Below, piece after piece: positions 1 through 34,065 of a stretch of DNA of 34,065 nt. The stretch covers positions 1-34,065 of the forward strand of contig JAQCNM010000173.1 in NCBI GenBank assembly GCA_028275025.1, read 5' to 3'. The position numbers were made by a program, and so were the translations under genes. Source of the DNA: Halovenus sp. (GTDB lineage Archaea; Halobacteriota; Halobacteria; Halobacteriales; Haloarculaceae). The notes beneath the pieces were generated by a model, which saw only the letters and a list, made by a program, of their open reading frames with translations, made no database searches and was not told where the DNA came from. Numbering within the stretch: position 1 is the first letter of the stretch; the number at the start of each line of letters is the position of its first letter.

Positions 1-195
1 GAAGAGCTAGAGCAGTACTACGAGTCGGAGATTCACCACGGACGACTGTACCCGAACCTCGACGAGCTCGTCGAGAAGGGGCTCGTCGAGAAGGGGGAGC
101 TCGACCGGCGGACGAACTACTACAGCCTGACACGACGGGGTCAGCGCGAGATCGACGCACGCCGTGACTGGGAGTCGGGGTACGTCGAGCTTTGA
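1..195 (+). CDS. PadR-like transcriptional regulator (C-terminal part)
   Basis: The frame is open from base 1 and stops with TGA at 193-195, giving the last 64 residues of a protein that begins before the window. The visible part reads like the second half of a PadR winged-helix domain. It has a recognition-helix segment containing HHGRLYPNLDELVEKGLV, then the wing with DRRTNYYSLTRRGQREI. PadR proteins are dimeric DNA-binding repressors, and haloarchaea carry many of them. The target and ligand cannot be told from this fragment. The call rests on motif recognition only; another winged-helix family such as a MarR-like protein is possible but fits less well. Confidence 0.75.
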   Translation, partial: EELEQYYESEIHHGRLYPNLDELVEKGLVEKGELDRRTNYYSLTRRGQREIDARRDWESGYVEL

Positions 196-395
196 GCTCC
201 TCCCCGCGCTACGCCGCGAGAGCTCCCCGAGTTCAGGCGGAGAATAATATCAACTGAGTTATAGTACGGTGGAGCATCGTTCGAGTACGCTGCGCTATCT
301 GCCCGCGTGTCGGTGACCGGGAGCGACGGCCGGGCGAGGACGATTCCCTGCGGCCCGGGTCAAGCACTTATGTGGGTGCCGAGACAGATAGAGGT

Positions 396-1724
396 ATGGA
401 CCGCGATACAGCGACTCCACAGGTCGACACGTTGCCAGGTCCGGAGGCACGGCGCACGGTCGAGTTTCATCACGAGAGCGCCGCACCGAGTACGTACGTC
501 TACGAGTTCGTCTGGGACTACACCGAACCCGCCGACGGAGCCTTTTGTACGGACGTCGACGGGAACGTCTTGCTCGATATGACCGGGCAGGTGGGGGCGA
601 TGCCGCTTGGCTACAACAACCCGAAGCTCCTCGACCCGCTCGCTGAGTTCGACCTCGTGGACCCGCTGAAGATCGCCGGCCAGGACTTCTATATCCCGGC
701 GGCCGCGACGGGCGGTGACCTCCCCGGTCCGGCGGACCTGATGGACCGCCTGACCGATATCACGGGCTACGGGATGGACACGGTGTTTCTGTCGAACAGC
801 GGGGCAGAGGCCGTGGAGAACGGGCTGAAAATAAGCTACGACCACACAAAGGGAAAGTACGCCGTCACGTTCCAGGGTGCCTTCCACGGCCGGACACTCG
901 GTACGCTCTCGTTGAACCGCTCGAAGGGGGTGTATCGCCGCGACTTTCCCGAGATCGCGAGCGTCCACGACGTCCCGTTCTGTGCCGACCGAACGTGTAC
1001 GCCACAGAGCTGTGACTGCGGGTTCTTTGTCGACGGTGGCTCCGCACTCCGACGGATGCTCGACCCGAAACAGGGGTACGTCGACCCGGACGAGGTGGCC
1101 GCGCTGGTGATGGAGCCGATTCAGGGCGAGGGTGGCTACCGCTTCCCGAGTGACGCGTTCGCCTCGGAGGTCGCAGACTGCTGTCGGGAGTTCGACCTCA
1201 CACTCGTAGCCGACGAGGTGCAAGCCGGGATGGGCCGGACCGGCGAGTGGTGGGGCTCCGACCACTACCCGTTCGAACCGGACGTCATCACGAGCGCGAA
1301 AGGGTTGCGCGTCGGCGCGACGATCGCCCGCGAGGAGGTGTTCCCCGACGAGCGGAGTCGGCTCTCCTCGACCTGGGGTGCCGGTGACCTGCTCTCCTCG
1401 GCGATGGGTGTCGTCACCATCGACGCGATCGAACAGTACGACCTGATGGAGCACGCGACCAGGCAGGGCCGGGCGTTCAAAGAGCACTTTCGCGATGCGG
1501 GTCTACCGGGGCTGACCGACGTGCGCGGCAAGGGGCTGATGCTCGCCGTCGAGTTCGAGAGCACCGAACTCCGCGACGCGATTCAGGCGGCGGCGTTCGA
1601 GCGCGGGCTGATGGTGCTCGCGTGTGGCGAGCGGACGATACGGCTGTTGCCGCCACTCGATGTCACCACCCACGAGGTGGAGATCGCGGTCGACCGGTTC
1701 ACCGAGGCCGTCGAGGCCGCCTGA
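396..1724 (+). CDS. Class III PLP-dependent aminotransferase
   Basis: A 442-residue enzyme of the class III aminotransferase family (ornithine, acetylornithine and 4-aminobutyrate aminotransferases). It transfers an amino group, usually from an omega-amine, to a 2-oxo acid using pyridoxal phosphate. Visible landmarks are the SNSGAEAVENGLK phosphate-binding region (about 133-145), VADEVQAGMGRTG with Asp273 for the cofactor nitrogen, and SAKGL with the Schiff-base Lys302. A Cys-rich insert holds Cys196, Cys201, Cys206 and Cys208. ATG 396 is preferred over the in-frame GTG at 372 because a TATA-like CACTTATG lies about 27 bases before it, as expected for a leaderless transcript. The substrate cannot be assigned: GABA, ornithine or another amine are all possible, and the gene stands alone. 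Confidence 0.88.
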   Translation: MDRDTATPQVDTLPGPEARRTVEFHHESAAPSTYVYEFVWDYTEPADGAFCTDVDGNVLLDMTGQVGAMPLGYNNPKLLDPLAEFDLVDPLKIAGQDFYIPAAATGGDLPGPADLMDRLTDITGYGMDTVFLSNSGAEAVENGLKISYDHTKGKYAVTFQGAFHGRTLGTLSLNRSKGVYRRDFPEIASVHDVPFCADRTCTPQSCDCGFFVDGGSALRRMLDPKQGYVDPDEVAALVMEPIQGEGGYRFPSDAFASEVADCCREFDLTLVADEVQAGMGRTGEWWGSDHYPFEPDVITSAKGLRVGATIAREEVFPDERSRLSSTWGAGDLLSSAMGVVTIDAIEQYDLMEHATRQGRAFKEHFRDAGLPGLTDVRGKGLMLAVEFESTELRDAIQAAAFERGLMVLACGERTIRLLPPLDVTTHEVEIAVDRFTEAVEAA

Positions 1725-1800
1725 ACCCGCGAGGCCCGACGCGGGTCGGAACGGTCACGAGTCGACACGGGTTTACTCCCCCGCGGCCCAGAAAGAAACG

Positions 1801-2745
1801 ATGCGAGTGACGTTTCTCGGGACCAGCGGTGCCGTCCCGACGACCGAGCGGGCGACGAGCGGACTCCTGGTCGAGCGGGAGGGTGACCGCCTCCTGTTCG
1901 ACTGCGGTGAGGGCACACAGCGCCAGATGATGCGGTACGAGACCGGGTTCGATATCGGGCACATCTTTCTCAGCCACATGCACGGCGACCACACGCTCGG
2001 ACTGCCGGGGCTGACACAGACGTGGGGGTTCAACGGCCGCGAGCGGCCACTCGCGATACACGCGCCTGCCGGCACCCGCGGGGAGGTCGAGTCGTTGCTG
2101 TCCGCGGCCACCGACCGGCCGTCGTACCCGGTGCGGGTGACACAGGCCAGCCCCGGCGAGGTGGTGCTCGACCGCGAGGAGTACGAGGTGCGGGCGTTCC
2201 AGGTCGACCACGACACCCGTGCGGTGGGGTACGCGCTCGTCGAGGACGAGCGAAAGGGCCGGTTCGACCGCGAGCGTGCCGAGGAGGAGTTCGGCATCCC
2301 GCCGGGGCCGAAATACTCCAGACTCCACGCAGGCGAACCGGTCGAGCACGAGGGGCGTACTGTTCGACCCGAGGCGGTGGTCGGTCCGGCGCGGCCCGGT
2401 CGACGGGTCGTCTACACGGGTGATACCCGTCCGGTCGAGGCGACCGTCGCGGCCGCAGAGGAGGCCGACCTGCTCGTCCACGACGGAACCTTTGCCGACG
2501 ACCACACCGAGCGGGCACACGAGACGGCCCACTCGACGGCCCGCGAGGCCGCCGCGGTCGCCCGCGAAGCGGGGGTGCGACAGCTCGCCCTGACGCACAT
2601 CTCGACGCGGTACGCCGGTCGGGGCGACCTGCTCGGCGCGGAGGCACGCGAGGTGTTTCCCGACACACTCGTCGCACACGACGGTATGAGTATCGAGGTC
2701 CCGTTTCCCGACAGCGACCGGTCGTTCGACGTGCAGGCCCGGTGA
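1801..2745 (+). CDS. rnz: Ribonuclease Z (tRNase Z)
   Basis: A 314-residue beta-lactamase-fold endonuclease that cuts the 3' trailer from precursor tRNAs so that CCA can be added. The N-terminus MRVTFLGTSGAVPT is typical of the short archaeal and bacterial form. The zinc-binding HxHxDH motif is SHMHGDH with His59, His61, Asp63 and His64. Further metal ligands follow in YTGDTRP and near the end in LTHISTRY. Length agrees with the family (about 300). A T-rich box (GTTTAC near 1770) sits about 27 bases before ATG 1801, supporting this start. It lies 76 bases after the aminotransferase and appears to have its own promoter. Confidence 0.95.
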   Translation: MRVTFLGTSGAVPTTERATSGLLVEREGDRLLFDCGEGTQRQMMRYETGFDIGHIFLSHMHGDHTLGLPGLTQTWGFNGRERPLAIHAPAGTRGEVESLLSAATDRPSYPVRVTQASPGEVVLDREEYEVRAFQVDHDTRAVGYALVEDERKGRFDRERAEEEFGIPPGPKYSRLHAGEPVEHEGRTVRPEAVVGPARPGRRVVYTGDTRPVEATVAAAEEADLLVHDGTFADDHTERAHETAHSTAREAAAVAREAGVRQLALTHISTRYAGRGDLLGAEAREVFPDTLVAHDGMSIEVPFPDSDRSFDVQAR

Positions 2746-2776
2746 GATTAAGTCGACAACGGGCGAATCAACAGTA

Positions 2777-3880
2777 GTGCTGGGCGAGGGAACAGAAGCA
2801 CCGACGTTCGAACTGCCGGGTGTCGTCGAGGGGCGACCCGTACGGGTCAGGCTCGACAGCCTGCTCGGTGAGTCGGTGGTCGTGCTCGTGTTCTACCCCG
2901 CGGATTTCAACCCCTCCTGTACCGACGAGACAACAGACCTCGACGAGTTCGACGTCTTCGGGATGCAGTCTGACGCCACTGTGCTGGGGGTCTCCGGCGA
3001 CAGCGTCTACAGTCACCGGGCGTTCGCCGACGCGTACGACCTGAGACTCCCGTTGCTCGCGGACGTCGACGGCGAGGTGGCCCGGTCGTACGGCGTCACG
3101 GCCGAGGACGGCCGGTACCCGACCCGGCGGGCGGTCGTCGTCATCGACCACGAAGGGCAGGTCACGTACACCTGGGTCGGCGCAGACATCGAGGACCGGC
3201 CGGATGTCGAGGCGGTCCAGACGGCGTTCGCCGGCATCGACGACGCCAATCTGGCGGAGACACAGTACCGCGAGGGCTGTGACCGCTACGACGAGGCAAC
3301 GGAGATGTTCGTCGAAGGGGTCGAGGCGTACAGGCGACGCGAGTGGGTACTCGCCCGCGGTGCGTTTGACGAGTCACGGGCCGTGCTCTCGACGGCAGCC
3401 GAGCAGTTCGAGCGCGCGGTCCGGTTCAGCGAGGTCGACGAGATGGCCGCCTCCTTCGAGCAGGGCCGGGCCGTGACCGAGAAACTCGACCGCGGTGTCG
3501 CGTTGCTCGCCGACGCCGCGGCCGCACACGCGAACGGCGACCCCCAGCGCGGTGAGAGTCTCCGCAGAGAAGCAAAGCCCGCGCTCGGGGCGGCGAGTGA
3601 GCGCGGTGCACCCCATAGCCCCGGCGCGCTCCCGGTCGATACCGATGACCAGTCCGAGTCGACCGGGCGGGCACTGGGTATCGACCTCGAAACGGAGCTC
3701 GGGGCGACACCCGACGAGCGACCCAGACCGACCGACGACGACACCGACGAGACTCCGGCCACGGAGGGCTCAGAAACCGCCGAACCGGCCGATACCATCG
3801 ACGAGGACGACAATCTCGACGAGAACGATATCGACGCGCTCACCGCGGAGATAGAGACACAGGACGTCAACGAGGGATGA
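2777..3880 (+). CDS. Peroxiredoxin-domain protein with long C-terminal helical and acidic extension
   Basis: The first 155 residues or so are an AhpC/TSA-type redoxin fold with the peroxidatic cysteine Cys48 in FNPSCTDE, so the protein probably reduces peroxides. No clear resolving cysteine is visible. A second region of about 110 residues follows, rich in Ala, Glu and Arg and predicted helical (EATEMFVEGVEAYRRREW and onward), resembling a TPR-like or four-helix segment. The end is a very acidic, disordered-looking tail of about 90 residues rich in Asp, Glu and Thr. Start is GTG 2777: an AGATTAAG box lies about 27 bases upstream and no ATG fits better. The redoxin call is firm; the role of the extension is unknown. 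Confidence 0.85.
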   Translation: MLGEGTEAPTFELPGVVEGRPVRVRLDSLLGESVVVLVFYPADFNPSCTDETTDLDEFDVFGMQSDATVLGVSGDSVYSHRAFADAYDLRLPLLADVDGEVARSYGVTAEDGRYPTRRAVVVIDHEGQVTYTWVGADIEDRPDVEAVQTAFAGIDDANLAETQYREGCDRYDEATEMFVEGVEAYRRREWVLARGAFDESRAVLSTAAEQFERAVRFSEVDEMAASFEQGRAVTEKLDRGVALLADAAAAHANGDPQRGESLRREAKPALGAASERGAPHSPGALPVDTDDQSESTGRALGIDLETELGATPDERPRPTDDDTDETPATEGSETAEPADTIDEDDNLDENDIDALTAEIETQDVNEG

Positions 3881-3921
3881 CCAGTAACGCCGGTGGCGGT
3901 AGACCGGGGCCCGCCGGGCAC

Positions 3922-5304
3922 TCAGTCCTTGCGCCCGGCACCGACGGCCGACTCGCCGACGGGGTCGTGACCGGTGATGTGCTCCTGCCCGCCCATGTAC
4001 GGTCGGAGCGCTTCGGGAACGGTCACCGTCCCGTCGGGGTTCTGGTAGTACTCTAGAACCGCGACCATCACGCGCGGGAGCGCCACCCCGGAGGCGTTCA
4101 GGGTGTGGAGGTACTCGGCGGACTCGTGGCGCTCGGGGCGGTAACGCAGGCCGATACGCCGGGCTTGAAACGCCTCGAAGTTGGAGGCACTCGACACCTC
4201 GAGCCAGCGACCACCCACGTCGGGACCGTTCGCCATATCGTCGGCCGGTGCCCACACCTCGATGTCGTGTGTCCGTGCGGAGGCAAAGGTGAGGTCACCG
4301 CCACACTGCAGCGTCACCCGGTGTGGCAAGTCGAGACGGTGCAGCACCTCGGCGGCCTCGTCGACCAGTGCGTCGAGGCGCTCGTCGCTGTTCTCGGGTT
4401 CGACGAAGTTCACGAGTTCGACCTTGTTGAACTGGTGAACACGGACGATACCGCGGGTCTCGGTGCCGTGTTCGCCCGCCTCGCGCCGGAAGTTGGGTGT
4501 GTAGGCCTGGTGTTTCAGGGGGAGGTCGTCGGCCAGCAGGGTGTCGTCGGCGTACATGTTCGTGACCGGCACCTCGGCGGTGGGACAGAGCCAGAGGTCG
4601 TTTTCGTCGTAGGGCTCGTCGTTGTGGCCGCCGACGCGGTACGCGTCCTCGGTGAACTTCGGGAGCTGACCGGTGCCGGTCATCGACTCGCTGCTGACCG
4701 GGATGGGCGGGAACAGCTCGGTGTACCCCTGTTCGCGGTGGATGTCCCGCATGAACTGGATGAGTGCGTGTTCCAGGCGTGCGCCGTCGCCTTTCAGAAA
4801 GTAAAATCCGCCGCCGGAAACTGTCACCCCGCGCTCGAAGTCCAGAATCTCGAGTTCCTCCCCGAGGTCGTAGTGTGGAACGACCTCCTCGGGGAGGTCC
4901 CGCAGCGTCTCGAACCCAGTACGGCTGCGCTCCTCGTTGTCGAGTTCGTCCTCGCCGGGTGGAACTGTCTCCTGTGGAACGTTCGGCACCGCGAGCAACA
5001 GCGCCTCCAGCCGCGTTTCGAGCTCGTCGGCACGGTGCTCTATCGCCTCGAGTTCGGATTTGAGCTCCTGTGAGCGCTCGATAGCTGTCTCGGCGGCCTC
5101 GTCGTCGCCGGCCTGTTTGAGTTCGCCGATACGGCTGCTTATCTGGTTGCGCTCGTGGCGCAGGTCGTCACCGCGGGACTTGAGTTCGCGCCACTCCTCG
5201 TCGACGGCGAGTATCTCGTCGACGTCGACATCGTCGGTACCCCGGAGCGCGAGCCCCTCCCTGACCACGTCGGGGTGTTCGCGAACGAACTGCCGGCTGA
5301 GCAT
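3922..5304 (-). CDS. serS: Seryl-tRNA synthetase
   Basis: A 460-residue class II aminoacyl-tRNA synthetase that charges tRNA-Ser (and tRNA-Sec where present) with serine. The N-terminal 110 residues form the long antiparallel coiled coil that grips the long variable arm (VDEEWRELKSRGDDLRHERN and following). Class II motif 2 is seen in NFRREAGEHGTETRGI, and motif 3 near the end in GVALPRVMVAVLEYYQNPDG. This is the common (bacterial-like) SerRS type, not the rare methanogen form. ATG 5304 is chosen over an upstream in-frame codon at 5331 because homology starts at MLSRQFVREHPD and a T-rich GGTTTTGCG box lies about 28 bases before it. It runs convergently with the peroxiredoxin gene, 41 bases apart. 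Confidence 0.97.
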   Translation of the reverse strand: MLSRQFVREHPDVVREGLALRGTDDVDVDEILAVDEEWRELKSRGDDLRHERNQISSRIGELKQAGDDEAAETAIERSQELKSELEAIEHRADELETRLEALLLAVPNVPQETVPPGEDELDNEERSRTGFETLRDLPEEVVPHYDLGEELEILDFERGVTVSGGGFYFLKGDGARLEHALIQFMRDIHREQGYTELFPPIPVSSESMTGTGQLPKFTEDAYRVGGHNDEPYDENDLWLCPTAEVPVTNMYADDTLLADDLPLKHQAYTPNFRREAGEHGTETRGIVRVHQFNKVELVNFVEPENSDERLDALVDEAAEVLHRLDLPHRVTLQCGGDLTFASARTHDIEVWAPADDMANGPDVGGRWLEVSSASNFEAFQARRIGLRYRPERHESAEYLHTLNASGVALPRVMVAVLEYYQNPDGTVTVPEALRPYMGGQEHITGHDPVGESAVGAGRKD

Positions 5305-5412
5305 GGCCGACCGTTCGACGGGCGCGCGCAAAACCGTGTCGCTCTCCGGGCGGTGTCACTCTCCGGGTGGTGTCGCTCCTCGCAAAACCCCCCGAGAACG
5401 GATCGAACGGGC

Positions 5413-5679
5413 TCAGAGTCGACCGACGTTCTCGACGGAGACACTCTCGACGTCGTCGAGTCCGGCAAACGCCTCCTCGACGGCTTCTGTTCCCCCACTC
5501 TCGTCGGGTACGATGACCGTCGGAAGCAGCGCGACCAGGCCGAACGCGACGTCCTCGCGCTCGAACCCGTTTATTCTGGCCCCCTCCGGAAGTGCCTGTT
5601 CGAGCCGTTCCTGGAGCCCGTCCAGGTCGATATCGGGGCTGTTCGGCATGACCTTGATGCTGGCTGCGACCTTCCCCAT
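5413..5679 (-). CDS. ef1b: Translation elongation factor 1-beta (aEF-1B)
   Basis: An 88-residue protein matching archaeal elongation factor 1-beta, the exchange factor that reloads aEF-1 alpha with GTP. It starts [19 protein letters not shown] and ends [12 protein letters not shown], the usual size and ferredoxin-like fold of the family. The phrase [18 protein letters not shown] is a family signature. ATG 5679 is placed two bases after the stop of the zinc-finger gene, so the two are one operon. An upstream in-frame start at 5739 would lie inside that gene and is rejected. No promoter is needed between them. Confidence 0.95.
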
Positions 5680-5681
5680 CG

Positions 5682-5867
5682 TTACGGCCCCCGGAACCCA
5701 CAGTCGGGACACTCGTACAGGGTGCTCTGCTTGCGGCACTTCGCACAGCGGTTGATACGGGCGTCACACTCCGGGCAGTCGAAGCTCGCAGCACTCATCC
5801 CGACGATGTTTATCCCACACGAAACGCAGCTCCGCACACTCCGTTCGGACGTGTCACTCTCGCTCAT
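5682..5867 (-). CDS. Small double-zinc-finger protein, HVO_2753 family
   Basis: A 61-residue protein with four CxxC knuckles: CVSCG, CPEC, CAKC and CPDCG. These can bind two zinc ions. It matches the haloarchaeal HVO_2753 family of zinc-finger microproteins, which sits before the aEF-1 beta gene in other haloarchaea and has been linked there to growth and biofilm phenotypes. The last knuckle, with CGFRGP, resembles zinc-ribbon RNA-binding proteins, which fits its place in a translation operon. It is transcribed first, with aEF-1 beta two bases behind. A clear TATA box (GGTTATATTCG on the minus strand, 5887-5897) lies about 25 bases before ATG 5867. Confidence 0.92.
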
Positions 5868-5886
5868 AGCACACCTTCCGGTTTCT

Positions 5887-5897
5887 CGAATATAACC
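5887..5897 (-). promoter_or_regulatory. TATA box of the zinc-finger/aEF-1 beta operon
   Basis: On the minus strand the sequence reads GGTTATATTCG, an archaeal TATA element 20-30 bases before ATG 5867. That spacing implies a leaderless transcript. The box is only 18 bases from the end of the tnpB frame, so the transposon-like element lies directly upstream of this promoter. Confidence 0.8.
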
Positions 5898-5898
5898 T

Positions 5899-5938
5899 TT
5901 GCCAACTCACCGTTCTAATTTTCGGCAGGGTTTGGCAA
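5899..5938. repeat. Inverted repeat around the tnpB stop codon
   Basis: TTGCCAA at 5899-5905 and TTGGCAA at 5932-5938 are exact inverted copies separated by 26 bases that contain the tnpB stop at 5915. IS200/IS605 elements carry subterminal hairpins at their ends, so this may mark the right end. A 7-base match could also arise by chance. Confidence 0.4.
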
Positions 5939-7747
5939 CATCCCGTTGTGAGTAGCAGTGTTGGCGAGGAGACACCACCACGTGATGCTGCCGTTGGGTC
6001 GTCGCAGACCCGTATCCCTGTTGTGATTTTGAATCAGTCCACCCCGTGAATCCCGACCGCGCTTCACGGTGAGCGGCGCAGCACGATACCGGGACTGTGG
6101 GGTCTGACGGCCGGTCGCCACATCCTGTTCACCACCACAATCCTCACCGCAGACGTGGTGGTCGGCCGCGGACTGAACGCCAGACATCCCCGCGGTTCCC
6201 GAACTGGTCTCCACGGAGGCGTCAGAACGGTCACACCCCGAGGGGTGTGATGGAAAGCTGGCGTGTTCTCCCTCCGCCGTGTAGGCAGCGGGATTCGCCC
6301 CTTCCATCTTACACCCGTCAAGATGCTTCCGTCCCACATTCACCGCTCCCACAGCATCACGATCGCACTCGTAGCCACAACTCGGACAGTGGAAGTGACC
6401 ACCACTTCGACACTCGGTGTGATCGTTCGGAGCCTTCACCGTCCGCCCCTTCTCACTACATCGCGGACAGTACCGGCTTGTGCCCCACGGATTCACCCTC
6501 TCGAAGTCGATGTCGAGGAGGTCGGCCTTGTACTCGACGAGGTCAAGCAACTCACCGCGAGCCCACGAACTAATCGACCACGCCGTCTTTCCATCTCTGG
6601 CGTCGTTTTCGAGCTGCCCGATCGATTCGAAGACGATTTCCTCGCATCCGTGTAGGACGGCCAACCATACGAGTTCGTTCGCCACACTATGTTGGATCTG
6701 CCGGCGGAGACGGCGCTCTCTCCGCCGCGTCTGGCGATACTCACTCAGCAAGTGCTCGAACCGCTCCGTGTGATCCTTGCCCTGCCGCCGCAGCTCCGCG
6801 AGGCGGTCGTTGATGCCCTCTGCATCCGCTTTGACGCGAAAGAGCTTGTCTTTCGACGGGTGGTCGATGAACGCGGGTGGAGCGACTTGCTTGTGTTCAT
6901 CGCCGTCTTGTTGGATGGGGACGCAAGTGGCCTGCTTTTTGACGCCGAGATCAACTGCCAACACTCTCCCGTCTTCTGTTTCAGCGGCTTGCTCGGAAAT
7001 CTCAACGGGTACGTCAAGCGTGTAACCGTGTTCGGAGGCGTGGAGCGTCGGCGCTTTCAGCTCTCCTACGTTGAGCACTTCGTGGAACCGTTCGTGGATT
7101 GGGAACCGTACTTCGTGTTCCGTCCAGTCGTAGTGTGATTCCGGGGACGACGAATCCGGCGCATTCATCGTGAATACCAACTCCCTCTCCTCCACAGCCA
7201 CGTTGTGGATGTGGTAGTCGCCTTTATCCGGTGCGTACGGAAGCGTGCCGTTCGGTTCGGGGGTTGAGACGAGTTCGGTATACTCCGTGGGGAAGTGGCC
7301 GTGGCGCGTGTAGTACCGGTTGAGCTTCTCCACGCACCCTTCGATGACTTGCCACAGGATGTACGGCGTGTCTTCGTCGTAGAGGCGGTTACGGATACGT
7401 TGCCAGCCGATCCGTCGAATCTTGCGTTCGGCGACGGTATCGATGATGAAGTGGAAGGCTTGGTATTCGTCTGTGTGGGCTTCGAGGACGTGGGTGACGC
7501 GGTGGTAGACGCAGCGTTTGAACCGGCTGTAGAGGTACTCGTCGGTGTCCGCGAAGCAGTCGGACTGGTCGTCGCGGATGTAGGTGTAGGACTGCCCGGT
7601 GTGTTGTTAGATGCCGTCGAAGTGGCTGTCCGTCCAGTACTCCTCGCGGAGGAGGCGCTGGGCGTGTGTTTGGACGAAGGTAGTGAGCCTGTTGCAGGCT
7701 TCGTGGTAGTCGTCGGGGACGGGGTGTTGCGTGGTGAGTTGGGTCAT
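5915..7747 (-). pseudogene. tnpB: TnpB (RNA-guided nuclease family) interrupted by one in-frame stop codon
   Basis: Read as one frame, this is a 610-codon TnpB with a single TAA at 7607-7609 (codon 47); the frame is otherwise open and unshifted. Upstream it starts MTQLTTQHPVPDDYHEACNR; directly after the TAA it continues QHTGQSYTYIRDDQSDCF. All nuclease landmarks lie behind the stop: RuvC-I Asp in VDLGVKK (about 266), RuvC-II Glu in IVFESIGQLE (about 374), zinc ribbon CPRC/CPSC, and RuvC-III Asp in CDRDAVGAVNVGRK (about 464). A long tail of about 130 residues follows. TnpB family members cut DNA guided by an RNA from the element's end. The next usable start after the stop is GTG 7333, which would lose about 138 residues. 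ATG 7747 overlaps the DUF2080 stop (ATGA). Nonsense mutation is the simplest reading; sequencing error or readthrough cannot be excluded. Confidence 0.85.
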
Positions 7748-7902
7748 TCCTCTTCGTCGTCTTCTTCGATGGGGGTGGTGCGGACGAGTTTGACTTTGCA
7801 GCCGCGCCATCGCTTGGGGGCGATGATGTGGGCGCTGCCGCTACCGAATTCTTTGACTTCCTTTTCGATCACTTCTTCTCCCTCGATGACGTGCGTGCCC
7901 AT
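7744..7902 (-). CDS. DUF2080 family transposase-associated protein
   Basis: A 52-residue protein beginning MGTHVIEGEEVIEKEVKEFG, then SGSAHIIAPKRWRG and CKVKLVRTTP, ending in a run of Asp/Glu. It matches DUF2080, a small family found just upstream of tnpB in haloarchaeal elements. The pattern of alternating strands with SAHIxxPKxWxG resembles a SpoVT/AbrB-like DNA-binding fold; this is my inference, not an established function. Its stop overlaps the tnpB start (ATGA at 7744-7747), so the two are translationally coupled. A perfect 18-base palindrome covers its start codon, and a TATA-like CTTAGA lies about 26-31 bases upstream. Unlike tnpB, this gene is intact. Confidence 0.85.
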   Translation of the reverse strand: MGTHVIEGEEVIEKEVKEFGSGSAHIIAPKRWRGCKVKLVRTTPIEEDDEEE

Positions 7903-7916
7903 ATCAATTGATATGG
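7899..7916. promoter_or_regulatory. 18-bp perfect palindrome over the DUF2080 start codon
   Basis: CCATATCAATTGATATGG equals its own reverse complement, and the first three bases include the start codon of DUF2080 (minus strand). A further CCATAT half-site occurs at 7921-7927 on the minus strand. A leaderless transcript would begin inside or next to this palindrome, so a bound protein would block transcription. It may be an operator or a DNA hairpin of the element's left end. Confidence 0.6.
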
Positions 7917-7927
7917 ATAGCATATGG

Positions 7928-7933
7928 TCTAAG
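7928..7933 (-). promoter_or_regulatory. TATA-like box of the DUF2080-tnpB operon
   Basis: CTTAGA on the minus strand lies 26-31 bases before ATG 7902, the normal spacing for a leaderless haloarchaeal transcript. It is a weak match to the TATA consensus, so the call depends mainly on position. Confidence 0.4.
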
Positions 7934-8014
7934 CATTGTGGTTGCAGTTGTGGTTGAAGAATGCTGACTACTGCTGATTGATGCGTGATTCAGGAACAGT
8001 TACGAACCCCCGCC

Positions 8015-8524
8015 TCACCGCCGGCGTCCGGACGACCCGTCGTCACCGTCGTTTCCCTGTCCACGCTGACCGCGGTTCGCCTCGCGTTGACCCTGGTTTC
8101 CCTGTTCACGTCTGCCTTGCCCGCGTTGACCCTGGTCTCCCTGTTCACGTCTGCCCTGCCCGCGCTGGGCCTGCTGTTGCCCGCTCGACCGCTGGTTGGG
8201 GTGTCCCGACGGCGTCCCGTGCTGTTGTCTCCCCCGTGAACGGTCGTTCACGAAGGGAAGGCCGGAGAGCCCCTCACTCTCCGGGGCGTTGCCTCGAGAC
8301 GCGAGGACACCCTGTTCGACACCGTCTGCGATAATCTTGTACTGGATGCCCAAGATCCCGGCGAACGCGACGAACACACCGACAAGTGCGACGAGTACAC
8401 CCAGAACGTTGTCGAGTTCCAGCCCGACGAGAAAAAACAACCCACCGATAACGTTCACGGCGAGGATATAGCCCATCAGTCGGAACCCGTACATGATACC
8501 GTCGACCGGATTGACGTTTGCCAT
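8015..8524 (-). CDS. Small membrane protein with Gln/Gly/Arg repeat tail
   Basis: A 169-residue protein of unknown function. Residues about 17-37 (MGYILAVNVIGGLFFLVGL) and 40-61 form two membrane helices joined by a very short turn. A short linker follows, then a tail from about residue 95 made almost only of Gln, Gly, Arg, Asn and Glu, including two copies of a 13-residue repeat based on RGQGRREQGNQGQ. Such a positively charged, low-complexity tail is unusual in the acidic haloarchaeal proteome and is probably disordered. ATG 8524 is supported by a TATA-like CAGTTATG about 28 bases upstream. No close functional family is recognised. Confidence 0.75.
   Translation of the reverse strand: MANVNPVDGIMYGFRLMGYILAVNVIGGLFFLVGLELDNVLGVLVALVGVFVAFAGILGIQYKIIADGVEQGVLASRGNAPESEGLSGLPFVNDRSRGRQQHGTPSGHPNQRSSGQQQAQRGQGRREQGDQGQRGQGRREQGNQGQREANRGQRGQGNDGDDGSSGRRR
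8084..8161. repeat. Two tandem 39-bp repeats inside a coding tail
   Basis: Bases 8084-8122 and 8123-8161 are back-to-back copies differing at two positions (T/C at each). They encode a 13-residue repeat of the membrane protein tail. The near identity suggests a recent duplication by slippage. Confidence 0.9.
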
Positions 8525-8591
8525 ACCAGTTGGAGCAGTCAGTACTACATAACTGTTTTTCCGGTCGCGGGGGGTTCTACCGCCCGGTGGG

Positions 8592-9479
8592 TCAGTAGTG
8601 CCAGGGAAAGGCCTGGAACTCGGGGTCGCGGTCCTCGGTGAACGCCTCCCGGCCCTCCCGTGCCTCGTCGGTCATGTAACCGAGGCGGGTGGCCTCGCCG
8701 GCGAACATCTGCTGGCCGACCATCCCGTCGTCGGCGAGATTGAACGCGTACTTCAGCATCCGGATAGCCATCGGTGACTTCCGGGTTATCTCGTCGGCCC
8801 ACTCGAGTGCGACCGTCTCGAGTTTGCTGTGGTCGGTGACGCGGTTGACCATCCCCATCTCGGCGGCCTCCGCGGCGTCGTAGGCACGGCCGAGGAAGAA
8901 TATCTCGCGAGCGCGTTTCTGGCCGACCTGCCGGGCGAGATACGCCGAGCCGAACCCGCCGTCGAACGAGGCAACGTCGGCGTCGGTCTGTTTGAACCTG
9001 GCCTGCTCGCTCGCGAGGGTGAGATCACAGACGACGTGCAGCGAGTGGCCACCGCCGGCCGCCCACCCCGGCACCACACAGAGAACTGGTTTCGGCATGA
9101 ACCGGATGAGCCGCTGGACTTCGAGAATGTGGAGTCGACCGACACCCGCCTCGGCCGACGAACCGGCGGCCTCGTACTCGTAGCCCGACTCGCCACGGAT
9201 CGACTGGTCGCCGCCGGCACAGAACGCCCAGCCACCGTCAGCCGGTGACGGGCCGTTGCCGGTCAACAGCACACAGCCGATATCGGGCTGTGTCCGGGCG
9301 TGGTCCAGGGCCGTGTAGAGTTCGTCGACAGTCTCCGGTCGAAAGGCGTTGCGCACCGCCGGCCGGTCGAACGCGACCCGGACCGCGGGCACGTCCACAC
9401 CCCGGTGGTAGGTGACGTCGTCGAACGCGAACCTCTCGACTGGCTCCCAGCGCGAGGCATCGAACAGCTCCGAGACCAT
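8592..9479 (-). CDS. menB: 1,4-dihydroxy-2-naphthoyl-CoA synthase
   Basis: A 295-residue crotonase-family enzyme that closes the second ring of the naphthoquinone in menaquinone synthesis, the main respiratory quinone of haloarchaea. Diagnostic stretches are FCAGGDQSIRG (the MenB oxyanion-hole motif), SFDGGFGSAYLARQVGQKRAREI with the active-site Asp/Gly region, and the end YMTDEAREGREAF. These separate MenB from ordinary enoyl-CoA hydratases. ATG 9479 is chosen because homology begins just after it; the in-frame codon at 9542 adds residues unlike the family. It is divergent from the next gene across 87 bases. Other men genes are not in the window. Confidence 0.95.
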   Translation of the reverse strand: MVSELFDASRWEPVERFAFDDVTYHRGVDVPAVRVAFDRPAVRNAFRPETVDELYTALDHARTQPDIGCVLLTGNGPSPADGGWAFCAGGDQSIRGESGYEYEAAGSSAEAGVGRLHILEVQRLIRFMPKPVLCVVPGWAAGGGHSLHVVCDLTLASEQARFKQTDADVASFDGGFGSAYLARQVGQKRAREIFFLGRAYDAAEAAEMGMVNRVTDHSKLETVALEWADEITRKSPMAIRMLKYAFNLADDGMVGQQMFAGEATRLGYMTDEAREGREAFTEDRDPEFQAFPWHY

Positions 9480-9566
9480 ACCCCGTCTCCGGCCGGCCGG
9501 CGCAAAACAGTTGCTGTCACGTCCCGAGGGCGTCAGGTACATACTGCCCGGGGGCTACGTACGTCT

Positions 9567-10259
9567 GTGACACGCGAAGCTGTTGTCGAGGGGTACGAGC
9601 GGTTTCTCGGTGACGCCGTCGAGCAGACTGTCGAGGCGTTCAGCCTCACCCGGGCGGTCCAGAACGGCGTCGAGACACCGGGCAGCGGTCTCGTCGACAA
9701 ACTCCTGAAAAACTCCGAGCGCGTCCAGCAGACGGTCGTCCAACCCGAGCTAGAGGGGTTTCGTGACCGGGCGTTCGAGCAGTTCGACGTGCTGCTCGAC
9801 TACGCCGAGTCCGACGAGGGGATCGAGGCGTACCGGGACCCGCTCACCTCGGTCGGGGCTTTCGAGACCGAACTCCGCGACGACCTCTCGCCGGAACGCC
9901 GCGAGGAGGTGCTCGATTTCATGGTGGGTCGCTACGAGCGGTTCGGTGACGCGCTGGTGCCGCTGCTCGAATCCGACGAAACCGAGTTCTGGCCGGCCGC
10001 CGTTGCGGCCCTGAATGCCGACCAGGCCCACGAACTCGTCGAGGAGCACTTCCGGTACACCAAGCCGCTCCGTGAGTACCCGGACGCGTTCCGCCTGGTC
10101 GCCACCGTCGACGCGTCGGACGTGATCGGTCCGTTCGGATTGCTGGCCGGCTCTCTCACCGTGGTGTACACCGACGAGGCCGTTCGCGCGACCGCCGCGG
10201 CCGAGGATACCGTTATCCGGGAGGTAAAGGGCGAGATAGACAGCCGGTTCGACGGCTGA
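9567..10259 (+). CDS. Conserved hypothetical protein, helical
   Basis: A 230-residue acidic protein starting MTREAVVEGYERFLGDAVEQ. It looks mostly helical over residues 1-190 and ends with a more hydrophobic stretch (DVIGPFGLLAGSLTVVYTDEAV). No catalytic motif, signal peptide or clear membrane helix is visible, and I do not recognise the family. GTG 9567 is chosen because a TACATA box lies about 27 bases upstream (near 9537-9543); longer in-frame starts would run into the menB coding region on the other strand. The shared, short upstream region with menB may allow co-regulation. Confidence 0.7.
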   Translation: MTREAVVEGYERFLGDAVEQTVEAFSLTRAVQNGVETPGSGLVDKLLKNSERVQQTVVQPELEGFRDRAFEQFDVLLDYAESDEGIEAYRDPLTSVGAFETELRDDLSPERREEVLDFMVGRYERFGDALVPLLESDETEFWPAAVAALNADQAHELVEEHFRYTKPLREYPDAFRLVATVDASDVIGPFGLLAGSLTVVYTDEAVRATAAAEDTVIREVKGEIDSRFDG

Positions 10260-10318
10260 ACGGGTCGACCACGCGGGGTTCGCCGTCGGTCGTGGGTCGC
10301 CGGGGACGGTCCCGAGAA

Positions 10319-10558
10319 CTACCGGTTGTAGCCACGGCCGAGCAGGAGGCCGACGACGTTCGCCACCAACACCGCAACGAGCGCGGGTCGAGCCCCGGAC
10401 GCGAGCCCGGCGGCGGCCACAGCGACCAGACCCACGAGCACGAACGGCGAGACGACGGCCATCCAGAAGCCGAGAAACTGTACCGGAGAGACGATACTCC
10501 GTCGGAGGCAGAACCCTCGGGTCTCGGGACAGCTATCGTGTTCTTGGATACTCGACAT
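10319..10558 (-). CDS. Small membrane protein of unknown function
   Basis: A 79-residue protein with two hydrophobic segments: about 28-50 (FLGFWMAVVSPFVLVGLVAV) and 56-74 (ARPALVAVLVANVVGLLLG). The N-terminal 20 residues face the cytoplasm or exterior and hold two Cys (Cys10, Cys17) around PETRG. ATG 10558 is preferred over the in-frame codon at 10657; a weak AT-rich box (GATAAC) lies about 25 bases before it. It is convergent with the preceding gene. Function unknown; small two-helix proteins of this kind are common in haloarchaea. Confidence 0.55.
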   Translation of the reverse strand: MSSIQEHDSCPETRGFCLRRSIVSPVQFLGFWMAVVSPFVLVGLVAVAAAGLASGARPALVAVLVANVVGLLLGRGYNR

Positions 10559-10656
10559 TGGTTGTCTCCGTACAACAGTTATCGGCCCGTACCCACATAT
10601 AACCGGATGACCGTTCCGGTCAGTTCGCCCGAGTTTCCGCCGTTCCGGACCGACCA

Positions 10657-10720
10657 CAGACGTTTTACCGCGACCGACAGATCCTTTATCGCCGGCCGAG
10701 AGCCGTTCAGACGTTTTATC
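10657..10720. repeat. Two 13-base direct repeats in an intergenic region
   Basis: CAGACGTTTTACC at 10657-10669 and CAGACGTTTTATC at 10708-10720 differ by one base and start 51 bases apart. A related CCTTTATCG lies between them. They are in the 247-base gap between the helicase end and the small membrane gene, where I see no coding sequence. On the minus strand they read as A-rich, promoter-like boxes. Confidence 0.5.
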
Positions 10721-10805
10721 CCCGTGTCTGAGTCTGTTTTAGCACTGTCAAGCGTATCGGGCGTGACCCACGGGCCGACGGGGGAGAGCCGCAGTCGGAA
10801 CGGGT

Positions 10806-13190
10806 TCAGTCGGTGACCACGACGGACCGCGAACGCTCGACCGGGGCGAGCGGGAGGGTTGGGAACGTGACCCGGACGGTGAACTCGAGGCTGTCGGCAT
10901 CGCCGCCGAACACACCCACAGGCAGTGTCGTCTGACCGAGGTACGTCGACTTCGTGGTCATCTCCACGTTGTTGACAGTGACGGCGAGACGGGCGCGGGC
11001 ATCCCCGGCGGTCGAGGCGACGGTCACCTCCTGGAGTGTTCGCTCGCCACGGTCGACGGCCTCGGGGAACCCGCCCCAGTCGACGGTGACTGCCGGGAGG
11101 TCGGTTGCGTTCTCGCGGACCCGGGGGGCGACACCCTCGTCGAGTCCTGCGGCCGTGAGTTCGGCCGGCGTCGCGTCGGCAACAGCGGCGGGCGAGCGGT
11201 AGCCGGCGGCGGCGAGTGTGCCTGCCCGGCTCTCACCCACCCCGTCGATAGCGGTCAGCCCGACGGCGTCGTCACTGACACCAGTCTCGACACGGGCGAC
11301 TGTCCGTCGGACCCGGTTTGCCTCGCCGACCTCGCCGAGTTTGTCGACGATAGCCCGCAGCGCACCGAGCAGACGCAGCGCGTTCTGCCGGATGACCCAG
11401 GCGTCGCTCTGTAACTCGGCGGGTGTCGTCCCGTCGAGTCGCGCCCGGAGGATGGCGAGCACCTTCCCCGCGCCGGGCGAGAGGTCGTCTCCCCTGGTGC
11501 CGAGCACGGCGTCGATGGCGTCGGTCTCGGCCGAGCGGGCCGAGACACTGTCGAACTCCGCGGCCGCCGCGACCGTTCGCAGGAGACGGTCCTCTTCGGG
11601 GGCCGCACCCGCGAGGTCGGCAAACGACCGAGCGGTCGGCAGTGCCAGGTAGAACTCCGAGGCCAGGCGACCGAGCGGTGTCGGTTCGACCTTGAGTCCG
11701 TCGAGGCCGACGAAACCCTCGTCTGCGAGCCACTCCAGTCGCTCGCTGACCCTGTCGCGGAGGTCGTCACCGGAGACGTACCCGCTCGCACGCTGTGCCC
11801 GCACGTAGTAGAACGTCTCCTGGAGCCAGTCCATCGCGTCCTTTACATCCCGGACCGCCCCGAGCGCGATCTCGGCGTTGAGATGGACCGTGAGGTCGTC
11901 GCCGCCGGGGTCGTCACCGTCGGCGAGCCGAGATTCGATGCGCTTGCCCTCGGTGAGCAGGTCGTTGTACCGGCTCGCCGTCGAGCTGTCACAGACCACC
12001 CAGGCGTAGCCGCGGTCGTCGTAGCCCGGGCGACCCGCTCGCCCCAGCATCTGGAGGACGTCGAGAGGGCTCATCTCTGTCTCACCCTCCAGGGGGTCGT
12101 GACGACGGGTGTCCCGGATGACGACACACCGGGCTGGCAGGTTGACGCCCCACGCGAGCGTCGATGTCGAGAACAGCAGGGCGAGTCGGCCCTCGCGGAA
12201 CCACGCCTCGACGCGCTCCTTGTCGGCCCGCGAAAGGCCAGCGTGGTGGAAGCCGACCCCGTCGACGACGGAGTTTTGCAGGGTCTCGTTCTCGAAGTTC
12301 TCCGCCTCCCGGTGGGCCGCGTAGTCGCCGCGGACACCGACCGGGATATCACGCTCGGCTAGTTCGTCGCGGGCGGCCTCTGCGGCCGCGACCGTGTCCT
12401 GTCGGGAGGCCACGAACACCAGCGCCTGACCGTCCTCGCGGACGTGTTGCTCCACGAGGTCGAGCGCCCGGTAGAGCCGGCGGTACTTGTCGGCAAAGGC
12501 GTTCTCGCCGTGGCTGTAGATCGCGACATCGGCCGCGAGCGGCACCGGCCGGTAGTCGTCGTCAAACGAGAACGTCGTCTCCTCGGGGGCGTCGAGCCAG
12601 GCCGCTACGTCCTCCACGTTGCGCATCGTCGCCGAGAGCGCGACGATTCGGGGGTCACACAGGCGGCGTAGCCGCGATATCGTCACCTCGAGGGCACTCC
12701 CCCGGTCGTCGGAGTCCAGCAGGTGGACCTCGTCGATGATGCAGCAGTCGACGTCGCGAATAAACTCGTAGCGGTGAGAGTCGTGTTTGCGGGTCGCGGA
12801 GTCGACTTTCTCTGGGGTCATCACCAGCACGTCCGCCCGTGCGGCCCGTCGGGGGTCGAGGTCGCGCTCGCCGGTGACGACGTACACCGAGTAGCCGAGT
12901 TCCTCGAATCGCTCCCACTCGCGTTCTTTCTCGTTCGTGAGCGCGCGCAGCGGAGCGAGAAACAGCGCCGTTCCGCCGGCATCGAGTGTCTGACAGATGG
13001 CAACCTCGGCGATGGCGGTCTTTCCGCTCGCGGTCGGTGCGCTCACGACCAGATTCTCGTCCTCGTCGAGGAGTGCCGGCAGTGTTTCGGTCTGCATCGC
13101 GTTGAACCGCTCGAACGGGAACGCCGGCGCGAACGATGGCAGCACCTCCTCGACAGGGATCCGTGTCTCACTGTCGGCGCTGCCTGTCAC
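10806..13190 (-). CDS. Ski2-like DEAD/DEAH-box helicase (Hel308-related)
   Basis: A 794-residue superfamily 2 helicase. Motif I is APTASGKT (51-58), motif II DEVH (153-156), motif III SATMRN, and motif VI QMLGRAGRPGYDD. These define the Ski2/Hel308 group, which unwinds branched DNA at stalled forks (Hel308) or RNA. After the two RecA domains come a winged helix and ratchet region, then a helix-hairpin-helix (LTAIDGVGESRAGTLAAAG, about 635-665) and about 110 further residues with a beta-rich end. The order fits a Hel308 paralogue rather than canonical Hel308. GTG 13190 is supported by a CCTATG box about 25 bases upstream; the frame is open further but lacks homology. Exact substrate uncertain. 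Confidence 0.88.
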   Translation of the reverse strand: MTGSADSETRIPVEEVLPSFAPAFPFERFNAMQTETLPALLDEDENLVVSAPTASGKTAIAEVAICQTLDAGGTALFLAPLRALTNEKEREWERFEELGYSVYVVTGERDLDPRRAARADVLVMTPEKVDSATRKHDSHRYEFIRDVDCCIIDEVHLLDSDDRGSALEVTISRLRRLCDPRIVALSATMRNVEDVAAWLDAPEETTFSFDDDYRPVPLAADVAIYSHGENAFADKYRRLYRALDLVEQHVREDGQALVFVASRQDTVAAAEAARDELAERDIPVGVRGDYAAHREAENFENETLQNSVVDGVGFHHAGLSRADKERVEAWFREGRLALLFSTSTLAWGVNLPARCVVIRDTRRHDPLEGETEMSPLDVLQMLGRAGRPGYDDRGYAWVVCDSSTASRYNDLLTEGKRIESRLADGDDPGGDDLTVHLNAEIALGAVRDVKDAMDWLQETFYYVRAQRASGYVSGDDLRDRVSERLEWLADEGFVGLDGLKVEPTPLGRLASEFYLALPTARSFADLAGAAPEEDRLLRTVAAAAEFDSVSARSAETDAIDAVLGTRGDDLSPGAGKVLAILRARLDGTTPAELQSDAWVIRQNALRLLGALRAIVDKLGEVGEANRVRRTVARVETGVSDDAVGLTAIDGVGESRAGTLAAAGYRSPAAVADATPAELTAAGLDEGVAPRVRENATDLPAVTVDWGGFPEAVDRGERTLQEVTVASTAGDARARLAVTVNNVEMTTKSTYLGQTTLPVGVFGGDADSLEFTVRVTFPTLPLAPVERSRSVVVTD

Positions 13191-13294
13191 ATCGGGTGGC
13201 GGGGACCACCGAACATAGGTGTTTCTGTCCCGGGCCACAGTCGTCGGGCGACTGCCGGTCGAACCGTTTTGTCGGTCCACGCCGAACGGTCGGT

Positions 13295-13903
13295 ATGGAG
13301 GTTGCGATTGTGCTGTTCGACGGGTTCGACGACCTCGACGCAGTCGGTCCCTTGGAGGTGTTTGGCCACGCCGGGAGCCGGCTGGCTGTCGAGGCCGGTC
13401 TGTACACTCCCGAGCCACGAGAGCGGGTCACCTCGGCACACGGGCTGGTGCTACGGCCCGACGGTGTGCTCCCGGTGTCGCCGGCCGACGTCGATCTGGT
13501 GGTCGTCCCCGGCGGTGGGTGGAACGCCGGCGCGGCGACAGGGGTGCGGGCACAGGTCGACAGCGGCTGTCTCCCCGAGGCGCTCGCTCGGCTCCACGAA
13601 CGAGGGGTGACGGTCGCCTCGGTCTGTACGGGCGCGATGTTGCTCGCCGCGGCGGGCCTGACCAGCGGCCGACCGGCCGTGACCCACCACGGCGCGACGA
13701 ACGAGCTCCGGGCGTCGGGTGCCGAGGTGGTCGAGGCACGCGTCGTCGACACCGGCGATGTCCTCACCGCGGCGGGGGTCACGGCCGGCATCGACCTGGC
13801 CCTGCACGTGCTCGAACGCGAGTACGGTTCGGAGACGGCGACACGGGTGGCGGAGACGATCGCCCACGAGCGCCGCGGCCCGGTCGTGACCACCGAGGAG
13901 TGA
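13295..13903 (+). CDS. DJ-1/PfpI family protein
   Basis: A 202-residue protein of the DJ-1/PfpI class I glutamine-amidotransferase-like fold. The nucleophilic-elbow cysteine is Cys111 in ASVCTGAMLLAAAGL, with THHGAT following, as in the isonitrile-hydratase-like branch. Members include chaperones, deglycases and hydratases; the specific reaction cannot be told here. The sequence begins MEVAIVLFDGFDDLDAVGP, a typical start, and a CGTTTTG box lies about 27 bases before ATG 13295. It is divergent from the helicase with 104 bases between starts. A single domain, cytoplasmic, with no signal peptide. Confidence 0.87.
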   Translation: MEVAIVLFDGFDDLDAVGPLEVFGHAGSRLAVEAGLYTPEPRERVTSAHGLVLRPDGVLPVSPADVDLVVVPGGGWNAGAATGVRAQVDSGCLPEALARLHERGVTVASVCTGAMLLAAAGLTSGRPAVTHHGATNELRASGAEVVEARVVDTGDVLTAAGVTAGIDLALHVLEREYGSETATRVAETIAHERRGPVVTTEE

Positions 13904-13957
13904 GCCACAGCCACACGAGCCTCAAGGAGCTATCTCCGGACCCGAGCAACGGCCGAT

Positions 13958-14424
13958 ATGCCTGTCACACACGAGCGTGACATCGACCGGACCGAGCGAG
14001 AGAACGGCGAGACGGGGTTCCGGCGGAAACAGCTCGGCGAGGCCGCCGAGGGGGAGCGACTCGGCTGTAGCCTGTACGAGCTCCAATCGGGTCGGAACTC
14101 CTGGCCGTGCCACTACCACACGGCAAACGAGGAGGCGACCCACCTGCTCGCCGGCGACAGCCCCGGCACGACGGGTCGGTACACGAGCTCACGGCGGGGG
14201 GTTACGCCGCCTTTCGGGCCGACGAGTCCGGCGGTCACCGGGTGATCAACAGCGCCGACAGCGTGCGCCGGTATCTGGCCACCTCGACGATGACCGAACC
14301 GGACGTGGCCCGCTACCCCGACTCGGAGACGTTCGGTGTGTTCGTCGGGTCACCGCCCGGCGGCCGCGACGGTCGGTCGCTCGCAGGCTACTACCGGGTC
14401 GACGACGTCGACTACGAGGGGTGA
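13958..14424 (+). pseudogene. Cupin-domain protein, frameshifted
   Basis: Two overlapping frames together make one cupin of about 155 residues. The first (13958 to about 14160) gives CSLYELQSGRNSWPCHYHTANEEATHLLAG, with the metal-binding HYH and Glu of cupin motif 1. The second (about 14161 to 14424) gives DGSVHELTAGGYAAF, then ESGGHRVINSADSVRRYLA (motif 2) and a family-like end, [18 protein letters not shown]. The switch falls at the CCCC run 14161-14164; one additional C would restore a single frame. Both halves retain conserved residues, so loss is recent, or the base is a sequencing error. Family members bind a metal and often handle sugars or small acids; function unknown. Confidence 0.8.
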
Positions 14425-14453
14425 GAGCCACGCCGTCGTGCACGCTCCGGAAC

Positions 14454-14460
14454 TATTTAA
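14454..14460 (+). promoter_or_regulatory. TATA box of alaS
   Basis: TATTTAA ends 26 bases before ATG 14486, a near-consensus archaeal TATA element at the distance of a leaderless transcript. It decides the alaS start. Confidence 0.8.
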
Positions 14461-14485
14461 TCGGCCCGTGGCCTCCCTGGAACCG

Positions 14486-17269
14486 ATGAGTGGACTCGAG
14501 GAGGAGTACCGGCTCGAGTACTTCGAGACGAACGGGTTCTACCGCAAGCAGTGTGTGGCGTGTGGGGACGCGTTCTGGACGCGCGACGGCGACCGCGAAA
14601 CCTGCGGTGAACCGCCCTGTGACACCTACGGGTTTATCGACGACCCGGGGTTCGCGGAGGCGTACACGCTCGAGGAGATGCGCGAGGCGTTTCTCGGATT
14701 CTTCGAGGAGCACGACCACGAACGGATCGACCCGTACCCGGTGGCGGCAAATCGCTGGCGCGACGACGTGCTCCTGACACAGGCCTCTATCTACGACTTC
14801 CAGCCGCTGGTCACCTCGGGCGAGACGCCGCCGCCGGCGAACCCGCTGACGGTCTCCCAGCCCTGTATCCGGATGCAGGATATCGACAACGTCGGCAAGA
14901 CCGGCCGGCACACGATGGCCTTCGAGATGATGGCCCACCACGCGTTCAACGCCCGCGAGGGTGTCGAGGGGTACGCATACGAGGGTGAGGTCTACTGGAA
15001 AGAAGAGACTGTTGCCTACTGTGAGGAACTGCTCGACGAACTCGGGGCGGACCTGGAGGAGGTGACCTACATCGAGGATCCCTGGGTCGGGGGTGGTAAC
15101 GCCGGTCCGGCGATCGAGGTGATCTACCGCGGGCTCGAACTCGCCACGCTCGTGTTTATGAGTCTGGAGCGAGACCCCGATGGCGAGTACGAGCTAAAGG
15201 GAGACAGCTACTCGCCGATGGACACCTACGTCGTGGACACGGGTTACGGGCTGGAGCGGTGGACCTGGCTCAGCCAGGGGACACCGACGGTGTACGAGGC
15301 GATCTACCCGGAGATGATAGACGTGCTCACCGAGAACGCCGGCATCGAGCACACCGAGGAGGAGGCGGCGATTGTTCACGACGCCGCCCGGCTCGCCGGC
15401 AACCTCGACATCGACGACGCCGACGACGTGGAGGCCGCCCGTGCCGACATCGCGGCGGAACTCGAGGTGGGGCTCGACCGACTGCGCGGCCTGCTCGAAC
15501 CCCTGGAGAGTGTCTACGCCATCGCAGACCACAGCCGGACGCTTGCGTACATGCTCGGTGACGGTATCGTTCCGTCGAACGTCGGAACGGGCTACCTGGC
15601 GCGGATGGTGCTGCGCCGGCTGAAGCGACTCGCCGACGGCGTCGGTGTGGACGCACCGCTCGACGAACTCGTCGACATGCAGGCCGAACGGCTCGGCTAC
15701 GCGAACCGTGACACCGTCCGGGAGGTGGTCCGCACGGAGGTCGAGAAGTACCGCGAGACCCTCGCCCGCGGGGAGCGCCGCGTCGAGAGTCTCGCCGAGG
15801 AGTACGCCCGCGAGGGGCAGCCGATTCCGGCCGAGGAACTGGTCGAACTGTACGACTCCCACGGTATCCAGCCGGACACAGTCACCGACATCGCGAGCCA
15901 GCGGGGTGTCGACGTCGAGACGCCGGACGACTTCTACGGGCTCGTCGCCAAGCGCCACGAGAGCGAGCGAGCCCAGACAGACGGAGAGGAGAGTGCCAGC
16001 GACACCGGGCTGGAGGGGCTCCCGGCGACCGAACGGCTGTACTACGAGGACCAGAACCGCATGGAGTTCGAAGCGATGGTGCTCGAGGTTCGTGAACGCG
16101 GTGAGAACCACCCGGAGGGTGGCTACGACGTGGTGCTCGACCAGACGATGTTCTACCCCGAGGGTGGTGGCCAGCCGGCCGACCACGGGACCCTGTCGAC
16201 GGACGACGTGACCGCGAGCGTGCTCGACGTGCAGTTGGTCGACGACGTGGTGATCCACCGGACCGACGTCGACCCGGGAACCGGCGAGTTCGTCCGGGGG
16301 ACCGTCGACGCGGAGCGGCGGCGACGACACATGCGCCACCACACTGCCACCCACATCGTCGGTCACGCCGCCCGGCAGGTGCTCGGTGACCACATCCGGC
16401 AGGCCGGTGCACAGAAAGGCACAGAGAGCGCCCGGCTCGACGTCCGTCACTACGAGTCGGTCAGCCACGAGCAGCTAACCGCCATCGAGCGCCGGGCAAA
16501 CGACCTGGTGATGGCAAACGAGCCGGTCAAACAGGAGTGGCTCGACCGCAACGAGGCCGAGGAGCGACACGGGTTCGACATCTACCAGGGTGGGATCCCC
16601 GAGGGAGAGCAGGTCAGGCTCATCCACACCGGTCCGGACACACAGGCCTGTGGTGGCACCCACGTCTCCTACTCCGGGGAGGTGGGTATAATAAAGATAC
16701 TCGGCACCGAGCGGGTGCAAGACGGGGTGGTCCGGCTGACCTACGCGGCCGGCGAGGCGGCGGTCGAGGCCGTCCAGCGCACCGAACGGCGCCTCGACGC
16801 GACCGCCGACGTGCTCGACGTGAGTCCGCCCGCGGTGCCGGAGACGGCCGAGCGGTTCTTCGAGGAGTGGAAAGCACGGGGCAAACGCATCGAACAGCTC
16901 CAGTCGGAGCTCGCAGCGGCGCGGGCGAGCGGCGCCACCGGCGGCGAGACGGTCGACGTCGGGGGGACGACCGCGGTTGTCCAACGGGTCGACGGGGGGA
17001 TGGAACAGCTCCGCGCGACCGCAAACGCTCTCGTCGACGAGGGGAAACTCGCTGTCGTCGGCTCCGGTGACGACGGTGCACAGTTCGTCGTCGCGGTGCC
17101 GGAAGGGGTCGCGGTCGACGCCGGCGAGGTCGTTGGCGAACTCGCTCGCCGGGTCGGCGGTGGCGGCGGCGGTCCGGCGGACTTCGCGCAGGGCGGCGGT
17201 CCCGACACCGGGGCGCTCGAGGACACGCTCGCCGACGCCCCCGAGGTTCTGCGCGAGCAACTCGAGTAG
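14486..17269 (+). CDS. alaS: Alanyl-tRNA synthetase, archaeal type
   Basis: A 927-residue class II synthetase that charges tRNA-Ala and edits mischarged serine and glycine. The archaeal N-terminal extension begins with a Cys-rich zinc-like motif (CVACG ... CGEPPC, residues about 23-43). The catalytic core follows ([34 protein letters not shown]). The editing domain has the zinc site [11 protein letters not shown] and [13 protein letters not shown]. The C-Ala region ends with a Gly-rich [15 protein letters not shown] segment typical of the family. ATG 14486 follows a TATTTAA box by 26 bases. Full length, with no disruption. Confidence 0.97.
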
Positions 17270-17303
17270 ACCGCTGGACCCGGGCTGTGGGCTCTCTCGG
17301 CGG

Positions 17304-17744
17304 TCACTGGACCACGGTCACCGGAACGGGCGACCGTCGCACCACCGACTCGGCGACGCTGCCGAGCAGCAACCGGGAGACACCACGCCGACCGTGACTG
17401 CCCATCACGATGTGGTCGGCGTCACCCTCCTCGACGTACCGGACGATGCTCCGTGCGGGCCTGCCCACCTCGATGTGGCGTTCGAACTCGACGTCGTCTA
17501 TCTGTGCCCGGACGTGGGCCTCGATGTCGTCGAACAGCGCGGCGCCGTCTTTCTTCTGACGCTCGTACCAGTCCTCGCCGATACCCGGGACCGCCCCCTC
17601 GGGGCTGTACCCCGCGTCTGCGGGGTTGACAACGTGTACGAGCACCAGCACCAACTGGTCGCCCGGAAACAGTTCTACCGCGAGGTCGCACGCCCGCCGT
17701 GCGTGCTCCCTGTCGTCGACCGGCAACAGGACACGGACGACCAT
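17304..17744 (-). CDS. Universal stress protein (UspA family)
   Basis: A 146-residue single-domain USP starting MVVRVLLPVDDREHARRACD. The ATP-binding signature is present as GSHGRRGVSRLLLGSVAESVVRRSPVPV (G-2x-G-9x-G-S type) near the C-terminus, so it probably binds nucleotide. Haloarchaea have dozens of these, induced by salt, starvation or oxidants; the trigger for this one is unknown. ATG 17744 is the first residue that fits the fold; an upstream in-frame start at 17795 adds non-homologous sequence. Convergent with alaS, 34 bases apart. Confidence 0.92.
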   Translation of the reverse strand: MVVRVLLPVDDREHARRACDLAVELFPGDQLVLVLVHVVNPADAGYSPEGAVPGIGEDWYERQKKDGAALFDDIEAHVRAQIDDVEFERHIEVGRPARSIVRYVEEGDADHIVMGSHGRRGVSRLLLGSVAESVVRRSPVPVTVVQ

Positions 17745-17851
17745 ACAGGAGCGTGTCAGTTCCGGGACTTGAGCGTTCCGCCGGCAACGTGTCACCAGCG
17801 ACCGGGGGTCTCGTAGTGATTAAGTAACGAGCGGTCGAACGGTCGGCCGTA

Positions 17852-18574
17852 ATGAGACTTACATGGCACGGCCACTCGACGTGGCACGTCGAACTCGGGG
17901 AGACCAGCCTGCTCATCGACCCCTTCTTCGATAACCCGAAGACGGACCTGTCGCCCGAGGACGTGTCGACACCGGACTACGTCCTGCTGACCCACGGCCA
18001 CGCAGACCACATCGGCCACGCATCGGCGTTCTCGGACGCGACACTGGTGGCGGTGCCCGAACTCGCGGCCTACGCGGCGGAGGAACTCGGGTTCGACGAG
18101 GCCGTCGCCGGGATGGGAATGAACATCGGCGGGACCGTCGAGTGTGGTGACGCCCACGTCACGATGCACCGGGCCGACCACACGAACGGCGCGAACACCG
18201 GCTACGAGGTGGAGTTTGGGATGCCTGTCGGCTACGTCGTCTCGGACACGGCACCCGAGAATCTAGGGAGCGAGGACACGGAGACGTTCTACCACGCCGG
18301 CGACACGGCGCTGATGAGCGAGATGCGCGACGTCATCGGCTCGTATCTCCACCCCGACGTCGCCGCTCTCCCCGCCGGCGACCACTTTACCATGGGGCCA
18401 CGACAGGCAGCCATCGCCGCCGGGTGGCTGGGTGTCGACTACGCCATCCCGATGCACTACGACTCGTTCCCACCGATCGAGATCGACACGGCGAAGTTCG
18501 TCGAGGCGGTCGACAGCCACGCCCCCGAGGCCGAGGCCGTCGTACTCGAGGGCGACGAGCAGTTCGAGCTGTGA
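17852..18574 (+). CDS. Metal-dependent hydrolase, UPF0173 (metallo-beta-lactamase fold)
   Basis: A 240-residue UlaG-like hydrolase. The metal ligands are in [11 protein letters not shown] (His48, His50, Asp52, His53), with further ligands in [15 protein letters not shown] and [10 protein letters not shown]. It has the compact form of UPF0173, widespread in archaea and bacteria, whose substrate is not known; lactonase activity like UlaG is a guess. Start is ATG 17852 with an ATTAAG box 28 bases upstream (17819-17824). Divergent from the UspA gene. Confidence 0.92.
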
Positions 18575-18644
18575 CGGCCTGTCTGTCGACCGGCGCGACC
18601 GGTGGAACACGGGGTTTTTATCCTCCGCTGTCGTGTGCACGTCC

Positions 18645-19043
18645 ATGGCAGATATCGATGTCACCAGCACGAGCACCGAGGGATTCAGTACCACGAGCAC
18701 CATCGGCGACTGGGAGTTGCGCGTCGACGCGACCGACGAGAACGGCCCCAACCCGAACGCCGTTCTGGTCGCTGACTACGCCTCCTGTTTCATCCCCGCA
18801 CTCCGTGTAGGGGCACAACAGGAGGGGTTCGACGACCTCGGCACAGTCCAGGTAGACGTGACTGCAACACTCGACGACAACGACGACCTCAGCGGCATCG
18901 CGTTCGATATCGCCGTCGAGACGCCGCTCGGCGACGCGACCGACGACGTGCTCGCGCGTGCAGAGGATATCTGTCACGTCCACACCGCACTTCGCGAGGA
19001 GCTCCACGCCGAGATTACCGTCGACGACGGCGCAGCGCTGTAA
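18645..19043 (+). CDS. OsmC family protein
   Basis: A 132-residue OsmC/Ohr-like protein. The two reactive cysteines of the family are at Cys48 (ADYASCFIPALR) and Cys110 (EDICHVHTALRE), the pair that reduces organic hydroperoxides using a thiol or lipoyl donor. Shorter than classic OsmC at the N-terminus but complete for the archaeal form. A TTTTTAT box (18615-18621) lies 24 bases before ATG 18645. It sits with other redox genes (aldo/keto reductase downstream, peroxiredoxin further off), but each gene appears to have its own promoter. Confidence 0.9.
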   Translation: MADIDVTSTSTEGFSTTSTIGDWELRVDATDENGPNPNAVLVADYASCFIPALRVGAQQEGFDDLGTVQVDVTATLDDNDDLSGIAFDIAVETPLGDATDDVLARAEDICHVHTALREELHAEITVDDGAAL

Positions 19044-19108
19044 CCGGCACGGAAACCGGACCGACCCTGAATCCACGGTCTTTTGTTCGTTCCACCTCGG
19101 GTGGTCGT

Positions 19109-19939
19109 ATGGACCAGAGTGATACGTTCACCATCGGTGGTGACACGACAGTCAACAGGCTCGGGTTCGGCGCGATGCGCGTGACCGGGCCAGGGGTGAT
19201 CGGCCCGCCGGAGGACGAGGCGGCGGCACGGGACCTGCTCCGGCACGCAGTCGAACTCGGGGTCGACTTTATCGACACCGCGGACTCCTACGGGCCGGGT
19301 GTCAGCGAGCGGCTCATCGGTGAGACGCTGGAGCCGGAGGAGGCCGTGGTAGCGACAAAGGCCGGCCTGCTGCGCAACAGGGAGGGCGAGTGGCTGCCAC
19401 ACGGTGACCCCGACTACATCCGTAACCAGGCACTCGTGAGCCGTGACCGACTCGGCGTCGAGACCATCGACCTCTACCAGCTACACACACCGGGTTCGGA
19501 GACACCGCTCGAGGAGAGTGTCCAGGCTCTCGCCGAGTGCAAGGACGACGGTCTGATCGAGCACGTCGGGCTCTCGAACGTCAGCGTCGACCAGTTGGAG
19601 CGGGCCCGCGACCACGTCGAGGTGGTCACGGTCCAGAACCGCTACAACGTGGGGTACCGCGAGGACGAGGACGTTCTGCAGGCCTGCGAGGCGTACGGTA
19701 TCGGGTTCATGCCGTGGTACCCAATCGGTGCCGGGAGTCTCGGGGAGACGGTGGCGGAGGTGGCCGAGAGTCACGAGGCGACCCCACAGCAGGTGGCGCT
19801 CGCGTGGCTGCTCGAACACTCAGGGGTCACCCTCCCGATCCCCGGCACGTCGGACCCGGCCCACCTGGAGGAGAACGTCGCCGCGGCCGGACTCGACCTG
19901 AGCACGGCGGCCTACAACCGGCTCACCGACCTGGCCTGA
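19109..19939 (+). CDS. Aldo/keto reductase
   Basis: A 276-residue NADPH-dependent oxidoreductase with a TIM-barrel fold. The catalytic tetrad is visible: Asp56 and Tyr61 (DTADSYG), Lys84 (VATKAG) and His126 (YQLHTPG). The cofactor region at the end is ITLPIPGTS-like (VTLPIPGTSDPAHLEENV). It probably reduces an aldehyde or ketone; the substrate is unknown. Start ATG 19109 has a TCTTTTG box about 27 bases upstream. It ends seven bases before the convergent amidinotransferase-family gene. Confidence 0.93.
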   Translation: MDQSDTFTIGGDTTVNRLGFGAMRVTGPGVIGPPEDEAAARDLLRHAVELGVDFIDTADSYGPGVSERLIGETLEPEEAVVATKAGLLRNREGEWLPHGDPDYIRNQALVSRDRLGVETIDLYQLHTPGSETPLEESVQALAECKDDGLIEHVGLSNVSVDQLERARDHVEVVTVQNRYNVGYREDEDVLQACEAYGIGFMPWYPIGAGSLGETVAEVAESHEATPQQVALAWLLEHSGVTLPIPGTSDPAHLEENVAAAGLDLSTAAYNRLTDLA

Positions 19940-19946
19940 CCGGCGC

Positions 19947-20885
19947 TCACCTGTCACGGTCGGGACGGCCGAGCCGGAGCGTCAGGCAGCCGACCGACCC
20001 GCCGGCTTTCAGAAACTCGCTGGTCTCGACAGAGACCACGTCGTAGCCGTTTGCCTCCAACAACGCCGTCGTCTCGGGGACACCGGTGCCCGTGACGACG
20101 GTCCCGTCGAGCACCTCGCCGTTGACGGCGAACGCGTCGAGTGTCTCCCCCACCGGGGCCTCGAGGACCGTCTCGAAGACGGCCTCGATGCGGGCCTGTG
20201 ACTCGTCGGTGAACGCGTCGGGCTGGACCAGCGCCGTCGTCTCCGAGAGCGGCAACAGACAGAGATCGAGGTGGAAGTACCGCTCGTCGGCGAGTTCAAG
20301 CGGCACGACCGGTGTGTCGAGCCGGGTCGCGAGCTCGCCGTAGGCCGCGCGGTCGGTCCGGACACCGTGGCCACCCCAGAGGAGGCGACGACCGGGGTGC
20401 CAGATGGCGTCACCGGCCCCCTCGAACCGGGCGGTCGGGGCCGACCGGACGCCGTACCCTTGCTGGTGGGCCCACGCCCCGAAGTAGGCCGGCTCGTCGG
20501 CGCGCTCCGGGGTCGACATCCGCGCCGGCACGAGTTCGTCGCCCGCGGCGGTCGGCACGGCGTGGTTCGCCACGAACACCATATCCGGCTGGTCGGTCGG
20601 CGGCAGAACGGCAGTTCCGTCGATTAGCTCCCGGACCGTCGCCGGGTCCAGCACGCGCACGTCCGGGGCGTGGCGCTCGTAGACGGCCCGCAGTTGCTCC
20701 CACTGGGTCCGGGCCCGCTCCCGGTCTACCTCACCAGCCATATGCGGGTTGATAACGTACGTTCGGTCGAAAAACCCCGGGTCGACGAGAACGACCGTCC
20801 GGTGTGTCGGCCTGGTCGAAAGCTCCGCAGTCGAGAGTGTGTCGAGTTCTCTCAGAGTGTCCAGCACACCACGCGGGTCCTGCAT
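19947..20885 (-). CDS. Amidinotransferase-fold hydrolase (DDAH/arginine deiminase-like)
   Basis: A 312-residue protein of the guanidino-group-modifying superfamily. Visible landmarks are FEGAGDA (Glu155 and Asp159, substrate binding), the catalytic His205 in YFHLDLCLLPL, and the nucleophile Cys300 in GGSVGCLTL. Family members hydrolyse arginine, dimethylarginine or citrulline-type substrates, or transfer amidino groups. The length and the His/Cys spacing favour a dimethylarginine dimethylaminohydrolase or related hydrolase, but the substrate is unproven. ATG 20885 follows a GGTTAAC box by about 24 bases. A longer in-frame start at 21146 would run through the HD remnant and is rejected. Confidence 0.87.
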   Translation of the reverse strand: MQDPRGVLDTLRELDTLSTAELSTRPTHRTVVLVDPGFFDRTYVINPHMAGEVDRERARTQWEQLRAVYERHAPDVRVLDPATVRELIDGTAVLPPTDQPDMVFVANHAVPTAAGDELVPARMSTPERADEPAYFGAWAHQQGYGVRSAPTARFEGAGDAIWHPGRRLLWGGHGVRTDRAAYGELATRLDTPVVPLELADERYFHLDLCLLPLSETTALVQPDAFTDESQARIEAVFETVLEAPVGETLDAFAVNGEVLDGTVVTGTGVPETTALLEANGYDVVSVETSEFLKAGGSVGCLTLRLGRPDRDR

Positions 20886-21089
20886 GGCTCGATACTGGAC
20901 TGAGTGACAGTTAACCCTTTTCGACCACCCCGCCTGCGGTGGCGCGGGGCTCGTCGGTGAACCGGACAACGGCGGCCACCCGGGCACCGAACGGTCGAAC
21001 GACACCACGCGGGCGGGCCGGTCGCGTGCAGACGAACCGCCCCGGTCGGCATCGGCGCGGAGAGCACAGGACTGATTGTAGGGTCGACG

Positions 21090-21319
21090 CCGCGACACAC
21101 TGTGTTGCGGTCCACGACGAACTGGCGTTTCGCGACGAGGACCCACAGCCGGAGACGGTCGAGGCGGAGAGACTCCGGGACGCCGACAGCCTCGACGCGA
21201 CGGGTGCGCTGGGTATCACACGGACGTTCGCGTTTGGCGGCACCCACGGAACGCCGTTCTGGGACCCCGAGGGTGGGCTGTGCTCACAGCGCTATCACGC
21301 CGAGGACAAGCCGTTGTGA
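21090..21319 (+). pseudogene. Remnant of an HD-domain phosphohydrolase (YedJ-like)
   Basis: The plus strand carries a fragment whose residues VHDELAFRDEDPQPE, LRDADSLDATGALGI and TRTFAFGGTHGTPFWDPE match the C-terminal half of YedJ-type HD hydrolases, where a DADRLDALGAIG segment holds the metal-binding Asp. The N-terminal half with the HD metal site is missing: upstream bases to 20886 show no homology in any frame. The frame also stops early, after RYHAEDKPL. It is therefore a decayed or truncated gene. The 596-base gap between the amidinotransferase-family gene and icd holds only this remnant; 21320-21481 shows nothing else I can support. Confidence 0.55.
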
Positions 21320-21481
21320 CTACCCGAGAAACGCCACCGGAGCCGGCACGGGAACCGCCGGCGGGACGGGTTGTTTCTCCGGCGGTTCCGTGGCCGATCT
21401 CTCGACGAGTGACACGGCGAGCGGTGAGCCAGCAGACGGGATGACCGCACGTGGGACGGAGGGTGACAGCGTCCGAGCGGG

Positions 21482-22735
21482 TCACTCGATGTTCTCGACG
21501 ACGGCGTCGGCGAACCCGCTGGTGGAGAGTTTCTCGCCGCCGTCGATCTGGCGGTGGAGGTCGTAGGTAACACGTTTCGAGACGATCGTCTCCTCGACGG
21601 CGTCCCTGACGAGTGTCGCGGCGTCGTTCCAGCCGAGGTACTCGAACATGAGCACCCCGGAGAGAATCATCGCGGTCGGGTTGACCTTGTCCTGACCGGC
21701 GTACTTCGGGGCGGAGCCGTGAACCGGCTCGGCGAGACACAGGGCGTCACCGAAGTTCGCCCCGGGCGCGATACCGAGGCCGCCGATCTGTGCACCACAG
21801 GCGTCGGAGATGTAGTCGCCGTTGAGGTTCATCGTCGCAAGCACGTCGTAGTTCTCGGTCCGAGTGAGCACCTGCTGGAGCATGTTGTCGGCGATGCGGT
21901 CGTTCACCACCACCGCCTGGTCGGGCTGCTCGCCGTCGCGTTCCTCCCAGAGGGTGTCCTCGGTGATGACCTCGTCGCCGTACTCCTGTTCGGCGACCTC
22001 GTAGCCCCAGTCACGGAACTGCCCCTCGGTGAACTTCATGATGTTGCCCTTGTGGACGAGTGTGACCGTGTCGCGGCCCTCCTCCAAGGCGTAGTCGATC
22101 GCCTTTCGAACGAGCCGTTTGGTGCCGAACTCTGTGATGGGTTTGACCCCGATACCGACCGGCCCGTCGTGGATAGTGTCGTCGAACCCCATCTCGTCCT
22201 CGACAAACGCCCGGACCCGCTCGACGTCCTCGTCCTCGTGGTCCCACTCGATGCCGCCGTACACGTCCTCGGTGTTCTCTCGGAAGGTGACCATGTCCAT
22301 CTGTTCCGGGTGTGTCACCGGCGACGGGACGCCGTCGAGGTGGTAGGTCGGGCGGACGTTCGCGTACGTGTCGAGTCGCTGGCGGAGCGCGACGTTCAGC
22401 GAACGATACCCCGCACCGACCGGCGTCGTCAGCGGGCCCTTTATTCCGACGCGGAAATCCCGGATCGCCTCGACGGTGTCGGTGGGCAGGTTCACGCCGT
22501 ACCGGTCCCGGGCGCTCTCACCGGCGTAGATGCGGAGCCAGGCGATATCACGGCCCGTGGCCCGGGCGCCGGCCTCCAGCACCGACTGTGCCGCCGGGCC
22601 GACGTCCGTCCCGATGCCGTCCCCGTACAGAATTGGAATAACAGGTGTCTCCGGCACCTCGAGTGCGTCGGTTGTCTCGTCGAGGACCGTTACAGACTCC
22701 CCCTTCTCGGGAACATCGAGTGTATCGTAAGCCAT
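21482..22735 (-). CDS. icd: Isocitrate dehydrogenase (NADP type)
   Basis: A 417-residue TCA-cycle enzyme converting isocitrate to 2-oxoglutarate and CO2. The substrate-binding Ser and Arg residues are in YRSLNVALRQRLDTYANVRP; the catalytic Tyr and Lys lie in ENTEDVYGGIEW and VHKGNIMKFTEG; metal-binding Asp residues are in NLNGDYISDACGAQIGGLG. The adenine-binding region EPVHGSAPKYAGQDKVNP is typical of NADP-dependent bacterial and haloarchaeal forms. Full length and intact. No strong TATA box is visible before ATG 22735. Confidence 0.96.
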   Translation of the reverse strand: MAYDTLDVPEKGESVTVLDETTDALEVPETPVIPILYGDGIGTDVGPAAQSVLEAGARATGRDIAWLRIYAGESARDRYGVNLPTDTVEAIRDFRVGIKGPLTTPVGAGYRSLNVALRQRLDTYANVRPTYHLDGVPSPVTHPEQMDMVTFRENTEDVYGGIEWDHEDEDVERVRAFVEDEMGFDDTIHDGPVGIGVKPITEFGTKRLVRKAIDYALEEGRDTVTLVHKGNIMKFTEGQFRDWGYEVAEQEYGDEVITEDTLWEERDGEQPDQAVVVNDRIADNMLQQVLTRTENYDVLATMNLNGDYISDACGAQIGGLGIAPGANFGDALCLAEPVHGSAPKYAGQDKVNPTAMILSGVLMFEYLGWNDAATLVRDAVEETIVSKRVTYDLHRQIDGGEKLSTSGFADAVVENIE

Positions 22736-22801
22736 ACGTCAAGAGTTCTCGCGCAGGGTGCAAAGAGGTGGCGTTTCTTTGGGCAGGGGCCACACGACCG
22801 C

Positions 22802-24085
22802 TCACTGCTCGGGGTGTGTCGGCGCGTCGAACCCGCCCCGGACGAGCGGCTTCGCGACGTGCCGGCGAGCACACGGCGGCACCTCGTACCAGCCGGCGTC
22901 GAGATCGCGCCCGACGGGTCGCTCGACCCTGCCCGGGGCCGTCGTCCGGCAGTCACGACACCGGTAGCCGGCATCGCGGCCGGCCGAGGACATCGACCGG
23001 CCACAGTCGGGGCACGTGGGCGTGACCCGCTCGGTCTTGACGAGCCCCCGGACCGCGAACTTCTCCAGGTTCAGTGTGTCGTCACCGACCTCGCCACAGG
23101 CGGTGATGCGGTCGCCGGGTCGGAGTGCCCGTACCCGGTCGCGAAACCGCTTCGTCGGTTCGAACGCCGCCGCCCGGAGCCGTGTCTCCGCCGAGTTCGA
23201 ACCGGTGTCCTCGCCGAGTCTCAGAAAGACGTGCCCCCCCTCACGGGTCTCGGGCCCGGCGGTGACCGTCGCGTCCACGCGGTAACAGCCGCCGTTCTCG
23301 ACACCGGAGAGCGAGGTACGCTGGAGGTGGGCGTCGGTTCCTTGGTTGGTGACGAACGTCCGTCGGGCGGAGACAGGTTCACTCTCGATGCGGGCCGCGA
23401 CAGCCTGGACTGCGTCGGCCGTCTCCCCCCGGATGCCGTGCAACACCGGTCCCGGTGTCCGTGGCACACAGACGGCGGTCTGCTCAACCCGGTCGACCGT
23501 GTCCCACACCTCGGGGTAGAACGTGTCGGCGGCCCGGAACACGGAGTCACGGTCGACCACACGCTCGGTTCCCCGGCGCTCGCGCTCGCGGTAGGAGAGA
23601 CACTCGTAGGTCCACTCGTCGAACGCCGCCCACGCACCCGTCGCGGCGAGCGCGCCGACGACACCACGGCCGTTTCCACGCGTTAGCTGCCGGAACCCCG
23701 CCGCGGTCGACAGGCGGCGCGCCTCGGCGAGCGAGCAGCGCTCCCGAACGGCTCGGCGGGCGAACTGCTCGACGGGGGCCGGCACCGCGTCGGGGTCGAG
23801 GTCCGCGACGACCGCACCGGGGTTCGTTCTGTCGTCACCGGTTGTGGCGAGACCCAGCACCGCCTCGACGGCGTCGGCCGCGGTCGCCGGGTCGGCGTCA
23901 CAGTGGACCGCGAGCGCGGCGTTGCCCCGTGTCTTGTGCTCGATAGCGGGGTGTAGACGGACCAGCAGCGTCCGGTCGACGGTCGCACCTGCGGCCACGA
24001 GTCGTGCCGCGAGACGGGTCGCGGCGTAGGTCGTACACATCCCCCGCTCCCGGGAGTCCGTGTCGTCGATACCGATGACCGTCAC
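22802..24085 (-). CDS. tiaS: tRNA(Ile2) 2-agmatinylcytidine synthetase
   Basis: A 427-residue archaeal enzyme that attaches agmatine to the wobble C34 of tRNA-Ile(CAU), so that it reads AUA rather than AUG. It begins TVIGIDDTDSRERGMCTTYAA, the family signature, followed by the catalytic middle domain. An OB-fold comes next (RITACGEVGDDTLNLEKFAVRG) and a zinc ribbon at the C-terminus (CPDC ... CRDC). Only archaea have this gene, and it is essential where tested. Start ATG 24085 is the first residue of the signature. It is followed downstream by icd on the same strand, 66 bases apart; independent transcription is likely. Confidence 0.95.
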   Translation of the reverse strand: MTVIGIDDTDSRERGMCTTYAATRLAARLVAAGATVDRTLLVRLHPAIEHKTRGNAALAVHCDADPATAADAVEAVLGLATTGDDRTNPGAVVADLDPDAVPAPVEQFARRAVRERCSLAEARRLSTAAGFRQLTRGNGRGVVGALAATGAWAAFDEWTYECLSYRERERRGTERVVDRDSVFRAADTFYPEVWDTVDRVEQTAVCVPRTPGPVLHGIRGETADAVQAVAARIESEPVSARRTFVTNQGTDAHLQRTSLSGVENGGCYRVDATVTAGPETREGGHVFLRLGEDTGSNSAETRLRAAAFEPTKRFRDRVRALRPGDRITACGEVGDDTLNLEKFAVRGLVKTERVTPTCPDCGRSMSSAGRDAGYRCRDCRTTAPGRVERPVGRDLDAGWYEVPPCARRHVAKPLVRGGFDAPTHPEQ

Positions 24086-24160
24086 GACCGGTCGTAGCCC
24101 GCTCGGTCACAAACGACTTTCGGGACCACGGGGAGACCGGACACGCCCGTCCACAGGGCT

Positions 24161-24619
24161 TCAGTCGGAGCCGTAGAACGCCTCGTGAACGGCCAGCCCC
24201 TCGGGTTCGAGCACCGGCCCATCGACGGTAGTGGTCCCGTTTTTCGCCGCGACGATGTCGGCACAGGTGAGCCCGGGTTCGCGACCCCGCAGATCGGCAA
24301 AGGCCCCGGTGGAGACACCGAACACGACCCGTTGGAGCCCCGCGTAGTGGACCGCCGCGGAGCACATCTCGCAGGGTTCGGTGCTCGTGTACATCGTGGT
24401 GGCCGCCCGCTCGTCGGCAGTCAGGTGCCGGCCCGCCCAGCGGGCGAGCTTGAGCTCCGGGTGGGCGGTGATGTCGTCGTCGGTGACGGTGGTGTTTCGC
24501 GCCCGCGAGAGCACTGTGCCGTCGCTGACGAGCAGCGAACCGAAGGGGGCGTTCCCCCGGTCGGCGGCCTCGCGGGCGAGGTCGAACGCCGCCCGGACGT
24601 GTGTCTCGTGGTCGGTCAT
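24161..24619 (-). CDS. Nucleoside/nucleobase deaminase (CDA superfamily)
   Basis: A 152-residue zinc deaminase. The zinc site is AHPELK (His53, with Glu55 as proton shuttle) and EPCEMC (Cys83 and Cys86). The overall sequence resembles guanine deaminase or tRNA adenosine deaminase-like proteins of the CMP/dCMP superfamily; its [21 protein letters not shown] segment is shared by both. The actual substrate is not clear. Its ATG (24619) overlaps the TGA of the replication factor C gene in ATGA, so it is co-translated with a clamp-loader subunit. That pairing may reflect only operon packing. Confidence 0.87.
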
Positions 24620-25605
24620 CCGCGTGACCCCGTCGTGTCGAGAGCGACCGAGGCGAGCAGCGCCTCCAGCTGGATCCGCTCGTTCGCACCCGAGGTGATG
24701 CGGTAGTCGGCCTCGCCGATACGGTCGAGCAGGCGCACAGCCGCCTCGTCGTCGAGGTCGAACTCCCAGACCGACCGGTGGAGCTGGTCGATAACGTCAC
24801 CCCCGGCAATCCCCTCCTCTGTCAGCAACCGGTCGAGCCGGGAGCGTGCCGCGGTGAAGTCACCGTCCAAGGCGCGTGTGACCATCGCCTCGATCTCCTC
24901 GGGCCGGGCGGTACTCGTGATCTCGAAGACCGCCTCCTCGTCGACCGCCCCCTCTGCGACGGCGGCAGCCTGCAGCCCGTTTATCGCCGCACGCATGTCG
25001 CCACCGGCGACGTACACCAGCGCGTCGACCCCGTCGTCGGTCAGTTCGATCCCCTCCTCCGCGGCGATGTGACGCACCTGCTGTGCGATTGCTGTCTCCG
25101 AGAGCGGCGAGAAACGGAACACGGTACAGCGTGACTGAATCGGGTCGATAATCTGCGAGGAGTAGTTACACGAGAGAATGAACCGGACGTTGTTCGAGAA
25201 CTGCTCCATCGTCCGGCGGAGTGCTGCCTGTGCGTCGCTCGTGAGGGCGTCGGCCTCGTCGAGAAAGATGAGCCGGTAGTTCGCGCCGCCAAACGAGGTG
25301 CGCGCGAAGCTCTTTACCCGGTCGCGTATCACGTCGATACCGCGCTCGTCGGAGGCGTTGAGTTCCAGAAAGTGCTCCTCCCAGGCCTCGCCGTACAGTC
25401 CCCGGGCGATAGCGATGGCACTGGTGGTCTTTCCGACACCTGCCGGCCCCGCGAACAGCATGTTCGGCAGGTCCTTGCTGTCGACGTAGTGTTGCAGGCG
25501 CTCGACGATCGCCTCCTGCCCGACGACCTTGGAGAGGGCCTGCGGGCGGTACGTCTCGAGCCAGATCTCCTCGCGTCCACCCCGTGACTGAGCGGCCTCG
25601 CTCAT
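24616..25605 (-). CDS. rfcS: Replication factor C small subunit
   Basis: A 329-residue AAA+ clamp-loader subunit that opens the PCNA ring and loads it on DNA. Walker A is GPAGVGKTT (53-61), Walker B FLDEADAL, sensor 1 in [10 protein letters not shown], and the SRC arginine-finger motif in [11 protein letters not shown]-terminal collar domain follows ([17 protein letters not shown] and onward). Several haloarchaeal rfc genes carry inteins near Walker A; here the motif is uninterrupted. ATG 25605 follows a TATA-like GGTTTATG box (25631-25637) by 26 bases. Haloarchaea often have more than one rfcS paralogue, so A/B/C naming is not attempted. Confidence 0.95.
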
Positions 25606-25760
25606 GGCCCAGAGAACGAGGGCCCCGGGCATAAACCTCCCGAGACCACACAGTGGGGGCCGGGGCGACACGCTGAAACACACACGGGCGATACCGAGAC
25701 CATGGAGACGACCGACCTCGAGGGGTGCGTGCACACGGTCAGGCGGGGATGTGGTGGCTG

Positions 25761-26120
25761 ATGGTCGACACGAGGCGGGCACGACCGGCCGACCTGGCGG
25801 CCGTGGGCAACGTGCTCGACGGAGGACTCCTCCGGGTGACGGACCTGCCGGCGGCGGTCGACCGTGGCGACGTGCTGACTGCGGTCTCGGCGACGGACAC
25901 CGTGCTGGGGGCGCTGGTGCTCGCTGGGACCGAGATAACCGCCGTCGCCGTCCGGCGACGCCGTCGCGGCCAGGGTATCGGGACGGCGCTCGTCGGGGCG
26001 GCGGCCCGGGAACGGGAGGGTCTCGTCGCCGAGTTCGACGAGCGGGTTCGCCCGTTCTGGCGGTCTGTCGGGTTCGACACCGAACCGATCGGGAACGGGC
26101 GGTACCGGGGACGGTACTAA
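25761..26120 (+). CDS. GNAT family N-acetyltransferase
   Basis: A 119-residue acetyltransferase-like protein. The acetyl-CoA-binding motif is [18 protein letters not shown] (the Q/RxxGxG/A loop), preceded by the beta strand ITAVAV. The last part, [15 protein letters not shown], is the usual GNAT C-terminal strand and helix. It is short but covers the core fold. The start is uncertain: ATG 25761 is chosen because [13 protein letters not shown] begins the fold; ATG 25749 and GTG 25725 are in frame, and no clear TATA box decides. Substrate unknown. It is divergent from rfcS and convergent with the phosphohexomutase. Confidence 0.75.
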
Positions 26121-26166
26121 TCCGGGCAACGGGTCGACGGCGTCCGGTGTCCTGTGCCGGGTGAGC

Positions 26167-27549
26167 TCAGAGCAGTTCCCGGCCCACCGCGAGCAGATCC
26201 TCGACCCGGTCGGCGGCGTCTGCCTCGGCGTAGAGACGGAGTTTCGGCTCCGTTCCCGAGGGACGGACCAACAGCCAGGTGCCGTCGGCCAGGCTGAACT
26301 TGACGCCGTCGACGGTCGATACGTCGGTGACGGTGCTGCCGGCGATACTGTCGGGCGGGTCCGCCCGGAGTGTGGTCACGGCCGCGCTCTTTGCGCCCGG
26401 GTCGGTTGCGACACTCTCCCGGCCCTGGTGGACGGGGCCGTGTGTCGCGAGCAACCTGGCGATGCGGTCGTCGAGGGGGCGCTCGCGGTGGGCGGCACAC
26501 GCGAGCAGTGCCACGAGCACGCCGTCCTTGTTCGGGAGGTGCTGTGTCAGGCCGTACCCGCCGCTCTCCTCGCCGCCGACGAGGGCAGCGTGCTCGACCA
26601 TCGCCTCGGCGACCCACTTGAACCCGACCGGGGTCTCGTGGACCGACCGGCCGGCGGCCGAGGCGACCCGGTCGACGAGACTGCTCGTGGCCACCGTCCG
26701 CACCACCGCACCCGCGTCACCACGCTCCAGGAGAAACTCGTAGAGGACCGCGAGCAGGAGATTCGCGTCGAGATAGCCGCGTCCGGGTGTCACCACCCCC
26801 ACACGGTCCGCGTCGCCGTCGTTGAGGAGACCGAGATCAGAGTCGGTTCCCTCGACCTGTGCTCGAACGGCCTCGGCCGTGTCCGGTCCGGGCTCCGGGG
26901 CCACACCGCCGAAGGTCGGGTCCCGCGAGCAGCGGTGTCGCCGGACCGTCGCACCGCTGCGCTCCAGGGCGGTGTCGGTGACGGCTCGTCCGCTCCCGTG
27001 CATGGCGTCGTAGGCGACGGTGAGCCCCGAGAGGTCGACTCCGACGCTGTCGAGCAGGTGCTCGACGTAGGGCTCGCGGAGGTTTCGTTCCTCGACCTGC
27101 CCGGTTGTCTCGGCCGGAGGGTCCGGTGGGTCGGGGGCCTGTGTGGCGAGTCGCCGCTCCAGTGCGTCGGTCGTCGCGGGGAGGGCCGGCATCCCCTCGG
27201 CCGTGAGAATCTTCACACCGTTGTACCCGGCCGGGTTGTGTGAGGCAGTCACCATCAGACCCCCGGCGTACGACCCCGTCGCGACCGTCCAGGCGAGTGT
27301 CGGGGTCGGGCAGTCCCGGTCGGCGAGTGTCACGTCGTGTGTGGCCGCTGTGAGCGTGTCTGTGAGCGTTGTCGCGGCCGCACGGGACCGCTCGCGGGCG
27401 TCGTAGCCGACCGCGACCGGGCCAACGGGCCCGCGCTCGTCGAGGTGGGTGGCGACCGCTCGACCGATCGCACGCACCCGTTCTGTCCTGAACCCGTCAC
27501 CCGACGCCCGCCACCCGTCCGTGCCGAACGAGACTGGGCTGTCAGTCAT
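26167..27549 (-). CDS. Phosphohexomutase (phosphoglucomutase/phosphomannomutase family)
   Basis: A 460-residue alpha-D-phosphohexomutase that interconverts sugar 1- and 6-phosphates. The phosphoserine loop is VTASHNPAGYNG with Ser103, the metal-binding loop is NDGDADRVG, the sugar-binding loop is GGEESGG, and the phosphate-binding loop is RPSGTEPKLR. All four domains are present and the length is normal. Phosphoglucomutase, phosphomannomutase and phosphoglucosamine mutase are not easily told apart by motif; haloarchaea have several paralogues, some serving N-glycosylation. Start ATG 27549. No cluster of glycan genes surrounds it. Confidence 0.93.
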   Translation of the reverse strand: MTDSPVSFGTDGWRASGDGFRTERVRAIGRAVATHLDERGPVGPVAVGYDARERSRAAATTLTDTLTAATHDVTLADRDCPTPTLAWTVATGSYAGGLMVTASHNPAGYNGVKILTAEGMPALPATTDALERRLATQAPDPPDPPAETTGQVEERNLREPYVEHLLDSVGVDLSGLTVAYDAMHGSGRAVTDTALERSGATVRRHRCSRDPTFGGVAPEPGPDTAEAVRAQVEGTDSDLGLLNDGDADRVGVVTPGRGYLDANLLLAVLYEFLLERGDAGAVVRTVATSSLVDRVASAAGRSVHETPVGFKWVAEAMVEHAALVGGEESGGYGLTQHLPNKDGVLVALLACAAHRERPLDDRIARLLATHGPVHQGRESVATDPGAKSAAVTTLRADPPDSIAGSTVTDVSTVDGVKFSLADGTWLLVRPSGTEPKLRLYAEADAADRVEDLLAVGRELL

Positions 27550-27674
27550 GCGTGTGGGTTGCTGTGCCGGTTACAAAAGTTGTGCCGTCGAGACCGCCGT
27601 CCGACAGGGCACGTTGCAGACGGACACCCGGGAGAGGGCTCCCCCGAGGGGCGCCGGAAGTCCGTGGAAGCGAT

Positions 27675-27824
27675 TCACGCTTTCGAGGTGCGCTCGCGTG
27701 CGACTTCGGCGATACCCGCGTTTGCAGAACAGCCCGGACAGGCCCAGATACGGCCCTGTTCGTCTGCAAACACACGAGCAAACCGGCGCGAAACGTGCGC
27801 ACCGCAGTGATCACAGTCTGGCAT
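27675..27824 (-). CDS. 49-residue zinc-ribbon protein (DUF7563-like)
   Basis: A short gene encoding MPDCDHCGAHVSRRFARVF and ending with CPGCSANAG and a basic tail. Two CxxC knuckles (Cys4/Cys7 and Cys29/Cys32) can hold one zinc. The pattern matches the small haloarchaeal zinc-ribbon family I know as DUF7563, whose function is not known. Start is ATG 27824, stop TGA at 27675-27677. No convincing TATA box is seen before the ATG, and a longer leader is possible. It lies on the same strand as the phosphohexomutase, 125 bases upstream. Confidence 0.75.
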   Translation of the reverse strand: MPDCDHCGAHVSRRFARVFADEQGRIWACPGCSANAGIAEVARERTSKA

Positions 27825-27972
27825 TACTCTCACCGGCATCACACTACCGGTACCTACATGTTCGATGGCCCGATAAATACCCGTCGTGCCTCCATAGTTA
27901 GGTACTGTCGTGTGGACGACTCACACGTGCCGAGCACACGAGTTACGTGTCTCGGTCGGAAACACGGACGAG

Positions 27973-28650
27973 ATGACACAGGAGCGTTCTGGAGACGACC
28001 GGCGACCGGGCAACGACAGAGGCGGGCGGGACAGGGTGGAGCGGTCCGACGGGAAAGCAGGGTACGATATCGAGGACGTCGTGGCACAGCTAGAGCGGCT
28101 AGAGGCGACAGTCGACAGCGAGACGGAGCAACACGAGGTCGAACACACGCGGCGGATGCTCGAACGTGTCCCGGGCGGTGACCACATACGAAAGTACACC
28201 ACACGCGATATCGGCGAGGCGGTCGTCGGGGGTATCGTCTTCGCGCTGCCGTTGCTCGTCGAGGGCGGCGTGTTCGAGATCGCCGAGTGGTTCGCCGCGA
28301 CAACCGTCAGCGGATTGCCGGTCGTCCTGTTCGGGAACGTCGTGTTCACCGCGGTGCTGACCCACGGGTTACTGTACGGTGTAGACGTCCGGAGGGTGCA
28401 CGTCGTGGAGCCTGTTCTCGGGATTGTCCCCCGTCGGCTGGTGGGTGTGCTCGTGACCGCGCTCGTCGTCGCCGGGGGAACGATGCTCGCGTGGGGGCGC
28501 CTCCACGAGGGTGACCCGACGACGACCGAGCGGGTTGCCCGGGTGAGTGTCGTCTGGACCGCGGCCGCCCTCGGGGCCGTGCTCGGTGACATCCTCCCCG
28601 GCGAGAGCCCGGGGCGGGATATAAACGATATGCTCGACGAAGAGCTGTAG
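27973..28650 (+). CDS. DUF2391 family membrane protein
   Basis: A 225-residue protein. The N-terminal 75 residues are hydrophilic and charged, including a helical stretch VVAQLERLEATVDSETEQHE likely to form a coiled coil. From IRKYTTRDIGEAVVGGIVFA onward there are four hydrophobic helices (about 80-100, 115-135, 150-168, 185-205), matching the DUF2391 integral membrane family. Its function is not known. ATG 27973 is preferred to the upstream GTG 27910 because a GTTACG box lies about 28 bases before it and the N-terminus fits the family. It is convergent with acr3. Confidence 0.75.
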   Translation: MTQERSGDDRRPGNDRGGRDRVERSDGKAGYDIEDVVAQLERLEATVDSETEQHEVEHTRRMLERVPGGDHIRKYTTRDIGEAVVGGIVFALPLLVEGGVFEIAEWFAATTVSGLPVVLFGNVVFTAVLTHGLLYGVDVRRVHVVEPVLGIVPRRLVGVLVTALVVAGGTMLAWGRLHEGDPTTTERVARVSVVWTAAALGAVLGDILPGESPGRDINDMLDEEL

Positions 28651-28742
28651 CGAGGGTGGTCTGACCGTGTCTCGCGAGGCGTTCAGGTCGACCCACCACG
28701 TTATCAGACTACGTCTCGGGTTGGTCCCGGCTGTCGTGGTGT

Positions 28743-28767
28743 CAGTCGGCGGGAGACGAGCCGACTG
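28743..28767. terminator. Hairpin between acr3 and the DUF2391 gene
   Basis: CAGTCGGC (28743-28750) and GCCGACTG (28760-28767) form a perfect 8-bp stem with a 9-base loop, 14 bases past the acr3 stop. There is no T-run beside it, and archaeal termination depends mainly on such runs, so it may only protect a 3' end. Confidence 0.35.
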
Positions 28768-28781
28768 TGGCGTCTGCACTG

Positions 28782-29936
28782 TCAGTCGTCCTCTCGTGGG
28801 TCGGGCGAGGTGCCGTCGGGCTGTCCGGTCGTGGCACCGCTCCAGTCGAACCTGCCCTGGAAGAACAGGGCGACGTTGACCAGCGCCAACAGGACGGGAA
28901 CCTCGATGAGCGGGCCGACGACAGTCGTGAACGCGACACCGGAGCCGACCCCGAACACCGCGACGGCGACCGCGATTGCGAGTTCGAAGTTGTTCGAGGC
29001 GGCGGTGAAACCGATCGCCGTCGTCGTCGAGTAGTCTGCGCCGATACCCTTTCCCATGCCGAAACTCACCAGAAACATCACGACGAAGTAGATCGTCAGC
29101 GGGACCGCGATCAGGAGAACGTCACCTGGCGAGGCGACGAGGCTCTCGCCCTGGGTGGCGAACATCACGACGACGGTGAACAACAGCGCGACGAGTGTCA
29201 GGGGGTCGACCGTCGGAACGAACGTCTCGTCGTACCACTCCTCACTCCTCGCTCGCGTGCCGACGTACCGGGTGAGAAACCCGCCGAGAAAGGGGAGACC
29301 GAGAAAGAGAGCGAGCGCCCGGAACACTTGCATCGGCGTCACACTGAACGTCTCGATACCCGCGACGAGTGTCTTCATACCGAGCAACGGCGGGAGAAAC
29401 AGGCCGAAAAACCAGATGTACACCCCGTAGGTGACAATCTGAAAGAGACTGTTGAACGCTACGAGCCCGGTCACGTACTCGGTCGAACCCTCTGCGAGTT
29501 CGTTCCAGACGAGCACCATCGCGATACAGCGGGCCATCCCGATGAACACGAGGCCGAGAAAGAACTCGGGTCGAGCAGGCAGACCCGGAACCAGTCCGCT
29601 AAAAAAGAAAACAGCGAGCCCGAACATCAGCGTTGGGCCGATCAGCCAGTTCTGGACGAGGCTCAGTCCGAGAACCCGCCAGTTGCTGAACACGGCACGG
29701 AGCTGCGAGTAGTCGGCCTTCGCCAGTGGCGGATACATCATCGCGATGAGACCCACCTCGACGAGATGGAGGTCCTGAATCGGCTGTGTCACCGAGGGCA
29801 CGGCAGAGCCGAGACCGACCCCGAGCGCCATCGCACCGAATATCCAGACGGTGAGATACTTGTCCAGAACGTCCATCGACCGTGGGTCGCCACAGCTCTG
29901 GCAGTCACAGTTCGGCCCGTGTGCAATCTCACTCAC
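28782..29936 (-). CDS. acr3: Arsenite efflux permease, ACR3 family
   Basis: A 384-residue membrane protein with about ten helices that exports arsenite, and possibly antimonite, from the cell. The conserved functional cysteine of ACR3 is Cys137 in GMARCIAMVLVWNELA. FTAASNNFELAIAVAVAVFG is the other family signature. The N-terminus carries an additional cysteine cluster (CDCQSC, residues 10-15), common in haloarchaeal ACR3 and possibly a metal-sensing or delivery site (inference). The start is GTG 29936, which overlaps the TGA of the small upstream gene in GTGA; the next Met is residue 21 and would drop the cluster. It belongs with arsR upstream on the same strand. Confidence 0.95.
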   Translation of the reverse strand: MSEIAHGPNCDCQSCGDPRSMDVLDKYLTVWIFGAMALGVGLGSAVPSVTQPIQDLHLVEVGLIAMMYPPLAKADYSQLRAVFSNWRVLGLSLVQNWLIGPTLMFGLAVFFFSGLVPGLPARPEFFLGLVFIGMARCIAMVLVWNELAEGSTEYVTGLVAFNSLFQIVTYGVYIWFFGLFLPPLLGMKTLVAGIETFSVTPMQVFRALALFLGLPFLGGFLTRYVGTRARSEEWYDETFVPTVDPLTLVALLFTVVVMFATQGESLVASPGDVLLIAVPLTIYFVVMFLVSFGMGKGIGADYSTTTAIGFTAASNNFELAIAVAVAVFGVGSGVAFTTVVGPLIEVPVLLALVNVALFFQGRFDWSGATTGQPDGTSPDPREDD

Positions 29937-30241
29937 GACGCCGTCACCTCGGGGGCGTCAAGTGGGTCGAATCGGGGATGGTGCCGGTACCCGACCGTGG
30001 CGGTGAACGCGGTCGAGATACCGGAGGCGGCAGTCGTTTCTCGACTGAAGTCGGGTGCGGGGAACAGTCTGCCGGCGAGTGTCCGGTTTCGGGTGTTGGC
30101 ATCCGCTGTGAACTGGTTGTCGATTGAATAGCTATTCAATGGGTCCCCGTCAAATTCGGTGAGTCCTCGATCCAACACCAGACCGGGAAACGGCCTCGAG
30201 TCATACCGTGCACACCTGCCGACGTCTGCACACTCACACAC
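29933..30241 (-). CDS. Small unknown gene overlapping acr3
   Basis: A 102-residue protein starting with the Cys-rich MCECADVGRCARYDS. I do not recognise its family. Three observations favour a real gene. GTG 30241 lies about 25 bases after a strong TATA box (30262-30272), as expected for a leaderless transcript. Its TGA overlaps the acr3 GTG in GTGA, as in translational coupling. The second half has the strong G/C third-base preference of its neighbours. Against it, the first half has weaker codon bias, and an 18-bp palindrome lies inside the frame at 30123-30140. An in-frame ATG at 30262 is possible but sits inside the TATA region. An arsenic-related role is inference from position. The 408-base stretch between acr3 and arsR holds this gene and its control sites. 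Confidence 0.45.
   Translation of the reverse strand: MCECADVGRCARYDSRPFPGLVLDRGLTEFDGDPLNSYSIDNQFTADANTRNRTLAGRLFPAPDFSRETTAASGISTAFTATVGYRHHPRFDPLDAPEVTAS
30123..30140. promoter_or_regulatory. 18-bp palindrome, candidate ArsR/SmtB operator
   Basis: ATTGAATAGCTATTCAAT is its own reverse complement. The TGAA/TTCA core matches the inverted-repeat pattern bound by ArsR/SmtB repressors, whose gene is 205 bases away. It lies inside the small gene between arsR and acr3, 187 bases before the acr3 start. Confidence 0.5.
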
Positions 30242-30247
30242 AACGAG

Positions 30248-30272
30248 TGAGTGGTCACTCATATATTAAAAC
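30248..30272 (-). promoter_or_regulatory. Promoter with inverted repeat, acr3 operon
   Basis: On the minus strand TTTTAATATAT (30262-30272) is a strong TATA element, the most AT-rich stretch in this region. Immediately downstream, TGAGTG and CACTCA (30248-30253 and 30256-30261) form an inverted repeat with a 2-base centre, between the TATA box and the expected start of transcription near 30241. A protein bound there would block the promoter. Confidence 0.6.
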
Positions 30273-30344
30273 ACTTCGAAGGGGGGGTAGCAAGTAGCGG
30301 GGCTGGGACACAGCCTCGACTGTCGGCACCAGCAGTTCGTACAG

Positions 30345-30677
30345 TCAAAGTGACCGCGAACCGTCAAGCGCCACGAGCACGGCAGTTGCGCGGGGTGTGG
30401 CCCGGTACATCCGCCACTTGCCCTCCTTCCGGCGCGTGACGAGACCGGCGTCGGTGAGCGTCGAGAGAGCGTGACTGACCGCGCTGTCGCTCACCTCTAA
30501 GAGCGGTGAGAACTCACATACACACAGTTCGTCGTCGGCCTCGTGGAGTATCCGGAGTATCTTGTACCGCGTCTCGTTTCCGAGCGCCGATAGCAGTTCG
30601 ACGTCAGTCTCGAACCCCGACTCGCGGGCCGCCTCGTTCAGCGTCTCCAGTTCTGCCAGGCGATCGGTCGAGGGCAC
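30345..30677 (-). CDS. arsR: ArsR family arsenic-responsive repressor
   Basis: A 110-residue winged-helix repressor. The helix-turn-helix is VSDSAVSHALSTLTDAGLV (about 62-80) with the wing RRKEGKWRMYRA. The arsenite-binding cysteines characteristic of ArsR are Cys52 and Cys54 in DELCVCEF, at the start of a DNA-contacting helix. Binding of arsenite is expected to release the repressor and turn on acr3. GTG 30677 is chosen because a CGCTTAATCA box (30701-30710) lies 24-33 bases upstream and an upstream ATG at 30737 lies above that promoter. It is divergent from rio2. Confidence 0.93.
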   Translation of the reverse strand: MPSTDRLAELETLNEAARESGFETDVELLSALGNETRYKILRILHEADDELCVCEFSPLLEVSDSAVSHALSTLTDAGLVTRRKEGKWRMYRATPRATAVLVALDGSRSL

Positions 30678-30859
30678 AGAAAAGAAAAAGAGCCGAGAGG
30701 TGATTAAGCGTTGTGCACCGGGGGACGAACACGGCACGGTTTAGTCTGAGATGGATTCTGTATAGTGTTGTACGGTTTATTGGGGTTGCAGGCCGGGGTC
30801 CGTCGGAACCGCCGGAGAGGACGCTGGTATTATACGAATCCATCGAGTACAGACAATTG

Positions 30860-31768
30860 ATGGTCCGGAACGTCGCAGGCGACATCGCCGAGCTGGAAGA
30901 CGAGGACTTCTACGTGCTTTCGGGGCTGGAGCAGGGGATGCGGTTCTCGGAGTGGGTCGCCCGCGAGAAGATTCCGGAGTTCTCGCGGCTGACAGACGAG
31001 GAGGTCGGGTACCGGCTTGACCGGTGTGAGCGACGTGGCCTGTTAGAGCGCAAGACGATCCAGTACGTCGGCTACCAGCTCACCTTCGAGGGGTACGACG
31101 CACTCGCCCTGCACACGTTCGCCGAGCGGGACAGCATCGAAGGGGTCGGGGCGCCGCTCGGCGTCGGCAAGGAGAGCGATGTCTACGAAGCCCAGTCGTA
31201 CCGGCCCCTGGCACTGAAGTTCCACCGAGAGGGGTACACCGAGTTCCGGGAGGTCAACCGCGAGCGGGAGTACACCGCCGACCACGACCACGTCTCCTGG
31301 CTCTACACCGCCCGAAAGGCCGCCGAGCGCGAGTACGAGGCCCTCGAGACGCTGTACCCGGCGGTCTCGGTGCCACGCCCGGTCGATCACAACCGCCACG
31401 CGATCGTGATGGACCGCATCGACGCGGTCGAACTGGGTCGGTCGAAACTCGAGACCGAGCAGGTCCGGCCGGTGCTCGACCTCGTTCTCGAGGAGATGGC
31501 GACCACCTACCGGGAGGGGTACGTCCACGCCGACATGAGTGAGTACAACGTGTTCGTCGGCACCGACGGCGTCACCGTGTTCGACTGGCCACAGGCCGTC
31601 CCCACCGACCACGAGAACGCGGACGAACTCCTCGTGCGCGACACCGAGAACATTGTCGGCTACTTCCAGCGAAAGTACCCCCGCGAGGTGCCGGCGGTGG
31701 ATGCCGACGCACTCGCCGAGTCGATCCGGGCCGACAGCTTCGACTCCTGTGAACCGTTTCTCGGGTAA
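30860..31768 (+). CDS. rio2: RIO-type serine/threonine kinase Rio2
   Basis: A 302-residue atypical kinase involved in maturation of the small ribosomal subunit. The N-terminal winged helix (residues 1-85) is the hallmark of Rio2 as opposed to Rio1. The kinase part has the glycine-rich loop GVGKESDVYEA (101-111), Lys120 in LALKFHREG, the catalytic Asp225 in HADMSEYNVF, and the metal-binding Asp242 in FDWPQAV. All key residues are intact. ATG 30860 follows a TATTATAC box (30828-30835) by 25 bases. A longer frame from 30713 lacks homology and is rejected. Confidence 0.95.
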   Translation: MVRNVAGDIAELEDEDFYVLSGLEQGMRFSEWVAREKIPEFSRLTDEEVGYRLDRCERRGLLERKTIQYVGYQLTFEGYDALALHTFAERDSIEGVGAPLGVGKESDVYEAQSYRPLALKFHREGYTEFREVNREREYTADHDHVSWLYTARKAAEREYEALETLYPAVSVPRPVDHNRHAIVMDRIDAVELGRSKLETEQVRPVLDLVLEEMATTYREGYVHADMSEYNVFVGTDGVTVFDWPQAVPTDHENADELLVRDTENIVGYFQRKYPREVPAVDADALAESIRADSFDSCEPFLG

Positions 31769-31813
31769 CAAACCGGAGACGCCAGGTGCGGGCTCGCGGC
31801 GCTCGATAAACCG

Positions 31814-31827
31814 TATATCGCGATATA
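31814..31827. promoter_or_regulatory. 14-bp perfect palindrome TATATCGCGATATA
   Basis: The sequence equals its reverse complement and lies in the 174-base gap between rio2 and the next gene, about 115 bases before that gene's start. It could be an operator or a structured 3' end of rio2. Nothing else is evident in the gap apart from the T-rich box at 31913-31921. Confidence 0.4.
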
Positions 31828-31942
31828 GAACGACGCGAGCGGGTGGCGAGGTCGCATCGTGACCGGGATGTGAACACGGGAGCGCTCGACCGGAGACGCG
31901 AGCTCCCAAAGGTCTTTTTTGATGCTCTTCGAACGGCAGGTA

Positions 31943-32593
31943 ATGGACGACGCCCGGGCCGTCAGGAGCGCACGCGACGAGGTGCTGGCCGACCTCGAAC
32001 CGCCGGCATTCCACGACCGTGTCACCGGCGTCCTCGGGGGCGCGTCACTCCTACCGGGTGCACTCACGGTGCGGACAGCACGGCGGCTCGACGTGACGGT
32101 CGACACCGAGACCGCGGCCGCCCGCGGGGCTGGCGTCCAGCTGTGTTACGAGGGGCTCGAACTGACGCGGTCGGTTCTCCGTGACGAGCCCTGGACGGAA
32201 CCGGGAGAGGACTACCACCAGGACCTGCTGGTCGCGGAGGTGCTCGTCTCGCAGGGGTTCTCCCAACTCGCACACACCGGCGTCGTCACCGATGCCGTCG
32301 CTATCGTCCAGCGGTTCGGTCGCACCCAGACGAACCTGGAGCAACTCGGGGACCGTCACACCGAGGAGCCGCTGGAGGTGGACGTGCTCGAACTCGCAGT
32401 CAACGCCGGTGTGGACCTGGTGGTTGATGTTGTTCCCGAGTCTGTGCGAGCCCGGAGCCACGATATCGCCCGACGATTACTCGACGACCCACTTCCAGAC
32501 CCCGGGCCCGGGTTGGCTGCCGTCGCCGACCAACTGGACAGACTCGTCACCGAAACAACCGTCGTCGGGACGAACCGCTCGGCCGGCGACTAA
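31943..32593 (+). CDS. Conserved haloarchaeal protein, possibly DUF7114
   Basis: A 216-residue, mostly helical protein starting MDDARAVRSARDEVLADLEP. It resembles a haloarchaeal family I associate with DUF7114. Stretches such as AGVQLCYEGLELTRSVL and LLVAEVLVSQGFSQLAHTGVVTDAVAIVQRFG recall the helices of isoprenoid synthases, but I see no DDxxD metal motif, so an enzyme of that type is not supported. ATG 31943 has a CTTTTTTGA box about 25 bases upstream (31913-31921). It lies just before tRNA-Thr. Function unknown. Confidence 0.7.
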   Translation: MDDARAVRSARDEVLADLEPPAFHDRVTGVLGGASLLPGALTVRTARRLDVTVDTETAAARGAGVQLCYEGLELTRSVLRDEPWTEPGEDYHQDLLVAEVLVSQGFSQLAHTGVVTDAVAIVQRFGRTQTNLEQLGDRHTEEPLEVDVLELAVNAGVDLVVDVVPESVRARSHDIARRLLDDPLPDPGPGLAAVADQLDRLVTETTVVGTNRSAGD

Positions 32594-32648
32594 TCCGGCC
32601 GTGTGGAACCGAAACCTTGAGGTGAGTCTTCGGGCTACAGTCGGACGG

Positions 32649-32720
32649 GCCTGGGTAGCTTAGCGGTAAAGCGCGTCCTTGGTAAGGACGAGACCCCGAG
32701 TTCAAATCTCGGCCTAGGCT
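32649..32720 (+). tRNA. tRNA-Thr (anticodon GGT)
   Basis: All four arms can be folded by eye. The acceptor stem GCCTGGG pairs with CCTAGGC (one G-T pair). The D arm is GCTT-AGCGGTA-AAGC. The anticodon stem CGTCC/GGACG holds the loop TTGGTAA, so the anticodon is GGT and reads ACC/ACU (Thr). The T arm is CCGAG-TTCAAAT-CTCGG. The discriminator base is T, and CCA is not encoded. No intron is present. The gene is the probable integration target of the element on its right. Confidence 0.95.
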
Positions 32721-32796
32721 TCCTTCCTCTTGATTTCGGGTGTTTCAGGCCTTCTCTGTGTTTCAGCTATGGCCCGAACTCAAGGACGAGACCCCG
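32684..32796. repeat. Direct repeat: tRNA-Thr segment and a copy 98 bases downstream
   Basis: AAGGACGAGACCCCG occurs in the tRNA (32684-32698) and again at 32782-32796. The match continues imperfectly for about 15 more bases, with TCAAA shared. This is the pattern left when a tyrosine integrase uses a tRNA gene as its attachment site. Confidence 0.65.
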
Positions 32797-32900
32797 GTGT
32801 CAAAACTGGCACCCCGACGGAGTATAGCGGTTACAGCAATTTGAATGGCTCTTTACATAAGCTATTTAAAACTTTGTTACGAAGTGATCTAGATCTGTAT

Positions 32901-32906
32901 AGGAGG
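32901..32906 (+). promoter_or_regulatory. Strong Shine-Dalgarno AGGAGG of the integrase
   Basis: AGGAGG lies five bases before ATG 32912. Such a perfect ribosome-binding site is unusual in haloarchaea, where most genes are leaderless. Together with the TATA-like CTATTTAAAACT near 32863-32874, it predicts a short leader of roughly 20 bases and fixes the start. Confidence 0.8.
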
Positions 32907-32911
32907 ATTCG

Positions 32912-34045
32912 ATGAGTATGACGGTTGAAGACGACAACAAAGTTCAGGGCATCATCCTTTTGACGGATGAGGCCTCGGAGTTTCTAAATCCTAGAGAGGA
33001 GATCGCGTACAGGGAGCATCGCCGCGAACTCGCGGAGTGGATGCTTAACTTGGGGAAAGACCCGGCGAAGGCTGAGGGTTACAGTCATTCGACTGCGAAG
33101 AATCGGATGAACAAGTTGGACTTGTTCTATCGCTGGGTCTGGGACCGAGAACAGCGCTATGTTCAGGATATTAAAATTGAGCATGCAGAGGCCTGGATGC
33201 GTGACTTGGCGAAGCGGGATTTGAAGGAGTCGACTAAGTGCCATTATCAGAAGTCAGTTCAGACGTTGTTCAAGTGGATGCGTGAGGCCCGGAACCGGGA
33301 TGTGGAGTGGGAGCCGAGCATCGAGTACAGCGACCCTTCAACGACTTACCAGCCCCGGGAGTATTTGACCCAGAGCGATCGGAAGAAGATGCGAGAAGCC
33401 GCCATGTCCTACGGGAGCGTCCCACACTACAACTCACTGAGTCCAGAGGAACGGACTCGGTGGAAGAAGCACTTGGCGCAGAGACTTCAGAAGCCGATGG
33501 AGGAAGTTACTAAACAGGATTTCTTGGAGGCGAATTCGTTCAAATACACTTCGATGATCTTTGTCGCGTTGGACGCAGGGTTCAGGCCTGTAGAGGTCAA
33601 GCGAGCGAATATTCAGTGGTTCGACCCGGATAACGGTGTCTTGAGAATCCCGGAAGAAGAATCGAGTAAGTCCCGGGAGAACTGGATTGTCGCGTTAAAA
33701 CCGGAGACCGTCTCCATCCTGAAGAAGTGGAAACAAGAACGCGATACCATCTCCAAGTACGATGGCCGGGATGCGATGTGGCTCACACAGAAAGGGAACC
33801 GGTACAACAAGGATAGCTTCCGGCGCTCAGTATTTCACAAAATCGCTGAGGAGGCAGGCCTCGACCTGGAGAACCGCGACCTCACACCATACAGCATACG
33901 GCATTCAACGGCGACGTATATAGCGAAGGAGGCGGACTTAGCTACCGCTGCGAAACAGTGCCGTCACAAATCCAAGCAGACGACGCAGAAGTACGCGCAT
34001 AGCTCGGTCGATAGGCAAAGCGACGCCATCAACAAAATAGACTAA
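32912..34045 (+). CDS. Tyrosine site-specific recombinase (integrase)
   Basis: A 377-residue phage-integrase-family protein. The N-terminal SAM-like core-binding domain spans about 30-130. The catalytic domain follows, with Arg225 (DAGFRPVEV), Lys253, Arg330 (YSIRHST), His352 (CRHKSKQ) and the nucleophile Tyr361 (TTQKYAH). The His of the usual HxxR box is replaced by Tyr327, a substitution seen in some recombinases. Its DNA is clearly poorer in GC, with more A/T third bases than the rest of the window, as expected for a virus or integrative element. It sits 191 bases after tRNA-Thr and points away from it; the rest of the element lies beyond the right edge. Confidence 0.92.
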   Translation: MSMTVEDDNKVQGIILLTDEASEFLNPREEIAYREHRRELAEWMLNLGKDPAKAEGYSHSTAKNRMNKLDLFYRWVWDREQRYVQDIKIEHAEAWMRDLAKRDLKESTKCHYQKSVQTLFKWMREARNRDVEWEPSIEYSDPSTTYQPREYLTQSDRKKMREAAMSYGSVPHYNSLSPEERTRWKKHLAQRLQKPMEEVTKQDFLEANSFKYTSMIFVALDAGFRPVEVKRANIQWFDPDNGVLRIPEEESSKSRENWIVALKPETVSILKKWKQERDTISKYDGRDAMWLTQKGNRYNKDSFRRSVFHKIAEEAGLDLENRDLTPYSIRHSTATYIAKEADLATAAKQCRHKSKQTTQKYAHSSVDRQSDAINKID

Positions 34046-34065
34046 GAGGCCTCCCCCTTCCCTCT

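Follow-up and report, generated by a model that had tools for sequence, protein, structure and literature searches.

The short tRNA-like segment beside the integrase gene of the haloarchaeal contig analysed here, whose entire 34,065 nucleotides we refer to as the window, is likely to be a core-type half-site, named A1 below, that lies in the attP/attL arm of an integrated element and tracks the tRNA which this element targets. The repeat, its conservation, its fixed spacing from the core, its tracking of the target and its presence in the attP of a virus can be read from the sequences compared here, and together they support one of the explanations offered by an earlier sequence-only reading, namely an arm site of the integrase itself, which we can now sharpen to a core-type half-site within the arm. 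More tentatively, we propose that a widespread class of haloarchaeal integrases might use a composite attP arm, in which half-site copies (A1, A2) alternate with a universal motif and are rewritten when the target changes.

In the window, ARAGORN called a tRNA-Thr(GGT) at 32648-32723 on the forward strand, to which all features below belong, with the gene proper at 32649-32720. The identity between attL and attR in these relatives starts at the anticodon region, and the 3' part of the window tRNA-Thr, as the left attachment site, is presumably supplied by the element. The presumed core is the anticodon stem-loop CGTCCTT-GGT-AAGGACG (32674-32693), an inverted repeat around the anticodon whose right half-site, AAGGACGAGA, starts at 32684; the distal copies in relatives start at CTTGGTAAGGACGAG. 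Positions 32782-32807 repeat 32684-32709 of the tRNA at a spacing of 98 with 22 of 26 bases identical, the first 15 of which, AAGGACGAGACCCCG at 32782-32796 (site A1), are exact. The local score of 18 for this repeat was reached by none of 3000 order-1 Markov intervals (maximum 14) and by none of 1500 randomly chosen contig segments of 191 bases (maximum 11). The tRNA-like copy described by the sequence-only reading thus exists, but the repeated part is confined to the region 3' of the anticodon: the bases 5' of the anticodon have no match at the corresponding offset (nine tRNA types), so that the segment is a half-site, and neither a second tRNA nor a whole attachment core. This bears on the suggestion that it might be a nested attachment site, or a secondary one where the integrase recombines as well. 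The 15 bases shared with the right half of the core, together with the few T-arm bases, lend themselves to that idea, which we nevertheless regard as highly improbable given that the core left half is missing at the matching offset and that no A1 recombinants were seen in the relatives. The T-arm-like, weaker extension of A1 (32797-32807; 7 of 11 matching) was found only in the close relatives of the window and may be a chance match.

Further into the element lies B1 (32819-32832, at +98 after the tRNA), a target-independent arm-type motif that reads GGAGTATAGCGGTT in the window and is degenerate relative to the family consensus GCMGTCTTGCGATT. It is followed by a TATA-like TATTTAAAA (32863-32871), which is kept across the clade of the window and is a possible candidate for an integrase promoter within the arm, by a Shine-Dalgarno-like AGGAGG (32901-32906) ahead of the integrase start, and by the gene for a tyrosine integrase of 377 aa with a XerA-like core (32912-34045; PF00589, E 8e-20). 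The contig stops 20 bases past the integrase stop codon, and no further copy of the tRNA 3' half was found in the 79%-complete assembly.

At the tRNA-Thr genes of 11 relatives, a block CAAGRACGMG..CCCGG is found at the same distance as in the window, beside integrases that are 71-94% identical; in most of these loci it is followed by CCGACGC-GT-GCGATT, and other genera are among the relatives sharing both block and spacing. When genomes of the order were searched for the block pattern close to tRNA-Thr, 17 of 392 gave hits, versus 2 when the pattern was reversed. Among the relatives whose locus is complete enough, the closest is G357 (integrase 94% identical); its block is letter-identical to the window over AAGGACGAGACCCCGGTGTCAAAAC, although its tRNA, which reads GAGAGCCCGGG, differs from that of the window in the variable/T-arm sequence. 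From an identical A1 beside a different tRNA it follows that the block was not copied from the tRNA of the window genome, and that luck with the tRNA variant partly explains why all 15 bases match in the window. A scar of an earlier element or a tandem integration at the tRNA, as the sequence-only reading had also proposed, would account for the direct orientation of the repeat and for a similarity that reaches slightly into the T-arm, and stacked elements do exist, as in one genome (G287) with three tRNA 3' half copies in about 20 kb. However, the right half alone is repeated, and the same block stands at the same spacing in all relatives, other genera included, and in the free virus HF2. Moreover, in each of five block-carrying relatives (G144, G357, G353, G103 and G034) the contig holds one and only one distal tRNA 3' half, 36.8-93 kb away, as does that of G003 if it is circular, and a single distal copy in addition to A1 is the pattern of a normal single integration. 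This explanation, which the fixed spacing across independent integrase lineages and in HF2 largely refutes, thus seems barely credible to us. The sequence-only reading had named the presence of the same copy at empty sites as a finding that would refute it, and no such copy was seen: seven tRNA-Thr loci of the genus without an arm (L005, L006, L009, L012, L014, L016 and L017) have no A1, the matching at its position being at chance level (6-9 of 14), though L009 shows a match to B1 at +106.

The layout of the arm was compared across 141 related-integrase loci with an upstream tRNA, which cover 14 tRNA types. In the alignment, B1 is target-independent, being present at many kinds of tRNA. The layout was resolved with B1 as the anchor, whereas profiling by distance from the end of the tRNA blurred it too much. 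In the 98 loci with a good B1, the distance from B1 to the tRNA end is 99.3 +/- 4.2 bases and that to the integrase 120 +/- 47 bases. The hexamer GCGATT has 61 of its 93 occurrences within the single bin +100..109, compared with 11 in total on the other strand, and GTNNNGCGRTT occurs in 59 of 110 loci versus 7 of 391 other windows. Of the loci long enough to hold B1, about half lack its strict pattern, and in elements at tRNA-Leu, as well as in some at tRNA-Gly and tRNA-Arg, the gap is shorter and B1 is not clearly present. Given that B1 is fixed relative to the tRNA and loose relative to the integrase, the layout is measured from the recombination core, as is expected of an attachment-site arm, and B1 is in this respect a conserved arm site at fixed distance from the core, as found in a lambda-type attP. 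The location of A1 and B1 between the tRNA and int, near the TATA-like box, could also mean that they are operators which serve integrase autoregulation only, outside the recombination complex, and an overlap of attL with the int promoter as well as autoregulation are known for KplE1 of E. coli (PMC2951348). We consider this unlikely, as the spacing hardly varies relative to the tRNA core (sd 4) but varies widely relative to int (sd 47), and the distal arm, which is remote from int, has an inverted B-like site as well. As a separate observation, tRNA-Leu(TAG) loci (e.g. L187, L195, L198 and L200) have a different, shorter arm without B1, with near-exact tRNA-Leu half copies (CACGCTGTCCCG-like) ahead of the integrase.

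A1 stands at a fixed -36 from B1 and is similar to the segment that directly follows the anticodon in the tRNA of the same element. When the first ten bases of this segment, taken either from the own tRNA or from the tRNAs of other elements, were compared at 150 offsets from B1 (75 loci, nine tRNA types), two peaks emerged, at -36 (A1) and +26 (A2). Because -36 had been set by the tRNA-Thr finding, the test was repeated without any Thr locus, and -36 ranked first of the 150 offsets (p = 1e-4, permutation of tRNA groups). Permutation over 13 lineages of the integrase tree gave p = 1e-4 for A1 and p = 0.005 for A2, these sharper values having been obtained after the register was fixed and the anticodon position of Glu(CTC) corrected, and with few groups, while looser scoring by the best match in a 29-base window gave p = 0.005 for A1 and p = 0.30 for A2. 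Under the looser scoring, a control window (ctrl3, +46..+78) reached p = 0.002 and may hold a third A-like site, with near-copies in L031 and L036. The match of A1 to the own tRNA is partial and has a one-base wobble, amounting to 5.9 of 10 versus 4.4 when tRNAs are swapped, and three of the 13 lineages (L034 Gly, L047 Glu-TTC and L088 His) do no better than the permuted average. Examples of A1 and the corresponding tRNA are AAGCCAAGCACC and GAGCCAGGGACC for Arg, GAAGCTTACA and CAAGCTCATA for Gly, ACGGGCAAGC and ACGGCAAGG for Glu, and CAAGAACGAG and TAAGGACGAG for Thr. A2 is weaker than A1 and is not recognisable in the window or its lineage (3.8 of 10). The integrase tree contains 15 target changes, with Thr as target in at least two separate lineages, Arg in three and Glu(TTC) in three, and with the composite arm as a record of integrase specificity such changes would be readable from sequence alone.

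Halovirus HF2, which has been isolated, encodes an integrase 38.5% identical to that of the window, and its attP is annotated as a partial tRNA-Thr (PMC7230728). Downstream of its tRNA-like core lies an A1-like site (CCAAGAACG, ACCAAGAACGC), as well as an exact GCCGTCTTGCGATT at +99 after the core and an A2-like site, GTCAGGACAC. Since the attP of HF2 carries the same layout, the arm belongs to the free form of the element. For the other side of the element, nine distal arms at tRNA-Thr were compared (L217, L219, L224, L227, L229, L231, L232, L234 and L235), and in seven of them the best match to an inverted B-like site lies at -100..-102 from the anticodon, which, with weak scores and a single target type, is suggestive of a possible second arm. 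These distal arms also share a CTTGCCCGGTGTTT-type block farther out than the inverted B-like site, and the distal arm of G357 has an extra A-like copy, CAAGGACGAGAGCCCGGT, that is not conserved in the others.

HSTV-2-like integrases have been defined as archaeal tyrosine integrases that share 30% identity or more with a representative across 60% of the protein, and in which only the Pfam family Phage_integrase (PF00589) is detected (PMC8371274). The window integrase, which is 37.2% identical over 96% to that of HSTV-2, is HSTV-2-like by the published 30% identity criterion, and PF00589 is likewise the sole Pfam family detected in it, SAM_4 scoring 24.6 against a gathering score of 27. Its XerA-like match begins at residue 53, at profile position 8, and an AlphaFold2 model computed from five close sequences had a pLDDT of 40 and was unusable. 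In lambda-type integrases, the C-terminal domains read target-dependent core-type sites and the N-terminal domain reads target-independent arm-type sites (PMC2951348, PMC8371274), and the contrast between target-dependent A sites and target-independent B sites fits this logic. An N-terminal arm-binding domain, or any other known arm-binding domain, was not found by Pfam search in the window integrase, so that recognition of B1 may fall to a helper protein.

The arm is also traversed by a short open frame of 48 codons (32769-32915), which begins at a conserved ATG just upstream of A1 and whose TGA overlaps the ATG of the integrase; the counterpart in HF2 is annotated as HrrHF2_445. An ATG lies 40-59 bases ahead of B1 in 75 of 75 loci, and the frame is open as far as the integrase start in 59 of 75 loci versus 22 of 150 other frames, often with an ATGA overlap. 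These observations would suit a conserved short protein gene upstream of int, of which A1 and B1 are merely parts and to which the tRNA likeness is incidental. However, the coding test gave no support at the level of the peptide, which is not conserved (pN/pS of 0.6-1.5, about 1 in most groups, versus 0.15 for the integrase), B1 occurs in all three reading frames, and A1 tracks the tRNA, all of which makes such a gene very unlikely. An open frame without peptide conservation suggests a translated leader or translational coupling, and it is perhaps as a translated open leader that the frame runs through the arm.

Returning to the attachment-site arm, we propose the following mechanism. At a depth of about 98-100 bp within the element, A1 repeats the right half of the presumed core, from the anticodon loop into the 3' strand of the stem, and the integrase domains that recognise the core most likely bind A1 too. 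The arm-type B1 lies about 36 bp further in and is alike in all elements, independently of the target. Once the element is circular, A1 and B1 would form one attP arm, and the integrase, possibly with a helper protein, might bridge the core, A1 and B1 in a recombination complex. Given that the arm overlaps the region upstream of int, integrase bound there may in addition repress its own gene. If true, haloarchaeal viruses and elements would seem to build lambda-like recombination complexes, a fixed and target-tracking arm would be a way of defining attP precisely, and the many natural target switches could be used to study how integrase specificity changes.

As in phage lambda, the half-sites of the core would be inverted, arm-type sites independent of the target would stand at fixed distances, and attP would be longer than attB. 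However, lambda arms hold arm-type (and Xis/IHF) sites, whereas the arm in the window also has target-varying core-like half-sites (PMC8371274, PMC2951348), and unlike lambda Int, the window integrase has no recognised arm-binding domain. The haloviruses of the HF1 group (HF1, HF2 and Hardycor2; PMC7230728) share with the system described here a tRNA-Thr(GGT) target and a partial-tRNA attP beside a related integrase, as well as A1-, B1- and A2-like sites at the same spacing and a short frame overlapping int; their integrase is only 38.5% identical, and the available part of their description covers the tRNA-like attP without arm sites. In SNJ2, a pleolipovirus at tRNA-Met, a haloarchaeal tyrosine integrase is likewise associated with a tRNA and accompanied by small genes, but this system differs by another integrase family, a 13-14 bp core and its helper proteins (PMC8371274). 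In KplE1 intS/attL, the tRNA is followed by int in the same direction with arm sites in between, yet this system is bacterial, has a separate arm-type consensus and lacks target-tracking core copies (PMC2951348). A 2021 review of archaeal tyrosine recombinases describes att sites as requiring further nucleotides beyond the shared core, without using the term arm-type (PMC8371274), and in the open-access literature searched, we came across no account of such sites for archaeal integrases. Attachment-site arms are thus known from bacteriophages, while core half-sites that change with the target within the arm are, as far as checked, undescribed.

Several further observations concern the distribution of these elements. 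A search of viral contigs with the window integrase confirmed no relative. Two loci (L053 and L054) combine a haloarchaeal tRNA, the arm and an integrase (92% identity) in metagenome-assembled genomes named Clostridia and Halanaerobiaceae, and their contigs are probably mis-binned. Left arms with an A1-like block were also seen at tRNA-Thr in L011 (G016), L069 (G389), L003 (G013) and L004 (G012), where the integrase was not found and where some of the arms have B1 as well; these are probably decayed elements that retain part of the arm. Finally, the three tRNA-Thr 3' half copies of G287, on contig C3 at 325043-345501 (L216, L227 and L236), apparently represent a tandem of two elements, the outermost flank of which is similar to the flank of the HF2 attP.
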